Shown here piece after piece: positions 1 to 64,000 of a DNA stretch of 64,000 nt; positions within the stretch are counted from its first letter, which is position 1, and the number at the start of each line of letters is the position of its first letter. Both the position numbers and the translations under genes were made by a program. The stretch spans positions 1 through 64,000 of the forward strand of contig QHRU01000060.1 in assembly GCA_003220225.1 (NCBI GenBank), in the 5' to 3' direction. The notes below the pieces were generated by a model, which saw only the letters and a list, made by a program, of their open reading frames with translations, had not been told where the DNA came from and searched no databases. The DNA comes from Candidatus Rokuibacteriota bacterium. GTDB lineage: Bacteria; Methylomirabilota; Methylomirabilia; Rokubacteriales; CSP1-6.

Positions 1-166
1 GCGCGCGGATGCCGCCGGCGGCCTTCGAGGTGGTGCCGCTGCCGACCGTCTCGCGCTCGAGCACGACGACGTCGCGCACGCCGCGGCCCGCGAGGTGGTA
101 GGCGATCGAGCAGCCCACCACGCCGCCGCCGACGATCACGATGCTGGCGGTGCGGGGGAGGGTCAT
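1..166 (-). CDS. FAD-dependent oxidoreductase (DAO family), N-terminus only
   Basis: This is the 5' end of a minus-strand gene that runs off the left edge. The first 55 or so residues read as a Rossmann FAD-binding start: hydrophobic IVIVGGGVVGCSIAYHLA with the GxGxxG glycine motif at about residues 11-16, then VVVLERE, whose acidic residue would bind the FAD ribose, and GTTSKAAGGIRA, typical of glycine/sarcosine oxidase-like flavoproteins. The substrate cannot be told from this fragment. The start at 166 is the first ATG of the open frame. It is divergent from the toxin-antitoxin pair that follows. Confidence 0.8.
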   Translation of the reverse strand, partial: MTLPRTASIVIVGGGVVGCSIAYHLAGRGVRDVVVLERETVGSGTTSKAAGGIRA

Positions 167-204
167 GTGACGGCGCATGGTACACCAGACCGTGGTGCTA
201 TCAT

Positions 205-216
205 CTTGCTAGCAAG
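205..216. promoter_or_regulatory. 12-bp perfect palindrome before the antitoxin gene (candidate operator)
   Basis: CTTGCTAGCAAG is a perfect palindrome 13 bases before the antitoxin start and next to the GGGAGGA ribosome-binding region. Ribbon-helix-helix antitoxins usually repress their own operon by binding such sites, so this is a reasonable candidate autoregulatory operator. The function is inferred. Confidence 0.45.
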
Positions 217-229
217 GGAGGACAGTACC

Positions 230-457
230 ATGCCCGACGTGCTCATTCGTGGACTTGCGCCGGACGTCGTCGAGCGCTTGAAGTCGCGCGCCAAGGAGAA
301 TGGCCGCTCGCTGCAAGCCGAGCTTAAAGCCATTCTTGAGTATGCGGCGCGACCGCCGCTCGACATTCCCGAAGCGATCAAGCGCGTCCGGGCCATGCAC
401 CGGGGCCGGCGGTTCAGCGACAGTACAACACTCATTCGTGAAGCCCGCGAGCGGTGA
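230..457 (+). CDS. FitA-like ribbon-helix-helix antitoxin
   Basis: A 75-residue protein starting MPDVLIRGLAPDVVERLKSR and continuing into ENGRSLQAELKAILEYAA. This is the short beta strand plus two helices of the FitA/Arc type DNA-binding fold at residues 1-40; the C-terminal tail would wrap the toxin. It would neutralise the PIN toxin encoded next and repress the pair. The ATG at 230 follows a GGGAGGACA ribosome-binding site. The stop overlaps the toxin's GTG start in a GTGA quadruplet, the usual antitoxin-first coupling. Confidence 0.85.
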   Translation: MPDVLIRGLAPDVVERLKSRAKENGRSLQAELKAILEYAARPPLDIPEAIKRVRAMHRGRRFSDSTTLIREARER

Positions 458-876
458 GCGACTTCGTCGTGGACGCGAGCGTCGCCGTCAAGTGGTTCAT
501 GCTCGAGACGCACGACACACCGGCGTTGCGGCTGCTCGAGCGCCCCCACGAGCTTCTCGTGCCGGACTTGCTCTTCACCGAAGTCGCCAATGCGCTGTGG
601 AAGCGCGTGCGGCGCGCCGAGACGACGATGAGGGCCGCGGTCGCGACGCTCGCAACGCTCGATGCGGTCCGTTTTCAGGTCCATCCGTCACGGCCGTTGT
701 TGCCGCTTGCCCTGGAGCTCGCCGCCGGGTTCGGGCGCACTGTCTACGACAGCGTCTACCTCGCTGTTGCGATGATTCGCCACTGCCCGCTTGTCACTGC
801 CGATCGGCGGCTCTACGACGCGCTCGCCGCCGGCGCGCTCCGCTCCCATCTCCTCTGGGTCGCCGACGTTCCCTGA
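454..876 (+). CDS. vapC: VapC/FitB-family PIN-domain toxin
   Basis: A 140-residue PIN-domain ribonuclease, normal length for VapC. Acidic active-site residues are visible: the first Asp in FVVDASVAVKWF (about residue 7), Glu in LLFTEVANALW (about 43), Asp in VYDSVYLAVA (about 98) and Asp in LVTADRRLYDAL (about 117). VapC toxins cleave RNA, often tRNA, when the antitoxin is lost. The start is a GTG that overlaps the antitoxin stop, so the two are co-translated. The downstream gene begins about 20 bases after the stop from its own promoter. Confidence 0.9.
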   Translation: MSDFVVDASVAVKWFMLETHDTPALRLLERPHELLVPDLLFTEVANALWKRVRRAETTMRAAVATLATLDAVRFQVHPSRPLLPLALELAAGFGRTVYDSVYLAVAMIRHCPLVTADRRLYDALAAGALRSHLLWVADVP

Positions 877-883
877 CCCCGCG

Positions 884-889
884 TATACT
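884..889 (+). promoter_or_regulatory. -10 box (TATACT) for hyuB, near-leaderless
   Basis: TATACT lies 6 nt before the ATG at 896. Transcription normally begins about 7 nt after such a box, so the mRNA would start at or within a base or two of the start codon. There is no Shine-Dalgarno sequence in the 6-nt gap. Confidence 0.5.
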
Positions 890-895
890 GCCTGC

Positions 896-2548
896 ATGCT
901 CGACCCTGTCACCATCTCGGTCCTGACCCATCGCTTCTCCGCCATCGTCGAGGAGATGGGCGAGGCGATGCTGCGCACGGCGTACTCGCAGATCCTCAAC
1001 TCCAGCCGCGACTTCTCGACGGCCATCTGCGACGGCCAGGCGCGGCTGGTCGCCCAGGCCGAGCACGTCCCCATCCACGTCGGCGCCATTCCGTGGGCGG
1101 TGGAGTCGGTACGCGACTTCTTCGGCGCGCGCGTGCGGCCGGGCGACGTCTTTCTGCTCAACGACCCGTACCACGGCAACAACCACCTGCCCGACCTCAC
1201 CGCGTTCGTGCCCGTCTTCGTGGACGGGCAGGTGGCATTCTGGTCGATCAACCGCGCTCACCAGTCCGATATCGGCGGCTCCACGCACGGCGCCTACAAC
1301 CCGGCCGCGACCGAGATCTGGCAGGAGGGGCTGCGGATCACCCCGCTCAAGCTCTACGACGCCGGCGAGCTCCGCGATGACGTGCTGAAGATGGTCACGA
1401 CCAACGTGCGCCACCCCCACGACTTCATGGGCGACCTGCGCGCGATGATCGGCTCCGCGCGCGTCGGCGAGCGCCGCCTGCTCGCGCTGGTCGAGGACTA
1501 CGGCAGCAAGACCGTCATCGAGGCGGTGGACGAGATCCTCGACGGCGCCGAGCGCCAGGCGCGCGCGTGCATCCGCGGATGGAGGGACGGCACGTATCGC
1601 GGCGAGGCGGTCCTGGACGACGACGGCCACGGCATCGAGAACGTCGCGATCCGCGCGACGGTGACGAAGAAGGGCGACGGCTTCACGGTCGACCTGAGCG
1701 CCTCGGACCCTCAGGTCAAGGGCTTCGTGAACTCGTCCTTCCCGAACACGATGTCCTCCGTGCACATGGCGCTGGCCTTCCTCATCGATCCGCGCACGCC
1801 GAAGAACTCCGGCACCTTCCGCCCGGTGAAGGTGATCACGCGCGAGGGCACCGTCGTGCACCCGCGCCCGCCGGCGCCGGTCACCCTCGCCACGAACCAC
1901 TGCGCGCAGGAGATCGCCGAGGCGGTCATCAAGGCGCTCGCGCGCGCGTGCCCCGATCGCGCCATCGCCGGCTGGTCGCGGCGCTTTCGCATCGCGATCA
2001 AGGGCGTGAACCCGCGCACCAAGCGCCCGTTCATCTGGCACATGTTCCACGCGCGCGGCGGCGGCGGCGCCTCGCCGGCCGGCGACGGCTGGGAGACCGC
2101 GGGCGAGGGCCAGGCGGTGGGCGGGATCAAGTTCGGCTCGGTCGAGGTGGCCGAGGTGCGCTTCCCGCTGACGTTCGAGTGGCACGAGTTCCGCCCCGAC
2201 TCGGCAGGCGACGGCCGGCACCGCGGCGGCGTGGGCTCCGTGCTCCGCCTGCGCGTGGACACGACGGAAGACGGCGTGGCCAACACCGCGGGCGACGGCA
2301 CGCGTCATCCCTCGTACGGCATCCTCGGCGGCGCGGACGGGCTGCCGCACCGCTACCGGCTGCTCTCGCGCGGCCGCGCGCCGCGCACGCTGAAGACGAA
2401 AGAGGTCGGCATCCCGGTGCGGCCGGGCGACGTCTTCTTCGTCGAGTCGGCGGGCGGCGGCGGCTGGGGACCACCCGCCAAGCGCCGCCGCGAAGCGCGC
2501 GCCGCCGACGCGGAGAACGGCTTCGTCCGACGCCGCGCGCGTGGCTGA
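896..2548 (+). CDS. hyuB: Hydantoinase B / oxoprolinase family protein
   Basis: A 550-residue HyuB/oxoprolinase-B protein, beginning LDPVTISVLTHRFSAIVEEM and containing the family signatures LLNDPYHGNNHLPD (about residue 80) and GGVGSVLRLR near the C-terminus. With HyuA these proteins hydrolyse cyclic amides such as hydantoins or 5-oxoproline, usually using ATP. The HyuA partner is encoded about 6 kb downstream on the same strand (8833-10869) rather than adjacent. The ATG at 896 was chosen because the family N-terminus starts there and a TATACT box sits 6 nt upstream. The true substrate is unknown. Confidence 0.88.
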   Translation: MLDPVTISVLTHRFSAIVEEMGEAMLRTAYSQILNSSRDFSTAICDGQARLVAQAEHVPIHVGAIPWAVESVRDFFGARVRPGDVFLLNDPYHGNNHLPDLTAFVPVFVDGQVAFWSINRAHQSDIGGSTHGAYNPAATEIWQEGLRITPLKLYDAGELRDDVLKMVTTNVRHPHDFMGDLRAMIGSARVGERRLLALVEDYGSKTVIEAVDEILDGAERQARACIRGWRDGTYRGEAVLDDDGHGIENVAIRATVTKKGDGFTVDLSASDPQVKGFVNSSFPNTMSSVHMALAFLIDPRTPKNSGTFRPVKVITREGTVVHPRPPAPVTLATNHCAQEIAEAVIKALARACPDRAIAGWSRRFRIAIKGVNPRTKRPFIWHMFHARGGGGASPAGDGWETAGEGQAVGGIKFGSVEVAEVRFPLTFEWHEFRPDSAGDGRHRGGVGSVLRLRVDTTEDGVANTAGDGTRHPSYGILGGADGLPHRYRLLSRGRAPRTLKTKEVGIPVRPGDVFFVESAGGGGWGPPAKRRREARAADAENGFVRRRARG

Positions 2549-2852
2549 CGACCTGCTCGCCGTCGCGCGCGACCGCGCGCGCAGCAACCGCTTCTGGCAG
2601 CACCTCGGCATCCTGGCCACGGTGAATCCGGAGTCCGCGGGCGGCGTGGGACAGACGACGCTGGACCTGAACGTGACCTACCTCGCGGCGGCGCGCGGCC
2701 CCGCCATCCATGCGGAGGGCATGCTGCTGCGGCGCGGCCGCACCGTCGCCTTCGGCGAGGTGCGCGTGACCGACGACGCCGGCGCCCTCGTCGCCGTCGG
2801 CCGCGCGACCTACCTCATCCTGCCGTCGCGCGCAAGGGAGGCGTCGGGATGA
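2541..2852 (+). CDS. PaaI-like hotdog thioesterase lacking its central segment
   Basis: A 103-residue protein. Residues 35-95 (GVGQTTLDLNVTYLAAARG and AEGMLLRRGRTVAFGEVRV) are the second half of a PaaI-type acyl-CoA thioesterase. Residues 10-23 (ARSNRFWQHLG) match the usual N-terminal helix. The HGG-containing hotdog helix and following strand normally found between them, about 40 residues with the catalytic Asp/Glu, are absent, and ILATVNPESAG joins the two parts in frame. It is therefore probably inactive. GTG at 2541 overlaps the hyuB stop and the 3' end overlaps the next ATG (ATGA), so the reading frame is still held within the operon. Confidence 0.65.
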   Translation: MADDLLAVARDRARSNRFWQHLGILATVNPESAGGVGQTTLDLNVTYLAAARGPAIHAEGMLLRRGRTVAFGEVRVTDDAGALVAVGRATYLILPSRAREASG

Positions 2853-3880
2853 GGCGCGCCGCGCTCGTGCTGCTCGCGCTGCTGGCGCCGGCGGCGGCCC
2901 ACGCGGAGATGCGGCTGCCGCCCGGCTTCAGCGCGGAGGTCTACGTCACCGGCAGCGGCGAGGCGCCCGACGGCCGCGCGGCGGTCGGCATCCCGTCGAC
3001 CACCTCGCTCGCGTTCGACGCGGCCGGCATGCTCTACACGGCGCGCAGCGGGCGCCGCTACCGCGGCGGCGAGATCGAGGACCTGTGGCCGCTGTTCCGC
3101 TTTCCGGCCGGCGGCGCCCGGGTCACCGGCAACGTCGCGCGCTACTTCTACGGTCCGCCGCTGCTCAATCTCCAGCTCGGCGCCCTCCGCGGCCAGGAGC
3201 TCCTGGTCACGACGTTCGATCGCGACCGCGGGCTCGGCGTCCTCTACCGGATCGTGGATGGCCGCGCCGAGCTGCTGGCCGGCGGCACGCCGCCGCCCGG
3301 CGAGCCGCCGCTGTTCAAGCAGCCGGAGGGCGTCGCGCTCGACGCCGCCGGCAACATCTACGTCGCCGACCGGCAGCACGGCGCCGTGATGAAGCTGGAC
3401 CCGGCCGGACGCGTGCTCGACCCGCGCTGGCTCACGCTGTCGCGCCCGCGCCTGCTGGCCGCCCGCGGCGAGCGCGTGTGGGTCGCCGCCGACGGCGACA
3501 CCGAGGCGCCGTGGCTGAGCGGGACCGGCGAGATCTGGGTGATCCGCGGCCAAGAGCGGCGCGTCGCCCTCAGCGGGCCGATCGTCGCCGGCATGGATGT
3601 GAGCCCGGGCGGCCACCTGGTCGTCGCCGATCGACACGGCGCGCGCATCCTCGCGGTGGGCGGCGACGGCACGTCGATCGACATCGTCACGTTCAGCGAC
3701 GGCGACGCGCCCCGCGCGCTCGGCTGGGCGCCGAACACGGAGGCGACGCGGCGGGCGGGCGTCGCGGGCCACCTCTTCGTCGTCGTCACCCGACGCGGCG
3801 CGTGGTCGCTCAACGAGATCGTCCGCATCTCGGGGCCCTTCGACGAGCTGATCCGCGCCCGGCTGCCCGCGCCCCGCTGA
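2849..3880 (+). CDS. Secreted NHL/SMP-30-like beta-propeller protein
   Basis: 343 residues. A clear Sec signal peptide (MRRAALVLLALLAPAAAHA) is followed by a beta-propeller with repeated blades: LAFDAAGMLYTARSG, VALDAAGNIYVADRQHGAV and MDVSPGGHLVVADRHGARI. Such propellers bind ligands or act as gluconolactonase-like enzymes, but no metal-binding active site could be assigned. It overlaps the thioesterase stop in ATGA and lies within the hydantoinase operon, so it may be a periplasmic binding or hydrolytic step for the same substrate. Function uncertain. Confidence 0.7.
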   Translation: MRRAALVLLALLAPAAAHAEMRLPPGFSAEVYVTGSGEAPDGRAAVGIPSTTSLAFDAAGMLYTARSGRRYRGGEIEDLWPLFRFPAGGARVTGNVARYFYGPPLLNLQLGALRGQELLVTTFDRDRGLGVLYRIVDGRAELLAGGTPPPGEPPLFKQPEGVALDAAGNIYVADRQHGAVMKLDPAGRVLDPRWLTLSRPRLLAARGERVWVAADGDTEAPWLSGTGEIWVIRGQERRVALSGPIVAGMDVSPGGHLVVADRHGARILAVGGDGTSIDIVTFSDGDAPRALGWAPNTEATRRAGVAGHLFVVVTRRGAWSLNEIVRISGPFDELIRARLPAPR

Positions 3881-3936
3881 TCTGATCCTTCCGTCCGGCG
3901 CCCGCCGGTCTGCTATCGTGCCCAACGGGAGGAGCT

Positions 3937-4506
3937 ATGGCCGACAACGCGACCACGCAGCGCCGGCAGCAGGGGCTGGAGCAGGCGGCTTCGGTCGTCT
4001 TCGCCCTGATGGGCATCGTGCCGTTGCTGCTCTTCACGTTCACGCTCTGGCAGGTGGGCGCGATCCACCGCACGCTCGCGCAGGCGTGCCTCGTGCTCAC
4101 GCTGGTCCTCATGCTGCTGGGCTTCTGGTTGTTCCGCTCGATGCTCGGGCAGCTGTCGGAGGTCGTGAAGGAGGTGGCGCGCATCGCCCAGGCGGTAGCG
4201 CGACCCGCGGCCGGCAGGCCGATGGCCGCGCCCCCCGCGATGCCGACGCCCGCGCGGCCGGTGGCCGGCCTCGGGTCCATCTGGGAGCTCGGCGAGATGG
4301 CGCGCACGATGGATCTCCTCTGGCAGCGCGAGGCGCGCGCCCATGTCGGGCGCCACGTGCAGATCACGGTCGCGAATTCCGAGGAGCTGACGGGACGGCT
4401 GCTCGAGGCGACGGAGGACGGGCTGCTGCTCGAGCAACCCGGCGGCGGCACGGTCGCTATCACCTACCTGCGCGTGCAGGGCATCGAGCCCGTCGTCGGT
4501 GGCTGA
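3937..4506 (+). CDS. Two-helix membrane protein with C-terminal Sm-like/SH3-type domain
   Basis: 189 residues, start supported by a strong GGGAGGAG ribosome-binding site. Two transmembrane helices lie at about residues 19-37 and 47-67, then a Pro/Ala-rich linker (about 90-112). The C-terminal 55 residues (VGRHVQITVANSEELTGRLL, then EDGLLLEQPGGGTVAITYLRV) read as a small five-stranded barrel like the Sm/LSm or RimP C-terminal fold. I do not recognise a named family. The domain pattern suggests a membrane-tethered RNA- or ligand-binding module; that is inference only. A 57-base gap separates it from the preceding gene. Confidence 0.6.
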   Translation: MADNATTQRRQQGLEQAASVVFALMGIVPLLLFTFTLWQVGAIHRTLAQACLVLTLVLMLLGFWLFRSMLGQLSEVVKEVARIAQAVARPAAGRPMAAPPAMPTPARPVAGLGSIWELGEMARTMDLLWQREARAHVGRHVQITVANSEELTGRLLEATEDGLLLEQPGGGTVAITYLRVQGIEPVVGG

Positions 4507-4638
4507 GCGCACGAGCGGCGGCGCCGCGCGGCGCCAGCGCTCTGCGGCCGCCTAGCAACAGCCACACGACCCCGCCGATCACGCCGCCGACGTTGATTTG
4601 TGGTGAAAGTTCGCCTACGTTGGGCACCCGGAGACCCC

Positions 4639-6543
4639 ATGACAAGCGTGTACGAAGAGACGTACGCCCGATCGCTCGGCGACCCCGCCGGCTTCTGGGC
4701 CGCCGCCGCCGAGGACCTCTACTGGGACCGGCGCTGGGATCGCGTCTTCGACGACTCCCGGCCGCCCTATTACCGCTGGTTCACGGGCGGCATGCTGAAC
4801 ACCTGCTACAACGCGCTCGACCTGCACGTCGACCGGGGCCGCGGCAAGCAGCGCGCGCTCGTGTACGACAGCCCCGTCACCGACACGATCCGCGTGTTCA
4901 CGTACGCCGAGCTGCGCGACGCCGTCGCGCGTCTGGCCGGCGCGCTGCGGCGGCAGGGGATCGCACAAGGCGACCGCGTGATCATCTACATGCCGATGGT
5001 GCCCGAGGCGGTGATGGCCATGCTGGCCTGCGCGCGCATCGGCGCCGTGCACTCGGTGGTCTTCGGCGGGTTCGCCCCCAACGAGCTGGCCAAGCGGATC
5101 GACGACGCGCGCCCGAGGCTCATCCTGTCCGCGTCGTGCGGCATCGAGCCCGGGCGCGTCGTCGCGTACAAGCCGCTCCTCGACGGCGCCATCGAGCTCT
5201 CGAGGCACAAGCCGGAGCGCTGCGTGATCCTCCAGCGCTCTCAGGCCGTCGCGCCGCTGGCGAAAGGACGCGACCTGGATTGGAACGACTTCACCGCGGG
5301 CGCCGAGGCCGTCGAGTGCGTGTCGGTGGCGGCCACCGACCCGCTCTACATCCTCTACACCTCGGGCACCACCGGCATTCCGAAGGGCGTCGTGCGCGAC
5401 AACGGCGGCCACGCGGTCGCGCTCAAGTGGTCGATGACGGGCGTGTACGGCATGGGCGCGGGCGAGACCTACTGGGCGGCGTCCGACATCGGCTGGGTCG
5501 TCGGCCACAGCTACATCGTCTACGCGCCGCTGCTGAAGGGCTGCACGACGATCCTCTACGAGGGCAAGCCCGTCGGCACGCCGGACCCCGGCGCGTTCTG
5601 GCGGGTCATCGCCGAGCACGGTGTCAACGCGCTCTTCACGGCGCCGACCGCGTTCCGCGCGATCAAGAAGGAGGATCCCGCGGGCGCGCACATGGCCAAG
5701 CACGATCTGACGGCCTTCCGCACCCTCTTCCTCGCCGGCGAGCGCTGCGATCCGGACACGCTGCTGTGGGCGCGCGAGCGCCTGCGCGTGCCGGTGATCG
5801 ATCACTGGTGGCAGACCGAGACGGGCTGGGCGATCGCCGCCAACTGCGTGGGCCTCGGGATGCTGCCGGTGAAGCCGGGCTCGCCGACGAAGCCGACGCC
5901 GGGCTACGACGTGCGCGTGCTCGACGAGGCCAATCGCGAGGTGGCGCCGGGCACGATCGGCTCGATCGCCATCCGCCTGCCGATGCCGCCGGGCTGTCTG
6001 CCCACGCTCTGGAACAACGACGCCGGCTACGAGACGTCGTACCTGGCCAAGCATCCGGGCTTCTACCTGACGGGCGACGCGGGCTATCGCGACGAGGACG
6101 GATACTTCTACATCATGAGTCGCGTCGACGACATCATCAACGTCGCCGGTCACCGGCTCTCCACGGGCGCCATGGAAGAAGTCCTCGCCGCGCACCCGGA
6201 CGTGGCGGAGTGCGCCGTGGTCGGCGTCGCCGACGAGATCAAGGGCGAGGTGCCGGTGGGCTTCGTCGTCACCAAGGCCGGCGTCACGCGCGGTGAGGCG
6301 GAGATCGTCCGCGAGCTCGTCGAGAAGGTCCGCGCCACCATCGGCCCCGTGGCCGCGTTCAAGACGGCGGCCGTGGTGAAGCGTCTGCCGAAGACGCGCT
6401 CGGGCAAGATTCTCAGGGGCACCATGAAGAAGATCGCCGAGGGGACGGAGTACACCCTGCCCGCGACGATCGACGATCCGGCGATCCTGACCGAGATCAC
6501 CGAGTCGCTCAAGACCCTCGGCTATCCGCGGAGGTCCCCATGA
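4639..6543 (+). CDS. prpE: Propionyl-CoA synthetase (propionate-CoA ligase)
   Basis: A 634-residue acyl-CoA synthetase of the PrpE/Acs type. The AMP-binding P-loop is YTSGTTGIPKGVVRDNGGHA (about residue 240). The stretch after it (DIGWVVGHSYIVYAPLLKGC, then LYEGKPVGTPDPGAFWRV) is characteristic of PrpE. The adenylation motif YLTGDAGYRDEDGYFYIMSR and the C-terminal catalytic lysine in LPKTRSGKILRGTMKKIA are intact. It would activate propionate or a related short acid with ATP and CoA. ATG at 4639 follows GGAGACCCC. Its stop overlaps the ATG of the next gene. Confidence 0.9.
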   Translation: MTSVYEETYARSLGDPAGFWAAAAEDLYWDRRWDRVFDDSRPPYYRWFTGGMLNTCYNALDLHVDRGRGKQRALVYDSPVTDTIRVFTYAELRDAVARLAGALRRQGIAQGDRVIIYMPMVPEAVMAMLACARIGAVHSVVFGGFAPNELAKRIDDARPRLILSASCGIEPGRVVAYKPLLDGAIELSRHKPERCVILQRSQAVAPLAKGRDLDWNDFTAGAEAVECVSVAATDPLYILYTSGTTGIPKGVVRDNGGHAVALKWSMTGVYGMGAGETYWAASDIGWVVGHSYIVYAPLLKGCTTILYEGKPVGTPDPGAFWRVIAEHGVNALFTAPTAFRAIKKEDPAGAHMAKHDLTAFRTLFLAGERCDPDTLLWARERLRVPVIDHWWQTETGWAIAANCVGLGMLPVKPGSPTKPTPGYDVRVLDEANREVAPGTIGSIAIRLPMPPGCLPTLWNNDAGYETSYLAKHPGFYLTGDAGYRDEDGYFYIMSRVDDIINVAGHRLSTGAMEEVLAAHPDVAECAVVGVADEIKGEVPVGFVVTKAGVTRGEAEIVRELVEKVRATIGPVAAFKTAAVVKRLPKTRSGKILRGTMKKIAEGTEYTLPATIDDPAILTEITESLKTLGYPRRSP

Positions 6544-7667
6544 AGTTCCCGCTCGCCCCCTCGACGCCCACGCGGCTCGGCTTCGAGCCCGCCGCGCTCG
6601 AGCGCCTGATGGAGCTGGTGACCCGCCACGTGGCGGAGGGGCGCTATCCCGGCGCCCAGCTCGCCCTCGCGCGTCACGGCAAGCTCGCGCTCACCCGTAC
6701 GCTGGGCGACGCCCGGCTCGATCCCAAGCGCGTGGCCGCCAAGGACGACACCCTCTGGCTGCTGTACTCGAACACCAAGGTGCTGACGGCCTGCGCGGTA
6801 TGGATACTCGCCGACCGCGGCGCGCTGTCGTTCACCGACACCGTGGCCGCGCACGTGCCGGGCTTCGAGGCCAACGGCAAGGGCGAGATCACGATCATCC
6901 AGCTCCTCACGCACCAGGCGGGCTTTCCGTCGGCGGAGGTGCCGCCGCAGGTGTGGGACGACCACGAGCTGCTTGGCCGGACCGTCTGCGGGTTCTCGCT
7001 CGAGTGGGCGCCGGGCAGCAAGGTGCACTATCACCGGCTGGCCGCCCACTGGACGGCGGCGGTGCTGATCGAGGCCCTCACGAAGGCCGACTACCGCACG
7101 TTCATCCGTGAGCAGGTGATCGTGCCGCTCGGGCTCGGCGACGACGTGTTCGTCGGGCTGCCGGACGCGCAGCACGAGCGCGCCGCCGATATGCACGAGC
7201 CCGGGCCCGACGGGCGTCCCGTCAAGCGCGCCGAGGAGAACAACGCGCCGGCCCGCCGCGCGGGGACACCGGGCGGCGGCGGCTACGGCACGGCGCGCGG
7301 GATGGCGGCCTTCTACCAGATGCTGCTCGCCGGCGGCACGCTCGGCGGCCGCCGGCTGCTCTCGCCGCGCACGGTCGCGTACGTGCTGCGCAACTACACC
7401 GGCGACCGCCCCGATGGCTACATGGGGATGCCGATGCACCGCGGCCTCGGGCCGCACCTGCGCGGCACCACCGACACCATCCGCGGCCTCGGCTCGCTGG
7501 CCTCGCCCCGCACGTTCGGCCACGGCGGCGTCGGCTCGTCGTACTGCTGGGCGGATCCCGACTCCGGGGTGTCCTTCGCGTACGTCACCAACAATCGCGT
7601 GCCGGACCCCTGGCACGGCCAGCGGATGGACCTCGTGAGCAACGCGGTGCACGCGGCGATCGACTGA
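6540..7667 (+). CDS. Serine hydrolase, beta-lactamase class C / EstB family
   Basis: 375 residues. The nucleophile motif SxxK is SNTK at residues 77-80 and the second motif contains the Tyr of VHYHRLAAHW at about 162. C-terminal FGHGGVGSSYCWADPDSGVS is the usual HGG box. No signal peptide is visible, so a cytoplasmic esterase or amidase is likelier than a true beta-lactamase. It overlaps prpE (ATGA) and the next gene (TGATG), so it is translated within the same operon and may hydrolyse an ester, lactone or amide intermediate. Confidence 0.8.
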   Translation: MKFPLAPSTPTRLGFEPAALERLMELVTRHVAEGRYPGAQLALARHGKLALTRTLGDARLDPKRVAAKDDTLWLLYSNTKVLTACAVWILADRGALSFTDTVAAHVPGFEANGKGEITIIQLLTHQAGFPSAEVPPQVWDDHELLGRTVCGFSLEWAPGSKVHYHRLAAHWTAAVLIEALTKADYRTFIREQVIVPLGLGDDVFVGLPDAQHERAADMHEPGPDGRPVKRAEENNAPARRAGTPGGGGYGTARGMAAFYQMLLAGGTLGGRRLLSPRTVAYVLRNYTGDRPDGYMGMPMHRGLGPHLRGTTDTIRGLGSLASPRTFGHGGVGSSYCWADPDSGVSFAYVTNNRVPDPWHGQRMDLVSNAVHAAID

Positions 7668-8215
7668 TGCCGCGCATCCCGCTCATCGCGCGGCCGGAGG
7701 ACCTGCCGGCCGCGCAGCAGGCGATCTTCACGAAGATCGCGCGCAGCCGCGGCCGCGTCGCCGGCCCGTTCGCGGCGCTGCTGCACAGCCCGCCCGTGGC
7801 CGAGCGCACGGCCGACCTCGGCGCCTACATCCGCTTCGAGTCCACGCTGCGTCCGGCCGACCGCGAGCTGGCCGTGCTGGCCGTCGCGCGCGAGCGCGAC
7901 TGCCGCTTCGAGTGGGCGGCCCACGTGCCCGAGGCGCGGCGCACGGGTGTGCGCCCGGAGGCCATCGCGGCTCTCCGCGCGCGCGCCTTCGATCGGCTCA
8001 CCGAGGACGAGGCGCTGCTGGTACGCTACGCGACCGACCTGCTCGCGGCGCGGCGCGTGGACGACGCGACGTTCGCGGCCGTGCGCAAGCGGCTCGGGCT
8101 CGAGGGCGTGGTCGAGCTGACGGCCACCGTCGGCTACTATGCGATGCTGGCCTGCACGCTGAACGCCTTCGACGTGCGGCCCGATTCCGGAGAGGAGGAC
8201 CTCGATGTTCCGTGA
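7667..8215 (+). CDS. Carboxymuconolactone decarboxylase-like (AhpD fold) protein
   Basis: 182 residues with the CMD/AhpD helical core: ADRELAVLAVARERDCRFEW (residues 64-84) followed by AAHVPEARRTGV. The CxxC redox pair of AhpD is absent (only one Cys in RDCRFEWAAH), so this copy is not a disulfide peroxidase and is closer to decarboxylase or lactonase-type members. The ATG overlaps the preceding stop (TGATG), and the 3' end overlaps the start of the next gene by 11 bases. A role in ring or lactone processing in this operon is inferred. Confidence 0.75.
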   Translation: MPRIPLIARPEDLPAAQQAIFTKIARSRGRVAGPFAALLHSPPVAERTADLGAYIRFESTLRPADRELAVLAVARERDCRFEWAAHVPEARRTGVRPEAIAALRARAFDRLTEDEALLVRYATDLLAARRVDDATFAAVRKRLGLEGVVELTATVGYYAMLACTLNAFDVRPDSGEEDLDVP

Positions 8216-8828
8216 CGTGATCGCCGACGAGACCGACCTCCGCGCGCTGCTCGGCACTCCGAGCGAGGTCGCGGTGAAGAAGCAGCTCGCGAGGCTCGAC
8301 GCCCACTGCCGCGCGATCATCGCTCACGCGCCGTTCGTTCTCCTCGCCACCGCCGACGCCGAGGGGCGCTGCGATGTGTCGCCGAAGGGCGATCCCGCGG
8401 GGTTCGTGCGCGTCCTCGACGACACCCACCTCGTCGTGCCCGATCGGCCGGGTAACAAGCGGCTCGACGGCATGCGGAACATCCTCGCCAACCCGCGCGT
8501 GGGACTGCTCTTCCTCGTGCCCGGCCGCGGCGAGACGCTGCGCGTGAACGGCCGGGCCTGCATCACGCGCGACGCCGACCTGCTCGCCACCCTGGCCGTG
8601 GCGGACAAGATCCCGAGTCTCGCCATCGGCGTCGAGGTCGAGGAGGTGTTCATCCACTGCGCGAAGGCGTTCAAACGCTCGGGACTCTGGGAGCCGGCGC
8701 GCTGGCCCGACGTCTCCGGCCTGACGCCGACGGCGAAGATGTTCCACGACCAGGTCGCCATCGCGGGCATGAGCGTCGAGGATTTCGCGCGCCGGCTGGA
8801 GACCGGCTACCGCACGGGCCTCTACTAG
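8205..8828 (+). CDS. Pyridoxamine 5'-phosphate oxidase-family FMN flavoprotein (MSMEG_1061-like)
   Basis: 207 residues of the split-barrel flavin family. Visible features are FVLLATADAEGRCDVSPKGD (residues 45-65), the core strand that binds FMN; VVPDRPGNKRLDGMRNIL (about 84-100); and a C-terminal segment with FIHCAKAFKRSGLW, typical of the PPOX-type MSMEG_1061 subgroup. Members are poorly characterised and may use FMN or F420 for redox steps. ATG at 8205 lies inside the end of the previous gene. HyuA starts 4 bases after the stop. Confidence 0.8.
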   Translation: MFRDVIADETDLRALLGTPSEVAVKKQLARLDAHCRAIIAHAPFVLLATADAEGRCDVSPKGDPAGFVRVLDDTHLVVPDRPGNKRLDGMRNILANPRVGLLFLVPGRGETLRVNGRACITRDADLLATLAVADKIPSLAIGVEVEEVFIHCAKAFKRSGLWEPARWPDVSGLTPTAKMFHDQVAIAGMSVEDFARRLETGYRTGLY

Positions 8829-8832
8829 CGCG

Positions 8833-10869
8833 ATGTGGCGGATCGGGATCGACGTCGGTGGCACCTTCACCGACCTCGCCGCCGTGGACGAGACCGGGCG
8901 TGTGGTCATCGCCAAGTGCGCGTCCACCCCGCGGGACCAGTCGGAAGGTCTCATGGAAGGCCTCGGCCTGCTCGCCGGGGAGTGCGGCACCGACCTCGCC
9001 GGCCTGCTCGCGAGCACCGAGCGCATCGTCCACGGCACCACCGTCGCCACCAACGCGCTGCTCGAGCGCAAAGGGGCGAAGGTCGGCCTGCTGACGACCG
9101 AGGGCCATCGCGACGTCATCGAGATGCGCGAGGGGCTCAAGGACGACCGCTACAACGTCCGCATGCCGCCGCCGGTGCCGCTCGTGCCCCGCGCGCGGCG
9201 CCTCGGCGTGCGCGAGCGCGTGGTCGCCGACGGCCGCGTCACGGTGCCGCTCGCGGCGCGCTCGCTCGCGACGGCGCTCGAGACGCTCGCGCGCGCCCGG
9301 GTCGACAGCGTCGCCGTCTGCTACCTGCACGCCTACCGCAATCCGCGTCACGAGCGGCTCACCGCGCGCGCGCTGGCACGCCGGCTGCGTGGCGTCTACG
9401 TCTCGCTGTCGTCCGTGGTGCTGCCACAAATCAAGGAGTACGAGCGCATCTGGACCACGGTGGTGAACGCGTACGTGGGACCGGCGCTGGCCCGGTACCT
9501 CAACGCGCTCCGCGCGCGCCTGGCCGCGCGCGGCTATCGCGGCGACGTGCTCATCATGCAGTCTCACGGCGGCGTCGCCCCCATCCGGGAATCAGCGCGT
9601 CTCGCCGCCGGCGCCGTGCTCTCGGGACCCGCGGGCGGCATCGCCGCCGGCCGCTACGCCGCGCGGCTGCTCGAGGAAGGCAGCCTCATCACGTTCGACA
9701 TGGGCGGTACCAGCACCGACATCGCGCTGCTCCAGCGCGGCGAGCCTTCGTTGACCGGCGAGAAGACGGTCGGCATCGCCAGGATCGCGCTGCCCAGCCT
9801 CGACATCCACACGCTGGGCGCCGGCGGCGGCTCGATCGCGCACGTGGACCCCGGCGGGATCCTGCACGTCGGGCCGGAGAGCGCCGGCGCCGATCCGGGG
9901 CCGGCCTGCTACGGCAAGGGCGGGGATCGCGCGACGGTGACCGACGCCAACGTCGTGCTCGGCTTCCTCGATCCCGCCAACTTCCTCGGCGGCCGCATCG
10001 CGCTCGACAGACGCGCGGCAGAGCTGGCCGTAGACCGTGTCGCGCGCGCGCTCGGCACGGAGCGGCTCGCCGCCGCCGAGGGCATCGCCAAGGTCGTGGA
10101 CACCAACATGGCCGAGGGCATCAAGATCGTCTCCGTCCGGCGCGGCGTCGATCCGCGCAAGTTCACGCTGGTGGCGTTCGGCGGCGCCGCGGGGCTGCAC
10201 GTCACCGAGGTCGCGCGGCTGCTCGAGATCCGCCGCGTCGTGATCCCGAACGTGGCGGCCGTGCTCTCGGCCTGGGGCATGCTCGCGACGGACCTCCGGT
10301 ACGAGCTGGTGCGCAGCCACGTCAGCGAGGTGTCGCGCCTGGCGCCCGCCACCCTGCGCCGGCTCTTCGCGGCGATGGAGGCCGACGGCCGCAAGCGGCT
10401 CGGGGTGTTCGACGGGCCGGTGAGCGTGAGGCGCTCGCTCGACATGCGCTACGGCGAGCAGATCTTCGAGATCCCCGTGAGCCTCGACGGCGTGAATCTG
10501 GACGCCGCGAACCTGCTCGACGAGATCGTCGCGCGCTTCCACCGTCGCCACGAGGAGCTCTACGCGTACAGCGCGCCGGGGCAGGAGGTCGTCGTCGTCA
10601 ACGCGCGCGTGGCCGTCGTCGGCGAGCTGCCACCGCTCGCCACCGGCCCGAGCGACCGCGTGCGGCGCGACGCGCCGAAGGCCGCGCGCCGGCGGGTCTG
10701 GCTCGGCGACTGGGTCGAGGTGCCGGTCTTTCGCCTCGGCGAGCTGCCCGTCGGCTGGGAGACGAAGGGCCCGGCGCTGTTCGAGTCGGCGACGACGACG
10801 GTGCTCCTCCGCGCCGGCGAGCGCGTGAGTGTCACGCCGCACGGCTGGCTCGACCTGCGCCTGAGCTGA
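8833..10869 (+). CDS. hyuA: Hydantoinase A / 5-oxoprolinase family, ATP-binding subunit
   Basis: 678 residues. The N-terminus IGIDVGGTFTDLAAVDETG is the actin-like ATPase phosphate-1 motif, followed by HGTTVATNALLERKGAKVGL (about residue 62), both diagnostic of HyuA/oxoprolinase A. The second half carries FDMGGTSTDIAL and LGAGGGSIAHVDPGG, which form the phosphate-2 and metal site. It should pair with HyuB at 896-2548 to hydrolyse a cyclic amide with ATP. It is the last gene of the operon, with 100 bases to the MOSC gene. Confidence 0.92.
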   Translation: MWRIGIDVGGTFTDLAAVDETGRVVIAKCASTPRDQSEGLMEGLGLLAGECGTDLAGLLASTERIVHGTTVATNALLERKGAKVGLLTTEGHRDVIEMREGLKDDRYNVRMPPPVPLVPRARRLGVRERVVADGRVTVPLAARSLATALETLARARVDSVAVCYLHAYRNPRHERLTARALARRLRGVYVSLSSVVLPQIKEYERIWTTVVNAYVGPALARYLNALRARLAARGYRGDVLIMQSHGGVAPIRESARLAAGAVLSGPAGGIAAGRYAARLLEEGSLITFDMGGTSTDIALLQRGEPSLTGEKTVGIARIALPSLDIHTLGAGGGSIAHVDPGGILHVGPESAGADPGPACYGKGGDRATVTDANVVLGFLDPANFLGGRIALDRRAAELAVDRVARALGTERLAAAEGIAKVVDTNMAEGIKIVSVRRGVDPRKFTLVAFGGAAGLHVTEVARLLEIRRVVIPNVAAVLSAWGMLATDLRYELVRSHVSEVSRLAPATLRRLFAAMEADGRKRLGVFDGPVSVRRSLDMRYGEQIFEIPVSLDGVNLDAANLLDEIVARFHRRHEELYAYSAPGQEVVVVNARVAVVGELPPLATGPSDRVRRDAPKAARRRVWLGDWVEVPVFRLGELPVGWETKGPALFESATTTVLLRAGERVSVTPHGWLDLRLS

Positions 10870-10956
10870 ACGCGCGTCGTTCCTCCGCGCCCGTCGCCCC
10901 TCAAGGGACTCTCGCCGCGTACCGGCAGCGACCCCGCACCGACCGACCCCATCGAG

Positions 10957-10962
10957 TACAAT
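10957..10962 (+). promoter_or_regulatory. -10 box (TACAAT) for the MOSC gene, near-leaderless
   Basis: TACAAT ends 7 nt before the ATG at 10970, so the predicted transcript starts essentially at the start codon. No ribosome-binding site fits in between. This promoter would begin the redox operon 10970-13893, separating it from the hydantoinase operon. Confidence 0.45.
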
Positions 10963-10969
10963 CCGAGCC

Positions 10970-11443
10970 ATGCGCGAGACGTGGCAGGGCAGCGTCGTGT
11001 CGATCCACGTGGCGCCCGAGGCGGGCGCGCCGATGCTCGTGGTGCCCGAGGCGCGCGCGTGGCCGGGGCGCGGGCTCGAGGGCGATCGCTACGCCACCGG
11101 CCGCGGCCACTACTCGCCCCGGCCGTCCCAGGGCGGCCGCGAGATCACGCTGATCGAGACGGAAACCCTCGAGGCCCTGGGCGGCCTGGACGTCAAGCTC
11201 TCGCCCGCCGAGACGCGCCGAAACGTCGCGACCCGCGGCGTGCCGCTCAACCACCTGGTGGACCGCGTCTTCCGTGTCGGCGAGGTTCGCCTGCGCGGCA
11301 CGCGGCTCTGCGAGCCGTGCAAATACCTCGACGGGCTCACGCGCGACGGCGTCATGGCGGCGCTCGTCCACCGCGGCGGGCTGCGCGCGCAGATTCTCAG
11401 CGAGGGAGTCATCCGGGTCGGCGACGTCGTGCGGCCCGAGTAA
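10970..11443 (+). CDS. MOSC-domain protein
   Basis: 157 residues. The MOSC beta-barrel of molybdenum cofactor sulfurase C-terminal type is shown by RGLEGDRYATGRGHY (about residues 37-51), ITLIETETLEAL, PAETRRNVATRGVPLNHLVD and the conserved cysteine in LCEPCKYL (about 115-122). MOSC proteins bind or transfer sulfur and Moco-related ligands. It precedes the selenocysteine glutaredoxin by only 16 bases and so heads the operon. Confidence 0.88.
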   Translation: MRETWQGSVVSIHVAPEAGAPMLVVPEARAWPGRGLEGDRYATGRGHYSPRPSQGGREITLIETETLEALGGLDVKLSPAETRRNVATRGVPLNHLVDRVFRVGEVRLRGTRLCEPCKYLDGLTRDGVMAALVHRGGLRAQILSEGVIRVGDVVRPE

Positions 11444-11459
11444 CGAGCGAGGAGGAGCG

Positions 11460-11696
11460 ATGCCGCCGAAGGTGACGATCTACACGAACGTCGGCTGAGG
11501 GCCCTGTCACCGCGCGACAGAGTATCTGTCGCAGAAGGGCGTGCCGTTCACCGAGCGCAATGTCGGGCGAGACGCCGGCGCGCGCGAGGAGCTGATGGAG
11601 CTGGGCCTCACGTCGTTGCCGGTGATCCTCATCGGCGCGCGGCGGCTCAGCGGGTTCAACCCCCAAAAGATCGACGAGGCGCTGGCCGGCTCGTAG
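11460..11696 (+). CDS. Selenocysteine-containing glutaredoxin/NrdH-like protein (in-frame UGA)
   Basis: A 78-residue glutaredoxin-fold protein if the UGA at 11496-11498 is read as selenocysteine at residue 13: the N-terminus MPPKVTIYTNVG is followed by Sec-G-P-C-H, so the usual CxxC/CPxC redox pair becomes UxxC. The fold continues in the same frame through YLSQKGVPFTERNVG, the cis-Pro motif TSLPVILIG and the final helix FNPQKIDEALAG, ending at TAG. A strong GGAGGAG ribosome-binding site precedes the ATG. Without read-through only 12 residues would be made, yet 65 well-conserved codons follow. A perfect hairpin begins 5 nt after the UGA. It sits directly upstream of the FTR catalytic gene (gap 9 nt), implying electron transfer from FTR. 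Confidence 0.88.
11499..11520 (+). promoter_or_regulatory. Candidate bacterial SECIS hairpin in the glutaredoxin gene
   Basis: Just after the UGA, CTGTC (11504-11508) pairs perfectly with GACAG (11516-11520) around a 7-nt loop. Bacterial SECIS elements are short hairpins directly 3' of the UGA, bound by SelB, and this position and size fit. The loop does not exactly match the E. coli fdhF loop, which is normal between phyla. Confidence 0.6.
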
Positions 11697-11705
11697 GAGG
11701 ACCTG

Positions 11706-12116
11706 ATGGCCGATCCGTCGCAGGCGAACGTCGACAAGATGTGGGCGTACGCGCGCAAGTACGCCGAGAAATCCGGGACGGCGCTGCATCCGGACGTGAG
11801 CGTCACCGAGGCCGTGGTCCAGGGGCTGGCCAAGCACATCGAGGAGGTCGGGCGGCCGCTGTGCCCGTGCAACTTCTATCCGGATCCGAAGGCGGAGGCC
11901 AAGCTGCGCCGCTGGATCTGCGCGTGCGACGAGATGCAGAAATGGAAGTACTGCCACTGCCTGCTGTTCGTCACGCCGGAGGGCCTCCCCATCACCGAGT
12001 ACCTCCCCGAGGACCACGAGGGCCGGCACGCGTACGGGGTCGTCAAGGATCCGACGCCCGCCAAGGGCCGCGCCACCGCCAGGGTCCTCGAGCGGCAGCA
12101 GGCGGAGGAGACATGA
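11706..12116 (+). CDS. ftrC: Ferredoxin-thioredoxin reductase catalytic (beta) chain
   Basis: 136 residues with the complete FTR signature CPC-x16-CxC-x8-CHC: CPC at about 58-60, CAC at about 77-79 and CHC at about 88-90. These seven-cysteine patterns hold the 4Fe-4S cluster and its adjacent redox disulfide, which passes ferredoxin electrons to thioredoxin-type partners. No variable-chain gene is nearby, as in many non-photosynthetic bacteria. A GGAGGACC ribosome-binding site precedes the ATG. The selenoglutaredoxin 9 nt upstream is the obvious electron acceptor. The 3' end overlaps ridA (ATGA). Confidence 0.93.
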   Translation: MADPSQANVDKMWAYARKYAEKSGTALHPDVSVTEAVVQGLAKHIEEVGRPLCPCNFYPDPKAEAKLRRWICACDEMQKWKYCHCLLFVTPEGLPITEYLPEDHEGRHAYGVVKDPTPAKGRATARVLERQQAEET

Positions 12117-12568
12117 AGCCGGCGCATCGGCAGGAGATCCGCGTCCCCGGCATGCCGGAGCCGATCAGCCACTTCACCCACGTCGTGCGCGCGGGGCCGA
12201 TCGTGTTCGTCTCCGGCTGCGTCGCCAGCGACGAGAACGGCAAGACGGTCGGCGGCAGCGACATCGTCGCGCAGACCCGTCAGGTCCACGAGAACATCAA
12301 GCGCTGCCTCGCCGCCGCCGGCGCCACCTTCGCCGACGTCTGCAAGGTGACGGTGTTCCTCAAGAACGTGGCCGACCGCGAGAAGGTCAACACCGTCCGC
12401 AAGGAGTACTTCGGCCCGCACCGGCCGGCGAGCACCCTCGTCGAGATCTCGCGCCTCGTGCGCGACGACCTGTTGATCGAGATCGAAGCCACGGCCGTGG
12501 TGGCCGAGCGCGCGGCGCGACCCGCGCGCCGGCGCGCACAACCGACGAAGCGCGCGCGGCGACGCTGA
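12113..12568 (+). CDS. ridA: RidA (YjgF/YER057c/UK114) family protein
   Basis: 151 residues. The RidA fold is recognisable from VRAGPIVFVSGCVASDENG (about 27-45), VHENIKRCLAAAGATFADVC (about 60-80) and RPASTLVEISRLVRDDLLIEIEA (about 103-125), including the conserved Arg of the ligand site. The C-terminal 20 residues are Arg/Ala-rich and probably disordered. RidA proteins hydrolyse reactive enamine/imine intermediates. It overlaps genes on both sides (ATGA and TGATG), so it is translationally coupled in the redox operon. Confidence 0.9.
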   Translation: MKPAHRQEIRVPGMPEPISHFTHVVRAGPIVFVSGCVASDENGKTVGGSDIVAQTRQVHENIKRCLAAAGATFADVCKVTVFLKNVADREKVNTVRKEYFGPHRPASTLVEISRLVRDDLLIEIEATAVVAERAARPARRRAQPTKRARRR

Positions 12569-13404
12569 TGCCCACCGTGCGCCTGCGCGACGCCTCCGAG
12601 TATCCCGAGTCCGCGCGCCGGCTCTTCGAGCTGTCCAGGCAGTGGTTCGACTACGACTTCAAAGAGCCGCCGGCGATGAGCCGCGTGATGGCGTGGGACC
12701 CGCACTTCGGCGGCCCTCACGGCCGCGCCATGAAGCGCGCGATGGCGCCGGGGGAGTTCTCGCGCGGCGAGAAGGAGATGGTGGCGGCCGCGGTCAGCGG
12801 CGTCAACGCCTGCACCTACTGAGTGGAGGCGCACACTGCAGCCGGGAAGCTGCAGGGGATGACGGGCGACGATCGCTGGTACGAGGCCGCGTTCGTGGTG
12901 GGCATCACCAACGCGCTCAACGTGGTCGCCGACGGTCTCGGCGGCGCGCCGATGCGTCAGGTCGAGCCCGAGATGGCGCCCGCGGAGGTGCGGACGATCT
13001 TCGCCGACATCCGGGCATTCTATGGGACGGGCGGCCCGGCGGCCGACGTCCTCGGCGGCGAGATTCCGATGCCCTTCGGCCTCGTCGCTCACGACCCCGG
13101 CTATCTCGCCGACGTCTGGGCGGCGGTGAGGCGCGCGTTCAGCGAGCGACGCCTGACGCGCCGCCACAAGGAGGCGCTGGCCTTCGCGGTGTCGCTCACG
13201 ACGCGCTCGGCCTTCGGCACCGCCTTCCACCTCGCGGAGCTGCGGCGCCTCGGCGTGGGCGAGCGCGGCGTCATGGAGATCGTCGGTGTCACCCAGATGT
13301 TTTCCTCGTACACGAAGATCGCCGACACCCTCCAGCTGGCGTCGGACATGGCCGACATCGCCCCGCCGGACGCGTCCGGCGTGCCGGACCCCGGCGCGGA
13401 GTGA
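12568..13404 (+). CDS. Selenocysteine-containing AhpD-like peroxidase-related protein (in-frame UGA)
   Basis: 278 residues if UGA at 12820-12822 is decoded as selenocysteine, residue 85. The motif reads AVSGVNACTY-Sec-VEAHTAAG, so the AhpD CxxC becomes CxxU with the conserved downstream His retained. The frame continues without interruption for 193 codons, with a second CMD-like helical region at about 190-250 (HKEALAFAVSLTTRSAFGTA). This is a two-domain AhpD/peroxidase-related protein, twice the length of plain AhpD. A 7-bp hairpin follows the UGA. It overlaps ridA (TGATG) and shares the operon with selenoglutaredoxin and FTR, which could reduce it. Without Sec insertion an 84-residue stub would result. 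Confidence 0.88.
12823..12855 (+). promoter_or_regulatory. Candidate bacterial SECIS hairpin in the AhpD-like gene
   Basis: Thirteen nt after the UGA, CTGCAGC (12836-12842) pairs perfectly with GCTGCAG (12849-12855), closing a 6-nt loop CGGGAA. The location, 7-bp stem and small G-containing loop fit a SelB-recognised bacterial SECIS. Confidence 0.65.
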
Positions 13405-13413
13405 GCCGAGGCC

Positions 13414-13893
13414 GTGGCGTCCGAGCGCGAGCTCGCGATCGAGCTGTGGCGGGAGGCCTACCGCCAGCAGATGGCCGGTGACCTCGACGCCGCCATCGAG
13501 ACGTACCGGCGCTCGATCGCCACGTGCCCGACCGCCGAGGCGCACACGTTCCTCGGCTGGACCTACTCCTTTCAGGGCCGGCTCGAAGAGGCGAGGGCCG
13601 AGTGCCTGCGGGCCATCGAGGTCGACCCCGACTTCGGCAACCCGTACAACGACATCGGCGTGTACCTGATGCAGCAGGGCAAGCTCGAGGAGGCGATCCC
13701 GTGGCTGGAGCGGGCCAAACAGGCGCGCCGCTACGAGCCCCGCCAGTTCCCGTTCATGAACCTGGGCCGGATCTACCTCAAGCAGGGGCGCTGGTGGGAG
13801 GCGCTGCACCAGTTCGAGGCCGCCGTCCGCCTGGCTCCGGCCGACGCCGAGCTCGCCAAGACCCTGCATTCGCTGCGCGGCCGCCTGAACTGA
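13414..13893 (+). CDS. Tetratricopeptide repeat protein
   Basis: 159 residues made almost wholly of TPR units: AGDLDAAIETYRRSIATCPT, GRLEEARAECLRAIEVDPDF, GKLEEAIPWLERAKQ and GRWWEALHQFEAAVRLAP, with the usual Gly8/Ala20/Pro32 spacing, about four repeats. There is no signal peptide. The start is the GTG at 13414, 9 bases after the selenoprotein stop, so it ends the redox operon. TPR proteins are scaffolds; the partner is unknown. Confidence 0.85.
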   Translation: MASERELAIELWREAYRQQMAGDLDAAIETYRRSIATCPTAEAHTFLGWTYSFQGRLEEARAECLRAIEVDPDFGNPYNDIGVYLMQQGKLEEAIPWLERAKQARRYEPRQFPFMNLGRIYLKQGRWWEALHQFEAAVRLAPADAELAKTLHSLRGRLN

Positions 13894-13968
13894 CGCCTGG
13901 GGCGGCTCCATGGACCGCGCCAACGGCGACAACAGCGCCGGCCGCGGCGACGCGGGCCCCGGGCCTCG

Positions 13969-14202
13969 CTAAGCGCCGGGCGCTTCCGGCGCCGTCTCGT
14001 CGGCCGGAGCGAAGTCGACGTGTTGACGCGTCGCCTCGTCCAGGTCGCGCCCGCCGAGCACGCGGCTCAGCTGCGCCGCGTCGGCGATGGGCCCGTGCGC
14101 GTGGCGGAAGCGAATGATGGCGGCGGCGTCCTCGGCGCGGAGCCCCGGCACCTCGAGCAGCTCCTGCTGGTTGGCGGTGTTGACATGGATCGCGCGTGGC
14201 AT
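13969..14202 (-). CDS. Small helix-hairpin-helix protein (ComEA-like domain)
   Basis: 77 residues. IHVNTANQQELLEVPGLRAE followed by DAAAIIRFRHAHGPI is a ComEA/topoisomerase-type helix-hairpin-helix, which binds DNA backbone without sequence preference. The C-terminal part predicts a second imperfect hairpin (ADAAQLSRVLGGRDLDEAT). An AAGGAGG ribosome-binding site sits before the ATG. It has no signal peptide or transmembrane helix, unlike true ComEA. It lies downstream of the acyl-CoA ligase on the same strand, 21 bases away. Confidence 0.75.
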   Translation of the reverse strand: MPRAIHVNTANQQELLEVPGLRAEDAAAIIRFRHAHGPIADAAQLSRVLGGRDLDEATRQHVDFAPADETAPEAPGA

Positions 14203-14223
14203 GGCGGCCTCCTTCGGTGACGA

Positions 14224-15744
14224 TCAGACGCGCGTGGTTCGGCCGGCCCAGTAGGGCTCGCGCAGCAGCCGCTTGACGAGCTTGCCCGCGGTGTCGCGCG
14301 GGAAGTCGTCGTGGAAGGACACCTCGCGCGGCGCCTTGTAGTCGGCGAGGTGGGCGCGGCAGAAGTCCATCAGCTCGCGCTCGGTGACGCGCTCGCCGGG
14401 ACGAAGCTGGATGGCGGCGTGCACGCGCTCTCCCCACTCGGCGTCGGGCACGCCGAACACCGCGGCATCCTCGACGGCCGGATGGCGGTGCAGGGCGTCC
14501 TCGATCTCGGCCGGGTAGATGTTCACCCCGCCCGAGATGATCATGTCGCGCTTGCGGTCGCAGATGTAGACGAAGCCCTCGTCGTCCATCCACGCCACGT
14601 CGCCCACCGACATCCACTCGCCGCGCGACGTCTGCGCGGTCGCCGTCGGGTTTCCGTAGTACTCGTCGAACACGCCCTCGTAGCGGCGCACGAACAGCTC
14701 GCCCGGCGTGCCCGGCGCCGCCCGACGTCCGTCGTCGTCAAGGATGGCCAGCTCCACGCCCGGCGCCGCGCGGCCGCACGAGCCGGGCTTGCGCAGCACG
14801 TCCTCGGGACGCAGCACGGTGTTCACGCCGAGCTCCGTCGAGCCGTAGAACTCGTAGAGCGCGGGTCCGAACATCGCGACGGCCTGCTCCTTCACGCGCA
14901 TCGGGCACGGCGCGGCCGCGATGACGAGCGAGCGCATCGACGACACGTCGTAGCGCGCGCGCACCTCGGCCGGCAGGTCCACGATGCGCTTGAGCAGCGT
15001 GGGCGCCATGAACGTCGTCGTGCAGTGGTGCCGCTCGACGAGACGCAGCGCCTCCTCCGGATCGAACTTGCGCATCACCACCACGGTGCCGCCGACCATC
15101 TGCGCGTAGAGCGCGAAGCCGCCGGGGGCTGAATGGTAGAGCGGCCCGGCCACCAGGTGCACCTGCGCGGGGTCGAGACAGTCCAGCGCGGCCAGGCGCG
15201 GCAGGATGGCGGCGGGATCCGTCACGCGGCGCCGCGCGCCCTTCGGCTTGCCGGTGGTGCCTGCGGTGTAGATCATCGAGCCGCCCATGGCGGGCACCGC
15301 GGGCGGCGGCGCCTCGCTGCCCTGCGCGAGCAGGTCGTCGAGCGCCTCCGCCCACGGCCGCCGCTCGGGGCCGAGCGTGATCCAGCGCTTGACGCGCGCG
15401 GCGCCGCGCACGCGCTCGGCCATCGGCAGGAACGCGTCGCCGACGAACACCGCCGTCGCGTCGGCGTTGTCGAGGATGTAGGCGACCTCCTCGGCGGTGA
15501 GGCGGTGGTTCATCGGCACCCCGATGGCCCCGAGCGCGCGGAGGGCGGCGCCGGCCACGAGGTTCTCCAGCGCGTTGTGCGCGTAGACGATCACGTGCTG
15601 GCCGGCGCCGATCCCCAGGCCCGCCAGCGAGTGAGCGAGCCGGTTCCGCGTGCGGAAAAATTGCTCCCAGGTCAGCGACCGCTCGCCCTCGATGAGGGCG
15701 GTCCGATGCGGGTGCTTCGCGGTGTGGGCGGCCACGAGATCCAT
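14224..15744 (-). CDS. Class I acyl-CoA ligase (AMP-binding)
   Basis: 506 residues of the fatty acyl-CoA/crotonobetaine-CoA ligase type. Motifs present are the P-loop MIYTAGTTGKPKGARRR (about 155), YEFYGSTELG (about 290), the adenylation motif MSVGDVAWMDDEGFVYICDR (about 380) and the C-terminal catalytic lysine in FPRDTAGKLVKRLLREPYW. The acid it activates cannot be predicted reliably. It is divergent from the CusF-like gene and shares the following HhH gene's strand. Confidence 0.88.
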   Translation of the reverse strand: MDLVAAHTAKHPHRTALIEGERSLTWEQFFRTRNRLAHSLAGLGIGAGQHVIVYAHNALENLVAGAALRALGAIGVPMNHRLTAEEVAYILDNADATAVFVGDAFLPMAERVRGAARVKRWITLGPERRPWAEALDDLLAQGSEAPPPAVPAMGGSMIYTAGTTGKPKGARRRVTDPAAILPRLAALDCLDPAQVHLVAGPLYHSAPGGFALYAQMVGGTVVVMRKFDPEEALRLVERHHCTTTFMAPTLLKRIVDLPAEVRARYDVSSMRSLVIAAAPCPMRVKEQAVAMFGPALYEFYGSTELGVNTVLRPEDVLRKPGSCGRAAPGVELAILDDDGRRAAPGTPGELFVRRYEGVFDEYYGNPTATAQTSRGEWMSVGDVAWMDDEGFVYICDRKRDMIISGGVNIYPAEIEDALHRHPAVEDAAVFGVPDAEWGERVHAAIQLRPGERVTERELMDFCRAHLADYKAPREVSFHDDFPRDTAGKLVKRLLREPYWAGRTTRV

Positions 15745-15865
15745 GGTGGCGAGAGTCTACCTCCGGCTGGCCCGTCTTGTGCGCCGCACGATGGGATGGC
15801 TCACGGTCGCCACGACGTGCTCCGACGCCTGCCGCGCGCGGCGTGACGGCCGCCGCCGGCGGCGC

Positions 15866-15871
15866 TATGCT
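15866..15871 (+). promoter_or_regulatory. -10 box (TATGCT) for the CusF-like gene, near-leaderless
   Basis: TATGCT lies 6 nt before the GTG at 15878, the same spacing seen at hyuB, the MOSC gene and metH. It supports that GTG as the start. Confidence 0.4.
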
Positions 15872-15877
15872 CTCCGC

Positions 15878-16195
15878 GTGCGCTGGCCTGCCGCGCTGCT
15901 GCTCGTCCTGATCGCGGCCCCGCCGGCGGCGCACGCGCAGCCCGCGCGCTGGCGTGGCACCGGCGTCGTCGTGGCCGTGCTGCCCGCGCCCTCCAGCCTG
16001 CACGCCACGCGTCCGGTGATCGTGCTCGACCACCAGCCCATCGCCGGGCTCATGGAGCAGCGCATGTCGATGCCGTTCATCGCGGCGTCCGCCGACCTCT
16101 TCCGCGGCATCAAGGCCGGCGACCACGTGGCCTTCGCGCTCGCCGAGACGCCGGACGCGCTGCTCGTGGTGAGCCTCGAGCGGCTCGGACCGTAA
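15878..16195 (+). CDS. CusF-like periplasmic copper-binding protein
   Basis: 105 residues from the GTG at 15878. A signal peptide (VRWPAALLLVLIAAPPAAHA) is followed by a small OB-like barrel resembling CusF/CopK-type metal chaperones: GTGVVVAVLPAPS, VIVLDHQPIAGLMEQRMSMP and FRGIKAGDHVAFAL. The His of DHQPIAG and the Met pair in MEQRMSMPF match the His/Met Cu(I) ligands of CusF. There is no neighbouring CusCBA efflux gene, so it may act alone. The family match is by motif only. It is followed immediately by the hairpin repeat 16200-16348. Confidence 0.7.
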   Translation: MRWPAALLLVLIAAPPAAHAQPARWRGTGVVVAVLPAPSSLHATRPVIVLDHQPIAGLMEQRMSMPFIAASADLFRGIKAGDHVAFALAETPDALLVVSLERLGP

Positions 16196-16199
16196 ACAT

Positions 16200-16348
16200 C
16201 GGGGGCCTCGAAGGGGCCCCCAAACCCCCCACGCTCGGAGCGCCCCGGCGAAGCCGTGGCGCTCGCCCATTGAAATGGGGGGCCCCGAAATGGCCCCCCA
16301 AACCCCCCACGCTCGGAGCGCCCCGGCGAAGCCGTGGCGCTCCTCGAA
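16200..16348. repeat. R1 hairpin repeat, two tandem units (convergent gene end)
   Basis: Two units, 16200-16265 and 16277-16348. Each has a GGGGGCC...GGCCCCC hairpin, a C-rich spacer, the constant ACGCTCGG box and a long second hairpin (stem GAGCGCC/GGCGCTC, then CGGC/GCCG, loop GAA). They fill the gap between the CusF-like gene and the convergent dehalogenase. The element starts 4 bases after the CusF-like stop. Relatives lie at 22423, 28920, 43507, 45405 and 48939. Confidence 0.85.
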
Positions 16349-16362
16349 TCGCTACTTCGCGC

Positions 16363-17244
16363 TCAGCGCGGAAGGCGGCGCAGGAAGGCGGCGATCGCGC
16401 GACCGATCTCGGCGGGCGAGTCCTCCTGCACGAAGTGGCTGCCGCGCACGGTGACTTCCTGCTGGTTGGGCCACCGGCGACAGAAGTCGCGCTGCGCGCC
16501 GACGAGGATCGAGCCCGGCTGGGCGTTGACGAAGAGCTTGGGCAGCGGGGTCGTCGAGAGCCACTCCCCGTAGGCGGAGACGATCGCGGCCACGTCGGCG
16601 GGCTCGCCGTCGATCGGGATCTCGCGCGGCCAGGTCAGCGTCGGCCGCCGGGACTCGCCCGCCTGGCGGAAGGGCTCGCGGTACTTGTCCATCTCCTCGT
16701 TCGTCAGTCCGCGCAGCACGCTCGCGGGCAGGATGCGCTCCACGAAGACGTTCTTCTGCAGCACCATCTCCTCGCCGGCGGGCGAGCGCATGGCCTGAAA
16801 GACCTTGCGGGCGGCCTCCGGCCACTCCGCCCAGGACATCGGCCGCACGATGGCCTCCATGTAGACGAGCGCGCGCACGCGGTCGGGATGACGGCGCGCC
16901 CAGTCGAAGCCGAGCGCCGAGCCCCAGTCGTGCACGACCAGCGTCACGTCCCGAAGCGCGAGCACCTCGAACCAGGCGTCGAGGTAGCGCGCGTGGTCCG
17001 CGAAGCGGTAGCTGCCGCCGGCGGCCTTGCCCGAGCGGCCCATGCCGATGAGGTCGGGCGCGAGACAGCGGCCCGAGCCCTGGAGCAGCGGAATCACGTT
17101 GCGCCAGAGATAGGACGAGGTCGGGTTGCCGTGCAGCAAGACGATGGGCGCACCGACCCCCACCTCCACGTAGGCCATGAAGCTGTCGAGGACGGGCGCG
17201 CGCCGCCGCTCGTAGAAATCTGCTGCCGACACCGAGGCCGCCAC
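16363..17244 (-). CDS. dhaA: Haloalkane dehalogenase (HLD-II / DhaA type)
   Basis: 293 residues of the alpha/beta hydrolase fold, very like Rhodococcus DhaA. The nucleophile Asp is in VVHDWGSALGFDWARRHP (about 110), with the halide-stabilising Trp next to it. The second halide ligand Asn is in LHGNPTSSYLWRNVIP (about 40), the catalytic acid Glu in ALVYMEAIVRPM, and the base His in RGSHFVQEDSPAEIG near the C-terminus. All catalytic residues are present, so it should hydrolyse haloalkanes to alcohols. GTG at 17244 is chosen since it fits family length and follows a TATAAT box by about 9 nt. It is divergent from a flavin monooxygenase. Confidence 0.9.
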   Translation of the reverse strand: MAASVSAADFYERRRAPVLDSFMAYVEVGVGAPIVLLHGNPTSSYLWRNVIPLLQGSGRCLAPDLIGMGRSGKAAGGSYRFADHARYLDAWFEVLALRDVTLVVHDWGSALGFDWARRHPDRVRALVYMEAIVRPMSWAEWPEAARKVFQAMRSPAGEEMVLQKNVFVERILPASVLRGLTNEEMDKYREPFRQAGESRRPTLTWPREIPIDGEPADVAAIVSAYGEWLSTTPLPKLFVNAQPGSILVGAQRDFCRRWPNQQEVTVRGSHFVQEDSPAEIGRAIAAFLRRLPR

Positions 17245-17253
17245 GGCGCCAGC

Positions 17254-17261
17254 ATTATAAT
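17254..17261. promoter_or_regulatory. Symmetric ATTATAAT box between divergent dhaA and monooxygenase genes
   Basis: ATTATAAT is its own reverse complement, so it gives a consensus TATAAT -10 box on both strands. On the minus strand it lies 9 nt before the dhaA GTG. On the plus strand it is 78 nt before the monooxygenase start. It is likely a shared bidirectional promoter element. Confidence 0.5.
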
Positions 17262-17339
17262 CGCGGCCGCCGGCCCGCCGGCCGGTCCGGAGAATGTAAT
17301 GGCTCGCAACAACGACGGCCGCGCGCGTCGCGGCGTCGC

Positions 17340-18542
17340 ATGAGGACGCTCTCGACACGCTGCTGCGTCGCCGGCGGCGGCCCGGCCGGGATGATGCTCG
17401 GCCTGCTCCTGGCGCGCGCCGGCGTCGACGTGGTCGTGCTGGAGAAGCACGCCGACTTCCTGCGCGACTTCCGCGGCGACACGATCCATCCCTCCACGCT
17501 CGAGGTCATGCACGAGCTCGGCCTGCTCGAGGCGTTCCTGGCGCTGCCGTACACGCAGGTCCGCGAGCTGGCCGGGATCATCGGCGGCGAGCGGATCCCC
17601 ATCGCGGACTTCGGCCATCTGCCGGTGCGCTGCCCGTTCATCGCCCTCATGCCGCAGTGGGACTTCCTCGACTTCCTCGCGGGCCACGCCCGGCGCTACC
17701 CGGGCTTCGCGCTGCGCATGAGCACGGGCGTCGTCGGCCTGATCGACGACGGTGGGCGGGTGGTCGGCGTGAGCGCGACGGCGCCCGACGGCCCCCTCGA
17801 GGTCCGCGCCGACCTCGTCGTCGGCGCCGACGGCCGCGACTCCACGGTCCGCGCGGCGGCCGGGCTCCGCGTGGAGACGCTCGGCGCGCCCATGGACGTG
17901 CTGTGGTTCCGGCTGCCACGGAAGCCGGGCGACGCGGGCCAGCTGCTCGGCCGCGTGGAGGCCGGGCGGATCTTCATCATGCTCGACCGCGGCGACTACT
18001 GGCAGTGCGGTTTCGTGATCGCCAAGGGCACGCTCGACGAGATCCGCGCCCGCGGCCTCGCGGCGTTCCGCGATGAGGTCGCGCGGCTCGCCGACGCGCG
18101 CGCCGAGGCGAGCGCGCTGCGCGACTGGGAGGACGTGAAGCTGCTCACCGTGCGCGTGGACCGGCTCGCGCGCTGGTTCCGGCCGGGCGTGCTCTGCCTC
18201 GGCGACGCCGCGCACGCGATGTCGCCCGTCGGCGGCGTCGGCATCAACCTCGCGATCCAGGACGCGGTGGCCGCCGCCAACCTGCTGGCGGCGCCGCTGC
18301 GCGAGGGACGGGTGAGCGCCGAGGATCTCGCGCGCGTGCAGCGCCGCCGCGAGTGGCCCACGCGCGTGACCCAGCGGGTCCAGGTGCTCGTCCAGAACCG
18401 GATCGTGCGGCGCGTGCTGCAGCGCCGGCGTCCCCTGCGGCCCCCACCGGCGGTGCGGCTGCTGGCGCGCTTCCCCCGGCTCCGCCGCCTGCCGGGGCGG
18501 CTCATCGGCCTCGGGGTCCGCCCCGAGCACGTCCGCGTCTGA
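17340..18542 (+). CDS. FAD-dependent aromatic-ring monooxygenase (PHBH-like)
   Basis: 400 residues. Group A flavin hydroxylase motifs are present: N-terminal CCVAGGGPAGMMLGLLLARAG (GxGxxG), VVGADGRDSTVR (the DG motif that binds FAD and NADPH, about 160) and LGDAAHAMSPVGGVGINLAI (GD motif, about 285). It would hydroxylate a phenolic or similar compound with NAD(P)H and O2. The C-terminal 80 residues are Arg-rich and less conserved. It is adjacent to and divergent from the haloalkane dehalogenase, perhaps part of xenobiotic breakdown. Confidence 0.87.
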   Translation: MRTLSTRCCVAGGGPAGMMLGLLLARAGVDVVVLEKHADFLRDFRGDTIHPSTLEVMHELGLLEAFLALPYTQVRELAGIIGGERIPIADFGHLPVRCPFIALMPQWDFLDFLAGHARRYPGFALRMSTGVVGLIDDGGRVVGVSATAPDGPLEVRADLVVGADGRDSTVRAAAGLRVETLGAPMDVLWFRLPRKPGDAGQLLGRVEAGRIFIMLDRGDYWQCGFVIAKGTLDEIRARGLAAFRDEVARLADARAEASALRDWEDVKLLTVRVDRLARWFRPGVLCLGDAAHAMSPVGGVGINLAIQDAVAAANLLAAPLREGRVSAEDLARVQRRREWPTRVTQRVQVLVQNRIVRRVLQRRRPLRPPPAVRLLARFPRLRRLPGRLIGLGVRPEHVRV

Positions 18543-18662
18543 GCCCGACCGCCGCCACCCCGCCGCGCAACCATGCGACGGCGTGGCATTGTAAGTTTCA
18601 CATCCCCAACTAGGAAATGTTCTTCCCTTCGACCTCGCAGGCGTGTGAAAATGCCGCGGGGT

Positions 18663-19517
18663 ATGAAACGGATTTCCCACCGCTGCTTTGGCGTCGCCGC
18701 GCTGCTGGCGCTGGTCGTCATCGCAACCTGTGGCGCCGGCCGCGTTGTGATTCCATTCACCATCGATCCCGCCACCATCGCGGTCCCGCGCGACGCGCGC
18801 TCGCTCAGCAACCACGAAGCCGCCGTGCGCGGGCTGACGGCGATCCTGGTCCGCGAGCTGGGGCTGCCGATGCCCGCGACCTTCACGCTCTACGTGTATG
18901 GCGGGCGCCAGCCGTTCGAGCACGGTCTCGTGCACGACGCGCAGGTCGCGCCGTCGCGCGCCGCCGAGCTCTCGGAGTTCGCGGTCGGCATCGGCAAGCG
19001 CCGCCAGCTCCTGCTCAACGACGACGGCGCGCAGCCGCGCGGCCGCGAGTGGCTGCGTCTCATCGCGCACGAGCTCGCGCACGTCTCGCAGATCGAGATG
19101 GCGCAGGGCGAGGGGCGCGCCGAGCAGTGGCTGGCCGAGGGCATGGCCGAGTGGGTGGCCTTCACGTCGCTCGAGCGCCTCGGCCTCGACACGCTGGCCA
19201 ACCGGCGCGGGCTCGCCACCGCCGGGATCCGCAACCACGCGGCGCTCGTGGCCGCCAAGCTGGATCTCGAGACGCTCGGCAACCCGCGCGGCTTCACGGT
19301 GCGCCACCTCAAGGAAGGCTCGCTGCCGACCTATCAGCTGGCGTTCCTGATGGCGGATTACCTGATCGAGCGCGACGGCTTTCCGCGCGTGGTCGACTAC
19401 TTCAAGTCGTTCGAGCGCCGCCAGGACCGGCACAGCAACTTCCGCGACATCTTCGGCCAGAGCCTCGACCAGTTCGAGCGCGAAGTCCTCGCCCACCTGA
19501 AGACGGTCGTCCGTTAG
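18663..19517 (+). CDS. Secreted gluzincin metallopeptidase-like protein
   Basis: 284 residues from the ATG at 18663 (an in-frame ATG at 18651 is also possible). A signal peptide or lipobox-like start (ALLALVVIATCGAG) is followed by a metallopeptidase core: HEFFH-type HExxH as LIAHELAHVSQIEM (about 136-148) and the downstream glutamate helix WLAEGMAEWVAF (about 158-169), as in peptidase MA-like proteins. Zinc ligands are therefore all present. It is probably periplasmic. Substrates are unknown. A GC hairpin follows the stop. Confidence 0.75.
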   Translation: MKRISHRCFGVAALLALVVIATCGAGRVVIPFTIDPATIAVPRDARSLSNHEAAVRGLTAILVRELGLPMPATFTLYVYGGRQPFEHGLVHDAQVAPSRAAELSEFAVGIGKRRQLLLNDDGAQPRGREWLRLIAHELAHVSQIEMAQGEGRAEQWLAEGMAEWVAFTSLERLGLDTLANRRGLATAGIRNHAALVAAKLDLETLGNPRGFTVRHLKEGSLPTYQLAFLMADYLIERDGFPRVVDYFKSFERRQDRHSNFRDIFGQSLDQFEREVLAHLKTVVR

Positions 19518-19519
19518 GC

Positions 19520-19537
19520 GCGGCCCGCCGGGGCCGC
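19520..19537 (+). terminator. GC-rich hairpin after the metallopeptidase gene
   Basis: GCGGCCC and GGGCCGC pair around a 4-nt loop, starting 3 nt after the stop at 19517. There is no T-run, so this is a terminator-like or mRNA-stabilising hairpin rather than a classic intrinsic terminator. A TATACT box for mlaC follows at 19547. Confidence 0.4.
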
Positions 19538-19546
19538 CGCGCACGG

Positions 19547-19552
19547 TATACT
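19547..19552 (+). promoter_or_regulatory. -10 box (TATACT) for mlaC
   Basis: TATACT lies 20 nt before the ATG at 19573, with a GGGGAGGAG ribosome-binding site in between. Unlike most promoters in this window it leaves a normal leader. Confidence 0.5.
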
Positions 19553-19572
19553 GCGCGGGGAGGAGCCGCCTG

Positions 19573-20205
19573 ATGATCCGATCGTCCGTCGTGGCCGCCA
19601 TCGCCCTCAGCCTCGTCGCGTGCGCCGCCGCCCCCGTCCGGGCCGGCGCGCCCACCGACCAGGTCCGCGAGTACACCGAGGCGGTCCTCAAGGTCCTCGA
19701 GGATCCTTCGCTCAAGGCGGAGGACAAGAAGCCGGAGCGGCGCGCCGCCGTCCGGAAGATCGCCACCGAGGTCTTCGACGTGCAGGAGACGGCCCGGCGC
19801 GCGCTGGGCCCGCACTGGCAGCAGCGCACGCCGCCGCAGCGCGAGGAGTTCGTGCACCTCTTCGCGGAGCTGCTGGAGCAGACGTACATCTCGAAGATCG
19901 ACCTCTTCGGCGGCGAGCGGCTGCGATTCACCGAGGAGAAGCTGGACGGCGACAACGCCATCGTGCGCGCCAAGGTGCTGACCAGGCAGCAGACGGAGGT
20001 GCCCGTGGAGGCGCGCATGCTGCGCAAGGGCGATCGCTGGCTGATCTACGACATCCTCATCGAGAACATCAGCCTCATCGGCAACTACCGCGCCCAGTTC
20101 GACCGCATCATCCGCACGTCGTCGTACGAGGATCTCGTGAAGCGCCTGCGTATCCGGGGCGAGTTCCTCAAAGAGTCGGAACGCCCCCGCCGCACCGAGC
20201 GGTGA
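19573..20205 (+). CDS. mlaC: MlaC/Ttg2D-family periplasmic phospholipid-binding protein
   Basis: 210 residues with a signal peptide (ALSLVACAAAPVRAGAP; the Cys suggests a possible lipoprotein). The mature region matches the MlaC/toluene-tolerance Ttg2D family: IATEVFDVQETARRALGPHW (about 73-92), FVHLFAELLEQTYISKIDLF and WLIYDILIENISLIGNYRAQF near the C-terminus. MlaC shuttles phospholipids between the outer and inner membranes. No MlaBDEF transporter genes are adjacent; the MlaA partner lies at 29852. It overlaps the next gene's GTG by 4 bases. Confidence 0.88.
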   Translation: MIRSSVVAAIALSLVACAAAPVRAGAPTDQVREYTEAVLKVLEDPSLKAEDKKPERRAAVRKIATEVFDVQETARRALGPHWQQRTPPQREEFVHLFAELLEQTYISKIDLFGGERLRFTEEKLDGDNAIVRAKVLTRQQTEVPVEARMLRKGDRWLIYDILIENISLIGNYRAQFDRIIRTSSYEDLVKRLRIRGEFLKESERPRRTER

Positions 20206-20501
20206 CCACGACGCCGGTCGAGATCGTCGGGTGGCCCACGCGCTTCGTGGGCGGCGACGGCGCGGCCCGGCGCGTGTTCGAGGAGCCGCTGCCGCCGGGC
20301 GCCACCGTCCGCTCGCTCCTCAAGGGACTCAGCACGCGCTTCCCCGAGCTGGACGATGCCCTCTGGCACGGGCGGGAGCTCGGCGAGCACATCGAGATCC
20401 TCGTCAACGACGCCGTCCTCGGCGTCGCCCACGACCTCGACAGCAAGCTGGCGCCCGGCGACCGCGTGACGCTGCTGGCGCAGTTCATGGGCGGACGCTG
20501 A
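20202..20501 (+). CDS. MoaD/ThiS-like beta-grasp protein
   Basis: 99 residues from the GTG overlapping the mlaC stop. The beta-grasp ubiquitin-like fold is suggested by TVRSLLKGLSTRFPELDDAL, ILVNDAVLGVAHDLDSKLAP and GDRVTLLAQFMGGR, ending in the C-terminal Gly-Gly-Arg. MoaD/ThiS end in GG, which becomes a thiocarboxylate. Here an extra Arg follows GG, so processing or a different role is possible. It is directly coupled to the next gene (1-nt gap). Confidence 0.75.
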   Translation: MTTTPVEIVGWPTRFVGGDGAARRVFEEPLPPGATVRSLLKGLSTRFPELDDALWHGRELGEHIEILVNDAVLGVAHDLDSKLAPGDRVTLLAQFMGGR

Positions 20502-20502
20502 C

Positions 20503-20787
20503 GTGGCGCGCTGGGAGATCGTCGCCTGGCGCGACATCCCGGCCATGGTGGAGGCGCGCGACGACGCCGGGCAGGTGACGCTCTCGCTCAGCGAGAAGTT
20601 TCAGACCCTCATCGACTCCGTCGCGATGCAGCTCGGGCTGCAAGACGAGGCCGCCTATCTCGAGCACTGGGCGCGCCTGCCGGGCGGCGAGCGTCCGGGG
20701 AGCGCCCGCGCCGTCGGCGAGGCGGTGGTGGCCGAGCTGGAGGCGCGCTTCCCCGAGTTCATCGCGCGCGCGTTCCGGCCGTCGTGA
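20503..20787 (+). CDS. Virulence-factor domain (PF13769-like) small protein
   Basis: 94 residues. The pattern IVAWRDIPAMVEARDDAGQV, LSEKFQTLIDSVAMQLG, AYLEHWARLPG resembles the uncharacterised 'virulence factor' domain common in alphaproteobacteria and related groups. The biochemical role is unknown. It sits between a MoaD-like gene and the tartrate dehydratase/fumarase genes, overlapping the latter's GTG start by 4 bases. Confidence 0.65.
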   Translation: MARWEIVAWRDIPAMVEARDDAGQVTLSLSEKFQTLIDSVAMQLGLQDEAAYLEHWARLPGGERPGSARAVGEAVVAELEARFPEFIARAFRPS

Positions 20788-21713
20788 TCTCCGCCAAGCT
20801 CGTCGAGGACACCGCGCGTGAGCTGATGGCGCGCGCCGCCATCGACATCCCGGCCGACTACCGCGCCGGCGTGACCGCCGCGCGCGAGCGCGAGCAGAAC
20901 CGGCTGGCGCGCTTCGTCCTCACCGAGATGGAGCGCAACTGGGACATCGCGACCGCCGACCGGCGGCCGATGTGCGCCGACACGGGGCTGCCGCGCTACT
21001 ACGTCCGCGCGGGCAACGAGGCGGTCGTCGACGGTGGCTTCGTCGCCCTCGAGCGGGCGCTGCGCCGGGCCACCGCCGACGCCACGGCCACCATCCCGCT
21101 GCGCCCGAACCGCGTGCACCCGCTCACCCGCGCGGATCACAACAACAACGTCGGCGCCCACGCGCCCGAGGTCACGTACGCGTTCGAGCCCGGCGCCGAC
21201 TGGATCGACGTCACCACCGTGCACAAGGGCGGCCTCTTCGGCAGCGACTACCGGATGCTGTTCCCCGCCGACGGCGTGGGCGGCATCAAGCGCTTCTTCG
21301 TCGACACCCTCGTGCAGTTCGGCAAGCGCGGGCTCGCCTGCCAGCCGGCCATCATGGGCGTGGGCCTCGGCGGCGCCAAGGACACGTGCGTGCGGCTCGG
21401 CAAGGAGGCGGCGTGCTTGCGCACGGTCGGCAGTCGTCATCCCGATCCCGTGGTCGCGCAGCTCGAGGCCGAGCTGACCACGCTCGGCAACTACGTCGGC
21501 ATCGGCGCCATGGGCTTCGCGGGGACGTCGCTGGTCGTCGCGACCCACGTCGAGATCGCCCACACGCACACGGGCGGCCTGCCGGTCGGCATCCACGCCT
21601 TCTGCCTGTCGTCCCGGCGCGCCACCGCGCGCCTCCACGCCGACGGTCGCGTCGAGTTCCGCAGCGACCCGCAATGGTTCACCGACTACTACCGCCGCGA
21701 GGGACTCGAGTGA
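20784..21713 (+). CDS. ttdA: Class I fumarase / L(+)-tartrate dehydratase alpha subunit
   Basis: 309 residues. The class I hydrolyase alpha fold is clear from RPMCADTGLPRYYVRAG (cluster Cys, about 60), TVHKGGLFGSDYRMLFPADG, GLACQPAIMGVGLGGAKDTC (second Cys region, about 190-210) and AHTHTGGLPVGIHAFC (third Cys, about 275). The three conserved cysteines would bind a 4Fe-4S cluster. The beta subunit follows. Two-subunit forms are annotated as fumarate hydratase or tartrate dehydratase; substrate choice cannot be settled here. GTG start overlaps the previous gene. Confidence 0.9.
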   Translation: MISAKLVEDTARELMARAAIDIPADYRAGVTAAREREQNRLARFVLTEMERNWDIATADRRPMCADTGLPRYYVRAGNEAVVDGGFVALERALRRATADATATIPLRPNRVHPLTRADHNNNVGAHAPEVTYAFEPGADWIDVTTVHKGGLFGSDYRMLFPADGVGGIKRFFVDTLVQFGKRGLACQPAIMGVGLGGAKDTCVRLGKEAACLRTVGSRHPDPVVAQLEAELTTLGNYVGIGAMGFAGTSLVVATHVEIAHTHTGGLPVGIHAFCLSSRRATARLHADGRVEFRSDPQWFTDYYRREGLE

Positions 21714-22405
21714 CGCCCGCGCCGACACGCCTCGAAGACGTGCGGATGCGCGACGTACACCTGACGACGCCGGTGAGCGACGCGGCGATCGCCGGCCTCG
21801 AGCTCGGCGACGTCGTCTACCTCTCGGGCGTCCTCTATACGGCGCGCGAGGGCGTCTATCGCAAGGTCGTCGACCGCGGCGTGCCCATGCCGCCCGGCGT
21901 GCGCGAGACGACCAACGTCAACTTCCACTGCTCGCCGGCGGCGGCCGTCCGCCCCGACGGCAGCTACGCGGTGGAGGCGGTGACGGCGACGGCGTCGTTC
22001 CGCTTCGGCAAGTCGATGAGTCGCTGGTTCGAGCGCTCGGGGGCGAAGGTCATCGTCGGCAAGGCCGGGCTGACCGAGCTCGCGTATCGCGAGTGGTTCG
22101 TGCCGCACGGCGCCGTCTACCTGACCACCGTCGGCTACGGCATGGGGGCCGCCTACGGCCAGGGCATCCGCCGCGTGCGCGAGGTGCACTGGCTCGCCGA
22201 GCTCGGCATCGCGCAGGCGATGTGGGTGCTCGAGGTCGAGCGGCTGGGCCCGTTCCTCGTCGAGGGCGACTGCGCGGGGCGCAGCCTCTTCGCGCTCGCC
22301 AACCGCGAGATCGACCTGCGCCTGCACGAGGTCTACACGGGGCTGCCCGGATACTCGATGGGACGCTTCGGCGAGGCCACCTCGCGGACCGACGAGGTAG
22401 TGTGA
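21710..22405 (+). CDS. ttdB: Class I fumarase / L(+)-tartrate dehydratase beta subunit
   Basis: 231 residues from the GTG overlapping the alpha-subunit stop. The hydrolyase C-terminal domain is shown by LELGDVVYLSGVLYTAREGVY (about 24-44), MSRWFERSGAKVIVGKAGL (the substrate-binding segment, about 103-121) and HGAVYLTTVGYGMGAAYGQGI. It completes the enzyme with the subunit above. It is followed by R1 repeat units before a convergent glycosyltransferase. Confidence 0.9.
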   Translation: MTPAPTRLEDVRMRDVHLTTPVSDAAIAGLELGDVVYLSGVLYTAREGVYRKVVDRGVPMPPGVRETTNVNFHCSPAAAVRPDGSYAVEAVTATASFRFGKSMSRWFERSGAKVIVGKAGLTELAYREWFVPHGAVYLTTVGYGMGAAYGQGIRRVREVHWLAELGIAQAMWVLEVERLGPFLVEGDCAGRSLFALANREIDLRLHEVYTGLPGYSMGRFGEATSRTDEVV

Positions 22406-22422
22406 TTTAAGCCACCGTCCGG

Positions 22423-22560
22423 TGATCGAGGCGCGCCACGGCTTTGCCGGGGCGCGACGAGCGTGGGGGGTGTGGGGGGCGCGTGATCGAGGAGCGCCAC
22501 GGGTTCCCCGGGGCGCGACGAACGCTGGGGGGTGTGGGGGGCCATTTCGGGGCCCCCCAC
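22423..22560. repeat. R1 hairpin repeat, two units, reverse orientation
   Basis: Two R1 units between ttdB and the convergent glycosyltransferase, ending 7 bases from the latter's stop codon. Hairpin stems are GGCGCGCC-type at 22430-22455 and GAGCGCC/GGCGC-type at 22490-22517. The GGGGGGCC/GGCCCCCC hairpin sits nearest the glycosyltransferase, so the element is oriented 5' to 3' with that gene. Confidence 0.8.
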
Positions 22561-22567
22561 CTAGTAG

Positions 22568-23254
22568 TCACCCGCGCCAGCGCTCCGCGTAGCGCTCGGT
22601 GTCCAGACCGAGCGTCCACCGCGCGAGCAGCCAGACGATAAAGAAGAACGTTCGCCACGGCCCGCGCGCGAGAAAACGGCGCCCCGACGTCACGACCGGC
22701 GCGTCCACGAGCACGCTGCGCCCGCGCGCCTTGAGCCGCTGGGAGAAGTCGAGGTCCTCCATGAGGCGCAGGTCGCGATACCCGCCGAGCGCGCGGAAGA
22801 CCTCGGCGCGGACGAAGATCCCCTGGTCGCCGTACCAGTTGCGCGTGAGGCGGTAGCGAATGCGGTTGACGAGGTTGATCGCGCGCAGGCTCCACGCGGG
22901 CTCGGCGAAGCGGTGCTCGAAGGCGCCGCCCACGACGCGCGGGTCGGCGAGCGCGGCCGCGATGCGGGCGAGCGCGTCGGGCGGCGGCATGGAGTCGGCG
23001 TGCAGGAAGAAGAGGACCTCGCCGCCGGCGGCGGCCGCCCCCGCGTTCATGAGGGCGGCGCGCGTCCCGCTCTCGGGCCAGAGCAGGCGCACCCTTTCCC
23101 GGGCTGCGTGTGTCGTACCGGCGGGATCGCCGCAGGCGGCGACGACGATCTCGGCGCGGGAGCGCTCCTCCAGGCGGTCCAGCGCGTCGAGCGTGAGCGC
23201 CAGGGCGGCAGCGTCGTTGCGCGCGGGAATGACGATCGAGCACCAGACGGCCAT
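22568..23254 (-). CDS. Family 2-like glycosyltransferase (TIGR04283 type)
   Basis: 228 residues. GT-A signature elements are CSIVIPARNDAAALALTLDA at the N-terminus, a DxD-like HADSMPPPDALARI (about 95-108) and the acceptor-side ED in RLMEDLDFSQRLKARG (about 165-180). The C-terminus has one hydrophobic stretch (TFFFIVWLLARWTLGL) that could anchor it to the membrane. It belongs to the TIGR04283 group of proteins of unknown acceptor. The ATG at 23254 fits the family N-terminus. Confidence 0.82.
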   Translation of the reverse strand: MAVWCSIVIPARNDAAALALTLDALDRLEERSRAEIVVAACGDPAGTTHAARERVRLLWPESGTRAALMNAGAAAAGGEVLFFLHADSMPPPDALARIAAALADPRVVGGAFEHRFAEPAWSLRAINLVNRIRYRLTRNWYGDQGIFVRAEVFRALGGYRDLRLMEDLDFSQRLKARGRSVLVDAPVVTSGRRFLARGPWRTFFFIVWLLARWTLGLDTERYAERWRG

Positions 23255-23327
23255 GGCCGCCACTCTACCGCGCGGCTCCGGCCAGCCACCCGTGCGAGAA
23301 TCGACGTAGATTCGTGGGGAGGACTGC

Positions 23328-23849
23328 ATGATCCGACGTCGCGCGCGCCTCACGCTGGCCGTCACGCTGCTGACGTTGGCCGGCGCCGGCGGGACGGCCG
23401 CCCAGCCCGCGCCGGGCACCGCCGCGCCGGAGATCACCGCCGGCAAGTGGATCAACAGCGCGCCGCTGACGATCGACGCCCTGCGCGGCCGCGTGGTGGC
23501 GGTCGAGTTCTGGACGTTCGGCTGATACAACTGCAAGAACGTGATCCCGCAGTTGCGGGACTGGCATGCGCGGTACGCGGGGCAGGGGCTGACCATCGTC
23601 GGCGTGCACTGCCCGGAGTTCGGCTGGGAGAAGCCGTTCGACAAGGTCGTGGACGCCGTGCGCGAGCTCGGGATCAAGTACGCCGTCGTGCAGGACAACG
23701 ACTTCGCCGTCTGGAACCGCTACGCCGTGCGCGGGTGGCCGACGCTGGTCCTCGTCGACAGGCGAGGCATCGTTCGTTACCGCCACATCGGCGAGGGCGA
23801 ATACGCGGAGACCGAGGCGAGCATCCGTCGCCTCCTCGCGGAGAAGTGA
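23328..23849 (+). CDS. Secreted selenocysteine TlpA/thioredoxin-like protein (in-frame UGA)
   Basis: 173 residues if UGA at 23523-23525 is selenocysteine 66. A signal peptide ([20 protein letters not shown]) precedes a thioredoxin fold: [10 protein letters not shown][16 protein letters not shown] gives a UxxC active site where TlpA/DipZ proteins have CxxC. The fold continues with [14 protein letters not shown], the cis-Pro-containing [16 protein letters not shown] and an intact C-terminus. A GGGGAGGA ribosome-binding site precedes the ATG. A 7-bp hairpin lies directly after the UGA. It is 19 bases upstream of msrP, so it is a candidate periplasmic reductant or peroxidase working beside the MsrPQ methionine sulfoxide repair pair. 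Confidence 0.88.
23526..23555 (+). promoter_or_regulatory. Candidate bacterial SECIS hairpin in the TlpA-like gene
   Basis: CAACTGC (23528-23534) pairs perfectly with GCAGTTG (23549-23555) around a 14-nt loop, starting 3 nt after the UGA. Position and stem strength fit a SelB-dependent bacterial SECIS, though the loop is larger than in the other two genes. Confidence 0.55.
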
Positions 23850-23868
23850 GCGCCGGGGTCGGGGGGAC

Positions 23869-24810
23869 ATGATGAGGCTGAAGCACTCGGACGTCACGCC
23901 GGAGCCGGTCTATCTCAACCGCCGCGCGTTCATGGTCGGCGCCGCCGCCCTGGTCGTCGCCGGCGGCGCGAGCGCAGCCGCCGCGCCGCCGGAGCCGGGG
24001 CCGCTCAAGGCCACGCCGAATCCGACGTTCCGCGTCGAGGACCCGCCGACCAAGTACGAGAGCGCGACCACCTACAACAACTTCTACGAGTTCGGCACCG
24101 ACAAGGGCGATCCCTCGCGGCGCGGCCACACCCTCCGTCCCCGGCCGTGGTCGGTCGTCGTCGACGGGCTCGTGGCCAAGCCACAGCGCCTGGACATCGA
24201 CGAGGTCCTCAAGGCCGCGCCGCTCGAGGAGCGCATCTACGCGCTGCGCTGCGTGGAGGCGTGGTCGATGATCATCCCGTGGATCGGCTACCCGCTGTCG
24301 GTGGTGCTCAAGCGCGCCGAGCCCACGCGCAAGGCGAAGTACGTCGAGTTCACGACTCTCAAGGACCCCGAGCAGTTCCCGGCGCAGAAGCCCGGGCTCT
24401 TCGGTCTCGGCGGCGGGCTCGACTGGCCGTACACGGAGGGACTGCGCCTCGACGAGGCGATGCATCCGCTCACGCTGCTGACGCTCGGCATGTACGGCAA
24501 GGTGCTGCCCAACCAGAACGGCGCGCCCGTGCGCGTGGTCATCCCGTGGAAGTACGGCTTCAAGAGCGCGAAGTCGATCGTGCGCATCCGTCTCACCGAG
24601 GAGGAGCCGAAGACGGCCTGGAACAAGGCGGCGCCGCAGGAGTACGGCTTCTACTCCAACGTGAACCCCACCGTCGACCACCCGCGCTGGAGCCAGGCCA
24701 CCGAGCGGCGCATCGGCGAGTTCCGCCGGCGCAAGACGCTCATGTTCAACGGCTACGCGGACCAGGTCGCGTCTCTCTACACGGGGATGGATCTGAAGAC
24801 GCTCTACTAG
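23869..24810 (+). CDS. msrP: Methionine sulfoxide reductase catalytic subunit MsrP (YedY)
   Basis: 313 residues. A twin-arginine signal ([17 protein letters not shown], about 17-34) exports the folded molybdoenzyme. The Mo-coordinating cysteine is in [15 protein letters not shown] (about 127), with the MsrP hallmarks [16 protein letters not shown] and [20 protein letters not shown]. MsrP reduces oxidised methionine residues of periplasmic proteins. MsrQ follows 4 bases later. The secreted selenothioredoxin lies just upstream. Confidence 0.93.
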
Positions 24811-24814
24811 CGTC

Positions 24815-25438
24815 GTGTCCCGGCGCGTCCGCGTCGCGCTCAAGGTCGGCGTGTGGGCGGCCTGTCTCGTCCCGCTCGCGAAGCTCCTCTACGGCTTCTG
24901 GACGGACGATCTCACCGCCAACCCGATCTCCTACGTCACCAACGAGCTCGGCCAGACGACGCTGCGCCTGCTCCTGATCAGCCTGTCGCTCACGCCGCTC
25001 CGCATCCTCTTCGGCTGGGGCTGGCAGATGCCCTTCCGCCGGCTGCTCGGGCTGTTCGCGTTCTTCTACGTGTGCCTGCACCTGTCGGTGTGGGTGGTGC
25101 TCGACCACTTCTTCGACTGGCGCGAGATGGGCGCCGACATCGTGAAGCGGCCGTACATCACCGTGGGCATGCTCGCGTTCTCGCTGCTCCTGCCCCTGGC
25201 CGCGACCTCGACGACGGGCATGATCAAGCGGCTCGGCGCGGCGCGCTGGCGACGGCTGCACCGGCTCGTCTACGTCGCGGCGGTGGCGGGCTGCCTGCAC
25301 TTCATCTGGCTCGCCAAGAAGGTGCGGGTCGACCCGTGGGTCTACGCGGCGATCCTCGCGCTGCTGCTCGCCATCCGCGCGTGGGACGCCGCGCGGAGAT
25401 TCGCCAGGAGACGCGGCGATCTGCTAGGCTCCTCGCGC
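24815..25438 (+). CDS. msrQ: MsrQ (YedZ) haem-binding membrane subunit; no stop before the next gene
   Basis: 208 codons of a polytopic membrane protein with about six helices, for example LLISLSLTPLRILFGWGW (about 50), LLGLFAFFYVCLHLSVWVVL (about 75) and RLHRLVYVAAVAGCLHFIWLAK (about 147), with the haem-ligand histidines of the ferric-reductase-like family. MsrQ passes quinol electrons to MsrP. It starts at a GTG 4 bases after msrP. Unusually the frame has no stop codon: it reads straight into the M16 peptidase lipoprotein at 25439, so a 654-residue fusion is the formal product unless translation restarts. Confidence 0.85.
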
Positions 25439-26779
25439 ATGGACTCGACCCTCGGTCCGTCCTCGCGGCCGGGCGCCCTCCTTCTTCTCGTCCTCCTCCT
25501 CGCGGGCTGCGCCTCCGTGACCGCGCGCGCGCCGGGTGTCGCCAGCCCGACGCGGCAGGTGCTGCCGAACGGCGTCGTCGTCATCAGCCAGGAGCACCGC
25601 GCGAGCGACATCGTGGCGGTGCAGCTCTGGCTGCGCGTGGGCGGGCGCGACGAGGCGCCGGCCGAGCTCGGGCTGTCGCACTACCTCGAGCACATGCTCT
25701 TCAAGGGCACGCCGACGCGGCCACCCGGCTCGATCGACGCGGAGCTCGAGGGGCTCGGCGGCAACAGCAACGCGTTCACCTCGTACGACTTCACGCATTA
25801 CGACGTCGTGGTGCCGCTGTCGGGCCTCCGCGCCGCCGCCGCGCTGCTCGCCGACATCGCGGTCAACGCCGCCTTCGTGCCCGCGGAGCTGGAGAGCGAG
25901 AAGAAGGTGGTCTTCGAAGAGATGAATCTGACCGAGGACGACCCCGAGCGCTTCCTCACGCGGCGGCTGACCGAGGCGGCGTACGTGGAGCACCCCTACG
26001 GCCGGCCGATCCTGGGTACGCGCGAGCTCGTGGGCGGCCTCACGCGCGACACGCTGAACGCGTACTACAAGAAGCACTACGTCCCCGGCAACATGGCGCT
26101 CGTCGTGGTGGGCGCGGTGACTCCCGCCCAGGCGCGCGCGGTGGCCGCCGAGACGTTCGGCCGGCTGACCGGGCCGGCACCCGCGCGTCCGTCCGCGCCG
26201 CCGCCCCGGCGCCTCGCGGACGGCGCCGGCGAGGACGTGCGGCGCCCCGAGCAGCAGGCCTATCTCGGCCTCGCGTGGCACGCCGCGCCGACCGGCAACA
26301 CGGACATCTACGCGGTGGACCTGCTGACCTACATCCTCGGCGACGGCCCCTCCAGCCGCCTCAACCAGGTGCTGCGCGAGCAGCGCGGCCTCGTGCAGAC
26401 GATCGAGGCCTCGTACATCCCGCGCCAGCAGTCCGGGCTGGTGTCGGTCACCGCGCGTCTCGACGCGAAGCACCTCGCCGCCGCCGAGGCGGCCGTGCGC
26501 GAGGTCGTGCGCCGCGTGCGCCAGCAGGGCGTGACGCCGGCCGAGCGCGAGCGCGCCATCATCACGGCCGAGTCGACCTACGCCTTCGACATCGAGACGG
26601 CCGAGGGGCTGGCCAAGAACTACGGTCAGGCCGAGACGACGTGGAGCCTTCAGGACGAGGTCGAGTACCTGAAGCGGTTGCGTCAGGTGACCGCCGAGCA
26701 GATCCGCAACGCGGCGCGGACCTATCTCGCGGACGACAACTACGTGCGCGTCCGCTTCCTGCCGGAGAGCGCCCGGTGA
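25439..26779 (+). CDS. M16-family zinc peptidase, lipoprotein (fused in frame to MsrQ)
   Basis: 446 residues from the ATG at 25439. A lipoprotein signal (LLLLVLLLAGCAS) is followed by an M16 peptidase: inverted zinc motif HxxEH in LGLSHYLEHMLFKGTPTRPP (about 77-90) and distal Glu in ESEKKVVFEEMNLTEDDPER (about 155). The C-terminal M16 domain follows. It works with the inactive partner encoded next, as in PqqF/PqqL-type or mitochondrial-processing-like pairs. The start is supported by its signal peptide and a weak TAGGCT box 8 nt upstream, but the frame is open from MsrQ. The 3' end overlaps the next GTG. Confidence 0.85.
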   Translation: MDSTLGPSSRPGALLLLVLLLAGCASVTARAPGVASPTRQVLPNGVVVISQEHRASDIVAVQLWLRVGGRDEAPAELGLSHYLEHMLFKGTPTRPPGSIDAELEGLGGNSNAFTSYDFTHYDVVVPLSGLRAAAALLADIAVNAAFVPAELESEKKVVFEEMNLTEDDPERFLTRRLTEAAYVEHPYGRPILGTRELVGGLTRDTLNAYYKKHYVPGNMALVVVGAVTPAQARAVAAETFGRLTGPAPARPSAPPPRRLADGAGEDVRRPEQQAYLGLAWHAAPTGNTDIYAVDLLTYILGDGPSSRLNQVLREQRGLVQTIEASYIPRQQSGLVSVTARLDAKHLAAAEAAVREVVRRVRQQGVTPAERERAIITAESTYAFDIETAEGLAKNYGQAETTWSLQDEVEYLKRLRQVTAEQIRNAARTYLADDNYVRVRFLPESAR

Positions 26780-28086
26780 GCCGGCGCGGCCTCGTGGCGG
26801 CGCTGCTCGTGGCGCTGGCGGTGCCGGCGCTGGCGCCCGCGCAGCCGCGCGACGACGTTCGCCGGATGCGGCTGCCGAACGGGCTCAGCGTGATCGTGCG
26901 CCAGAGCGACGTGGCGCCCGTGGTGGCCGTGTCGCTGCTGATCCGGATGGGCACGCGCTGGGAGACGCCCGAGACCGCCGGGCTCTCGAACTTCGTCCAC
27001 GCGGTGATGGTGAAGGGCACGGCCCGGCGCAGCGGCTCCGACCTGGCGGAGGCGGTGGCCAGGTTGGGCGGCAAGCTCAGCGCCTCCGGCGAGGCGGATT
27101 ACTCGGAGATCCGCGCCTCGGCGCTGTCGCGCTTCTGGCGCGAGCTGCTCGGGCTCACCGCCGAGCTGGCGCTCGAGCCGAAGCTGGCGCCCGAGGAGGT
27201 CGACCGCGAGCGCGACTTCCTGCTCTCGCGCCTGCAGCGTCGCCGCGACAACGCCCCCTCGCGCGCCTTCGACGAGTTCTACGCCCTGCTGTACGGCCGG
27301 CATCCGTACGCGATCCCCGCCCTGGGGACGTCCGCCTCGCTCGCGCGCTTCGACCACGCCGCCGTGGTCGAGCGCTATCGCGCGTTCTACCGTCCGGACC
27401 GCATGGTCCTGGCCGTGAGCGGGCAGGTGCCGGTCGACGACGTGCTCGCCGAGGTCCAGCGGCGCTTCGGCGCGCTGCCGCCGGGCAGCTCTGCCGCGCT
27501 GGACGCGCCGGTCCCGCCGCCGGTCGTTGTCGCGCGCCGCAGCGTGATCGAGCAGGCCGCGCAGCAGACGCAGATCCTCGTGGGCGGACTGGCGCCGCCG
27601 CTCGACCATCCGGATCACGCGGCCGTGAAGGTGCTGTCGAGCGTGCTGGGCGGCGGGATGGCGGGGCGGCTCTTCGTCGAGCTGCGCGACAAGCGCGCGC
27701 TCGCGTACACGGCCACGGCGTTGTACGAGCCCGTGAAGGAGCCGGGCGTGCTCGTGCTCTACCTGGGCACGACGCCGGAGACGGCGGCGCAGGCGGAGCA
27801 GGCGCTGCTCGCGGAGGTCGGGCGCGTGAAGGGCGAGCCGGTGCCGGCCGAGGAGCTGGCGCGCGCCAAGAGCTACTTGCTCGGCCGTTACGCGATGGAC
27901 CGGCGCACGAGCGAGCGGCTCGCCTGGTATCTCGCCTTCTACGACGTGGAGGGCGTGGGCGCCGAGTACCCCGAGCGGTACCGCCGCGCGGTGCAGGCCG
28001 TCACCGCCGCCGACGTGCAGCGCGCGGCCACGACGTACCTCGCGGCGCCGGTCACGCTCGTGCTCGGCCCGCGTCCGCCGCGCTGA
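26776..28086 (+). CDS. M16-family peptidase-like protein lacking the zinc motif
   Basis: 436 residues from a GTG overlapping the previous stop (GTGA). A signal peptide (RRGLVAALLVALAVPALAPA) leads into the M16 fold: LPNGLSVIVRQSDVAPVVAV, then AGLSNFVHAVMVKGTARRSG, where HxxEH is replaced by SNFVHAV, so no zinc is bound. The rest (ALGTSASLARFDHAAVVERY, GGGMAGRLFVELRDKRALAY) is well conserved. Such inactive subunits pair with an active M16 member to form the clamshell substrate chamber. It is coupled to the active peptidase upstream and to rluA downstream. Confidence 0.88.
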   Translation: MSRRGLVAALLVALAVPALAPAQPRDDVRRMRLPNGLSVIVRQSDVAPVVAVSLLIRMGTRWETPETAGLSNFVHAVMVKGTARRSGSDLAEAVARLGGKLSASGEADYSEIRASALSRFWRELLGLTAELALEPKLAPEEVDRERDFLLSRLQRRRDNAPSRAFDEFYALLYGRHPYAIPALGTSASLARFDHAAVVERYRAFYRPDRMVLAVSGQVPVDDVLAEVQRRFGALPPGSSAALDAPVPPPVVVARRSVIEQAAQQTQILVGGLAPPLDHPDHAAVKVLSSVLGGGMAGRLFVELRDKRALAYTATALYEPVKEPGVLVLYLGTTPETAAQAEQALLAEVGRVKGEPVPAEELARAKSYLLGRYAMDRRTSERLAWYLAFYDVEGVGAEYPERYRRAVQAVTAADVQRAATTYLAAPVTLVLGPRPPR

Positions 28087-28982
28087 GCCGCCTGCTCGAC
28101 CGCCTGCAGCGCCTCTTTCCCGACGCCTCGCGCACGGCCATCCGCGGCTGGCTCGCGGCCGGGCGCGTGCGGGTGGACGGCGTCGTCGTCGGTCGCGGCG
28201 ACGCCGACGTTCCCGACGCCGCGCGCGTCACCCTCGGCGCGCCGGCGCCGTCGTTTCCCTCCGCGCTGCGGCTCGTGCACGAGGACGACGATCTGCTCGT
28301 CGTCGAAAAGCCGCCCGGCCTCCTCACCATCGGCACGGCGCGGGAGCGCGAGCGAACGCTCTACCGGCTGCTCTCCGACTACGTCCGCGCGACTCCTCAC
28401 CGGCGTGCCTCGCCGTCGGCGGCGGCTCGCACGGCCACACGACTGTTCATCGTCCACCGCCTGGATCGCGAGACCTCGGGACTTCTCGTGTTCGCGAAGT
28501 CGGCCGCGGTGAAGCGCGCGCTGCAGGCGCAGTTCGCCGCGCGCGCCGTCGAGCGCGGTTACGTGGCCGTGGTGGAGGGCCGCGTGCGCGACGATGCCGG
28601 CACGCTGCGCGACCGCATCGTCGAGGACCCGACGACGCTGCGCGTGCGGGCGGGACGCGGGGGTGGCCGCGAGGCGGTCACGGAGTACCGCGTGCGCGAG
28701 CGCCGTGCCCGCTCGACCGTGCTCGAGTTGCGCCTGCGTACCGGCCGGCGCGGCCAGATCCGCGCCCAGCTCGCGGCGCTCGGCCATCCGATCGTCGGCG
28801 ATCGCGCGTTCGGCGCGACCACCGATCCGGTGCGTCGCGTCTGCCTGCACGCCGCCGTGCTCGGCTTCACCGACGCGCGCGGCCGCGCCCAGCGATTCAC
28901 GAGCGCGCCGCCTACCTCATGGGGGGCCTCGATAGGGCCCCCCAAACCCCCCGACGCTCGGCGCGTCCCGGGAAACCCGTGA
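28083..28982 (+). CDS. RluA-family pseudouridine synthase with S4 domain; probable CTG start, repeat-derived tail
   Basis: About 299 residues. An S4 RNA-binding domain (SRLLDRLQRLFPDASRTAIR, then WLAAGRVRVDG) precedes the catalytic domain with DDDLLVVEKPPGLLTIGTA and catalytic Asp in FIVHRLDRETSGLLVFAKSA. The S4 domain is coding but lies before the first usual start codon (GTG 28167). The only candidate start that includes it is CTG at 28083, which overlaps the previous stop as CTGA. The last 20 or so residues (SWGASIGPPKPPDARRVPGN) are encoded by R1 repeat sequence, which also supplies the stop. It would isomerise uridines in rRNA or tRNA. Confidence 0.82.
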   Translation: MSRLLDRLQRLFPDASRTAIRGWLAAGRVRVDGVVVGRGDADVPDAARVTLGAPAPSFPSALRLVHEDDDLLVVEKPPGLLTIGTARERERTLYRLLSDYVRATPHRRASPSAAARTATRLFIVHRLDRETSGLLVFAKSAAVKRALQAQFAARAVERGYVAVVEGRVRDDAGTLRDRIVEDPTTLRVRAGRGGGREAVTEYRVRERRARSTVLELRLRTGRRGQIRAQLAALGHPIVGDRAFGATTDPVRRVCLHAAVLGFTDARGRAQRFTSAPPTSWGASIGPPKPPDARRVPGNP

Positions 28983-29060
28983 CGCGCCTCGAATTCGTCG
29001 GGCCCCCCAAACCCCCCGACGCTCGGCGCGTCCCGGGAAACCCGTGACGCGCCTCGAATT
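28920..29060. repeat. R1 hairpin repeat, two tandem units overlapping the rluA 3' end
   Basis: Two units with hairpin stems GGCGCGTC/GACGCGCC plus CGGG/CCCG and an AAA loop (about 28956-28989 and 29026-29054). The first unit lies inside the rluA reading frame. Compared with the 16200 copies both sides of the stem differ but still pair. Confidence 0.8.
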
Positions 29061-29180
29061 CTCGCGGGACCCGACGTGGCCCCAAACTTCCCGGCGCTCG
29101 TCGATTCCGAGTGGCTCCATGCCTGCAGTCGTCACATGGGTGAAGACGATTCACGAGGTCGCATGAGGAGGTTCGCAGAA

Positions 29181-29390
29181 ATGACAAAGCGAATGGCGGC
29201 GGCGATTGCCGGCCTCGGCCTGCTCGCCACGACGATGGCAGCGTGCAGCACGGTGGCCGGGGCGGGCCTGGGCGCCGGCGCGGGCGCCGCGATCGGCGCG
29301 GGGACCGGTTACGGCGCGGGCAAGGGTGCGTTGATCGGTACGGGCGCGGGCGCCGCGGCCGGCGCGATCTACGGCGCGACGAAGAAGTAA
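29181..29390 (+). CDS. Small glycine-zipper lipoprotein
   Basis: 69 residues. A lipobox signal (AAAIAGLGLLATTMAACST) is followed by a glycine zipper: repeated GxxxG in GAGLGAGAGAAIGAGTGYGA and ALIGTGAGAAAGAIYGATKK. Such OmpA/Rickettsia 17-kDa-like zippers insert into or lie along the outer membrane. The ATG at 29181 is chosen for the GAGGAGG ribosome-binding site 10 bases upstream. Codons and gene order give no specific partner. A strong hairpin follows the stop. Confidence 0.75.
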   Translation: MTKRMAAAIAGLGLLATTMAACSTVAGAGLGAGAGAAIGAGTGYGAGKGALIGTGAGAAAGAIYGATKK

Positions 29391-29404
29391 GGGATCGAGA
29401 CGGC

Positions 29405-29426
29405 GGCGGGGGCTCCAGCCCCCGCC
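29405..29426. terminator. Bidirectional terminator-like hairpin between convergent small genes
   Basis: GGCGGGGGCT and AGCCCCCGCC form a perfect 10-bp stem with a 2-nt loop, between the glycine-zipper gene (ends 29390) and the convergent Cys-rich gene (ends 29430). There is no T-tract on either side, as is common in very GC-rich genomes. Confidence 0.55.
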
Positions 29427-29429
29427 CCG

Positions 29430-29714
29430 TCAGGTCTCGAGCTCTTCGCGGCGCGCGCCGCGGGCGTCCTCGGCCGCTTTGATCTCGTCGGCGAAGAGTC
29501 CCGCGTGCAGCGGACAGGGCGGTTTGTTTTCTTCGACGTACTGACACTCGGTCTGGTTGCACTGCACGAAGTAGCCCTGGACGCGACCGAATCCTCCCGG
29601 CCGCTTGAGGCGGATCATCACGGCCTCGGACACCACGGAGCACCAGAACTCACGCGCACGGCCCCGGCTCACGTCTTCGGGTTCTCCTTCCTGACTGACA
29701 GCGCCTCCCACCAT
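29430..29714 (-). CDS. Small cysteine-rich protein of unknown function
   Basis: 94 residues from the ATG at 29714. Four cysteines occur in FVQCNQTECQYVEENKPPCP and the following LH, spaced like a zinc-ribbon or small Fe-S site, with an earlier isolated Cys in REFWCSVV. No signal peptide or membrane helix. I do not recognise the family. It is convergent with the glycine-zipper gene and divergent from mlaA. The start could instead be the later ATG (MIRLKRPGGFGRV). Confidence 0.5.
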   Translation of the reverse strand: MVGGAVSQEGEPEDVSRGRAREFWCSVVSEAVMIRLKRPGGFGRVQGYFVQCNQTECQYVEENKPPCPLHAGLFADEIKAAEDARGARREELET

Positions 29715-29851
29715 ACGCTTTCCGCCCCGTCGTGACAATGCGGATCGCGGGCTCGGCGAGCGGGCCGTAATTCGGTGTCGCAAAAGGGGCGGGACTTCAG
29801 ATATATTGTTGCGCTAGGTTTCCGAGGTCAATCCGTCGGGGAGGAATCGCA

Positions 29852-30802
29852 TTGGCTCGCTCGGCGCTGGACCGCCTCGCCACCGTCGCCTGCTTCGCCA
29901 TGCTCGCGCTCGGATTGACGGCATGCAGCACGGTCTCCAGCGCCTCCCGCGCAGAGTCCGCGGGCTACGTCGGTCCGCCACGCACGATCGAAGCCGCTCT
30001 GCCGCCCAACGGCGAAATCGCCGCCGCGCCCACGGCCACGTCGCCCGACGCCGACCTCACGCTCCTCGCCGCCGGCCCCGTCGCCGGCGAGACGGCCTCC
30101 GACGCGGTGGCGCAGAGCCAGGAGCCGGCCGCCGACACGGCGGCGCGCTACGAGGGCATGGCCCAGGCGCGCGAGTCGATCACCGACATGGAGCCCGAAG
30201 AATACGACCCGTGGGAGCGCTTCAACGAGAAGACGTTCGAGTTCAACCGGCGCCTCGACAAGTACATCCTCAAGCCGGTGGCGAAGGGCTATAACTTCAT
30301 CGTGCCCGACGAGATCCAGATCATGGTCTCGAACGGTTTCGACAACATCTCGTTCGTGCCCCGGCTCGTGAACAGCCTGCTGCAGGGCAAGGCCATGGGC
30401 GCCGGCCGCGAGCTCTCGCGCTTTCTCATCAACAGCACCGCCGGTGTCGGCGGCCTGTTCGACCCGGCCAAGGACGTCTTCGGCATCCTCAAGAGCCGCG
30501 AGGACTTCGGGCAGACGCTCTGTGTCTGGGGCGTTGGGACCGGGCCGTACGTGGTCGTGCCGTTTCTCGAGCCGCTGACGGTGCGCGACGGGGTGGGCAA
30601 GGCCGTCGACACCGCCCTCGACCCGCTCGCGTATTTCCTGCCGTTCCTCTGGGACCGGCTCGGCATGAAGGTGGGCGACATCGTGAACGAGCGGTCGCTC
30701 AACCTCGACCTGTTCCAGGGCTTCGAGGAGAGCGTGATCGACATGTACAGCGCCGTCCGTCACGCGTTTCTGCAGCGCCGCGAACGCCTCTGCCGCGAGT
30801 AG
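29852..30802 (+). CDS. mlaA: MlaA (VacJ) outer-membrane lipid-asymmetry lipoprotein
   Basis: 316 residues from a TTG. A lipobox signal (ATVACFAMLALGLTACST) is followed by a low-complexity linker of about 90 residues, then the MlaA core: YDPWERFNEKTFEFNRRLDK, ISFVPRLVNSLLQGKAMGAG, STAGVGGLFDPAKDVFGI and DFGQTLCVWGVGTGPYVVVP. MlaA removes misplaced phospholipids from the outer leaflet and hands them to MlaC (see 19573). GAGGAAT upstream serves as ribosome-binding site. The long linker is unusual for the family. Confidence 0.9.
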   Translation: MARSALDRLATVACFAMLALGLTACSTVSSASRAESAGYVGPPRTIEAALPPNGEIAAAPTATSPDADLTLLAAGPVAGETASDAVAQSQEPAADTAARYEGMAQARESITDMEPEEYDPWERFNEKTFEFNRRLDKYILKPVAKGYNFIVPDEIQIMVSNGFDNISFVPRLVNSLLQGKAMGAGRELSRFLINSTAGVGGLFDPAKDVFGILKSREDFGQTLCVWGVGTGPYVVVPFLEPLTVRDGVGKAVDTALDPLAYFLPFLWDRLGMKVGDIVNERSLNLDLFQGFEESVIDMYSAVRHAFLQRRERLCRE

Positions 30803-30823
30803 CGGCCTCGGGGGACACGCGGC

Positions 30824-31753
30824 GTGCGGGGCAGGACCTGGGCCGCCGGCGGCACGGCGCTGGGGCTGGCCGCCCTGATTCTGGCCGCGTGGCACGTCGC
30901 CTCGTCCCGCGCGGTCGCCGCGCCCACTGACGAACGCGAGGTCCAGGCCGGCCGCGCGCTCTTCGCCACCCACTGCGCCACCTGTCACGGAGAGGGCGGC
31001 CGCGGCGACGGCGCCTCGGCCTCGGGCTTCGCCACCAGGCCCTCCGACCTCGCCGACGGGCGCCTCATGAACGGGCTGCCCGACGAGTTCCTCGTCAGCG
31101 TGATCACCCACGGCGGGCCCGCGCAGGGGCTCGCGCCCACGATGCCGCCGTTCGACCGCACGCTCAGCGCCGATCAGATCCGCCGCCTCGTCGCCTTCGT
31201 GCGCACGCTCGCAAAGCCGGACTACCGCGGCGGACCGGCGGGGCTCACGCGGCCGCCGCGCGCGCCGAAGCAGCCGATCTTCTTCAACCACGTGATCCAC
31301 GCCGGCTCGTTCCAGATCCCCTGCCAGTACTGCCACGCCGACGCGCGGCGCTCGGAGTACGCGGGGCTCCCATCCGTCGAGCGGTGCGTCGGCTGCCACA
31401 AGATCATCGGCGTGGCGGACAACCCCGAGATCGGCAAGATCCACGAGTACGCGCGCCGCGGCGCGCCGATCCCCTGGGCGCGCGTGTTCAAGGTCCCGGA
31501 GTTCACGTACTTCCCGCACAAGGCCCACGTCCGGGCGGACGTGGCCTGCCAGGACTGTCACGGCCCCATCGAGCGAATGCCCGTGGTGGGCGCCGACACC
31601 GGACCCGCGCTCACGAACGACCTCGCGCACCTGGTGGGCCTGCACCCGCCGTCGCGTCCGCTCACGATGGGCTGGTGCGTCGAGTGCCACCGCCGCGAGA
31701 ACGCGGCGCGCGCGACGCGCGCCCCCCTCGACTGCGTAGCCTGCCACCACTGA
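30824..31753 (+). CDS. Hexahaem c-type cytochrome (mono-haem domain plus cytochrome c7-like pentahaem)
   Basis: 309 residues with an N-terminal signal/anchor helix (ALGLAALILAAWHVASS). Six CxxCH haem sites are visible: CATCH at about 48, then CQYCH, CVGCH, CQDCH, CVECH and CVACH in the second half. Residues 35-125 are a class I cytochrome c domain with the axial Met in PTMPPF. The remainder resembles the multihaem ActA/cytochrome c7-type module of alternative complex III or menaquinol dehydrogenases, with FFNHVIHAGSF and FPHKAHVRADV giving axial histidines. It would carry electrons in the periplasm. No oxidase or ACIII genes are adjacent. GTG start. Confidence 0.85.
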   Translation: MRGRTWAAGGTALGLAALILAAWHVASSRAVAAPTDEREVQAGRALFATHCATCHGEGGRGDGASASGFATRPSDLADGRLMNGLPDEFLVSVITHGGPAQGLAPTMPPFDRTLSADQIRRLVAFVRTLAKPDYRGGPAGLTRPPRAPKQPIFFNHVIHAGSFQIPCQYCHADARRSEYAGLPSVERCVGCHKIIGVADNPEIGKIHEYARRGAPIPWARVFKVPEFTYFPHKAHVRADVACQDCHGPIERMPVVGADTGPALTNDLAHLVGLHPPSRPLTMGWCVECHRRENAARATRAPLDCVACHH

Positions 31754-31758
31754 GCCGC

Positions 31759-32451
31759 GTGCGCGCGCGAACGTCGCGCCGGGCGCTCGTGAGGACCGAG
31801 ATCCTCACCACGGCCGCGGAGCTGTTCCGCGCGCGCGGCTACCGCGCCACGACGCTCGACGACCTCGCGCGGCGGCTCGGCATGTCGAAGGCGACGGTGT
31901 ACGGCCACTTCCGCTCGAAGGAGGACCTGCTCGCCGCGATCTTCCACCGCACGATGACGCTGGCGGAGGCGGGGCTGGCGGCGATCCGCGCGAGCGGCCT
32001 GCCGCCGGCCGAGCAGCTGCGCGAGGTGATCCGCCACCACGTCCGCCTGGTGGTGGCCGAGCGCGCGTTCCTCACCGTGTTCTTCAGCGAGGAAGGCAGC
32101 CTGCCCGCGCGCTTGCAGAAAGACATCGTGCGCCGCAAGGCGCGCTATGACCGGACGGTGCGCGCGATCGTCGAGCGCGCCGCGCGGGCGGGGCAGGTTC
32201 GCGTCGCCGAGCCGCGCCTGCTCGTGCTCGCGCTGCTCGGCATGTCGAACTGGGTCTATCGCTGGTATCACCCTGGCCGCGGCCGGGCCTGGGACGCCGA
32301 TACGATCGCCGCGGCGTTCATCGACCTCGTCGAGCGCGGCTACCTGGCCACGCCCGCCGCCCGCGGCCGCGAGGTGGGCCGGCGCCTGCAGCGGCTGGAG
32401 GGGGAGATCCGGGCGCTGCGGCCGCTCCTGCGCGGTATTTCCCGGCCCTAG
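31759..32451 (+). CDS. TetR-family transcriptional regulator
   Basis: 230 residues from the GTG 6 nt after the cytochrome stop. The TetR helix-turn-helix is at residues 16-60: ILTTAAELFRARGYRATTLD, DLARRLGMSKATVYGHFRSK. The C-terminal ligand domain (LREVIRHHVRLVVAERAFLT to SNWVYRWYHPG) matches the fatty-acid/CoA-type TetR_C group. It is likely to respond to an acyl-CoA or similar ligand; the target is unknown. It may be cotranscribed with the cytochrome. Confidence 0.88.
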   Translation: MRARTSRRALVRTEILTTAAELFRARGYRATTLDDLARRLGMSKATVYGHFRSKEDLLAAIFHRTMTLAEAGLAAIRASGLPPAEQLREVIRHHVRLVVAERAFLTVFFSEEGSLPARLQKDIVRRKARYDRTVRAIVERAARAGQVRVAEPRLLVLALLGMSNWVYRWYHPGRGRAWDADTIAAAFIDLVERGYLATPAARGREVGRRLQRLEGEIRALRPLLRGISRP

Positions 32452-32530
32452 GCCGACTGTGCTAAATTTGTGGCACTTTCAACGCGTCGCCACCGTTGGT
32501 GGCGGGATCACACGGGAGAGGCGAGGGGCC

Positions 32531-33454
32531 ATGTCCAAGGCGAGCGCCCGCACCATCGCAGTCGGAGTCGTTGCACTTCTCCTGCTGCTGACGTGGGGTC
32601 AGGCGGAGGCGCAGATTCCGGCGGCGAGCGCCGAGGTCGCGCGCGTGGCGGGCCAGGTGTCCGTCCTGCCCAAGGGCCAGCGGATCTGGGCGCCGGCCAC
32701 CGTGGGCACCCGGCTCGTCGAGGGTGACCAGATCCGCGCGCTGGCTGCCAGCTCCGCCGACCTCAGCCTGCCCGACGGCAGCACGATCCTCGTGGCCGAG
32801 AACACGCGGTTCGCGGTCACCAAGCTCGAGTACGACCCCCAGACGCGCGACCGCAACGCGGCGTTCTACCTCGTCGCCGGCAAGGTGCACGCGCGGATCT
32901 CGGCGACCGCCGTCCAGCTGGCGCGCGCGCGTCAGTCGAACTTCACGATCTCGACGCCGTCCGGCGTGGCGGCCGTGCGGGGCACCATCGCGGTGGTCGC
33001 GCACAATCCACGGACGGGCGAGACGATCGTCTTCGCGCTGCCGTCGCCGGGACAGCTGGCCGAGGCCGCGCGCGTCACCTACGTCAGCCGCAACGGCCAG
33101 CAGGTCACCATCGTCGGCGGGGAGTTCACGCGCCAGATCGGGACGGGCGCGCCGAGCGCGCCGACGCCGATCTTGAACCTGGCGCCGGCGGCCCAGCCCG
33201 CGATCCTGGACGCGGGCAACGCCAGCACGGCGAACGTGCCGGAGCTCACCGGGTTCAACGTGACGATCATCCCGTCGAGCCAGGACGTCACGCTGGTGCA
33301 GACGGCGACGGGCTTCAGGTCCGTCGTGGGGGGACCGGGGCCGGTGAACACGACGGACTGGTCGCCGAGCGGCACGCCGGGCGTCGGCCGCGACATCCTG
33401 GCGAATCAGAGCCAGCCGGTCTGCACGCCGTCGTCGCTGACGACCTGTCCCTAG
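32531..33454 (+). CDS. Secreted FecR-domain protein
   Basis: 307 residues. A signal peptide (AVGVVALLLLLTWGQAEAQ) leads into a FecR domain at about 27-170: VLPKGQRIWAPATVGTRLVE (the ligand-like strand pair), SLPDGSTILVAENTRFAVTK and ISTPSGVAAVRGTIAVVAH. The C-terminal 130 residues are Pro/Thr/Ser-rich with no clear domain. FecR domains transmit envelope signals or bind polymers. It is convergent with the CHASE2 adenylate cyclase, and the two stops overlap by 4 bases. FecR and CHASE2-cyclase genes recur together in many genomes, suggesting a shared sensor system. Confidence 0.82.
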   Translation: MSKASARTIAVGVVALLLLLTWGQAEAQIPAASAEVARVAGQVSVLPKGQRIWAPATVGTRLVEGDQIRALAASSADLSLPDGSTILVAENTRFAVTKLEYDPQTRDRNAAFYLVAGKVHARISATAVQLARARQSNFTISTPSGVAAVRGTIAVVAHNPRTGETIVFALPSPGQLAEAARVTYVSRNGQQVTIVGGEFTRQIGTGAPSAPTPILNLAPAAQPAILDAGNASTANVPELTGFNVTIIPSSQDVTLVQTATGFRSVVGGPGPVNTTDWSPSGTPGVGRDILANQSQPVCTPSSLTTCP

Positions 33455-35481
33455 GCTGAGCGCGTCGCCCCGCCCGGGGTGGTGGTGAGCCCGAGCAGCT
33501 CGTAGACCACCACCGGGCGGGTCTTGCCCTTCACCATCACCTCGCCGAGCGGCCGCGCCTCGATCCCGTCCTTCGCGGCCTCGTACGTGGCCTCGCTGAT
33601 GATCACGTGGGTGGTGGTCTCGTACTCCTTGTTGAGCGCCTCGAGCCGCGCGCCCAGGTTCACCTCGTCGCCGATCACGGTGTAGTCGAAGAGCTGCTCG
33701 GAGCCGAGGTTGCCGACGACCATGGCGCCGGTGTTGACGCCCAGCCCGATGCGGAACGGCTCCTTGCCCTCGGCGCGCCATTTGTCGGTGAGCTGCTCGA
33801 CGGCCGCCGTCATGGCGAGCGCCGCCCGGCAGCCGCGCAGCGCGTGGTCGGGGTAGGCGATGGGCGCGCCGAACTCGGCCATCACCGCGTCGCCGATGTA
33901 CTTGTCGAGCGTGCCGCCTTCCTTCTGCACGATGTCGGTCATCCGCGTGAGGTACTCGCGCAGCCTCTGCACCACGACCTGCGGATCGTGCTTCTCGGTG
34001 AAGGTCGTGAAGTCGCGGATGTCCGAGAAGAGCACGGTCACCGTGCGCAGCTCGCCGCCGAACGAGAGCCCGGCCGGGTCCTGCATGATCCGCTCGACGA
34101 CCTCCGGGCTCACGTACTGCTGGAACGCGCGCTTGGTCCAGCGGCGCTGCAGCTCCTCGGTCAGGATGCGGTAGATCGTGATCGCGACGAAGGTGACCAC
34201 CAGCGCCAGCGAGGGATAGACGAGCGGCACCCACAGGCCCTGGCGGAAGGCGGCGTGCGCGCCGGCGAAGAGCGCACCCCAGAGCGCCAGCGTCACGAGC
34301 GCGGAGGGCCCGGGGCGTAGGGCGGGCAGCACGAGCGCCAGCAGCAGCGGCAGCGCGACGATGGCGACGGCCTCTGCCAGCTCCACCCACACCGGGCGGA
34401 CGATGAAGCGCCCGTCGAGAATGTTCGCGGCCATGTTGGCGTGCTTCTCGACGCCGGGGTAGACGGGTGAGAAGGGCGTGACGCGCAGATCGTAGGTGCC
34501 CTCGGCGGTGGCGCCGACGAACACGATTTTGTCCTTCAAGCGCTCAGGGCTGACGCGGCCCGCGAGGATCTCGGCGGCGCGGATGTGTGGGTAGGTGCCC
34601 GTCGGGCCCGCGTAATCCACGAGCACGCGCAGCCGCGCGTCCACCGGGATGGCCACGTCGCCGAGCCACACCGCGCGGCCGAACTCGATCCTCACCGCGA
34701 ACGGGTCGATCCCCGCCGCGAGGCGGACGGCCGACAGCGCCAGGCTCGGATAGTAGTAGCCGCGTGACTCGATGGCGAGGGCGTCGTAGCGCGTGGCGCC
34801 GTCGGGATCCGGGAGCATGTTGACGTGGCCCAGCGCCGCCGCCGCGTCGAGCAGCGGCGGGATCGGGAATTCGGCGGCGTCGGCGTGAAACGCGGGGAAC
34901 ATCCCGCGCTCGGCGTAGCTCTTGAACGCGACGATGGCCGACTTGGCCGGCGCGCCCTGGCGCTCGGGCACCGCCTCGCGCGGCACCACGCTGAGCACGA
35001 AGTTGATGGGCAGCACCACGCGCGCGTTGTCGCGGAGGGCCGCGGCCAGCCGCGCGTCGGGATCGGCCTCCCGCGCGATGCGCGCCAGCTCGGCGGCGAC
35101 GGCGCGATCGCGGCCGCCGAGCCGCTCGCCGATCCGTGCCGCCGCGCGCTGCTCGCCGCTCACCTCGGGCTCGATCAGCAGGACGTCGAAGGCGACCACC
35201 GCCGCCCCGGCCGCCGTCAGCCGTCGGACCAGGTCGGCCATCACCGTGCGCGACCAGGGCCAGCGGCCGTGCGCCCTGAGGCTCGCCCCGTCGATGGCCA
35301 CGATCGCGACCTGGGCGTGCGCCGGCCGCGCGCCGCGCAGTCGGAAGTGCTGGTCGTAGAGCTTCAGCTCGAGGACGTGGAGAAACTGCGGCGCGGCCCA
35401 GAAGAGGCCGCCCACCACGACGATCACCGCCACCGCGAGCCCGAGCGTGCGCCAGCGGCGGGTGCGCGCCGCCGAGGCCAT
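33451..35481 (-). CDS. CHASE2-domain class III adenylate/guanylate cyclase
   Basis: 676 residues. An N-terminal membrane helix (LGLAVAVIVVVGGLFWAAPQ) precedes a periplasmic CHASE2 sensor (about 40-330; IVAIDGASLRAHGRWPWSRT, KDKIVFVGATAEGTYDLRVT). Three membrane helices follow at about 360-450, then a class III cyclase at about 480-660 with both metal aspartates (LFSDIRDFTTFTEKH and YIGDAVMAEFGAP) and the adenine-selecting Lys in GGTLDKYIGD. It should make cAMP in response to an external cue. ATG at 35481 overlaps the metH stop (ATGA), so it follows metH in an operon. Confidence 0.9.
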   Translation of the reverse strand: MASAARTRRWRTLGLAVAVIVVVGGLFWAAPQFLHVLELKLYDQHFRLRGARPAHAQVAIVAIDGASLRAHGRWPWSRTVMADLVRRLTAAGAAVVAFDVLLIEPEVSGEQRAAARIGERLGGRDRAVAAELARIAREADPDARLAAALRDNARVVLPINFVLSVVPREAVPERQGAPAKSAIVAFKSYAERGMFPAFHADAAEFPIPPLLDAAAALGHVNMLPDPDGATRYDALAIESRGYYYPSLALSAVRLAAGIDPFAVRIEFGRAVWLGDVAIPVDARLRVLVDYAGPTGTYPHIRAAEILAGRVSPERLKDKIVFVGATAEGTYDLRVTPFSPVYPGVEKHANMAANILDGRFIVRPVWVELAEAVAIVALPLLLALVLPALRPGPSALVTLALWGALFAGAHAAFRQGLWVPLVYPSLALVVTFVAITIYRILTEELQRRWTKRAFQQYVSPEVVERIMQDPAGLSFGGELRTVTVLFSDIRDFTTFTEKHDPQVVVQRLREYLTRMTDIVQKEGGTLDKYIGDAVMAEFGAPIAYPDHALRGCRAALAMTAAVEQLTDKWRAEGKEPFRIGLGVNTGAMVVGNLGSEQLFDYTVIGDEVNLGARLEALNKEYETTTHVIISEATYEAAKDGIEARPLGEVMVKGKTRPVVVYELLGLTTTPGGATRSA

Positions 35482-38400
35482 CAGTCGGCCTTGAAGTATT
35501 TCGCCGCGGGGTGGTGGAAGACGAGCGCGGAGACCGAGGCCTCCGGATCCATCATGAAGCCCTCGGTGAGCCGCACGCCGATCTCCGCGTCGGGGCGGAG
35601 CAGCCGCCAGAGCGTGGCCTGGTCGCCGAGGTCGGGACACGCCGGATAGCCGAACGACACCCGGATGCCGCGATAGCGGCCCTTGATGCGGTCGGCGATC
35701 GTCACGTCGGGCGGGTCGGGGAAGCCCCAGAGCGTGCGCAGCCGCGCGTGCAGCATCTCGGCGAACGCCTCCGCCGACTCGATGGCGAGGGCCTGCAGCG
35801 CGTGCGACTTGAGATAGGCGCCCTGCTCTTTCCACGCCTGCGCCTGCTCGCGCACGCCGCCGCCGCACGTGACGACGAAGAGCGCGACGGCGTCGTCGAC
35901 GTCCTCGCGGACGTAGTCGGCGAGGCAGAGCCGCTCGCCGTCGCGCTGGCGCGGGAAGGTGAAGCGCGCGGCCTCGGCGCCGTCGGGCGCCCACAGCCGC
36001 ACGCTCTCGCCCTCGGCGCGGGCGCGGAACCAGCGGTAGACGCCGTCGGCGCGGAGGAGATCGTCGCGCGCCACCTCCGCCTTCAGCGCCTCGACCACGT
36101 CGTGGAGCTCGCGCGCCTTCGGATCGCCGTCCTCCAGCAGGCGCGACACCAGCCCCCGCAGGCCGAGATGCTTGCCGTAGAGCATCTGGAGGTTCAGGTA
36201 CGGATAGATCTGGGCGAGCGGCACGCGGCGGAGCACGTGCGAGTCGAGGTCGGGCGGCGCCGGCGGCGGCACGCGCGGCACGTCCGCCTTCGCGCGCGCG
36301 GGCGCCGACGCCGGGCGGGGCGCGGCGGCGGCCGCGGCGCCGCCGACCAGCGTCGCCTGCTCGGCGCGCACGCGCTCGACGAGCCCTTCGCGCGTCACCG
36401 CCGAGAAGAGCTGGTTGGCGAGATCGAGGCCGTCCATCGCGTCCTTCGCGTAGAGCGTCAGCCCGCCGTACTCGGCGGCGATGCGCGTGGCGGTGAACTT
36501 GCGCGTGAGCGCGGCGCCGCCGACGAAGAGCGGGATCTCGATGCCGGCCACCTTGAGGTCCTGGGCGGTCACCACCATCTGCTGCGCCGACTTCACGAGG
36601 AGCCCCGACAGCCCGAACGCGTCCGGCTTGTGCGTGTGGTAGGCGGCGATGAGGTCTTCCGGCGGGACCTTGATGCCGAGGTTGATCACGCGGTAGCCGT
36701 TGTTGCCGAAGATGATCTCGACCAGGTTCTTGCCGATGTCGTGGACGTCGCCCTTCACGGTGGCCAGCACGATCACGCCGCGCGTGGCCGACTCCGCCTT
36801 CTCCATGTGGGGCTCGAGGTGGGAGACGGCCGCCTTCATCGCCTCCGCCGACTGGAGCACCTCGGCCACGATGAGCTGGTTGTCGTTGAAGAGCCGCCCG
36901 ACCTCGTCCATGCCGCGCATCAGCGGCCCGTTGATGATCTCGAGCGGCGCCGCCTCCCCGAGCTTTTCGTCGAGGTCCTCGAGCAGGCCGTCGCGGCTGC
37001 CCTCGACGATGTAGCGCGCGAGGCGCTCGTCCAGGGTCAGCGTCTCGCGTGGCGCCGCCGTCTTCACGCGGTCGCGGAAGTGGGCGGCGAAGGCGGCCAC
37101 GGGGTCGGCGCCGCGGCCGTAGAGGAGGTCCTCGGCGAGCCGGCGCTCCTCCTCGGGGATCGAGGGGTAGCGCTCGAGCCGCTCCGTGTTGATGATCGCG
37201 TAGTCGAGCCCCGCCTTCGTGCAGTGATAGAGGAAGACGCCGTTGAGCACCTCGCGCCCCGCCGGGGGCAGCCCGAACGAGACGTTGGAGATGCCGAGGA
37301 TCGTCTTGCACTCCGGGAAGCGGGCCTTGATCGCCCGCAGACCCTCGATCGTCTCGACCGCAGAGCCGATGTAGTTCGCGTCGCCGGTGCCGACGGGGAA
37401 GACGAGCGGATCGAAGATCAGGTCGCGCGCGGGGATCCCGTACTTGCGCGTGAGCAGCTCGTGCGAGCGCTCGGCGATCGCGAGCTTGCGCTGCCGCGTG
37501 ACGGCCATGCCCTGCTGCTTGTTCTCGTCGATGCAGCCGACCACGACGGCGGCGCCGTACGCGCGCAGCAGCGGCGCCACCCGCTCGAAGCGCTCCTCGC
37601 CGTCCTCGAGGTTGATCGAGTTCACGATGGCCTTGCCCTGGCAATGGCGGAGGGCCAGCTCGAGGACGGCGGCGTCGGTGGAGTCGATCATGAGCGGGAC
37701 CTTGACGCGCCGGGTCAGCTCGCGCATGAAGCGGTCCATGTCCGCCGCCTCGTCGCGGTCGGGGTTGGCCAGGCAGACGTCGAGCACCTGGGCGGAGGCG
37801 CGCACCTGCGCGCGGCCGATCTCGGCCGCGTCGTCGAACCGGTCGGCGACGACGAGCTCCTTGAACTTTCGCGAGCCGATCACGTTGGTGCGCTCGCCCA
37901 CGAAGATCGGCCGGTTGTCGTCGCCGGGGTAGAGCACCTCGATGCCGCTCACGCCCTGGGGCTCCGCCGTCGCGGGCACCCGCGGCGGCTTGCCGGCCAC
38001 GAGCCGCGCGATGGCGCGGATGTGCTCGGGCGTCGTCCCGCAGCAGCCGCCGACCAGGTTGACCCAGCGCTCGTCGACGAAGCGGGCGAGCTTGAGAGCC
38101 AGGCTCTGCGGCGTCTCGCCGTACTGGCCGCGCTCGTCGGGCAGCCCTGCGTTGGGGTACACGCTCGTCCAGCAGGTGGCGATGGCCGCCAGCGAGCGGA
38201 GATGATCGGTCATGAACTCGGGGCCGGTCGCGCAGTTGAGCCCGATCGAGAACAGTCCGAGGTGCTGGAGCGAGACGTAGAGTGCCTCGACGCCCTGGCC
38301 GGCGAGCATGGTGCCCATCGGCTCGATCGTCGCTGAGACCATGAGGGGCACGTCGTCGCTACCGGCGGCGCGCCGCGCTCGGAGGACCCCGAGCGCCGCG

Positions 38401-38888
38401 GCTTTCAGATTCAGCGTGTCCTGCGCCGTCTCGAGCAACAGCGCGTCGACGCCGCCGGCCAGGAGCCCGGCCGCCTGGACCTCGTAGGCGGCGGCGACCT
38501 CGTCGAACGTCACGTTGCGCGTGACCGTGATCGAGCGCGTGGACGGGCCCATGGCCCCGACCACGTACCGGTCGCCGGCGGCGTCGCGCGCCAGCCGCGC
38601 CGCGGCCAGGCACAGCGCGTGGGCGCGGTCGGCGAGGTCGTACTCGGCGAGCACGTACGGCGCGCAGCCGAAGGTGTTGGTGGACACGACGTCGGCGCCG
38701 GCCTCGAGGTAGGCCGCGTGGATGCCGCGGATGACGTCGGGCCGCGTGAGGTTCAGGTGCTCGTTGCAGCCCTCGTAGCGCTCGCCGCCGAAGTCGGCGG
38801 CGCCGAGGCCGGCGGCCTGGATCATCGTCCCCATCGCGCCGTCGAGCACCAGGATGCGGCGTGCGAGGGCGTCGGCGAAACGCGTCAT
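35481..38888 (-). CDS. metH: Cobalamin-dependent methionine synthase
   Basis: 1135 residues, a full-length MetH. Homocysteine domain: LVLDGAMGTMIQAAGLG start and zinc cysteines in IGLNCATGPEF and NLVGGCCGTTPEHIRA. Pterin domain at about 330-600: FVGERTNVIGSRKFKELV. The B12 domain has GDVHDIGKNLVEIIFGNNGY with the cobalt-ligand His, at about 725. The reactivation domain near the C-terminus has RVSFGYPACPDLGDQATLW. It remethylates homocysteine using methyltetrahydrofolate. ATG at 38888 lies 6 nt after a TATACT box, implying a leaderless mRNA. No B12 riboswitch precedes it. Confidence 0.95.
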   Translation of the reverse strand: MTRFADALARRILVLDGAMGTMIQAAGLGAADFGGERYEGCNEHLNLTRPDVIRGIHAAYLEAGADVVSTNTFGCAPYVLAEYDLADRAHALCLAAARLARDAAGDRYVVGAMGPSTRSITVTRNVTFDEVAAAYEVQAAGLLAGGVDALLLETAQDTLNLKAAALGVLRARRAAGSDDVPLMVSATIEPMGTMLAGQGVEALYVSLQHLGLFSIGLNCATGPEFMTDHLRSLAAIATCWTSVYPNAGLPDERGQYGETPQSLALKLARFVDERWVNLVGGCCGTTPEHIRAIARLVAGKPPRVPATAEPQGVSGIEVLYPGDDNRPIFVGERTNVIGSRKFKELVVADRFDDAAEIGRAQVRASAQVLDVCLANPDRDEAADMDRFMRELTRRVKVPLMIDSTDAAVLELALRHCQGKAIVNSINLEDGEERFERVAPLLRAYGAAVVVGCIDENKQQGMAVTRQRKLAIAERSHELLTRKYGIPARDLIFDPLVFPVGTGDANYIGSAVETIEGLRAIKARFPECKTILGISNVSFGLPPAGREVLNGVFLYHCTKAGLDYAIINTERLERYPSIPEEERRLAEDLLYGRGADPVAAFAAHFRDRVKTAAPRETLTLDERLARYIVEGSRDGLLEDLDEKLGEAAPLEIINGPLMRGMDEVGRLFNDNQLIVAEVLQSAEAMKAAVSHLEPHMEKAESATRGVIVLATVKGDVHDIGKNLVEIIFGNNGYRVINLGIKVPPEDLIAAYHTHKPDAFGLSGLLVKSAQQMVVTAQDLKVAGIEIPLFVGGAALTRKFTATRIAAEYGGLTLYAKDAMDGLDLANQLFSAVTREGLVERVRAEQATLVGGAAAAAAPRPASAPARAKADVPRVPPPAPPDLDSHVLRRVPLAQIYPYLNLQMLYGKHLGLRGLVSRLLEDGDPKARELHDVVEALKAEVARDDLLRADGVYRWFRARAEGESVRLWAPDGAEAARFTFPRQRDGERLCLADYVREDVDDAVALFVVTCGGGVREQAQAWKEQGAYLKSHALQALAIESAEAFAEMLHARLRTLWGFPDPPDVTIADRIKGRYRGIRVSFGYPACPDLGDQATLWRLLRPDAEIGVRLTEGFMMDPEASVSALVFHHPAAKYFKAD

Positions 38889-38894
38889 ATATTG

Positions 38895-38902
38895 AGTATA
38901 GT
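38895..38902. promoter_or_regulatory. Overlapping divergent -10 boxes for metH and the CaiB-like gene
   Basis: AGTATAGT gives TATAGT (38897-38902) on the plus strand, 7 nt before the CaiB ATG at 38910, and TATACT (38895-38900 complement) on the minus strand, 6 nt before the metH ATG at 38888. Both transcripts would be essentially leaderless and could compete for polymerase, since only 21 bases separate the two start codons. Confidence 0.55.
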
Positions 38903-38909
38903 AGCGCAC

Positions 38910-40121
38910 ATGAGTACCCCGACCCCGCAGACGCCGCTGTCGCTCGATGGCATCCGTGTCGTGGACCTCTCCCGCGTGCTGGCCGGTCCGTACTGCGGCG
39001 CGCTGCTCGGCGACCTCGGCGCCGACGTGATCAAGGTCGAGGATCCGGGCGTGGGCGACGAGTCACGCACGTGGCCGCCGCACAAGGACGGCGAGTCCGC
39101 CGGGTACCTCGTCAACAACCGCAACAAGCGCGGCATCGCCGTCAACTTGAAGGAGCCGGACGGGGTCGCCCTCGTGCGCCGGCTCGCCGCGAAGGCCGAC
39201 GTCCTCATCGAGAACTTCCGCACGGGAACGATGGAGGAGTTCGGCCTCGGCTACGAGGGGCTCGCGCGGGAGAACCCGCGGCTCGTCTACTGCTCCGTCT
39301 CGGCCTTCGGCCGCACGGGCCCGCGCGCCGAGGGCGCCGGCTACGAGGCGCTCATGCAGGCGTTCAGCGGCATCATGTCGATCACCGGCGAGCCCGGCGG
39401 CGCACCCGTCCGCTGCGGCGTCTCGTTCCTCGATCTGACGACGGGCATCCTGTGCGCGTTCGGCGTGCTCGGCGCCCTGCGGCTGCGCGACCGCACCGGC
39501 CGCGGCCAGCGCGTGGACGGCTCGCTGCTCGAGACGGCGCTCGGACTGCTGAACTTCCAGGCCGAGGGCTTCCTGCTCGCCGGCACCGTTCCGAAGGCCC
39601 TCGGCTCGGCGCACCCGTCGCTGTCGCCGTACCGCAACTTCCGCTGCGGTGACGGCCAGTGGGTGTTCATCGCCGGCGCCAACGACCGGCTCTGGCGCCG
39701 GCTGGCGGTGGCGCTCGGCCTCGGCGACATGACCGACGACCCGCGCTTCGCGACCAACATCGAGCGCGTGAAGCATCGGGTCGAGCTCGAGCAGCGCGTG
39801 GGCGACGCCATTGCGGGGCACGACCGCGAGGCGCTGCTGAAGCTGCTGGAGAAGGCGGACGTCCCCGCCACGCCCGTGAACACCGTGGACCAGGTGCTCA
39901 ACGACGCCCAGACCGCGACCCGGCCGACGATCCGGCGCGTCGTCCACCCCCGGCTCGGCGAGATTCCTGTCGTCGGCATGCCGCTCTCGTTCTCGGGCAT
40001 GACGCCGGGCGTCCGGCGCCATGCGCCGATGCGCGGCGAGCACACCGACGACATCTTGGCCGAGCACGGCTATAGCGGCGCCACGATCGCAGACCTTCGC
40101 GCGCGGAAGGTCGTCGCGTAG
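38910..40121 (+). CDS. CaiB/BaiF family (class III) CoA-transferase
   Basis: 403 residues. Family III motifs include GIRVVDLSRVLAGPYCGALL (N-terminus), GDLGADVIKVEDPGVGDESR, NKRGIAVNLKEPDG and the catalytic Asp in VSFLDLTTGILCAFG (about 175). The remainder (PYRNFRCGDGQWVFIAGAND) is typical of formyl-CoA or succinyl-CoA:R-citramalate transferases. It moves CoA between carboxylic acids; the pair of acids is unknown. It is driven by the shared metH promoter region. Confidence 0.9.
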   Translation: MSTPTPQTPLSLDGIRVVDLSRVLAGPYCGALLGDLGADVIKVEDPGVGDESRTWPPHKDGESAGYLVNNRNKRGIAVNLKEPDGVALVRRLAAKADVLIENFRTGTMEEFGLGYEGLARENPRLVYCSVSAFGRTGPRAEGAGYEALMQAFSGIMSITGEPGGAPVRCGVSFLDLTTGILCAFGVLGALRLRDRTGRGQRVDGSLLETALGLLNFQAEGFLLAGTVPKALGSAHPSLSPYRNFRCGDGQWVFIAGANDRLWRRLAVALGLGDMTDDPRFATNIERVKHRVELEQRVGDAIAGHDREALLKLLEKADVPATPVNTVDQVLNDAQTATRPTIRRVVHPRLGEIPVVGMPLSFSGMTPGVRRHAPMRGEHTDDILAEHGYSGATIADLRARKVVA

Positions 40122-40130
40122 GGACCCGGC

Positions 40131-40706
40131 GTGAGGCGCGCCGCGCTCGTCGCGCTGCTCGTACTGGCCATTGCCACGCCGGCGGCGGCCGCGCTCTTCC
40201 GCTGGACGGCGGCCGACGGCACCATCCACTACACGGGCGATCCGGAGTCGATCCCCGAGGCGTACCGCGCCGACGCCGTCGACATCGGTCATCCCGCGGC
40301 GCGCCCCGCGCCGCCGGCCGCTCCCGCGCCGTCGGGCCTCGTCCTGCCGCTCTCGGGCGGCGCGCCCGTCGTCGTCGAGGCGCGCCTCAACGGCGTGCTG
40401 CTGAGCCTGCTGCTCGACACGGGCGCCGACCGCACCGTGATCGCGCCCGCGGCACTGGCGCGCGCGGGTATCGACCCGGCGTTCGGCACGCCCATCCGCA
40501 TCACGGGCGTGACGGGCACGGCCCCCGCCACGCTCGTCGCCGTCCCGCGCCTCGACGTGGCGGGCGCCCGGGTGGGGCCGCTCTCGGTGATCGTGCACCC
40601 GGTGCCCGGCGAGTCGATCGACGGCCTGCTCGGTCGCGACGTTCTGGACGCGTTCACGGTCACGTTCGACGCGGCGGCCGGGCGGGTCACGCTGCGGCCG
40701 CGCTGA
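40131..40706 (+). CDS. Secreted retropepsin-like aspartic protease with DUF4124
   Basis: 191 residues from the GTG at 40131. A signal peptide (RRAALVALLVLAIATPAAAA) is followed by a DUF4124 strand (FRWTAADGTIHYTGDPESIP, about 22-41), a Pro/Ala linker and a gag-aspartyl protease domain with the catalytic LLLDTGADRTVIAPAALARAG (DTGAD at about 98-102) and the closing hydrophobic-hydrophobic-Gly IDGLLGRDVLDAF. It probably works as a dimer in the periplasm. It starts 9 bases after the CaiB gene stop. Confidence 0.82.
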   Translation: MRRAALVALLVLAIATPAAAALFRWTAADGTIHYTGDPESIPEAYRADAVDIGHPAARPAPPAAPAPSGLVLPLSGGAPVVVEARLNGVLLSLLLDTGADRTVIAPAALARAGIDPAFGTPIRITGVTGTAPATLVAVPRLDVAGARVGPLSVIVHPVPGESIDGLLGRDVLDAFTVTFDAAAGRVTLRPR

Positions 40707-40713
40707 GTCCAAC

Positions 40714-41085
40714 ATGGGTCCGATCCTGGTCGTCGAAGACGACTCGGATACCCGCCATGCGCTCGGCGAGCTGCTGACCGTCCTCTTCCCCGGCTCGCGC
40801 GTGCTCATGGCGGAGTCGGGCGAGGCGGCGCTGGAGCTCATCCGCCGCACGCGCCCGCGCGTGGTCATCCTCGATCTCCATCTCGGCGGCATCCAAGGCT
40901 TCGACTTCGCCTCGCGCGTGGCGGCGATGTCCGCGGGCCGCCCGCCCGCCATCGTCGCATTGACCGGCGATGCCAGCCCGGATACCGTGGGGAGGGCCGA
41001 GGCCGCCGGGTTCGCCGCCTTCCTGCGCAAGCCTGCCGACGCGGACACCCTGGAGACGGTGCTCCGGCCGATTCTGGAGGATTAA
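40714..41085 (+). CDS. Stand-alone response regulator receiver protein
   Basis: 123 residues, a single receiver domain: acidic pocket VVEDDSD (about 6-12), phosphoacceptor Asp in VVILDLHLGGIQGFD (about 52), Thr in IVALTGDAS (about 82) and Lys in FLRKPADADTLE (about 105). There is no output domain and no kinase nearby, so it is CheY/Spo0F-like. It follows the protease gene by 7 bases and precedes an SDR by 12. Confidence 0.88.
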   Translation: MGPILVVEDDSDTRHALGELLTVLFPGSRVLMAESGEAALELIRRTRPRVVILDLHLGGIQGFDFASRVAAMSAGRPPAIVALTGDASPDTVGRAEAAGFAAFLRKPADADTLETVLRPILED

Positions 41086-41097
41086 CCGGAGGCGGAC

Positions 41098-41901
41098 GTG
41101 GAGCTACGGGGGCGGACGACCGTGGTGACGGGTGGCGCGAGCGGCATCGGACGCGCGCTGACGCTGCGGTTCGCGCGTGAGGGCGCCAACGTCGTCGTGG
41201 CCGACGTCGACGAGCCGGGGATGGCGGCGGTGGCCGGCGAGGCGCAGGCGCTCGGCGTCAAGGCGCTCGCCGTGCGCACCGACGTCACCGAGCTCGCCCA
41301 GGTGCAGACGCTCGCCGCGCGCGCTTTCGAGACGTTCGGCGCCGTGCACGTGCTCTGCAACAATGCCGGCGTGGCCGCCTGGGGCGGGCTCGAGACGGCG
41401 ACGCACCGCGACTGGCAGTGGGTGCTCGGCGTCAATCTCTGGGGCGTCATTCACGGGGTGGAGGCGTTCGTGCCGCGCATGATCGCGCGCGGCGAGCCCG
41501 CCCACATCGTCAACACCGCCTCGATGGCGGGCCTCATCGCCAGCAAGGGGCTCGGCGTCTACAACACGTCCAAGTACGCCGTGGTCGGCCTGTCCGAGAC
41601 GCTCGTGAAGGACCTCAAGCCCCACAGGATCGGCGTCTCCGTGCTCTGCCCGCTGGGCGTGGAGACACGCATCCGCGATTCCGAGCGCAGCCGGCCCGCC
41701 GCGCTCCGCAACGAGCGCGCGGAGCGGGCGGAGCCGATGCAGCTGATCGGGCGGCATCTCTCGCCCGAGACCGTGGCCGACATGGTGCTCGCCGCGATCC
41801 ATGCGAACGAGCTGTACGTCATCACGCACGACGAAAGCCTCGAGCCGCTGCGCCGCCGTTTCGAGCGCATGGAGCGCTCGATCCTCGACCGCCGGCGCTG
41901 A
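41098..41901 (+). CDS. Short-chain dehydrogenase/reductase
   Basis: 267 residues from the GTG at 41098. Classical SDR motifs are [20 protein letters not shown] (cofactor TGxxxGxG), VADVDEPG (Asp favouring NAD), CNNAGVAAWGG (NNAG), the catalytic Ser region VNTASMAGLI and YNTSKYAVVGL (YxxxK). The substrate is unknown. It follows the receiver gene and overlaps the RNase D gene in CTGA. Confidence 0.88.
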   Translation: MELRGRTTVVTGGASGIGRALTLRFAREGANVVVADVDEPGMAAVAGEAQALGVKALAVRTDVTELAQVQTLAARAFETFGAVHVLCNNAGVAAWGGLETATHRDWQWVLGVNLWGVIHGVEAFVPRMIARGEPAHIVNTASMAGLIASKGLGVYNTSKYAVVGLSETLVKDLKPHRIGVSVLCPLGVETRIRDSERSRPAALRNERAERAEPMQLIGRHLSPETVADMVLAAIHANELYVITHDESLEPLRRRFERMERSILDRRR

Positions 41902-43031
41902 GCGCTCCCATCTGGACCGCTGACGCCGCCGCGCTGGCGGCGACGGCCCGTGCGCTTGCCGCGGCGCCCGAGGTGTCGCTCGACACCGAGGGCGACAGCC
42001 TCCATCACTATCCCGAGCGCCTGTCGCTCGTCCAGCTGGCGACGCCCGACGGCGTCTGGCTCGTCGACCCGCTCGCGCTGCCCGACCTCACGCCGCTGGC
42101 GCCGGTCTTCGCGGAACATTCGCCGGTGGTCGTCGTGCACGCGGGCGACAACGACCTCTCCCACCTCAAGCGCAGGTACGGCTTCGCGTTCCGCTCGATC
42201 TTCGACACCTCGATCGCCGCGCGCTTTCTCGGCGGCACCTCGCTCGGGCTCGACACGTTGATCACCGCCTGGCTCGGCATCACCCTGCCGCCCTCGCGCC
42301 AGCGCGATGACTGGTCGGCCCGGCCCTTGACGCCCGCGCAGCTCGACTACGCGGCGGCCGACGTGCGCCATCTGTTCGCGCTGAAGGAGCGTCTCACCCA
42401 GGAGCTGAGCGCGCGCGGGCGGCTCGGCTGGGTGGAGGAGGAGTGCGCGGCGCTCGCCGCGCAGATCGTGCCGGAGCGCGTCGTCGACCCCGACGCGTAC
42501 CTCGGCGTCAAGGGCGCTCGCGAGCTGTCACCGCGGGGGCTCGCCATCCTGCGCGAGCTGTGGGCGCTGCGCGAGTCGCTGGCACGCGCGGCGGACCGTC
42601 CGCCGTTCAAGATCCTGTCGGAGGAGATTCTCCTGGCGATCGCACGCGCGGCGCCGCGGGACACCGCGGCCCTCGCGACGCTGCCCGGCGTCACGTCACG
42701 CGTGCTGGGCCGCTGGGGGCAGGCGCTGGCGGCCGCCGTCGAGCGCGCGCTCGTTCTTCCGGACGCGGATCTGCCGCAGTGGCCGCATCGCCCGCGCCCG
42801 CGCATTCCCGGCGTGGTGAGCCGGCGCGTCGAGGCGCTGCGCAAGTGGCGCTCGGGGGCGACCGAGCGCATCGGACTCGAGCCCGGTGTGCTGCTGCCGA
42901 ACCGGATCATCGGTCAGATCGCGGAGGCGGCGCCGCGCACGGTCGAGGAGCTGGCCTCGGTCGAGGGCGTGCGGCGCTGGCGGGCGGAGGCGTTCGGCGG
43001 CGAAATCATTGCAGCCCTCGGCGGCTCGTGA
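41898..43031 (+). CDS. rnd: Ribonuclease D (probable CTG start)
   Basis: About 377 residues. A DEDD exonuclease domain is clear: EVSLDTEGDSLHHYPERLSL (DxE), VVVHAGDNDLSHLKRRYGF (Asp) and LDYAAADVRHLFALKERL (YxxxD), then two HRDC-like helical regions (LAILRELWALRESLARAADR and beyond). It trims tRNA and structured RNA 3' ends. The frame contains the whole domain from APIWTADAAAL but has no ATG/GTG/TTG near it. CTG at 41898 overlaps the previous stop as CTGA, the same layout as rluA at 28083, so CTG is the likely start. Confidence 0.87.
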   Translation: MSAPIWTADAAALAATARALAAAPEVSLDTEGDSLHHYPERLSLVQLATPDGVWLVDPLALPDLTPLAPVFAEHSPVVVVHAGDNDLSHLKRRYGFAFRSIFDTSIAARFLGGTSLGLDTLITAWLGITLPPSRQRDDWSARPLTPAQLDYAAADVRHLFALKERLTQELSARGRLGWVEEECAALAAQIVPERVVDPDAYLGVKGARELSPRGLAILRELWALRESLARAADRPPFKILSEEILLAIARAAPRDTAALATLPGVTSRVLGRWGQALAAAVERALVLPDADLPQWPHRPRPRIPGVVSRRVEALRKWRSGATERIGLEPGVLLPNRIIGQIAEAAPRTVEELASVEGVRRWRAEAFGGEIIAALGGS

Positions 43032-43047
43032 GAGGCTGACCCCTCGT

Positions 43048-43491
43048 ATGGACTGGCGAGCCAATCTCGTGGACGACGACGCTGGCATCGCGCGCATCCT
43101 GCGCGAGGCGCGGACGATCGCGGTGCTGGGCGCGAAGGGTGAGCCGACGCAGCCGGCGTACTACGTGCCGGCATATCTGAAGGCCCGCGGCTACCGCGTG
43201 CTGCCCGTCAACCCGACGCGAACCGACGAGCCCATCCTCGGCGAGGCGGTCGCCGCCACGCTGGCCGACCTGCGCGAGCCCGCCGACGTCGTCGAGATCT
43301 TCCGCCGCCCTCAATTCTTGCCGGGTCACGCGGCGGAGATCGCGCGGCTGCCGTGGAAGCCGTCGGTGGTGTGGTTCCAGCTCGGCATCCGCAACGACGC
43401 CGCCGCGGAGACGCTCGCTCGCGCGGGGATCCGTGTGGTCCAGGATCGCTGCATGATGCCGGAGCACCGCCGCTTGCTCGGAGCAGCCTGA
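43048..43491 (+). CDS. CoA-binding domain protein (YccU type)
   Basis: 147 residues, a single Rossmann CoA-binding domain: ARTIAVLGAKGEPTQPAYYV (about 23-42), GYRVLPVNPTRTDEPILGE and WFQLGIRNDAAAETLARAGI, ending RVVQDRCMMPEHRRL. These small proteins bind CoA and may act on acylation or signalling; no activity is established for the group. An R1 repeat follows, then ettA. Confidence 0.85.
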   Translation: MDWRANLVDDDAGIARILREARTIAVLGAKGEPTQPAYYVPAYLKARGYRVLPVNPTRTDEPILGEAVAATLADLREPADVVEIFRRPQFLPGHAAEIARLPWKPSVVWFQLGIRNDAAAETLARAGIRVVQDRCMMPEHRRLLGAA

Positions 43492-43506
43492 AGTAAGCTT
43501 CAAATA

Positions 43507-43574
43507 GAGGACCGCCACGGCTATGCCGGGGCGGTCCGAACGATGGGGGGGGTGGGGGCCATTTCGGGGCCCCC
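43507..43574. repeat. R1 hairpin repeat, one unit, abutting the ettA start
   Basis: Stem GGACCGCC (43509-43516) with GGCGGTCC (43530-43537), inner stem CGGC/GCCG, loop TAT, then a G-run and a GGGGCC/GGCCCC hairpin that ends 7 bases before the ettA ATG. The stem sequence differs on both sides from the other copies while keeping 12 pairs. It is oriented opposite to ettA. Confidence 0.8.
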
Positions 43575-43581
43575 ATGAAAA

Positions 43582-45258
<1,677 letters not shown>

Positions 45259-45261
45259 TCC

Positions 45262-45281
45262 CTCGCGCCGCGCGGCGCGAG
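45262..45281 (+). terminator. 20-bp perfect palindrome after ettA
   Basis: CTCGCGCCGC followed by GCGGCGCGAG is a perfect inverted repeat starting 4 bases after the ettA stop. It lacks a T-run but is placed as a terminator or mRNA-protecting hairpin. Confidence 0.5.
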
Positions 45282-45284
45282 CCT

Positions 45285-45399
45285 CGCGAGCGGGGGCCGG
45301 GCCGCCCCCACTCGACCACGCAAATCGACGCTACGGTGCGCCTGTCATCGAGCACCGATTCCTAGCCGGATCCGACGCATTACCCGAAACACGGGTCTA
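45285..45399 (-). repeat. R2 element, third copy (minus strand, one arm displaced)
   Basis: Read on the minus strand, 45312-45399 matches the 88-nt R2 core found at 53967-54054 and 54185-54272, with about ten or more differences; the CCCGTGTTTCGGGT hairpin and GTCGATTTGCGTGGTCGA end are intact. One arm, 45285-45311, is present (GGGGGCCGGGCCGCCCCCAC). The other arm keeps only GTGGGGG before an R1 unit begins at 45405. Confidence 0.7.
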
Positions 45400-45404
45400 T
45401 GAAC

Positions 45405-45479
45405 GTGGGGGGCCCCGAAATGGCCCCCCACGCCCCCCAACGCTCGTCACGCCCCGGGGGACCCGGGGCGCTCCTCGAT
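45405..45479. repeat. R1 hairpin repeat, one unit, between ettA and a convergent gene
   Basis: A GGGGGGCC/GGCCCCCC hairpin, C-rich spacer, ACGCTCG box and a GCCCCGGG/CCCGGGGC hairpin with GGA loop, ending in CTCCTCGATCA. The final TCA is the complement of the stop codon of the minus-strand spermidine-synthase-like gene, so the repeat touches that stop. Confidence 0.8.
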
Positions 45480-46135
45480 CAGGCGGTGCGGGGACGCGAG
45501 GCGTAGATCAGGACGTTTTCGCCTTCGCGGCGGACGCGTTGGGTGCGGACGGAGTCGAAGCGGCGGCGGAGCATTCGGACGAGGGAGCCGGCGTCGCCGC
45601 GGCGATGGCGGTTGACGACGAGGGTGCCGTCCGCGGCGACCAGGGGCACCAGCGCCTCCACCACGGGGCGCGAGCGCTCCATGTCGGCGTAGGCGGCGTC
45701 CTCCATCACGAAGTCGAAGCGCCGGCCGGCAGCCTGCAGCGTCGCCGCCACCGTCTCGGCGTCGCCGCAGTAGAACTCCATCGGCCCGAGGTCGGCGAGG
45801 CCGAACCAGCGGCGCGCGACGTCGAGGATCACGGGATCGCGCTCGATCGCGGTCACGAGGCGCGGCGTCGTGCAGCGGTGGACGAGGTGGGCCTGCGTGC
45901 CGCCCCCGAGGCCGACCAGCAGCACGCTCGGCTCCGGCGGGAAGCGCACGGCCGCCACGCCCTGCCACCAGTACTCGCGCTCGATCGCCGACCAGTCGCC
46001 GTCGAGCGGATAGGCCGACAGGATGGCGCCCCTGACGATCAGCCGGCGCTCCTGCCGGTAGTCCACGACGCGGATCCGGCCCGAGATCGCCGACCAGCCC
46101 GTGTGCGCCGTGCTCGAGCGCCGCGCCCGTCTCAT
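45479..46135 (-). CDS. Spermidine-synthase-like SAM-dependent methyltransferase fold protein
   Basis: 218 residues. The nucleotide-binding loop SVLLVGLGGGTQAHLVHRC (about 70-88), acidic TAIERDPVILDVARRWF and GPMEFYCGDAETVAATLQ with DFVMEDAAYADMERSRP are those of spermidine synthase-like proteins, the last corresponding to the D-A-Y motif. It lacks the N-terminal strand domain of true SpeE, so a methyltransferase or aminopropyltransferase-like role is uncertain. It follows the SDR on the minus strand by 12 bases. Confidence 0.78.
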   Translation of the reverse strand: MRRARRSSTAHTGWSAISGRIRVVDYRQERRLIVRGAILSAYPLDGDWSAIEREYWWQGVAAVRFPPEPSVLLVGLGGGTQAHLVHRCTTPRLVTAIERDPVILDVARRWFGLADLGPMEFYCGDAETVAATLQAAGRRFDFVMEDAAYADMERSRPVVEALVPLVAADGTLVVNRHRRGDAGSLVRMLRRRFDSVRTQRVRREGENVLIYASRPRTA

Positions 46136-46147
46136 CGCGCGCGGGTG

Positions 46148-46915
46148 TCAGCGCGGCGCCATCCGGATGGCGCCGTCGAGCCGGATCGTCTCGCCGTTGA
46201 GCATCACGTTCGTGATGATGTGGCAGGCCAGCGCGGCGTACTCGTCGGGCTGGCCGAGCCGCGACGGGAACGGCACCTGCTTGGCGAGCGAGGCGCGTAC
46301 GGGCTCGGGCAGCGTGCCGAGCAGCGGCGTCTCGAAGATGCCCGGCGCGATCGTCACCACGCGGACGCCCAGCTCGGCGAGGTCGCGCGCCACGGGCAGC
46401 GTCATGCCGACGATCCCGCCCTTGGAGGCGGAGTAAGCCGCCTGGCCGATCTGGCCGTCGAAGGCCGCCACCGACGCCGTGTTGATCACGACACCGCGCT
46501 CGCCGTCGCCGCTCGGCGCGTTCTGCGCCATGTGGACGGCGGCAAGGCGGATGCAGTTGAAGGTGCCGATCAGATTCACGCTGATGACGCGCGTGAACTC
46601 CTCGAGCTTGGCCGGGCCCGCCTTGCCGAGCGTCTTCATGGCCGTGCCGATGCCCGCGCAGTTCACGAGCACGTTGATGGCGCCGAGCCGGCCGCGCGCG
46701 GCGTCGAGGGCGCCGGCGACCTCGGCGGCGCTGGTGACGTCGGCGGGCGTGAAGACGGCGGCCTCGCCGAGCGACTTCGCCACGTCCGCGCCCGGCGAGG
46801 CGGGACGGTCGAGGATGGCGACGCGCGCGCCGGCGCCGGCCAGCCGCGCGGCGGTGGCGCGGCCGAGGCCGGAGGCGCCGCCGGTGACGACGGCACGAAC
46901 GGATGCGAGATCCAT
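46148..46915 (-). CDS. SDR-family 3-hydroxyacyl-CoA dehydrogenase (type II, HSD10-like)
   Basis: 255 residues: [27 protein letters not shown] (Asp, NAD preference), [40 protein letters not shown] and [19 protein letters not shown] (catalytic Ser, Tyr, Lys). The insertion around residues 95-115 and the sequence [20 protein letters not shown] are typical of the 3-hydroxyacyl-CoA dehydrogenase type 2 group in beta-oxidation of branched acids. It is divergent from the radical SAM gene. Confidence 0.85.
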
Positions 46916-46963
46916 GGAGCGGTCCTCCCTTGGGCCATAATGGTATCCTCGAAATCGAGTCCC

Positions 46964-48574
46964 ATGCGCACGCCCTACACCCCGGCCGCGCGGCGCAGGA
47001 TCCTCTGCGTGTATCCGGTCTACGCTCGCTCGTTCGGCACTTTCCAGCACGCGTACCCGTTCTTCGGCGGGCGCGTGCGCGCGTTCATGCCGCCCCAGGG
47101 GCTGCTCGCGGTGGCCGCGTATCTGCCCGAGGCGTGGGACGTCCGATTCGTCGACGAGAACTCGCGCGCGGCGACCGATGACGACTTCCGCTGGGCCGAC
47201 GCCGTCTTCGTCTCCGGCATGCACGTGCAGCGGCCGCGCATCCACGACGTGATCGCGCGCGCCCACGCCCACGGCCGGCCCATCGTCCTCGGCGGTCCCT
47301 CCGTGTCGGCCTGCCCCGAGTACTATCCCGACGCGGACGTGCTGCACCTGGGCGAACTGGGCGACGCCACCGACCAGCTGATCGAGTACCTCGATCACCA
47401 CGACGGGCGCCCGCGCCACCAGCTGCGGTGCGAGACGGCGGAGCGCCTGCCGCTGGCGGCGTTCCCGACGCCGGCGTACGAGCTGATCCGCTTGCGCGAG
47501 TACTTCATCGCCAACATCCAGTTCTCGAGCGGCTGCCCGTACGCGTGCGAGTTCTGCGACATCCCGGCGCTCTACGGGCGAAATCCACGATTGAAGACGC
47601 CCGAGCAGATCTGCCGCGAGCTGGATCTCATCGCCGCCGCCGGCTGCACGTCCGTGTACTTCGTCGACGACAACTTCATCGGCAACCAGAAGGCAACGCT
47701 GGAGCTGCTGCCGCATCTGGTGGCGTGGCAGGAGCGCAACCGGTATCCGCTGCGCTTCGCCTGCGAGGCCACGCTCAACATCGCCAAGAACGAGCGGGTG
47801 CTGGCGCTGATGCGCGAGGCGGGGTTCATCACGGTGTTCTGCGGCATCGAGACGCCGGAGCCGCAGGCGCTGCGCTTCATGTCCAAGGACCAGAATCTCC
47901 GGATGCCGATCCTCGAGGCCGTCGAGCGCATCAACGCCCACGGCCTCGAGGTCGTCTCGGGAATCATCCTCGGCCTCGACACGGACACGCTCGAGACGGT
48001 CGACCACATCATCGGGTTCATCCGCGAGTCGCGGATCCCGCTCCTGACCATCAACGTGCTCTACGCGCTGCCGAAGACGCCGCTCTGGCGGCGCCTGGAG
48101 GCGGAGGGCCGCCTGGTGCCCGAGGCCGGCCGCGAGTCGAACGTCGCCTTCCGGCTGCCTTACGCGACGGTCATCGACATGTGGCGGCGCTGCATCACCG
48201 CCGCCTACGAGCCGGAGGCGCTCTACGCGCGCTTCGCATATCAGGTCGAGCACACCTACGCGCGGCGGAAGGACTATCCGGCGAACGCGCAGCGCGCCTC
48301 CTGGGCCAACCTTCGCATGGGCCTGGGCATCCTCGCGCGGCTGTTCTGGAACGTCGGCGTGCTGGGTCGCTACCGGCGCACGTTCTGGCCGATGGCGTGG
48401 CCCGCGCTCAAGGCCGGCAAGATCGAGTCGCTGATCCACGTGGCCCTGGTCAGCCACCACCTCATCGAGTTCACGCGCGACTGCGTGCAGGGGCTGGGGG
48501 AGTCGTCCTTCTACGCGCCGGGCGCCATGCGGCCGGTCCGCGCGCCAGAGGCGCCGACCGCGGCGGCGGTGTGA
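46964..48574 (+). CDS. B12-binding radical SAM protein (DUF4070; HpnP-like)
   Basis: 536 residues. N-terminal cobalamin-binding fold ([20 protein letters not shown], then [13 protein letters not shown]) without the DxHxxG His, as usual for this group. A radical SAM core follows with [20 protein letters not shown] (CxxxCxxC, about 187-195), [20 protein letters not shown] and [20 protein letters not shown]. The C-terminal DUF4070 has [19 protein letters not shown]. These features match the family of HpnP, the C-2 hopanoid methylase, and related uncharacterised methylases. No other hopanoid gene is in the window, so the substrate is left open. Confidence 0.8.
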
Positions 48575-48583
48575 CGCCGGGAC

Positions 48584-48808
48584 CTACGCCGCTTCGCCCG
48601 TGTGGGCCCAGAAGTCGTCGTCGCGCTCGGGCTGCGTCAGACGCGGCGGGACCTTCCTCCGATGGAAGAAGTCACACATGATCCTGTTCGCGACCGCCCA
48701 GTCGTCACCGTAGACGCAGTGATGATGCGGGCACAGGCCCGCGTCGCCCGAGAGCTGCAGACCGCACGATGCGCAGAGGCTCATGCTCCCGCTCGAAGCG
48801 AAGGCCAT
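48584..48808 (-). CDS. Small zinc-binding protein of unknown function
   Basis: 74 residues. The N-terminal half is a possible zinc site: SLCASCGLQLSGDAGLCPHH followed by HCVYGDDWAVANRIMCDFFH. Two CxxC-like pairs plus histidines could bind one or two zincs. No signal peptide is seen, and I do not recognise the family. It is convergent with the radical SAM gene (9 bases apart). Confidence 0.6.
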   Translation of the reverse strand: MAFASSGSMSLCASCGLQLSGDAGLCPHHHCVYGDDWAVANRIMCDFFHRRKVPPRLTQPERDDDFWAHTGEAA

Positions 48809-48938
48809 GCCAACCTCGATTCGCCCTTGGCGAGGGATTCACGCTTGGCGAGGGAAGAGGATTACCGTAGAGTGACAAAGTTTGCTCGCCTGGTGCTGTC
48901 CGGCCGCACGCGGATCTAATCGCCAGCGGTCGTGCGTC

Positions 48939-49174
48939 ATCGAGGAGCGCCCCGGGTTCCCCGGGGCGTTTTCCGAGCGTTTGGGGGCGCGTGACCGAGG
49001 AGCGCCCCGGGTCCCTCAGGGCGCTTCCGAGCGTTGGGGAGCGCGCCATCGAGGAGCGCCCCGGGTTCCCCGGGGCGCTTCCGAGCGTTGGGGAGCGCGC
49101 CATCGAGGAGCGCCCCGGGTTCCCCGGGGCGCTTCCGAGCGTTGGGGGGTATGGGGGGCCCTCGTGGCCCCCCA
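48939..49174. repeat. R1 hairpin repeat, four tandem units of about 52 bp
   Basis: Four near-identical units of hairpin stem GAGCGCCCCGGG/CCCGGGGCGCTT with loop TTC (one unit has CCCTCAGGG), each followed by CCGAGCGTTGGGG, ending in a GGGGGGCC/GGCCCCCC hairpin that lies next to the stop of the phospholipase D-like gene (49176). The rest of the gap, 48809-48938, shows no gene. Confidence 0.85.
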
Positions 49175-49175
49175 T

Positions 49176-50429
49176 CTACAACAGGTCGCGGATCGGCAGG
49201 GCCAGGGTCTCGAGCAGCCGGGCGGTGAGCCCGCGGCTCTTCCACTCCTTCAACGTCACCCGGCGCGAGTGAGCGATGTCGTCGGAGAAGACGCTCTCGA
49301 GCCGCTGCGCGACCCCGCGATTGTAGACGATGACGTTCAGCTCGTCGTTCACCGCGAACGAGCGGTTGTCGAGGTTGGTGCTCCCGATCGTCGCCCAGAT
49401 GCCGTCGATGACCATCGTCTTGCTGTGCAGCAGCGCCGGCAGGTACTCGTAGATCTCGATCCCCGCTCTCAGAAGATCGCCGAACTGGCGCCGGCTCGCC
49501 TGCCGCACGATGTTGTGGTCGATGGCGCCCGGGACCAGCACCAGCACGCGCACGCCGCGTCGCCGCGCGGCGAGCAGCGCGTCGCGCATCCGCTCGTCGA
49601 TCACGAAGTACGGATTGGTGATATGGATCGAGCGCTGCGCCGAGTTGACGGCGAGCAGGAAGGTCGTGTACATCGCGAAGCTGCCCGCCGCCGGCGAGCT
49701 CTTCACGACCTGCGCGTAGACCTCGCCGCTCCGCTCGATCGGCCGCGGAAAGTACGGCTCGCCGCCGAGCACGACGCCCGTCGCCTCCAGCCAGCTCTCG
49801 ACGAAGGCGGCCTGCAGGTATTCGACCGCCGGCCCCTGGATCCGAATGTCCGTGTCGCGCCAGTGGTGCTCGACGCGACCGTTGCCCATCCACTTGCCGC
49901 TCACGCCGGAGCCACCGGTGAAGCCGACGCGGCCGTCCACGACGAGGATCCGACGGTGGTTGCGGTTGCTGTAGCGGCGGAAGATGTACTGGGTCAGCGG
50001 GCGGAACCACGCCACGTGGCAGCCCGAGCGCGACATCGCGTCGGTGTACTCCTTGGGCATGCTCAACGCGCCGAACGCGTCGAGCAGGACGTTCACGCCG
50101 ATGCCCGCGCGGCAGCGCTCGGCCATCGCCTCGGCGAGGTCGCGGGCGACGGGGCCGTCCTCGTAAAAGTATTGCGCATAGGTGATCGTGTGTTGCGCGC
50201 CCCGGATCGCCTCCAGCATGGCGGGAAAGATCTGCTTGCCGTTCAGCAACAGGTCGGCCCGGTTGCCGCCCACGATCGGAGCCGCCGCGTAGGCCTCCAG
50301 GGTCGGGAAGAAGGAGGGCTCCCCCAGCGCCAGCGTCGGCAACACCATGTGGGGGTGGACGCGCGCGCAAGCCGACGTCAGGAAAAGAACAAGGAGCACC
50401 AGGAGCGGGAGCGATCGACGGCTCGACAT
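49176..50429 (-). CDS. Phospholipase D / cardiolipin synthase-like lipoprotein
   Basis: 417 residues from the ATG at 50429. A lipoprotein or anchor signal (SLPLLVLLVLFLTSACAR) precedes two PLD domains. The first active site reads NHRRILVVDGRVGFTGGSG (HxR in place of HxK, about 168); the second is canonical, LLHSKTMVIDGIWATIGSTN (HxKxxxxD, about 348). SxNxDxRS after it is the usual extension. It is likely to act on phospholipids, for example cardiolipin synthesis, at the outer face of the membrane. The Arg in motif one occurs in some family members. Confidence 0.87.
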   Translation of the reverse strand: MSSRRSLPLLVLLVLFLTSACARVHPHMVLPTLALGEPSFFPTLEAYAAAPIVGGNRADLLLNGKQIFPAMLEAIRGAQHTITYAQYFYEDGPVARDLAEAMAERCRAGIGVNVLLDAFGALSMPKEYTDAMSRSGCHVAWFRPLTQYIFRRYSNRNHRRILVVDGRVGFTGGSGVSGKWMGNGRVEHHWRDTDIRIQGPAVEYLQAAFVESWLEATGVVLGGEPYFPRPIERSGEVYAQVVKSSPAAGSFAMYTTFLLAVNSAQRSIHITNPYFVIDERMRDALLAARRRGVRVLVLVPGAIDHNIVRQASRRQFGDLLRAGIEIYEYLPALLHSKTMVIDGIWATIGSTNLDNRSFAVNDELNVIVYNRGVAQRLESVFSDDIAHSRRVTLKEWKSRGLTARLLETLALPIRDLL

Positions 50430-50599
50430 CGCGAGCACCTTGTCTGCTTGCCGCGAACAGGTCGCGGGTAGGGGATTGCACGCCACCGTCGCCCCCGCAG
50501 CCGGTGGCGCATCGTTTGCTCGCCTGCTTTCCAGCATACGCCATGCTGGAAGGGATGCTTCTCCTGCTCCCGGCACTCGGCGGCGGCCAAGGCCGCTCG

Positions 50600-51643
50600 C
50601 CCTCGGCCTCGGCGGATGGCGCTTCGACGCGCGCGATTCTGGGCAGCGTCACCGGACGGCCGTCGCGCGCGGAACGGTAGATCGCTTCGACGATGCGGAC
50701 GTCCGTCAGGCCCTCGATGCCGGAGGGCTCCGGCGTGACGTCTCGCAGGACGGAATTGGACAAGCGGGCCAGCTCCGCCGCGAACGGATCCGCGGGCTCG
50801 AAGGACACCTCCTCGCTGCGGCCGCCGCGCACGACCTCGAGCGCGGAGGCGCCCTGCGCCTCCTAGGCCCCGGTGAGGCGGATCGAGCCCTCGTCCCCGA
50901 ACACCGTGAGCACCGACGTCGGTTCCTCGCCGAACGACGTGTGCAGGTGCGCGAGCCGGTCGTCGGGGAGGCGGATGAGGGCGACGGTGCTCTCGTCGAC
51001 GTCGCCGCCGTAACGCCGGGTCATCCGGGCGGTCATGGCCATGACCTGCGCGGGCTCCGCGTCGAACACGGTGCGCGCGACGAAGATCGCCGGCACGCCG
51101 AGGTCGTACACGGTGCCGCCGCCGAGGCGGCGCTGCAGCCGGACGTCGTCGGGATCCTGCACCCGGATCGTCGCGTCGCTGCTGAATGTCTTGGGCGCGC
51201 CGATGGCGCCGCGCCGCACCAGCTCGAGCAGCTTCTTGTACGCGGGGTGCGCTTGCACGTGGTAGGCGACCCATCAGCTTCACGCGGTTCGTCTGACAGG
51301 TGCGGAGCATGCGGCGGCACTCCTCCGCCATCACCGCCATCGGCCGCTCGCACACGATGTGGGCGCCGGCGCGCGCGGCCTCGACCGCGTAGTCGCAGTG
51401 CAGCGAGTTGGGCAGCGCGAGATAGACGGCCTGGACGTCTTCGCGCTGCAGGGCCTGCCGGAATTCGTCGTAGTGATAGCCCGTCGCGCGGTGCTCCCGA
51501 GCCAGCGCGTGAGCGCGGGTGCGGTCGGCGGAAACGATGGCGGCCAGCCGCGTCTCTCCTCCCGCGCGCGCGAAGGCCGGGAGCAGCGCGCGCTCGACGA
51601 ACGGCCCTGCGCCGACGACGGCGTAGCCGATCTGCTTGGCCAT
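50600..51643 (-). pseudogene. Gfo/Idh/MocA-family oxidoreductase, broken by frameshift and TAG
   Basis: The first 100 or so codons from the ATG at 51643 encode the NAD Rossmann domain (QIGYAVVGAGPFVERALLPA; YLALPNSLHCDYAVEAARAG). A single extra base in the CCC run at 51270-51272 then shifts the frame, and the protein resumes as VAYHVQAHPAYKKLLELVRR. The C-terminal domain runs to IRLTGA, where a TAG at 50863-50865 interrupts it; EAQGASALEVVRGGRSEEVS then continues in the same frame to about RPVTLPRIA. The natural end is not clear. Two independent lesions suggest a true pseudogene, or low-quality sequence. Its sugar or inositol substrate is unknown. Confidence 0.8.
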
Positions 51644-51783
51644 GAACCCTCTCCCGCTGTTGTTTTCCGAGGGAAAGGGGGCAAGCGCGAGGCCATGGAC
51701 TGCCTCCGCAACACGTCGCTGCGACGGGCTGCACACCCCCGGATGTAGGGGGTGCAGATCCCCTCGGATACGACATCTACGAC

Positions 51784-52392
51784 TTGCAGACCACTCAACT
51801 CGTGTTTAGCCTCAAGACCATGACGCGGACTTCGTGGATACGGGAGGGGACGATCACTGAAATCGTCGGCGAGTTGTCGTCGGGCCGCACGAGTTTGATG
51901 ACCGCGTGCCTGCGCGACGTCACTGCGACCGGAGGGACCGCGGCGCTCGTGGACGCCGACGGCGCGTTCGATCCCGCGTCCGCGGCCCGCGCGGGTGTCG
52001 TGCTCTCGCGATTGCTGTGGGTGCGCTGCGGCGGACGTCGCGCCGCTGCGCTGGCCGCGACCGATCTGCTCACGCGCTGTCCGGGCTTTGCGCTCGTGGC
52101 CCTCGACGCCGGCGAGACGCCGCCGCGCGTGTCGCTCGGCGCCGCCTTTCGCCTGCGCCAGGCCGCGCGGCGCGCGGGGGTGGCGCTGCTGTTGGTCGGC
52201 CGGCGGCGCGTCGCGGGCGCCGGCGCGACGCTCGCCGTGCGCACGCGGCGCGACATGCTGGCGTGGGCCGGCTCCCGGCGCGCCCCGACGCGGCTGGTGG
52301 GCATGAGCACGTGCGTTCAAATCATCCGCAACCAGGGTGCGTCCTCGCCGCCGCCCGAGACGCTGGCCGAGCCGCAGTGGTGGACGGCATAG
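51784..52392 (+). CDS. imuA: ImuA-like RecA-fold protein of the mutagenesis cassette
   Basis: 202 residues from TTG 51784; ATG 51820 would give 190. The core GTITEIVGELSSGRTSLMTA (about 22-42) is the ImuA/SulA-RecA-like Walker-type loop, then TAALVDADGAFDPASAARAG and the rest of a short RecA fold. The usual N-terminal segment before the loop is abbreviated. ImuA helps recruit ImuB and DnaE2 for error-prone repair. It precedes imuB by 31 bases. No LexA-type operator was recognised upstream. Confidence 0.8.
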   Translation: MQTTQLVFSLKTMTRTSWIREGTITEIVGELSSGRTSLMTACLRDVTATGGTAALVDADGAFDPASAARAGVVLSRLLWVRCGGRRAAALAATDLLTRCPGFALVALDAGETPPRVSLGAAFRLRQAARRAGVALLLVGRRRVAGAGATLAVRTRRDMLAWAGSRRAPTRLVGMSTCVQIIRNQGASSPPPETLAEPQWWTA

Positions 52393-52423
52393 CTCAGGGG
52401 TGGCCACGGGGAGGGCCAGGCAC

Positions 52424-53902
52424 GTGAGCCGCGTGGCGTGCGTCTGGGTCGAGGCCTTCGCGGCGGCGGCCGCCGAGCGCGCGGAGCCCTCGCTGCGCGA
52501 GCGGCCGCTGGCTTTGGTCACGGGCGCCGCGCCCGCCACTCGCGTGGTGGAGGCCAACGCGGCGGCGCGCGAGCACGGTATTCGCGCGGGGATCCCCGAG
52601 GCGGAGGCGGTGGCGCGCTGCCCCCAGCTCGTCCGTCGTCCGGCGTCGGCGGCCTGCGCGGACGCGGCGCGCCGCGCGCTGCTCGACGCGTGCTACGGCG
52701 TTTCTCCCCGGCTGGAGGACGTCGCCCCGGGGCTCGTCCACGTCGACGTCGCTGGCCTCGGACGGCTGCTCGGCGGCGACGCCGCCGTCGCGGAGCGGCT
52801 GGGCCGCGCCGCGCGCGCGGTCGGCCTGCCCGCGCGCGTCGGTGTTGCGGGCACGCGCGCGGCCGGGCGCATCGCCGCACGCGCCGGGCTGGGTGTCATC
52901 ATTCCGGACGGCGAGGCCGACGCGCTGGCGCCGGTGCGGGTGGCGACGCTCGACTGGTCGGACGAGATCGCGCAGGCACTCGCGCGCTGGGGCGTGGCCA
53001 CGCTGGGAGAGCTCGCCCGGCTGCCCCGCGCCGCGTTGGCCGCCCGTCTCGGCTCGATGGGGCTCGTCGCCCACGATCTCGCGCGCGGGGTGGACGACCC
53101 GGCTCCGTGGACCTCATGGGCGCCGCCGCCGTTCTGGGAGGAGGCGCAGGAGCTCGACTGGGAGATCGACGCGCTCGGACCGCTCGTCACCGTGCTCGGG
53201 CGGGTCGTGGAGCGATTGACCGCGCGTCTGTCGGCCGCGTATCTCGTGGCCGACGCGCTCGAGCTGCGATTGGCCCTCGCCGGCGGCGGCCATCACGCGC
53301 GCACGCTCGCGCTGGCGTGCCCGATGGTCGCGCCCCGCCCGCTGTTGACGCTGCTCGAGCACGACCTCGGCGCGCGGCCGCCCCAGGGCGCCGTCACCGC
53401 GGTGGCGCTCCAGGCGAACGTCATTCCGTGCCGCGCGGTCGCCGGTGAGCTCGGGCGCGCGGCGCCGCCAGCGCAGCGCGACCTGGCCACGGTGCTCGCG
53501 CGGCTCGTCACGCTGGTGGGCGCCGATGGCGTCGGCGCCGTCGCGCTCACCGACTCGCACCGGCCCGACGCGTTCGTGCCGGCGCGGTTCGAGCCGAATC
53601 TCGTGCCGGAGACGGGCAGGGACACGGGCGACGCCGTGCTGGCGCTGCGTCGGCTGCGCCCCCCGCGTCGCGTGAGCGTGGCCACGGACGGCGAGCGCCG
53701 GCCCGCCGTCGTTTGCGGGGCCCTCGGGCCCGAGGCGCGCGTGATCGGATGCGCGGGGCCGTGGCGCGTGTCGGGCGAGTGGTGGGACGCCGGCGCCTGG
53801 GCGCGCGACGAGTGGGACGTGGCGCTCTCGGACGGCGCCGTGTGTCGGCTCGCGCGCGAGCTGCGTTCCGGTGAGTGGTACCTCGACGGCGTCTATGACT
53901 AG
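52424..53902 (+). CDS. imuB: ImuB: catalytically dead Y-family polymerase-like protein
   Basis: 492 residues from GTG 52424. A Y-family DNA polymerase fold is recognisable ([40 protein letters not shown]; a helix-hairpin-helix at [20 protein letters not shown]). The catalytic acids are missing: VWVEAF replaces the VDMDAFF motif and HVDVAGLGR replaces SIDE. This is the mark of ImuB, which serves as an adaptor between the beta clamp, ImuA and DnaE2. The C-terminal 150 residues form the ImuB-specific region. Two R2 elements separate it from dnaE2. Confidence 0.87.
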
Positions 53903-53937
53903 CGTTATCGGCCTCTGCGGTCGAACAGCGCGAGCCT

Positions 53938-54083
53938 CGAGCGATGGGCACCGGGGCAGCCCCCGTGAGACCCGTGTTTCGGGTACTGCGTCGGACACGG
54001 CTGCGAATCGGTGCACGTTGACAGGCGCACCGTACTGTCGATTTGCGTGGTCGAACGGGGGCAGCCCCGGTGCCCATCGCTCG
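53938..54083. repeat. R2 element copy 1: 88-nt core flanked by 29-bp self-complementary arms
   Basis: Arms 53938-53966 and 54055-54083 pair at 28 of 29 positions. Between them lies an 88-nt core (53967-54054) beginning GAGACCCGTGTTTCGGGTAC, an internal hairpin, and ending GCGTGGTCGA. The core is nearly identical to copy 2 but the outer arms are different in sequence. Located in the imuB-dnaE2 gap. Confidence 0.85.
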
Positions 54084-54150
54084 CACCCCCGTCGGCCGAC
54101 CCCAGCCCCCACCACATTCATCGTCACCGCCGAGGCGATGTCGGGGCGCT

Positions 54151-54306
54151 GCGATCGGCGGGCGCGGCCGGCGGCAGCCCCCACGAGACCCGTGTTTCGG
54201 GTACTGCGTCGGACACGGCTGCGAATCGGTGCACGTCGACAGGCGCAACCCATCGTCGATTTGCGTGGTCGAGTGGGGGCTGCCGCCGGCCGTGCCCGCC
54301 GGTCGC
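54151..54306. repeat. R2 element copy 2: same 88-nt core, different 34-bp self-complementary arms
   Basis: Arms 54151-54184 and 54273-54306 pair at 32 of 34 positions; the core is 54185-54272. Only the innermost arm bases (GGCAGCCCCC and its complement) resemble copy 1. The element ends 10 bases before the dnaE2 ATG. Together the two copies occupy most of the 414-base imuB-dnaE2 gap, which holds no gene. Confidence 0.85.
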
Positions 54307-54316
54307 AGGCAGCGTG

Positions 54317-57300
54317 ATGTTCGTCGAGCTGCACGCGCAGTCGGCGTTCACGTTTCTCGAGGGCGCGGACCAGCCGGAGGCGCTGGTGGCGGAGGCGGCG
54401 CGGCGTGGCATGCCGGCGCTGGCGCTCGTGGACCGCGACGGCGTCTACGGCGCGCCGCGCTTCCATCGCGCCGCGGTCGACGCGGGCATCCGCCCGCTCG
54501 TCGGCAGCGAGCTGACGCTCGCCGGCGGCGCGCGGCTGCCCGTGCTGGTCGAGGATCGCGAGGGCTGGCAGAACCTCTGCCGGTTGATCACGCGCGCCAA
54601 GCTCGGCGCGCCCAAGGGCAAGGCCGCCCTCAGCCTCGAGGACCTCGAAGCCTCGGCGAACGGTCTCGTGTGCCTCACCGGCGGCGCGCGCGGGCCCCTC
54701 GCCGCCGCGGTGCGCGCGGGCGATCGCGACGCCGCGAGAGCGATCCTCGACCGGCTGGTCGGCATCTTCGGCCGCGCCAGCGTCTTCGTGGAGGTGCAGC
54801 GCCACTTCGACCGCGCGCAGGAGCGCGATCTCGAGCGGCTGGTGGCGCTGGCGCGCGCCGCGCGCGTGCCGCTCCTGGCCGCCAACCAGCCCCTCTACGC
54901 GCGCCCCGGCGGCCGCGCCGTGGCCGACGTCTTCACGTGCATCCGGGAGAAGACCGACCTCGATCACGCGGGCCGCCGGCTGCTGGCGAACGCCGAGCGC
55001 GGCCTGCGCGACGGCGCGGCGACGACGGCGGCGTTCCGCGACCTGCCCGAGGCCGTGGCCGCCGGCGGCGAGCTGGCGTTGCGCCTGGGCTTCACGCTCA
55101 AGGATCTCGGCTATCGCTTTCCCGACTTCCCGCTGCCGCCCGGCGAGAGCGTGCAGGCGCACCTGCGCGACCTCGTCGCGCGCGGCGTGCGCGCGCGATA
55201 CGGCGCCGCCGGCCCGCTCGTCGAGCGCGCGCGGCGGCAGGTCGCCCACGAGCTGGAGATCATCGGCCGGCTCGATCTCGCCGGCTACTTCCTCATCGTC
55301 TGGGACATCGTGGAGTTCTGCCGCGCCAACGACGTCCTCGTGCAGGGCCGCGGCTCCGCCGCCAACAGCGCGGTCTGCTATGCGCTCGGCATCACGGCCG
55401 TCGATCCGGTGAAGATGGAGCTGCTCTTCGAGCGTTTCCTCTCGGAGTCGCGCGGCGAGTGGCCGGACATCGACCTCGACCTGCCGAGCGGCGAGCGGCG
55501 CGAGACGGTCATCCAGTACGTGTACCGGCGCTACGGCCGGCTCGGCGCAGGGATGACGGCGAACGTCATCACGTACCGCGGGCGCAGCGCCGCCCGCGAA
55601 GTCGGCAAGGCGCTCGGGCTGCCCGGCGACATGCAGGACCGGCTCGCCGGGCTCGTCGAGAACTGGGGTTACCAGGATCCGCAGGCGGTGCTGACACGCC
55701 ACCTGCAGGAGGCGGGCTGCGACACGCGGCATCCGCGCATCCGCAAGTTCGCCGCCCTCTGGACGCGGCTTCAAGATCTCCCCCGGCATCTCGGCCAGCA
55801 CTCGGGCGGCATGGTCATCGCCGCCGGCCGACTCGACGACGTGGTGCCGCTCGAGCCGGCCACGATGCCGGGCCGCGTGGTCGTGCAGTGGGACAAGGAC
55901 GATTGCGCCGCGCTCGGCATCGTGAAGGTGGATCTTCTCGGTCTTCGGATGATGTCGGTGCTCCAGGAATCCATCGCGCTCGTGAGCGAGACGGGCGGGG
56001 TGGTCGACCTCGCGCACCTGCCCGCCGACGACAAGGCCGTGTACGGCATGCTCCAGCGCGCGGACACGATCGGCGTGTTCCAGGTGGAGAGCCGCGCCCA
56101 GATGGCGACGCTGCCGCGCATCCATCCCGAGCGTTTCTACGACCTCGTGGTGCAGATCGCCATCATCCGCCCGGGCCCGATCGTCGGCGACATGGTGCAT
56201 CCCTACGTCCGCCGCCGGCGCGGCCGCGAGCCGGTGACGTACGCCCACCCGAGCCTGGAGCCGATCCTGTCGCGCACGCTCGGCGTGCCGCTCTTCCAGG
56301 AGCAGCTGCTGCGCATCGCGATGGTGGCCGCGGGCTTCTCCGGCAGCGAGGCGGAGGAGCTGCGCCGCGCCTTCGGCTTCAAGCGCAGTGAGCGCCGGAT
56401 GGCGGAGGTGGAGGTGAAGCTGCGCGAGGGCATGGCGCGCCGGGGGATCACCGGCCGAGCCGCGGACGAGATCGTCCACCAGATCACGTCGTTCGCGCTG
56501 TATGGATTCCCCGAGTGCGTGGTGGGTGACACCCGCGTGCTCGACGCGGACAGCGGGCGGTGGGTACGGATCGAGGACGTCGTCAACGGTGTCGACCGCG
56601 TGGAGGCCACCCTGGCGTGCGACGAGGGCCGGACGCTGCGACGGCGCCGAGTGCTCCGCGCCACCGCCAGCGGTCGTCGCGGCGTCTATCGCCTGACGAC
56701 GCTGGGCGGACGGACGATCGTCGCCACCGCCGAGCATCTGCTGTTGACGCCCCAGGGCTGGCGACCGCTCGCCGCGCTGCGCGAGCGCGATCGTGTCGCG
56801 GGGGCCCGGCGCGGTGGCGGGAGCGCCGAGCTGGTCGACTCGAGCGTCGGGTGGGACAGCGTTGTCATCGTGGAGCGCGCCGGAGTGCGGGACACCTACG
56901 ACCTCGAGATCGAGGGCGACCACAACTTCCTCGCCAACGACCTGGTCGTCCACAACTCGCACAGCAGCAGCTTCGCGCTGCTCGCCTACGCCAGCGCGTA
57001 CCTCAAGGCGCACCACGGCCCGGCCTTCTACGCGGCGCTGCTCAACAACCAGCCCATGGGCTTCTACCACTCGGCCACCGTCGTCAACGACGCGCGCCGG
57101 CACGGCGTGCGCGTGCTGCCGGTGGACGTCACGCGCTCGAACTGGCCGTGCACGCTCGAGCAGCGCGAGGGCGTCTGGGTGGTGCGCCTCGGCCTCCGCT
57201 TCGTGAAGGGGCTGCGCGAGCGCGCGGGACAGGCGCTGGTGGCCGCGCGCGCGGCGCGGGCGTTCGCCTCTGCGCCCGACCTCGCCGCGCGCGCCGCTCT

Positions 57301-57889
57301 CACGCGCGAGGAGATGGCCACGCTCGCCTCGATCGGCGCGCTGGCGCCGCTGGGCGGCACGCGCCGCGCGAATCTCTGGACCGTCGCCGAGCAGGACGCG
57401 GGGCCCCTGTTCGCGGGAACGGTTGTCGCGCAGACGGAGCCACTCCGCACGACACGATCACCATTGCCTGAAATGACCGTGCTCGACAGGCTCACGGCCG
57501 ACTACGCCGGCACCGGCGTCACGCTTGGCCCGCACCCGATGGCGCTGCGGCGCGCGGCGCTCGCCGCGCGCGGCGTCACGCGGGCGATCGACCTCGCGCG
57601 CGGCGACGACGGCGCGCGTGTGCGGGTGGCGGGCAGCGTGATCGTGCGCCAGCGGCCCGGCACGGCGAAGGGCTTCGTGTTCCTGAGCCTCGAGGACGAG
57701 ACCGGGATCGCGAACGTCATCGTGACGCCGGGCCTCTTCGCGCGCCGGCGGCTGCCGCTCGTCAGCGAGCCGTTTTTGCTCGTGGAGGGGATCTTACAAA
57801 TGCAGGACGGCGTGGTGTCCGTGCGCGCCGCGCGCGTCGAGCCATTGCCGCGGCTCGCGCACGTCGTGCCCTCGCACGATTTCGGGTAA
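54317..57889 (+). CDS. dnaE2: Error-prone DNA polymerase DnaE2 with an in-frame mini-intein
   Basis: 1190 residues as translated; about 1043 after removing a 147-residue intein, normal for DnaE2. PHP domain N-terminus [20 protein letters not shown], and a palm with [17 protein letters not shown] (about 352) and the catalytic acids in [40 protein letters not shown] and [20 protein letters not shown] are typical DnaE2 segments. The C-terminal OB domain has [20 protein letters not shown]. It copies damaged DNA with ImuA/ImuB, causing mutation. ATG at 54317 lies right after R2 copy 2. The extein is interrupted between GFPE and [10 protein letters not shown]. Confidence 0.93.
56516..56956 (+). other. 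Mini-intein inside DnaE2 (147 residues, no homing endonuclease)
   Basis: Codons 734-880 of dnaE2. Block A starts with the nucleophile Cys: [20 protein letters not shown]. Block B has the TxxH motif in [19 protein letters not shown]. Block F is [20 protein letters not shown] and block G ends LVVHN, followed by Ser as the first C-extein residue. These are all the residues needed for splicing by N-S shift, Ser transesterification and Asn cyclisation. The penultimate His is present. No LAGLIDADG or HNH endonuclease lies between blocks B and F. It splits the conserved YGFPE/SHSSSFA site of the polymerase fingers. Confidence 0.9.
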
Positions 57890-58024
57890 AATATCGCAGG
57901 GTTTTGAACATCTTTCCGGGATTCGTCGCGCTGCTCGCCTCGCGGCCCTCGCGTGGAGCGCGTGGCGCCTCACGCACATCGCGTGGCCCAACAAAACGCT
58001 CGCCTCCATGCAGGAGACCTGGCG

Positions 58025-58309
58025 ATGGCTCGTAGCCCGGCTGAGATCCACGCTGACATCGCGGTGACCCGCCGCGTGATCGAGCGCCAGCTCGACGCGC
58101 TCGGCCACGCCGTGGAAGGCCGCTGGTGGGCGCCGTACGCCGTCATCGCGGGAGGGTTCGCCGTCGGCTTCCTCCTGGCGCGCATGCCGATCGGCCGTGT
58201 GGTCGGCATCAGTGCGCGCGCCGTCCAGACGGGACTGGCCGTCGCCACCATGCTCGCCGCCGTGGACCGCTTCGTCGCGGAGCGCCGCCGCCTCGCCCGC
58301 GCGGCGTGA
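58025..58309 (+). CDS. DUF3618-like small membrane protein
   Basis: 94 residues from the ATG at 58025 behind a GGAGACC ribosome-binding site. N-terminal ARSPAEIHADIAVTRRVIER fits the DUF3618 pattern of a short amphipathic helix. A hydrophobic hairpin follows: YAVIAGGFAVGFLLARMPIG and ALAVATMLAAVDRF-like segments at about 60-80, giving one or two membrane helices. DUF3618 genes usually neighbour DUF883 or phage-shock-like genes; a DUF883-like remnant lies at 59413. Function unknown. Confidence 0.65.
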   Translation: MARSPAEIHADIAVTRRVIERQLDALGHAVEGRWWAPYAVIAGGFAVGFLLARMPIGRVVGISARAVQTGLAVATMLAAVDRFVAERRRLARAA

Positions 58310-58360
58310 TGTGCATGCATATGCGCAATCGGTTGCGGGCGGCCGGGCGGTGAGGGTGCC

Positions 58361-58459
58361 GTGCGGCCGGTCTGGAAAGGCGCGCTGACCTTCGGCCTCG
58401 TCACCATCCCCGTCGGCCTGTACCCGGCGACGGCGCCGGCGGGGAGGCGCGCCTCGTGA
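58361..58459 (+). pseudogene. ku: Ku N-terminal stub (32 codons)
   Basis: VRPVWKGALTFGLVTIPVGL, then YPATAPAGRRAS and a TGA. The first 25 residues are an excellent match to the start of bacterial Ku, which normally has about 260-300 residues; the rest is absent. The stop overlaps the LigD GTG (GTGA), as an intact Ku stop might, so the stub could be N-terminus joined to the extreme C-terminus after an internal deletion. It cannot bind DNA ends. Confidence 0.8.
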
Positions 58460-59391
58460 GCTCGGCGACGCGCGTGCTCGAGCTGGACGAGCGGCGGCTG
58501 CTGCTCAACCATCTCGACGAGGTGCTGTGGCCCGACGTCGGCGTCACCAAGGGCGACCTCATCGACTACTACCTCGAGGTCGCCGATCACCTCCTGCCGT
58601 TCGTGGCCAACCGGCCCGTGAGCCTGCTCCACGCGCCCGATCCGATCACGGGCGAGTGCCTGTACCAGAAGACGGCGCCGCCGGGGTTGCCCACGTGGAT
58701 CCCCACGCGCCGCATCCGCAGCGAGCACGCCGCCCTCGGCTACTCCGACTACGTGCTGGTCGTCGAGCGCGCCGCCCTCGCCTACTTCCTGAACCTCGGC
58801 TACATCTCGCTCCACCCGTGGAGCTGCACGGTCGACATGCTCGACCGCCCCGATCTGATGCTGTTCGACCTCGACCCCACCGAGATTGCGTTCCGCGAGG
58901 TGCGCAACGCCGCCCTGCTCGTGCGCGACTTGCTGAACAACTTCCGGATCCGCGCGTGGGTCAAGACCTCGGGCGGCCGTGGCCTGCACGTGCTGGTGCC
59001 GCTCACGCCCCAGTACAGCTTCTCCCAGGTGCGCGGCGCGGCCGAGATGATCACGCGCCTGGCGCGCTCGCGCGAGCCCAGCCTGTTCACGCTCGACATG
59101 CGGCGCGCGCGGCGGCGCGGCAAGATCCTCATCGACGTCCACCGCAACCATCGCGGCGCGACGCTGGTGAGCCCGTGGGCGGTGCGCGAGTACGCGGCCG
59201 CCACCGTGTCGACGCCGCTGGAGTGGGTCGAGCTCGAGCGCCCCGTGTACCCCGAAGACTTCACGCTGGCCACCATCCGCGACCGGCTCGCGCGCGCGAA
59301 CGACCCGCTGGCGTCGCTCCTCCGCGCGCCGCAGTCGCTGAAGCCGCTGCTGGAAAGCGGCCGCTCGCGCCGCGCGCGACCGATGGCCTAG
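58456..59391 (+). CDS. ligD: LigD-type NHEJ primase-polymerase domain protein
   Basis: 311 residues from the GTG overlapping the Ku stub. The LigD polymerase (PolDom) family is shown by LLNHLDEVLWPDVGVTKGDL (about 17-36), the metal DxD in DLMLFDLDPTEIAF (about 136), HPWSCTVDMLDRPD and VKTSGGRGLHVLVPLTPQYS (about 172). It is a stand-alone polymerase: the ATP ligase and phosphoesterase domains of full LigD are not attached. It would fill gaps during end joining, but the adjacent Ku is gone. Confidence 0.88.
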   Translation: MSSATRVLELDERRLLLNHLDEVLWPDVGVTKGDLIDYYLEVADHLLPFVANRPVSLLHAPDPITGECLYQKTAPPGLPTWIPTRRIRSEHAALGYSDYVLVVERAALAYFLNLGYISLHPWSCTVDMLDRPDLMLFDLDPTEIAFREVRNAALLVRDLLNNFRIRAWVKTSGGRGLHVLVPLTPQYSFSQVRGAAEMITRLARSREPSLFTLDMRRARRRGKILIDVHRNHRGATLVSPWAVREYAAATVSTPLEWVELERPVYPEDFTLATIRDRLARANDPLASLLRAPQSLKPLLESGRSRRARPMA

Positions 59392-59412
59392 TCGCCGCCA
59401 GAGGAGAGCGAC

Positions 59413-59584
59413 ATGCACGAGCGAGGAATGGTCACGACGCGCTGGCACCAGATCACGGCGCGCGCGCAGCATCTGACCCATCGGGCGGTTGCCGCTTCGT
59501 ACACGACCGCCCGCTCCAGGCCATCGCGCTCACCATCGGCGTGGCTTCGTGGTGGGCAAGGTGCTCGGCGGGCGAGAGGACTGA
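59413..59584 (+). pseudogene. DUF883/ElaB-like small membrane protein with two frameshifts
   Basis: Starts MHERGMVTTRWHQITARAQH behind GAGGAG. The homology then jumps frame near 59491 (FVHDRPLQAIALTIGV) and again near 59542 (GFVVGKVLGGRED then TGA), the latter being the usual glycine-rich membrane anchor that ends DUF883 proteins. Two missing single bases would restore a 57-residue protein. Either a recent pseudogene or sequence error. Confidence 0.6.
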
Positions 59585-59607
59585 CGCGATCGCGCTCCGC
59601 CTGCTGA

Positions 59608-59886
59608 CTACCGGCCGGGCAGCGCTTTGACCGCGGCAATCCGGTCGGCGGTGCCCGGGTGGGTCGCGAGGAAGCCGCCGCTGCTGCCGCCGGTCGTCTG
59701 CATCAGCCAGCTCAGCGTGTCGGCCATCATCTGTTTGCCGGGGTATCCCGCGCGCTGCAGGAGCTGGACACCGTGCGGCGACGACGACCCGCCACCGGAC
59801 GACGACGTCGCCGACGTCGGTCCCGCGCACGCGAAGGCGAGGGTGGCCAAGACGGTGAGGGCGGCGATCCGGGCCGGGCGGCTCAT
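59608..59886 (-). CDS. Remnant M48-peptidase lipoprotein (signal plus C-terminal segment only)
   Basis: 92 residues. A lipobox signal (RIAALTVLATLAFACAGPTS) and a Ser/Gly linker lead directly to VQLLQRAGYPGKQMMADTLS and FLATHPGTADRIAAVKALPG, which is the C-terminal end of M48 Zn peptidases (AGYDP..., STHP...RI). The HExxH catalytic region of about 180 residues is missing without loss of frame. It is unlikely to be an active protease. The ATG overlaps the stop of the upstream small gene (ATGA), so coupling is retained. Confidence 0.65.
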   Translation of the reverse strand: MSRPARIAALTVLATLAFACAGPTSATSSSGGGSSSPHGVQLLQRAGYPGKQMMADTLSWLMQTTGGSSGGFLATHPGTADRIAAVKALPGR

Positions 59887-60071
59887 GTCAGCCGCTCCAG
59901 AAGTGTCTCGCCGCAGCCGTTGTCGTCGGTCTCGGCCGGGGACTCGCCGGCTCCGCCGAAGTAGTCGATGTGGTGATCGATCGCCCGTGGACAATCGGGC
60001 TTGAACAGCAGCTCACGCGCCTCGGGACGTTGGCCGGAGGCGCCGGACTGAGCGGACGGTGCGTGTGCCAT
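59883..60071 (-). CDS. Small protein of unknown function
   Basis: 62 residues from the ATG at 60071, translationally coupled (ATGA) to the M48 remnant. Sequence EARELLFKPDCPRAIDHHID followed by YFGGAGESPAETDDNGCGET has two Cys and two adjacent His, but no known domain. An AGGTCAAGCTC leader precedes the ATG. A longer frame from 60176 is possible. Function not recognised. Confidence 0.45.
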   Translation of the reverse strand: MAHAPSAQSGASGQRPEARELLFKPDCPRAIDHHIDYFGGAGESPAETDDNGCGETLLERLT

Positions 60072-60208
60072 GAGCTTGACCTCCCGGTCGGACAACGAGA
60101 CTGTGCGGTCCCGAGGGTGCACCGGCCGTGCCACTGGCCGCCGGATCGCATCCCGGCCTCGCGTCGAGCGTTGCATTCGCAGGCCGCTGCCGGCGCCCAG
60201 GGATCATT

Positions 60209-60219
60209 GAAAAGTTTTC
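60209..60219. promoter_or_regulatory. Small AT-rich palindrome overlapping a possible -35 region
   Basis: GAAAAGTTTTC is an 11-bp palindrome overlapping TTGAAA (60207-60212), a plausible -35 hexamer, 17 nt ahead of the 21-bp palindrome. It is one of the few AT-rich patches in the window. It lies in the 311-base gap 60072-60382, which holds no gene. Confidence 0.35.
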
Positions 60220-60227
60220 GCGCGATT

Positions 60228-60248
60228 GGGGTGTAACTGTTACACCCC
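60228..60248. promoter_or_regulatory. 21-bp perfect inverted repeat upstream of the DksA-like gene
   Basis: GGGGTGTAAC, one T, then GTTACACCCC: ten perfect pairs around a 1-bp centre. The symmetry and size fit the operator of a homodimeric repressor or activator. It sits 134 bases before the DksA-like start, beside the AT-rich palindrome. Confidence 0.5.
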
Positions 60249-60382
60249 GTGGGAATTCCCCGGCGCAGGCCGCCGGCAGGTGGCAGTCCAAAGCGTCGTC
60301 ACGACGCGCGGTTGCCGCGACCCCTCCGCACTGGCACGCGTTCTGCGTTGTGTCCCCAGCCCACGTCGACCCGGAGGCAGCG

Positions 60383-60736
60383 ATGCGATCGATCAGACAG
60401 GAGCTGGAGGCGAAGCGGGATGCGCTGACGAGCGCCATTTCCTCGAGCACGCGCGCGACGCGCGAGGGCGATCACCGCCGCGAGATCGTCAAGGACCCGT
60501 TGGGCATGGCGTCGCTCACGCACGACGACGAGGTCGTGGCGGCGGTCGTGGACACGCGCGCGCGGCAACTGGAAGAGATCGATCGCGCCCTCGCGGACAT
60601 GGACGCGGGCCGCTACGGCATCTGCCGGGAGTGCGGCGAGGAGATCGCGAAGGCGCGCCTCAAGATTCTGCCCTTCGCCACACGCTGCGTAGCGTGCCAG
60701 GCGCGGCTGGAACAGGGTCTCGGACGTGCGGCATAA
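60383..60736 (+). CDS. DksA/TraR-family zinc-finger protein
   Basis: 117 residues. A coiled-coil region (residues 5-75; LEAKRDALTSAISSSTRATR, VVDTRARQLEEIDRALADMD) ends in the DksA-type zinc finger GRYGICRECGEEIAKARLKI and LPFATRCVACQARLE, a CxxC...CxxC. These proteins insert into RNA polymerase's secondary channel, sometimes with ppGpp. The expected acidic tip of DksA (DxxDxA) is not clear, so it may be a TraR/YbiI-like modulator. Two palindromes lie upstream. Confidence 0.82.
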   Translation: MRSIRQELEAKRDALTSAISSSTRATREGDHRREIVKDPLGMASLTHDDEVVAAVVDTRARQLEEIDRALADMDAGRYGICRECGEEIAKARLKILPFATRCVACQARLEQGLGRAA

Positions 60737-60770
60737 GCCCCCCACCGTCACAGAGGCAGGAGAGGCGCCC

Positions 60771-61073
60771 ATGGCTCGCGGATCCCGAATCGTGGCCGTG
60801 CTGCTGGTGATGCTGTCGGTCGTCGCCTGCCAGTCGATGACTGGCAAGACGGCGGGCGAGAGCATCGACGCCGCCGCCATCACCGCCGCCGTGAAGGCCA
60901 AGCTCGTCGCCGACAAGCCCGCGAACCTCACCCGGGTGGACGTTGACACGAATAACGCTGTTTAGCTTAACGGCGTCGTGGAATCCGCGGAGCAGAAGGC
61001 CCGCGCCGAACAGCTCGCATGGCAGGCCAAGGGCGTCAAGAGCGTCGTCAACAGCCTGCAGGTCAAGAAATAG
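60771..61073 (+). pseudogene. BON-domain lipoprotein interrupted by TAG
   Basis: Lipobox start (RIVAVLLVMLSVVACQS) then a BON domain: AAITAAVKAKLVADKPANLT, RVDVDTNNAV, TAG at 60963-60965, LNGVVESAEQKARAEQLAWQ and AKGVKSVVNSLQVKK, ending TAG at 61071. The TAG stands where BON domains usually have Tyr or Val before LxGxV, so one base change in a TAC or TAT codon explains it. The rest of the domain is intact. BON proteins bind the outer membrane. Sequence error is possible. Confidence 0.75.
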
Positions 61074-61133
61074 GGTTTCACCACCGTCCGTGCTCGCCGC
61101 GCAGGCGGTCTCGCCCCCCGCGGCGCAAGGCGC

Positions 61134-61139
61134 GATAAT
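61134..61139 (+). promoter_or_regulatory. -10 box (GATAAT) for the sigma-54 regulator, near-leaderless
   Basis: GATAAT ends 5 nt before the ATG at 61145, leaving no room for a ribosome-binding site. The transcript should begin at about the start codon. Confidence 0.45.
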
Positions 61140-61144
61140 CAATC

Positions 61145-62547
<1,403 letters not shown>

Positions 62548-62548
<1 letters not shown>

Positions 62549-63210
62549 TGACGGGCGCGTCCGGAGGGTCCGCGGACCGCCCGTTGCCTGCCGAGCTCGT
62601 CCGGCTGCTGCACGATCTGCGCGGCCCGCTCAACTCCGCGGTGATGCACCTCGAGGTCCTCAAGCGGACCGTCGCCGACGATCCCACCGCCGCCGAGAGC
62701 CTGCGTACCGTCCTGCAGCAGCTCGCACGGCTCTCCGACATGCTCCCGGCCGCGCTCGGTGTGGCCGCGCTCGAGCCGCAGCCGCCGCGCACGCACGATC
62801 TGAGGGCCCTCGCCGAGCGCGCCCGCGACGCGCGCGGGCACGCGAGGGTGACGCTCGGCGCGGGCCCGTGGCCGCGGGTGACGGGGGACGAGGCGCTCCT
62901 GGTGCGCGCGATCGGCGAGCTGATCGCCAACGCGGTCGAGGCGACGCCAACGGGGGCGGTGCCGCCGGAGGTCTCGGGGACGTCGGGGCCCGATGGCCAG
63001 GCGCTGCTCGCGGTGCGCGATCGCGGACCGGGACTGCGGACGACCAATCCCACGCTGCTGATCCGCCTGCTCCAGTCGACGAAGCCCGGCCACCGCGGTC
63101 TCGGGCTCATCATCGTCGAGCGGGTGGCGCGGCTGCATGGTGGGACGCTGGAGTTCGAGTCGCTGGCCGACGGCGCGCGGGTCACGCTGCGGCTGCCGGC
63201 CGCGCGTTAG
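62548..63210 (+). CDS. Sensor-less histidine kinase (ATPase plus dimerisation domain)
   Basis: 220 residues, ATG overlapping the regulator's stop (TGATG). H-box VRLLHDLRGPLNSAVMHLEV (phosphoacceptor His at about 22), N-box AIGELIANAVEATP, G1 VRDRGPGLRTTNPTLLIRLL and G2 TKPGHRGLGLIIVERVARLH. There is no sensor or membrane domain, so it is cytoplasmic and must take its cue from another protein. It is the likely partner of the adjacent NtrC-type regulator. Its 3' end overlaps a convergent gene by 4 bases. Confidence 0.85.
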
Positions 63211-63470
63211 CCTCGATCACGCCGCCCGAACGGTAAGGCCGATGCGAGCGCGGCCGCGGTGGCCACGGCGGTGGCGGCGTAGGCGCCCGCCGAGCGGCCG
63301 GGGACCGCGTCGGGCAACAGCGCGTCGGCCATGGCCCAGGCGGTGAGGGCGACGCCGAGCGGCCACGAGGAGGCGACGGTGACCGGCACGCCCGCGGGCG
63401 CCCAGACCGCGTGGGCGTGGCCGCGACGGCGGCCGAGGCGGAACGCCGCGACCTCGGTGAGCGACGTCAT
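63207..63470 (-). CDS. Small two-helix membrane protein of unknown function
   Basis: 87 residues. Two hydrophobic segments, VTVASSWPLGVALTAWAMAD and AYAATAVATAAALASALPFG, are separated by a short Pro/Arg-rich loop, so it is probably an inner-membrane hairpin. No family was recognised. It is 1 base downstream of the partial nucleotidyltransferase gene on the same strand and convergent with the kinase. Confidence 0.5.
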   Translation of the reverse strand: MTSLTEVAAFRLGRRRGHAHAVWAPAGVPVTVASSWPLGVALTAWAMADALLPDAVPGRSAGAYAATAVATAAALASALPFGRRDRG

Positions 63471-63471
63471 C

Positions 63472-64000
63472 TCAGGAGGCGAGTTGGGTCACGGCCTCGC
63501 CGACTTCGCGCAGCGCGTCGGGCACCGGCAGCACGGCGAGGTCGGGAACGCGCTCGAGGAACTCGCGCGACAGGCTCGCGTACGGCATGCACTCGTACAC
63601 GGCCTCGGCGAGCAGCGTCGCTTCAGGCGCGTCGGCCACGTCCTCGAGCGGCTCGAGCGTCTCCAGCACCTCGGGAATGTAGCGCCGACCGAGCGCGACC
63701 AGCGCGCGCGCCCGTACCGCGAGCGCCGCCGGCGCCAGGAGGCCGCGAGCACAGAGCCCCCGCGGGGCCTCGTAGACGAAGCGGCGAACGGCGAGCAGGG
63801 AGAGGTCCTCGAGGCCGTCCAGGGGCGAGCCCGGCTCGACGAAGCCGTCGGGCGCGCGCGTTGTCCGGGGACGCGCGCCGACGAGGACGGTCAGATCGGG
63901 CCGCACGCCGATGGCACGGATCGCGCGGGCCAGACACGGCGCGACCGGCCCGTCGTGGGTCTCGTCGGCGCGCAGCGCGAGGATCACCGCGTCGGGATCA
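63472..64000 (-). CDS. Mannose-1-phosphate guanylyltransferase-like nucleotidyltransferase, C-terminal part
   Basis: The gene runs off the right edge; about 176 C-terminal codons are visible, from DPDAVILALRADETHDGPVA. The LALRADE stretch corresponds to the sugar-nucleotide pocket (PADH in ManC), TVLVGARPRTTRAPDGFVEP to the GxxPxxxxxGYGYI motif, then RRFVYEAP in place of FVEKP, a helix of PEVLETLEPL type and YECMPYASLSREFLERVPDL. Together they resemble ManC/MPG-like nucleotidyltransferases of unknown sugar. Key motif residues are altered, so activity is uncertain. Confidence 0.65.
   Translation of the reverse strand, partial: DPDAVILALRADETHDGPVAPCLARAIRAIGVRPDLTVLVGARPRTTRAPDGFVEPGSPLDGLEDLSLLAVRRFVYEAPRGLCARGLLAPAALAVRARALVALGRRYIPEVLETLEPLEDVADAPEATLLAEAVYECMPYASLSREFLERVPDLAVLPVPDALREVGEAVTQLAS

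Follow-up and report, generated by a model that had tools for sequence, protein, structure and literature searches.

Ferredoxin-thioredoxin reductase (FTR) splits the two-electron reduction of a disulfide into two one-electron steps from ferredoxin, and the FTR of phototrophs normally also has a variable chain. Among small redox proteins, NrdH is reduced by the thioredoxin reductase TrxB and not by glutathione (GSH), and the classical AhpD of Mycobacterium tuberculosis is reduced by lipoyl proteins. Selenocysteine (Sec) versions of these enzymes are on record: Sec-containing glutaredoxin (Sec-Grx), AhpD/CMD and even FTR are listed selenoprotein families, and one Methylomirabilota genome has 63 predicted selenoproteins (PMC13188914). 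An FtrB double-selenoprotein (NF041072) has been reported from GOS data (PMC2398784, PMC13188914), and operons holding multiple selenoproteins are already known, as are the Prx-like/AhpD-like two-selenoprotein gene pairs and the SAO and Tso operons (PMC13188914, PMC2398784). In Clostridium (Alkaliphilus) oremlandii, Sec-Grx1 is proposed to reduce Sec-MsrA, a tandem use of Sec that provides a precedent for a Sec-Grx serving a Sec enzyme (PMC7642778). The literature searched, subscription papers lying outside its scope, held no description of a Sec-Grx/FTR pair or of the operon described here, which is a new arrangement of known families; the full relay drawn from it is a guess.

Layout of the locus

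The window, the whole stretch of 64,000 nucleotides that was analysed, corresponds to positions 1-64000 of contig C96 in a 6.03 Mb draft genome (G000, 97.3% complete) of a soil-dwelling member of the uncultured Rokubacteria. Its FTR shares 75-95% identity with relatives in Candidatus Rokuibacteriota/Methylomirabilota genomes, which places the window in this group. Comparisons were drawn from a phylum set of 95 genomes (G labels) and from a separate contig search (L loci); the two overlap (e.g. L022 and G062) and are thus not independent. The features of the locus are as follows.

10970..11443, + strand: MOSC-domain protein, probable first gene (PF03473, E 1.6e-9), 16 nt 5' of the Sec-Grx gene
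11460..11696, + strand: Sec-Grx, predicted 78-aa selenoprotein redoxin with motif UGPC (UGA 11496-11498; PF00462, TIGR02196/TIGR02194 matches)
11514..11532, + strand: hairpin of Sec-Grx, a bacterial SECIS element with loop GUA on an 8-bp stem
11706..12116, + strand: FTR catalytic chain, CPC-X16-CAC-X8-CHC, all Cys (PF02943, E 2.2e-23; PDB 2pvg/1dj7, E 3e-23)
12113..12568, + strand: Rid-family protein (PF01042, E 4.3e-31), with Ser at the catalytic Arg position of RidA (PAST, from alignments)
12568..13404, + strand: Sec-AhpD, predicted 278-aa two-domain CMD/AhpD-family selenoprotein with CxxU (UGA 12820-12822; PF02627 in two stretches, AhpD-fold matches)
12836..12855, + strand: hairpin of Sec-AhpD, a bacterial SECIS element with loop CGGGAA on a 7-bp stem, rare ACT and GCA codons being frozen
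13414..13893, + strand: TPR-repeat protein, probable last gene (TPR Pfam matches)

The coordinates bear out the head-to-tail order and tight spacing described in the earlier note, with a 9-nt gap between Grx and FTR, a 4-nt overlap (ATGA) between FTR and Rid and a 1-nt overlap between Rid and AhpD. The TPR gene, left unnamed there, is the last gene of the interval. As the MOSC gene ends only 16 nt upstream of Grx, the transcription unit is probably MOSC-grx-ftr-rid-ahpD-TPR; Grx is also preceded by a MOSC-like protein in L022 and L193, and AhpD is likewise followed by a TPR gene in G043 and G044 (L194, L191). Gene finders that stop at UGA miss the first gene of the grx-to-ahpD run and split the AhpD gene, so the unit is easily overlooked.

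Elsewhere in the window, dispersed GC-rich repeats of ~60-90 nt each lie at 16212-16351, 28935-29061, 45421-45482 and 48951-49147, on both strands and some in tandem, with a core like CCCCCCAAACCCCCC.ACGCTCGG. Similar low-complexity peptides are present in other Rokubacteria loci.

Selenocysteine codons and SECIS hairpins

The in-frame UGA of Grx encodes residue 13 (U13, motif VGUGPCH) and that of AhpD residue 85 (U85, motif ACTYU), and Cys stands in both places in the aligned solved homologues (CPHC in 7c10, CLYC in 2oyo), in keeping with what had been noted of homologues before. All 20 Grx genes found near FTR in the contig search, comprising 17 from Rokubacteria, one from Tectomicrobia and two from Entotheonella, carry TGA as codon 13 and TGT or TGC as codon 16, and nearly all Grx relatives in the 95 phylum genomes contain exactly one TGA. 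Every full-length AhpD relative found has the TGA as well, at codon 85, together with TGC at codon 82. The earlier note had proposed looking for sel genes, and the genome holds the complete set: tRNA-Sec (selC; C5:19682, 69.7 bits, anticodon tca), selA (C5:17007, 584.8 bits), selB (C5:15074, 372 bits) and selD (C159:12780-13730, 335 bits), the last with one in-frame TGA that is consistent with a Sec-containing selenophosphate synthetase. Two of the refuting conditions named in that note, missing sel genes and homologues lacking Cys or Sec at these positions, are thereby excluded. Moreover, selA scores above cut-off in 83 of the 95 phylum genomes, which makes the use of Sec a trait of the phylum.

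Each UGA is followed by a hairpin, as the earlier note had stated, and in both cases comparative conservation backs it. The loops start 23 nt (Grx) and 20 nt (AhpD) after the UGA, and both hairpins match bacterial SECIS elements in their downstream position, the G in the loop start and their conservation. The Grx stem GCGACAGA/UCUGUCGC alternates with GCGAUGGA/UCUAUCGC and GCGGUAGA/UCUAUCGC among relatives and reads GUGAAAGC/GCUUUCAC in distant ones. Standard pairs, among them a compensatory pair TA/CG/AT, fill 260 of the 264 cells across 33 distinct sequences, a value reached by 0 of 1000 shuffles in a procedure that ignores relatedness. At the codon level, Thr ACA is accompanied by Leu CTG, whereas sequences with Met ATG or Val GTA have Leu CTA. 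This exchange of Leu codons is synonymous, and there is no CTA among the 236 Leu codons in the reference genes of the window. In AhpD, codons 90-96 (ACT GCA GCC GGG AAG CTG CAG) are nearly invariant, giving the highest modal-codon frequency of any seven-codon stretch among 26 relatives (0.99, the mean elsewhere being 0.75), although they include ACT and GCA, which in the same reference genes account for 1 of 119 Thr and 6 of 308 Ala codons. These paired substitutions in Grx and frozen rare codons in AhpD indicate that both hairpins are under selection at the RNA level. Folding energies were unremarkable against shuffles for this GC content (z -1.4 for Grx and -0.8 for AhpD) and were not counted as evidence, leaving the decision to the comparative data; an Rfam scan of the window returned zero matches and hence lends the SECIS elements no support.

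Under the standard code both UGAs would terminate translation, and the downstream parts might be pseudogene remnants or separate ORFs. A UGA that is invariant in dozens of genomes, the SECIS conservation and the complete Sec machinery make this extremely improbable, and the reading as plain stops was rejected. Judged by sequence comparison, the same evidence identifies both UGAs as Sec codons and both genes as genuine selenoprotein genes, in agreement with the earlier note.

In addition, the genome has a second Grx-like domain with an in-frame TGA (~726-926 of L205, G000:C144:24500-26200). The domain (MKARLYTRPGUSSCAKTKELL...) runs in frame into a DinB-like region, and the gene resembles a UXX-star-type fusion selenoprotein.

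Two separable modules and their electron supply

Rokubacteria that have FTR keep it linked to Sec-Grx. Of the 95 phylum genomes, 20 have FTR, and each of these also has a close Sec-Grx (E < 1e-28), compared to one of the 75 FTR-less genomes (G094). The two genes are direct neighbours on one contig in 19 of these 20, and both lie at contig ends in G043. In the contig search, Grx is directly upstream of FTR in 17/17 Rokubacteria loci, whereas in two Entotheonella genomes (L058, L067) the genes are convergent and ~100 nt apart, so the linkage is independent of any one operon layout. Beyond these groups, no such Grx was present within the fetched flanks of FTR relatives from Nitrospira, Chloroflexota, Gemmatimonadota and other taxa, and FTR-Grx as a general pair was rejected on that ground; a search of viral contigs for Grx gave one remote and irrelevant match (29%).

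All six Cys residues and the His of the FTR motif align with the solved FTR (2pvg/1dj7; reference pattern CPC-X16-CPC-X8-CHC). The FTR of the window scores 39.7 bits against NF041072 (cut-off 160), and a candidate selenoprotein FTR was rejected, all of these codons being Cys codons. At the locus, no variable-chain gene lies beside it. Sec-Grx combines a thioredoxin-type (U)GPC motif with a Grx/NrdH fold and an NrdH-like tail, (S/T)GFNP, scoring 73 bits against TIGR02196 (cut-off 88.6) and 53 bits against TIGR02194 (cut-off 85.8). A search for gshB with one family model (TIGR01380) found no match in the 97% complete draft genome of the window, which counts against a GSH-fed Grx. Taken together, the UGPC motif, the NrdH-like tail and the lack of a gshB match suggest that Sec-Grx is best read as a thioredoxin-like redoxin reduced by ferredoxin/FTR and not by glutathione, and that TrxB probably reduces it too. 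An 88-aa ferredoxin gene (L202:395-661) is present in the genome, not linked to the operon. In one Rokubacteria genome, inspection by eye placed an adrenodoxin-reductase/FprA-like ferredoxin-NADP reductase (L030:2-1414) ~1.1 kb upstream of Sec-grx-ftr, a possible ferredoxin link.

The second module consists of Rid and Sec-AhpD. The Rid protein, called RidA in the earlier note, has Ser in place of the catalytic Arg105 of the imine deaminase RidA, and all Rids near Sec-AhpD read PAST where RidA has PAR. This Arg is needed for imine hydrolysis, and ~10% of RidA proteins have Ser in its place (PMC4433059). The AhpD-like protein with CxxU, as it had been described, does belong to the CMD/AhpD family and keeps the Glu-Cys-Sec-His set, with E70, C82, U85 and H89 of the N-terminal domain invariant in 25 sequences; we take this register to be that of the M. 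tuberculosis AhpD site, which puts Sec at the peroxidatic position. CxxC is absent from the second domain, and the protein falls below the NCBIfam cut-offs of NF041238 and TIGR01926. The AlphaFold model reaches a moderate pLDDT of 77, dropping below 50 over residues 89-99.

Relatives show that these are two separable modules, Sec-Grx with FTR and Rid with Sec-AhpD. They adjoin each other in G000, G061, G062 and G085 and in part in G043, where contigs end; only three genera, that of the window and two others, have them in a single operon. For G044 the gene order is unsettled: Grx-FTR-Rid sits close to one contig end and AhpD close to that of another contig, the latter gene preceded by an amidohydrolase-like ORF. 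Most FTR loci have Sec-Grx-FTR without Rid or AhpD, and in most genera Sec-AhpD is found apart from Sec-Grx-FTR, also in genomes without FTR, and so cannot depend on this pair everywhere.

We propose, with a probability of roughly 0.5, that Sec-Grx is reduced by FTR, and probably by TrxB, and re-reduces Sec-AhpD where the operon is extended. Ferredoxin electrons would enter the FTR catalytic chain one at a time via the 4Fe-4S cluster to reduce the Se-S bond of oxidised Sec-Grx, for which TrxB/NADPH is probably an additional reductant. In the genus of the window and the two others, the unit is extended by Rid-Sec-AhpD; Sec85 may attack a peroxide or similar oxidant to form a C82-U85 Se-S bond, most likely re-reduced by Sec-Grx in these three genera. 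We infer this coupling from operon sharing only, with Sec-AhpD as a plausible client.

The modules may also be independent and have no more in common than a promoter in three genera. Sec-Grx-FTR would then be a general ferredoxin-linked redoxin pair serving other clients, and Rid-Sec-AhpD a detoxification pair of its own that receives electrons from thioredoxin or lipoyl proteins. This is a tentative alternative of some weight, given that most FTR loci lack Rid and AhpD, and Rid-Sec-AhpD stands without Grx-FTR beside it in several genera (L167, L169, L174-L177), in another gene order and with Rids only ~37% identical to that of the window. Likewise, Sec-AhpD lies ~3-8 kb from selA in G056, G059 and G069. 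Against independence stand the single, tightly spaced and overlapping transcription unit of G000, G061, G062 and G085, interrupted by contig ends in G043, and the fact that both clients are Sec-dependent thiol enzymes. The electron source can be questioned too: Sec-Grx might mainly be an NADPH/TrxB redoxin, with FTR as a back-up input or running in reverse. The gene trxB is directly upstream of Sec-grx in eight Rokubacteria loci (trxB-Sec-grx-ftr, genus g6), so ferredoxin need not be the sole source; full-score TrxB occurs in 9/9 genomes tested, and the Grx tail resembles that of the TrxB-dependent NrdH. Nevertheless, the invariant neighbour is FTR and not trxB, which in the genome of the window is on another contig (C108) with the same upstream neighbours as in the trxB-Sec-grx-ftr loci, and we regard a mainly TrxB-driven redoxin as unlikely.

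That Sec-AhpD is a peroxidase is unproven, as its fold family includes other thiol chemistries. It may instead be another CMD-fold thiol/selenol enzyme, e.g. a reductive dehalogenase or disulfide reductase: CxxU is kept only in the N-terminal domain, Sec is known in deiodinases, and a fold search returned CMD/AhpD-family structures only, with a putative CMD protein closest and the debrominase Bmp8 among them. Since the sequence and fold matches are mostly peroxidase-related or AhpD proteins and the AhpD Glu-Cys-Cys-His set is retained, this reading appears quite improbable.

The relay that the earlier note had drawn as one system, from ferredoxin through FTR and Sec-Grx to Sec-AhpD, is therefore upheld in its conserved Sec-Grx/FTR pair but not as a whole, with Rid-Sec-AhpD as a module of its own that joins the pair in just three genera. 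A dedicated selenol relay of this kind, with NADPH/TrxB as alternative input and acting as a glutathione-free selenoperoxidase system in Rokubacteria, is somewhat doubtful; if true, it would make ferredoxin a further direct source of electrons for a Sec redoxin and explain how glutathione-less bacteria run Sec enzymes. The Sec-Grx/FTR pair and the trxB-Sec-grx-ftr cluster together offer a small expressible system for testing the specificity of FTR toward selenenyl-sulfide.

As a separate observation, the three loci with Sec-AhpD near selA/selB (G056:C22, G059:C235 and G069:C147; L185, L183 and L184) belong to three genera, and at least two of them have a MoaD/ThiS-like gene beside Sec-AhpD. 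The sel locus of the window's genome, on C5, has no Sec-AhpD.

Comparison with described systems

Sec-Grx has its top solved matches in PDB 7c10/7c12, for Grx1 of C. oremlandii, which is natively a Sec-Grx. There, Grx1 is proposed to reduce a Sec-containing repair enzyme, MsrA (PMC7642778), a tandem use of Sec that the two systems would share. They differ in that Grx1 has glutathione as its stated reductant, the motif UPxC and no FTR, whereas the Sec-Grx of the window has UGPC, is linked to FTR/TrxB and comes from a genome in which no glutathione synthetase was found.

Compared to the ferredoxin-thioredoxin reductase system and the FTR-like proteins of non-phototrophs (e.g. M. acetivorans, 4tpu), the FTR of the window shares all cluster and redox cysteines, but its second motif is CAC instead of CPC, no variable chain is adjacent, and its partner is a Sec redoxin and not a Cys thioredoxin. 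The FtrB double-selenoprotein likewise ties the FTR family to the use of Sec; there Sec is inside FTR, whereas here FTR is all-Cys and its neighbour holds the Sec. Sec-AhpD has the family and Sec position of the listed AhpD-like/CMD-like selenoproteins with CxxU (PMC13188914), as a two-domain version found phylum-wide in Rokubacteria. The Prx-like/AhpD-like pairs and the SAO and Tso operons share with the locus the presence of several selenoprotein genes per operon, but they have other gene content, with neither FTR nor Grx named there.

Follow-up and report, generated by a model that had tools for sequence, protein, structure and literature searches.

A dispersed family of hairpin repeats with conserved heads and free stems at gene ends in Candidatus Rokubacteria

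Between imuB, which ends at 53902, and dnaE2, whose ATG lies at 54317, a 64,000-nucleotide stretch of Candidatus Rokubacteriota DNA (henceforth the window) carries two long hairpins with nearly identical heads and dissimilar stems. Which kind of element keeps its stems paired while their sequences differ, and which strand of it folds? The first-pass annotation, which had correctly placed both copies in this interval, listed as candidates a structured RNA, a single-strand DNA hairpin of the cassette-recombination or retron type, and a MITE. The imuB product matches Y-family polymerase models and dnaE2 encodes an error-prone DNA polymerase; dnaE2 neighbours put the organism within Candidatus Rokubacteria, L047-L050 and L116 being the best relatives (70-83% identity). 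The DnaE2 protein (54317-57886) also contains an intein, of which NCBIfam models recognize the N-terminal region at residues 734-811 and the C-terminal region at residues 860-881.

Both hairpins are intact and are given here on the plus strand. In copy 1 (53938-54083), a G-rich left arm of 29 nt (53938-53966) pairs at 28 of its 29 positions, all of them Watson-Crick, with the C-rich right arm (54055-54083), and the arms enclose a head of 88 nt (53967-54054) bounded by the end boxes GAGACCCGT and GCGTGGTCGA; this head is conserved in about 45 copies in the same genome and in relatives. Copy 2 (54149-54308) has a head of exactly the same length (54185-54272), about 93% identical to that of copy 1. 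Its arms, initially described as 34 nt with 32 paired positions, do pair in that way and in full reach 36 nt (54149-54184 with 54273-54308; 34 Watson-Crick and 2 G.T pairs), the right arm stopping 8 nt before the dnaE2 ATG. As had been noticed, only about 10 inner bases (GGCAGCCCCC) are common to the arms of the two copies, and when arms were swapped between copies a pairing score of 12 was reached in only 4% of trials. Predicted RNA folding energies are -103 and -126 kcal/mol for copies 1 and 2, respectively, and a hairpin scan of the full 64 kb window returned these two long hairpins only.

A damaged third copy lies on the minus strand at approximately 45285-45430 (head 45312-45398), where the covariance model matches 45292-45428 with 104.5 bits. 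One original arm remains, while the opposite side is fused to a second repeat family. In G066, the orthologous site holds an intact element with 34-bp arms; in five other genomes the site is empty. The second family, itself dispersed, consists of repeats of about 75-85 nt (GTGGGGGGCCCC...CGCTCGGAAGCGCCCCGGGGAACCCGGGGCGCTCCTCGATCA) at 45400-45484, where it adjoins the damaged copy, and at 22482-22562, 16194-16348, 28918-29059, 43501-43574 and 48937-49179, the last in tandem, and has many BLAST matches in G001, G002, G006, G007 and G066. A weak covariance-model match at 28964-29049 (22 bits) falls inside this second family and was left out of the copy count.

The two copies first seen are real and beyond chance, and they belong to a larger set, spread through a whole family, that has three types of head and lies at gene ends. 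BLAST and an iterated profile search recovered about 45 distinct copies in the same genome (6.03 Mb, 167 contigs), most of which have pairing arms; neither of the outcomes named beforehand as fatal to the initial description, namely non-pairing flanks in further copies or local duplication of imuB-dnaE2 sequence, agrees with this distribution. Tandem arrays occur at C96:96942-97576 (5 units of 136 bp) and C136:55930-56670 (6 units of 130 bp). In the C136 array (L023:6931-7669), the stretch between heads is a 41-nt palindrome, so that a right arm can pair either with its own left arm or with that of the next unit.

When the class was searched with a covariance model, as had been proposed, 24 of the 95 genomes proved to contain copies, and all 24 belong to the family of the window. 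Likewise, the pattern GAGACCCGT-N55-80-GCGTGGTCGA occurs in 27 of the 95, all belonging to one family of Candidatus Rokubacteria and with at most 26 matches per genome, and the reversed control pattern of the end boxes gave 0 matches in the same 95 genomes. Outside the genus, conservation is limited to the head ends, between which three types of head are found. Class I heads (88-92 nt) occur in the genus of the window and a few others, class II heads (75-81 nt) read ...CTTCTGGG...GCTAGCG... with a variable interior, and class III heads (90-93 nt) read GAGACCCGTTCCC...GATGGAGCCCAGCCGC.... Conserved boxes with single-base bulges enclose a variable interior of nearly fixed length. No common interior helices were found in class I or class II heads, and class II interiors show neither common sequence nor a clear common fold. 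The arms outside the end boxes measure 20 to more than 45 bp and are dissimilar between loci; those of class III can surpass 40 nearly perfect base pairs.

A gene-carrying, autonomous version was not encountered: downstream of each left-box match examined, a right box stood 75-92 nt away, or else the match was truncated. A phage or plasmid origin was considered and rejected, as blastn gave no match in phages or plasmids and six IMG/VR pattern matches lack arms and look like chance. No Rfam family matched in the window, and a permissive search of five loci yielded only sub-threshold microRNA-hairpin matches. A limited search of the open literature turned up no account of repeats like these in Rokubacteria; apparently, this family of repeats in soil bacteria has not been described previously.

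To what extent the fold is conserved was evaluated on 40 aligned copies, using a helix model composed of 25 arm pairs, GACC/GGTC, and CGTG/TGCG with a bulged T. In these copies, 97.2% of cells are paired and both sides have changed in 27 of the 33 pairs. Two-sided changes affect 298 cells versus 86 in shuffles, with 0 of 500 shuffles reaching 298, and the covariation score is 0.656, compared with 0.159 in shuffles and at most 0.127 for slid structures. Together with compensatory changes between orthologues, this supports the original proposal that structure rather than sequence is conserved. The head is closed by GACC/GGTC, followed by CG/CG with a bulged T, and is stacked on a tandem G.A step and the outer stem. 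In copy 1, GACC at 53969-53972 pairs with GGTC at 54049-54052 after the G.A/G.A step. Between the arms and the basal helix, the tandem step is GA/GA in 82 of 109 copies and Watson-Crick in most others (GC/GC, GA/TC, TA/TA, AA/TT, GG/CC, CA/TG). In relatives, A-T to G-C and C-G to G-C changes affect both sides of the basal helix. The ACCCG/CGGGT hairpin initially proposed within the core is not supported, as its CGGGT side remains unchanged where ACCC becomes AGCC or GGCC. Instead, the GGTC near the 3' end changes (GAGGGCC...GCCCGA, GAGAGCC...GCTCGA), indicating that the head is closed at its base by GACC and GGTC pairing with each other.

The arms, on the other hand, are free to differ between loci: outer arms at different loci have a likeness of 0.67, versus 0.64 for shuffled arms, regardless of head likeness. 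Orthologous copies mostly retain recognizable arms. Among copies with alignable arms, 60 ortholog arm positions carry two-sided changes that keep pairing and 26 carry one-sided changes that keep it, while pairing is broken by a one-sided change at 19 positions and by a two-sided change at 1. Matched insertions are found in both arms of orthologues (L021/L243, L025/L245). The maintenance of pairing by compensatory changes indicates that arms are either constrained in place or rewritten by template switching. Orthologous heads differ from each other roughly to the degree that paralogous heads do; the likeness of heads is therefore saturated and cannot date copies. Arms made afresh at each transposition, to which unrelated arms behind 90-95% identical heads had pointed, are conceivable but no longer needed as an explanation.

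Template switching between arms, that is, quasi-palindrome correction, would keep a neutral palindromic repeat paired and so mimic covariation. Correction of this kind typically produces matched insertions in both arms, and the arms are very long and perfect (duplex up to -105 kcal/mol). The process gives no reason, however, for G.T mismatches to be preferred over A.C, and such a preference is what the copies show. Among copies found by head sequence alone and scored without favouring G.T, G.T/T.G pairs number 53 versus 12 A.C/C.A (p about 1e-7), and counted by element the ratio is 25 to 2. Over all copies, the strand reading GAGACCC has 158 G.T versus 55 A.C, a count in which part of the non-genus set came through the covariance model, which possibly favours G.T, while the genus set did not. 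The ratio of about 3:1 to 4:1 on one strand has the same sign in every gene context with enough copies: 58:11 where elements are antisense to both neighbours, 58:20 in convergent and 25:11 in sense contexts. Template switching moreover leaves unexplained the conserved head, the exchanges of tandem G.A for Watson-Crick steps and the gene-end placement, and we consider it unlikely.

As the excess of wobble pairs holds even where elements are antisense to both neighbours, it is the element that determines which strand folds, not the direction in which its neighbours are transcribed. Stems that change in sequence yet stay paired likewise point to selection for the folding of one particular strand. 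That the GAGACCC strand is constrained to fold can be stated with high confidence. The tolerance of G.T is best matched by RNA, although a folded DNA strand would also accept G.T better than A.C. Of the two, RNA is the likelier folded single strand; that the strand actually acts as RNA, to judge from sequence, has a probability that we put just short of even.

The copies lie close to gene 3' ends. Among the 115 that could be placed, 53 stand between convergent genes, 41 are antisense to two co-directional neighbours, 20 are in sense and 1 is between divergent genes. Gene ends were taken from a simple codon-usage caller written for the analysis, and distances are therefore approximate: from the right arm to the next gene boundary the median is 9-18 nt, whereas the gap at the left arm is 35-98 nt. 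The 3' arm usually lies about 20 nt or less from the next gene boundary, and in most cases this boundary is the stop codon of a gene on the opposite strand. Where the context is sense, in 20 cases that include the window, a start codon follows within a few nucleotides of the end of the element. Copies are mostly single or paired, and some adjoin core genes, rpoA among them.

An intrinsic (Rho-independent) terminator, or the terminator of a small RNA gene, would suit placement at gene ends, and short ordinary hairpins stand in G001 and G002 in place of two elements of the own genome beside rpoA. Nevertheless, no T-tract was found on either strand (T amounts to 13-18% downstream of the right arm, and A is not enriched upstream) and no sigma-70 promoter signal upstream of the left arm. 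Moreover, the 20 sense copies, including copy 2 (E2) at dnaE2, stand directly before a start codon, and the stem closes only after about 150 nt. We regard this explanation as very improbable.

Element-free sites occur in relatives of the same genus whose flanks are about 82-92% identical. The own-genome site L022:3165 corresponds to a 10-nt gap in G002, and L022:7447 to 13 nt in G002, while in G001 it is occupied by an element with other arms. The site L021:3944/4137, between the LL-diaminopimelate aminotransferase gene and rpoA, is the one with short ordinary hairpins in G001 and G002. Comparison with element-free orthologous loci, another check proposed at the outset, thus revealed empty sites with unalignable gaps of 10-20 nt and no detectable target duplication; flanking direct repeats are not in excess over mismatched flanks, duplications of 2-5 bp lying below detection. 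The idea that heads were inserted into pre-existing terminator hairpins was dropped: three element-free sites are such 10-20 nt gaps, the hairpins at one empty site differ in sequence, and the window contains no further long hairpin. As a separate observation, one own-genome element site holds in L167 (G007:C127:34489-34629) an unrelated insert flanked by the gene-end direct repeat GCGCTCACGACAGCCACC (18 bp).

At the imuB-dnaE2 locus itself, the spacing is 4-8 nt in G066 and G006, and G001 has another element. G002 (L158, G002:C684:6697-6809) has arms homologous to those of copy 1 around an inverted and truncated head, and arm-to-arm recombination could flip heads. In another Rokubacterium, the imuB-dnaE2 interval contains a different hairpin (L048:3765-3997) with 39-nt arms and a 155-nt head without GAGACCC boxes; a minimal element with a 25-nt head is present on the opposite strand at L048:3403-3477.

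Presence/absence polymorphism, tandem arrays and the inversion of a head between homologous arms (imuB-dnaE2, G002) are what would be expected of a single-strand DNA hairpin that serves as a recombination site or as a mobile site without enzymes of its own: during replication the GAGACCC strand would fold and be recognized in trans by a recombinase or nuclease. Strand choice might then come from the end boxes and the bulged bases, by analogy with the extrahelical bases of attC sites. A wobble bias on one strand regardless of transcription direction, bulge-bearing conserved boxes around an interior of nearly fixed length, and the lack of detectable target duplications and of a promoter signal all agree with such a site. 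Yet no candidate enzyme was found, since the own genome has no Y1 transposase and nearly all genomes with the element lack one too, and the left-box matches examined include no gene-carrying version. In addition, copies that have not moved since speciation still have paired arms, a state that mobility by itself would not preserve. The DNA hairpin is nearly as good a reading as the preferred one, the missing enzyme and the constraint on copies that stayed in place being its weak points, and we rate it as less likely than not. From the original list of candidates, a structured RNA and a single-strand DNA hairpin are therefore supported, given the single folded strand in the wobble test, while the sequence boxes give no support to the retron or integron type, and a MITE with target duplications finds none either.

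As the best reading, which is held tentatively and falls somewhat below an even chance, both copies belong to a repeat that is dispersed, specific to one family of Candidatus Rokubacteria and works as a folded single strand, REP-like but inside-out, with a conserved head and a free stem. Selection would act on RNA from the GAGACCC strand, the head, in three types on one base, may be bound by a host or mobilizing factor, and the element could behave like a REP, forming at gene ends a structure for transcript ends or mRNA processing that is either tolerated or put to use. Spread through a single-strand intermediate would fit the apparent absence of target duplications and of a gene-carrying version. 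Against this reading, neither a promoter signal upstream of the left arm nor a T-tract after the right arm points to transcription of the GAGACCC strand where it is antisense to both neighbours, the 20 sense copies stop just before a start codon, a poor position for a terminator, and class II interiors have no common sequence or clear fold.

Bacterial palindromic repeats have usually been approached via conserved stems. In the present family, conservation lies in the head while the stem varies freely, so that one genome holds dozens of natural compensatory mutants, with which the question of RNA or DNA action by intergenic palindromes can be approached. Which strand folds can be read directly from the strand-specific wobble bias, a test that can be used again elsewhere, and the bias suggests a binding factor or a mobilizer in Rokubacteria.

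Among known systems, integron attC sites offer an analogy. In these sites too (PMC2727003, PMC3053210), a single strand folds and carries bulged bases, structure is kept over sequence and one strand is used, and the site follows directly after a stop codon, with the functional strand antisense to that gene. The present elements differ in having neither attC boxes nor a cassette array, in neighbouring core genes (rpoA) and in carrying their conserved boxes inside long outer arms. The attC consensus has R boxes, RYYYAAC and GTTRRRY, at its two ends; none was found in the invariant columns of A1 or in the variable outer arms. MITE-like repeats such as ERIC and Correia (PMC2229807) are similarly short, non-coding, multi-copy and present or absent between relatives, whereas arms here are not conserved terminal repeats and give no target-duplication signal. 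With outer arms no more alike than shuffled ones, the conserved terminal inverted repeats of DDE-type MITEs are likewise lacking.

With the structured RNAs of Rfam, the elements share a covarying helix, conserved end boxes and one-strand tolerance of G.U, and they do show compensatory base-pair changes on one strand; they differ in their dispersed copy number and in having no promoter signal and no matching family. REPs and BIMEs are also dispersed extragenic palindromes, with tens to thousands per genome and mostly in convergent or co-directional contexts (PMC3733652). Most convergent REPs lie less than 20 bp from the 3' end of one ORF and at a varying distance from the other, and REPs have stems of 5-13 bp with frequent G.T pairs, loops of 2-20 nt and a GTAG or CGTC tag (PMC3733652). 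The present repeats are likewise extragenic and near gene 3' ends, with 1 of 115 divergent, but it is the head (75-93 nt) that is conserved and the stem (20 to more than 45 bp) that is free. A GTAG/CGTC tag beside a 5-13 bp stem is absent, and the head boxes GAGACCCGT/GCGTGGTCGA are found instead. The Y1 (RAYT) transposase PF01797 is missing from G000-G002 and from nearly all element-bearing genomes, and is present elsewhere in the class; CGTC REPs also lack a Y1 transposase, so its absence alone weighs little. It is possible, though less likely than not, that the elements form a class of their own, categorically new: transmissible hairpins in which a single conserved base motif carries three different heads, with stems free in sequence but kept paired on one strand at each site, serving as a gene-end device of one family and spreading as single-strand RNA or DNA. 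We file the repeats among the intergenic palindromic repeats, with a real chance that they form a new class.

Follow-up and report, generated by a model that had tools for sequence, protein, structure and literature searches.

Within the 64,000 nucleotides analysed here (hereafter the window; contig QHRU01000060.1 of a Candidatus Rokuibacteriota bacterium living in soil), an ImuA-like and an ImuB-like gene precede a complete gene for an error-prone polymerase of the DnaE2/ImuC type, which is the usual arrangement of the mutasome cassette (Table 1). The polymerase gene starts with the ATG at 54317 and stops at 57887-57889, and an intein lies in the same open frame. The assignment of the host to DnaE2, already made in the preliminary description, is borne out by the NCBIfam profile PRK05672 (error-prone DNA polymerase, 1226 bits), and both the subfamily match and the ImuA- and ImuB-like neighbours are those of DnaE2/ImuC. 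Just downstream (58456-59391) lies a gene for a LigD primase-polymerase, i.e., an end-joining gene adjoins the mutasome cassette. Between imuB and dnaE2 are found two copies (53938-54083 and 54168-54289) of an element of 120-146 bp with inverted arms of 35-42 nt, for which 51 matching stretches are listed genome-wide and which belongs to a REP/MITE-like family. Elsewhere in the window, tandem arrays of GC-rich units of 54-65 bp occur at 48934-49147, 22422-22542 and 28935-29061, the motif GAGGAGCGCC...CCCCGGGGCGC being common to at least the first two.

Table 1. Coordinates, in the window, of the cassette genes and of the parts of the intein-containing polymerase.
Feature	Coordinates	Strand	Basis
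ImuA-like (RecA-fold) gene	51784..52392	+	PF00154, E 1.7e-9
ImuB-like Y-family gene	52337..53902	+	PF00817, E 2.1e-19; true start probably slightly downstream
dnaE2/imuC gene, intein-containing precursor, 1190 aa	54317..57889	+	PRK05672; PHP, DNA_pol3_alpha, finger, HHH_6 and OB domains
N-extein, ending ...ALYGFPE	54317..56515	+	Translation; empty-site relatives with YGFPESHASSF
Mini-intein, 147 aa, class 1, without endonuclease	56516..56956	+	PF14890, TIGR01445, TIGR01443; HINT fold model
Cys1, first nucleophile	56516..56518	+	Same in all 39 DnaE2 and 24 DnaE1 inteins
Cys35, non-catalytic	56618..56620	+	Alignment of DnaE2 inteins
Block B TxxH (TAEH), intein residues 71-74	56726..56737	+	Alignment
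Block F, intein residues 128-140, including Asp129	56897..56935	+	Alignment
Block G VVHN and Ser+1	56945..56959	+	His146-Asn147 unvarying
C-extein	56957..57886	+	Translation; Ser-His aligned to E. coli Pol III alpha 759-760 and Mtb DnaE1 786-787

Anatomy of the intein and its insertion site

The insert is a class 1 mini-intein. It had been described as a mini-intein of 147 residues with all splicing residues and no endonuclease; its coordinates proved exact and all three curated profiles scored above their cut-offs, namely (i) PF14890 with 55.4 bits (cut-off 35.8; E 7.8e-15), (ii) the N-terminal model TIGR01445 with 41.6 bits (cut-off 24.5), and (iii) the C-terminal model TIGR01443 with 28.4 bits (cut-off 15.6). 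Besides these matches, the class is defined by Cys1, the TxxH motif, block F, the His-Asn end (codon of Asn147 at 56954-56956) and Ser+1 (codon at 56957-56959). In the domain search, neither a LAGLIDADG nor an HNH endonuclease domain matched the 147-aa insert. Residue 75 is Leu; a Pro occupies this position in 90% or more of the mini forms in the alignment, but is also missing from other functional inteins.

Among inteins of solved structure, the Ssp DnaB mini-intein (1mi8) is the best relative, with E 6.5e-21. An AlphaFold2 model of the window intein, built with 18 related sequences (pLDDT 86.9, pTM 0.82), was compared with the solved NpuDnaB, SspDnaB and Mtu RecA inteins and gave a Z of about 23 and an rmsd of 1.4-2.3 Å, so that the predicted fold is that of a HINT domain. 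Like these mini-inteins, to which it is 34-37% identical, the window intein is thus a class 1 HINT domain of the same fold, the endonuclease being absent or deletable, but the host proteins and the insertion sites differ.

The insertion between YGFPE and SHSSSF, with Ser as +1 residue, agrees with the translation and with intein-free relatives, where YGFPESHASSF runs uninterrupted; as such, the intein is an in-frame insertion with empty homologues. By alignment, the junction (YGFPE/SH, the slash marking the splice junction) falls between Lys758 and Ser759 of the E. coli Pol III alpha subunit and between Lys785 and Ser786 of Mtb DnaE1, and the His just after it corresponds to Mtb DnaE1 His787, located at the position of the incoming nucleotide (PMC8922275). 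Since 147 residues are inserted just before a His of the nucleotide site, the unspliced DnaE2 precursor should be inactive as a polymerase.

In the cyanobacterial split DnaE intein (Npu and Ssp DnaE), the C-extein begins with CFNK (PMC2664965). The two elements share as target a C-family polymerase and its conserved YGFNKSH segment, but the cyanobacterial allele (junction Y/CFNK) has Cys as +1 residue, a split gene and a replicative host, and is only 17-18% identical to the window model. As first noted from the sequence, the DnaE2 junction is near this site without coinciding with it, being situated four residues downstream. No description of the DnaE2 allele was found in the open literature searched; a 2013 survey of DnaE families had excised inteins before analysis. 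The DnaE1-type site considered below may have been reported earlier, the Thermus and Trichodesmium DnaE insertion sites lying outside the comparison. As a kind of mobile element the window intein is known; the allele is new.

Distribution, gain and loss

The distribution of the DnaE2 intein was assessed with the pattern F[AG]xYGFPE followed by Cys, an exact pattern for which all counts are lower bounds. In the phylum, at least 17 of the 95 genomes carry an intein at YGFPE/SH and, among 84,980 species genomes, at least 37 cases were judged genuine by reading (12 in Rokubacteria, 16 in Pseudomonadota, 7 in Myxococcota, 1 in Acidobacteriota and 1 in Armatimonadota), three further loci with short frames (L130, L135 and L147) being left out of the count. 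Most of the compared sequences derive from metagenome bins. Of note, a contig from a bin labelled Acidobacteria (L121, QHVJ01000235.1) matches the window with 99.8% identity along 7 kb; it is probably a contig of Rokubacteria that was wrongly binned or labelled, and was not taken as an independent phylum.

Empty sites, whose search had been proposed as a check in the preliminary description, were found in homologous DnaE2 of related genomes: of the DnaE2 genes sampled, 15 have an uninterrupted junction, and all others contain the intein. Together with the identity of Cys1, His146 and Asn147 across 39 of 39 aligned DnaE2 intein copies, the empty sites of close relatives speak against a non-splicing domain common to most DnaE2 proteins. 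The occupied genes harbour either mini forms of 137-160 aa or long forms of 374-438 aa, and a LAGLIDADG_3 domain (PF14528) was present in each of the four long forms tested; the forms bearing this domain measure about 385-438 aa, or about 423 residues in round terms. One mini form (L131) retains a piece resembling an endonuclease linker. The 39 distinct DnaE2 inteins all fall into a single clade (SH-aLRT 98) that spans phyla and excludes every other intein in the tree. Close relatives of this intein were detected neither in phages, where only a Planktothrix phage DnaB intein matched (35%), nor in plasmids (one partial match, 38%), nor in viral contigs, with distant DnaE inteins only (27-42%).

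Gain and loss were mapped on a tree built from the polymerase sequence that flanks the insert (58 rows, including four in which a genome is represented by a second copy). Presence and absence require 10 changes or more, of which 8 are imposed by well-supported branches, and among the occupied genes 13 changes between mini and long forms are required. The succession of gain and loss is that of a homing element, i.e., invasion, endonuclease decay and loss, and patchy spread combined with LAGLIDADG-bearing forms is fully accounted for by a homing element that has shed its endonuclease. Purifying selection acts on the splicing domain (dN/dS 0.09-0.44 over 19 pairs), as would be necessary if the function of the host protein requires splicing. 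Mini forms, derived from many independent endonuclease losses, account for about half of the occupied genes, which is compatible with the splicing domain being of some advantage.

Decay of the intein itself, with loss of splicing and a dead DnaE2, is very improbable for the window copy. In a genome of the same genus (G001), the DnaE2 intein (G001:C280, L061) lacks, in frame, block G and the start of the C-extein, which suggests that non-splicing alleles may exist nearby; the DnaE1 intein of that genome (G001:C141, L101) is likewise shortened, and these truncations may reflect either decay or an error of assembly. In the window, on the contrary, all the catalytic residues and the polymerase domains are intact, and dN/dS relative to genome G002 amounts to 0.29 for the intein and 0.12 for the exteins.

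The DnaE1 paralogue and other inteins of the genome

The DnaE1 polymerase of the same genome (G000:C108:218918-222487, L075) contains a mini-intein of its own at YGFNK/SH, and most relatives of the family have an intein at this DnaE1 junction. It resembles the window intein in its homologous junction, in its Ser+1 and in the existence of mini and long forms, but it belongs to a separate clade and is devoid of the stretch bearing Cys35. Exactly homologous junctions, YGFNK/SH and YGFPE/SH, within one genome are what a recent jump of the intein from DnaE1 to DnaE2 would leave behind. This origin is nonetheless most improbable and largely refuted by the comparisons made, as the two sets of inteins fall into two separate supported clades, the DnaE1 inteins being closer to DnaB inteins in the tree, and, in 15 genomes from other phyla that have a DnaE2 intein, the DnaE1 match continues across the site with no insert.

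Viral contigs (L163-L167) also encode DnaE polymerases with inteins ending at an HN/SHS junction. Two of these inteins (L164 and L165) share the C-terminal junction HN/SHS with the window intein, and have YGFN(K or L) followed by Cys at the N-terminal junction, but differ by their identity of 27-29% and by their phage hosts. Given the separate clades, the empty DnaE1 sites elsewhere and the viral cases, this codon is a repeated, independent target: separate, distantly related inteins have hit the corresponding codon in each of the two paralogues.

The genome as a whole is rich in inteins, which were observed in DnaB (two), RecA, RadA, a DUF362-like protein, a UvrD/PcrA-type helicase, DnaE1 and DnaE2, the host names other than DnaE2 resting on the reading of flanking sequence; those other than the DnaE1 and DnaE2 inteins are located on contigs C97, C149, C113, C69 and C101 of genome G000 (L063, L004, L065, L066 and L215). 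Replication and repair proteins of this genome are thereby a set rich in inteins.

Splicing, possible regulation and retention

After translation, ordinary protein splicing via Cys1, Asn147 and Ser+1 would release the intein and join YGFPE to SHSSSF, by which the segment of the fingers domain lining the nucleotide site would be restored. Control of the polymerase by splicing that responds to redox state or damage through the catalytic Cys had been suggested in the preliminary description. DnaE2 would be kept inactive until freed, e.g., with a reversible Cys1-Cys35 disulfide blocking the reaction under oxidation, a fair but hypothetical switch. The one positive sign of it in the sequence is Cys35, to which that description did not draw attention. 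This residue is the sole other cysteine of the window intein and is present in 37 of 39 DnaE2 inteins from several phyla; the sequence aligned from 1mi8 has no equivalent, and the stretch is missing from the DnaE1 inteins. The host protein moreover works in damage tolerance, and a precedent exists in M. smegmatis DnaBi1, where a disulfide between a non-catalytic and the catalytic cysteine forms and splicing is blocked in H2O2, although a distance of 11-12 Å separates the two cysteines in the crystal structure (PMC6195587). DnaBi1 and the window intein have in common that a further cysteine without catalytic role accompanies the catalytic one, but DnaBi1, whose redox response was measured, follows a class 3 mechanism in a replicative helicase. 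Conditional splicing nevertheless seems unlikely: the two remaining DnaE2 inteins, both from Myxococcales, have Ser35, close relatives with empty sites indicate that the host manages without the intein, and a useful switch would be expected to do the reverse of silencing a damage polymerase when oxidative damage occurs. Cys35 may instead be structural. Less credible still is the broader proposal that the Cys1-Cys35 pair, kept across several phyla, locks the mutagenic polymerase in a redox-timed manner, in which the inteins of DnaE1, DnaB, RecA, RadA and the UvrD-type helicase would together couple replication and mutagenesis to splicing.

Very probably, then, the window intein is a DnaE2-specific homing intein in a degenerate, endonuclease-free state, which splices and for which no regulatory role is needed. 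The past spread of the element would have been driven by its endonuclease, while its present retention would be explained by its splicing and by the cost of its precise removal.

The element is an intein allele that occurs across phyla in a mutagenic polymerase of the SOS type. A single bacterial family has its empty, full-length and mini versions, and so offers a natural series well suited to following the homing cycle. The double hit on a homologous codon in DnaE1 and DnaE2 shows the strength of the preference of inteins for active-site codons. If splicing were conditional, it would constitute a post-translational control of the mutation rate.
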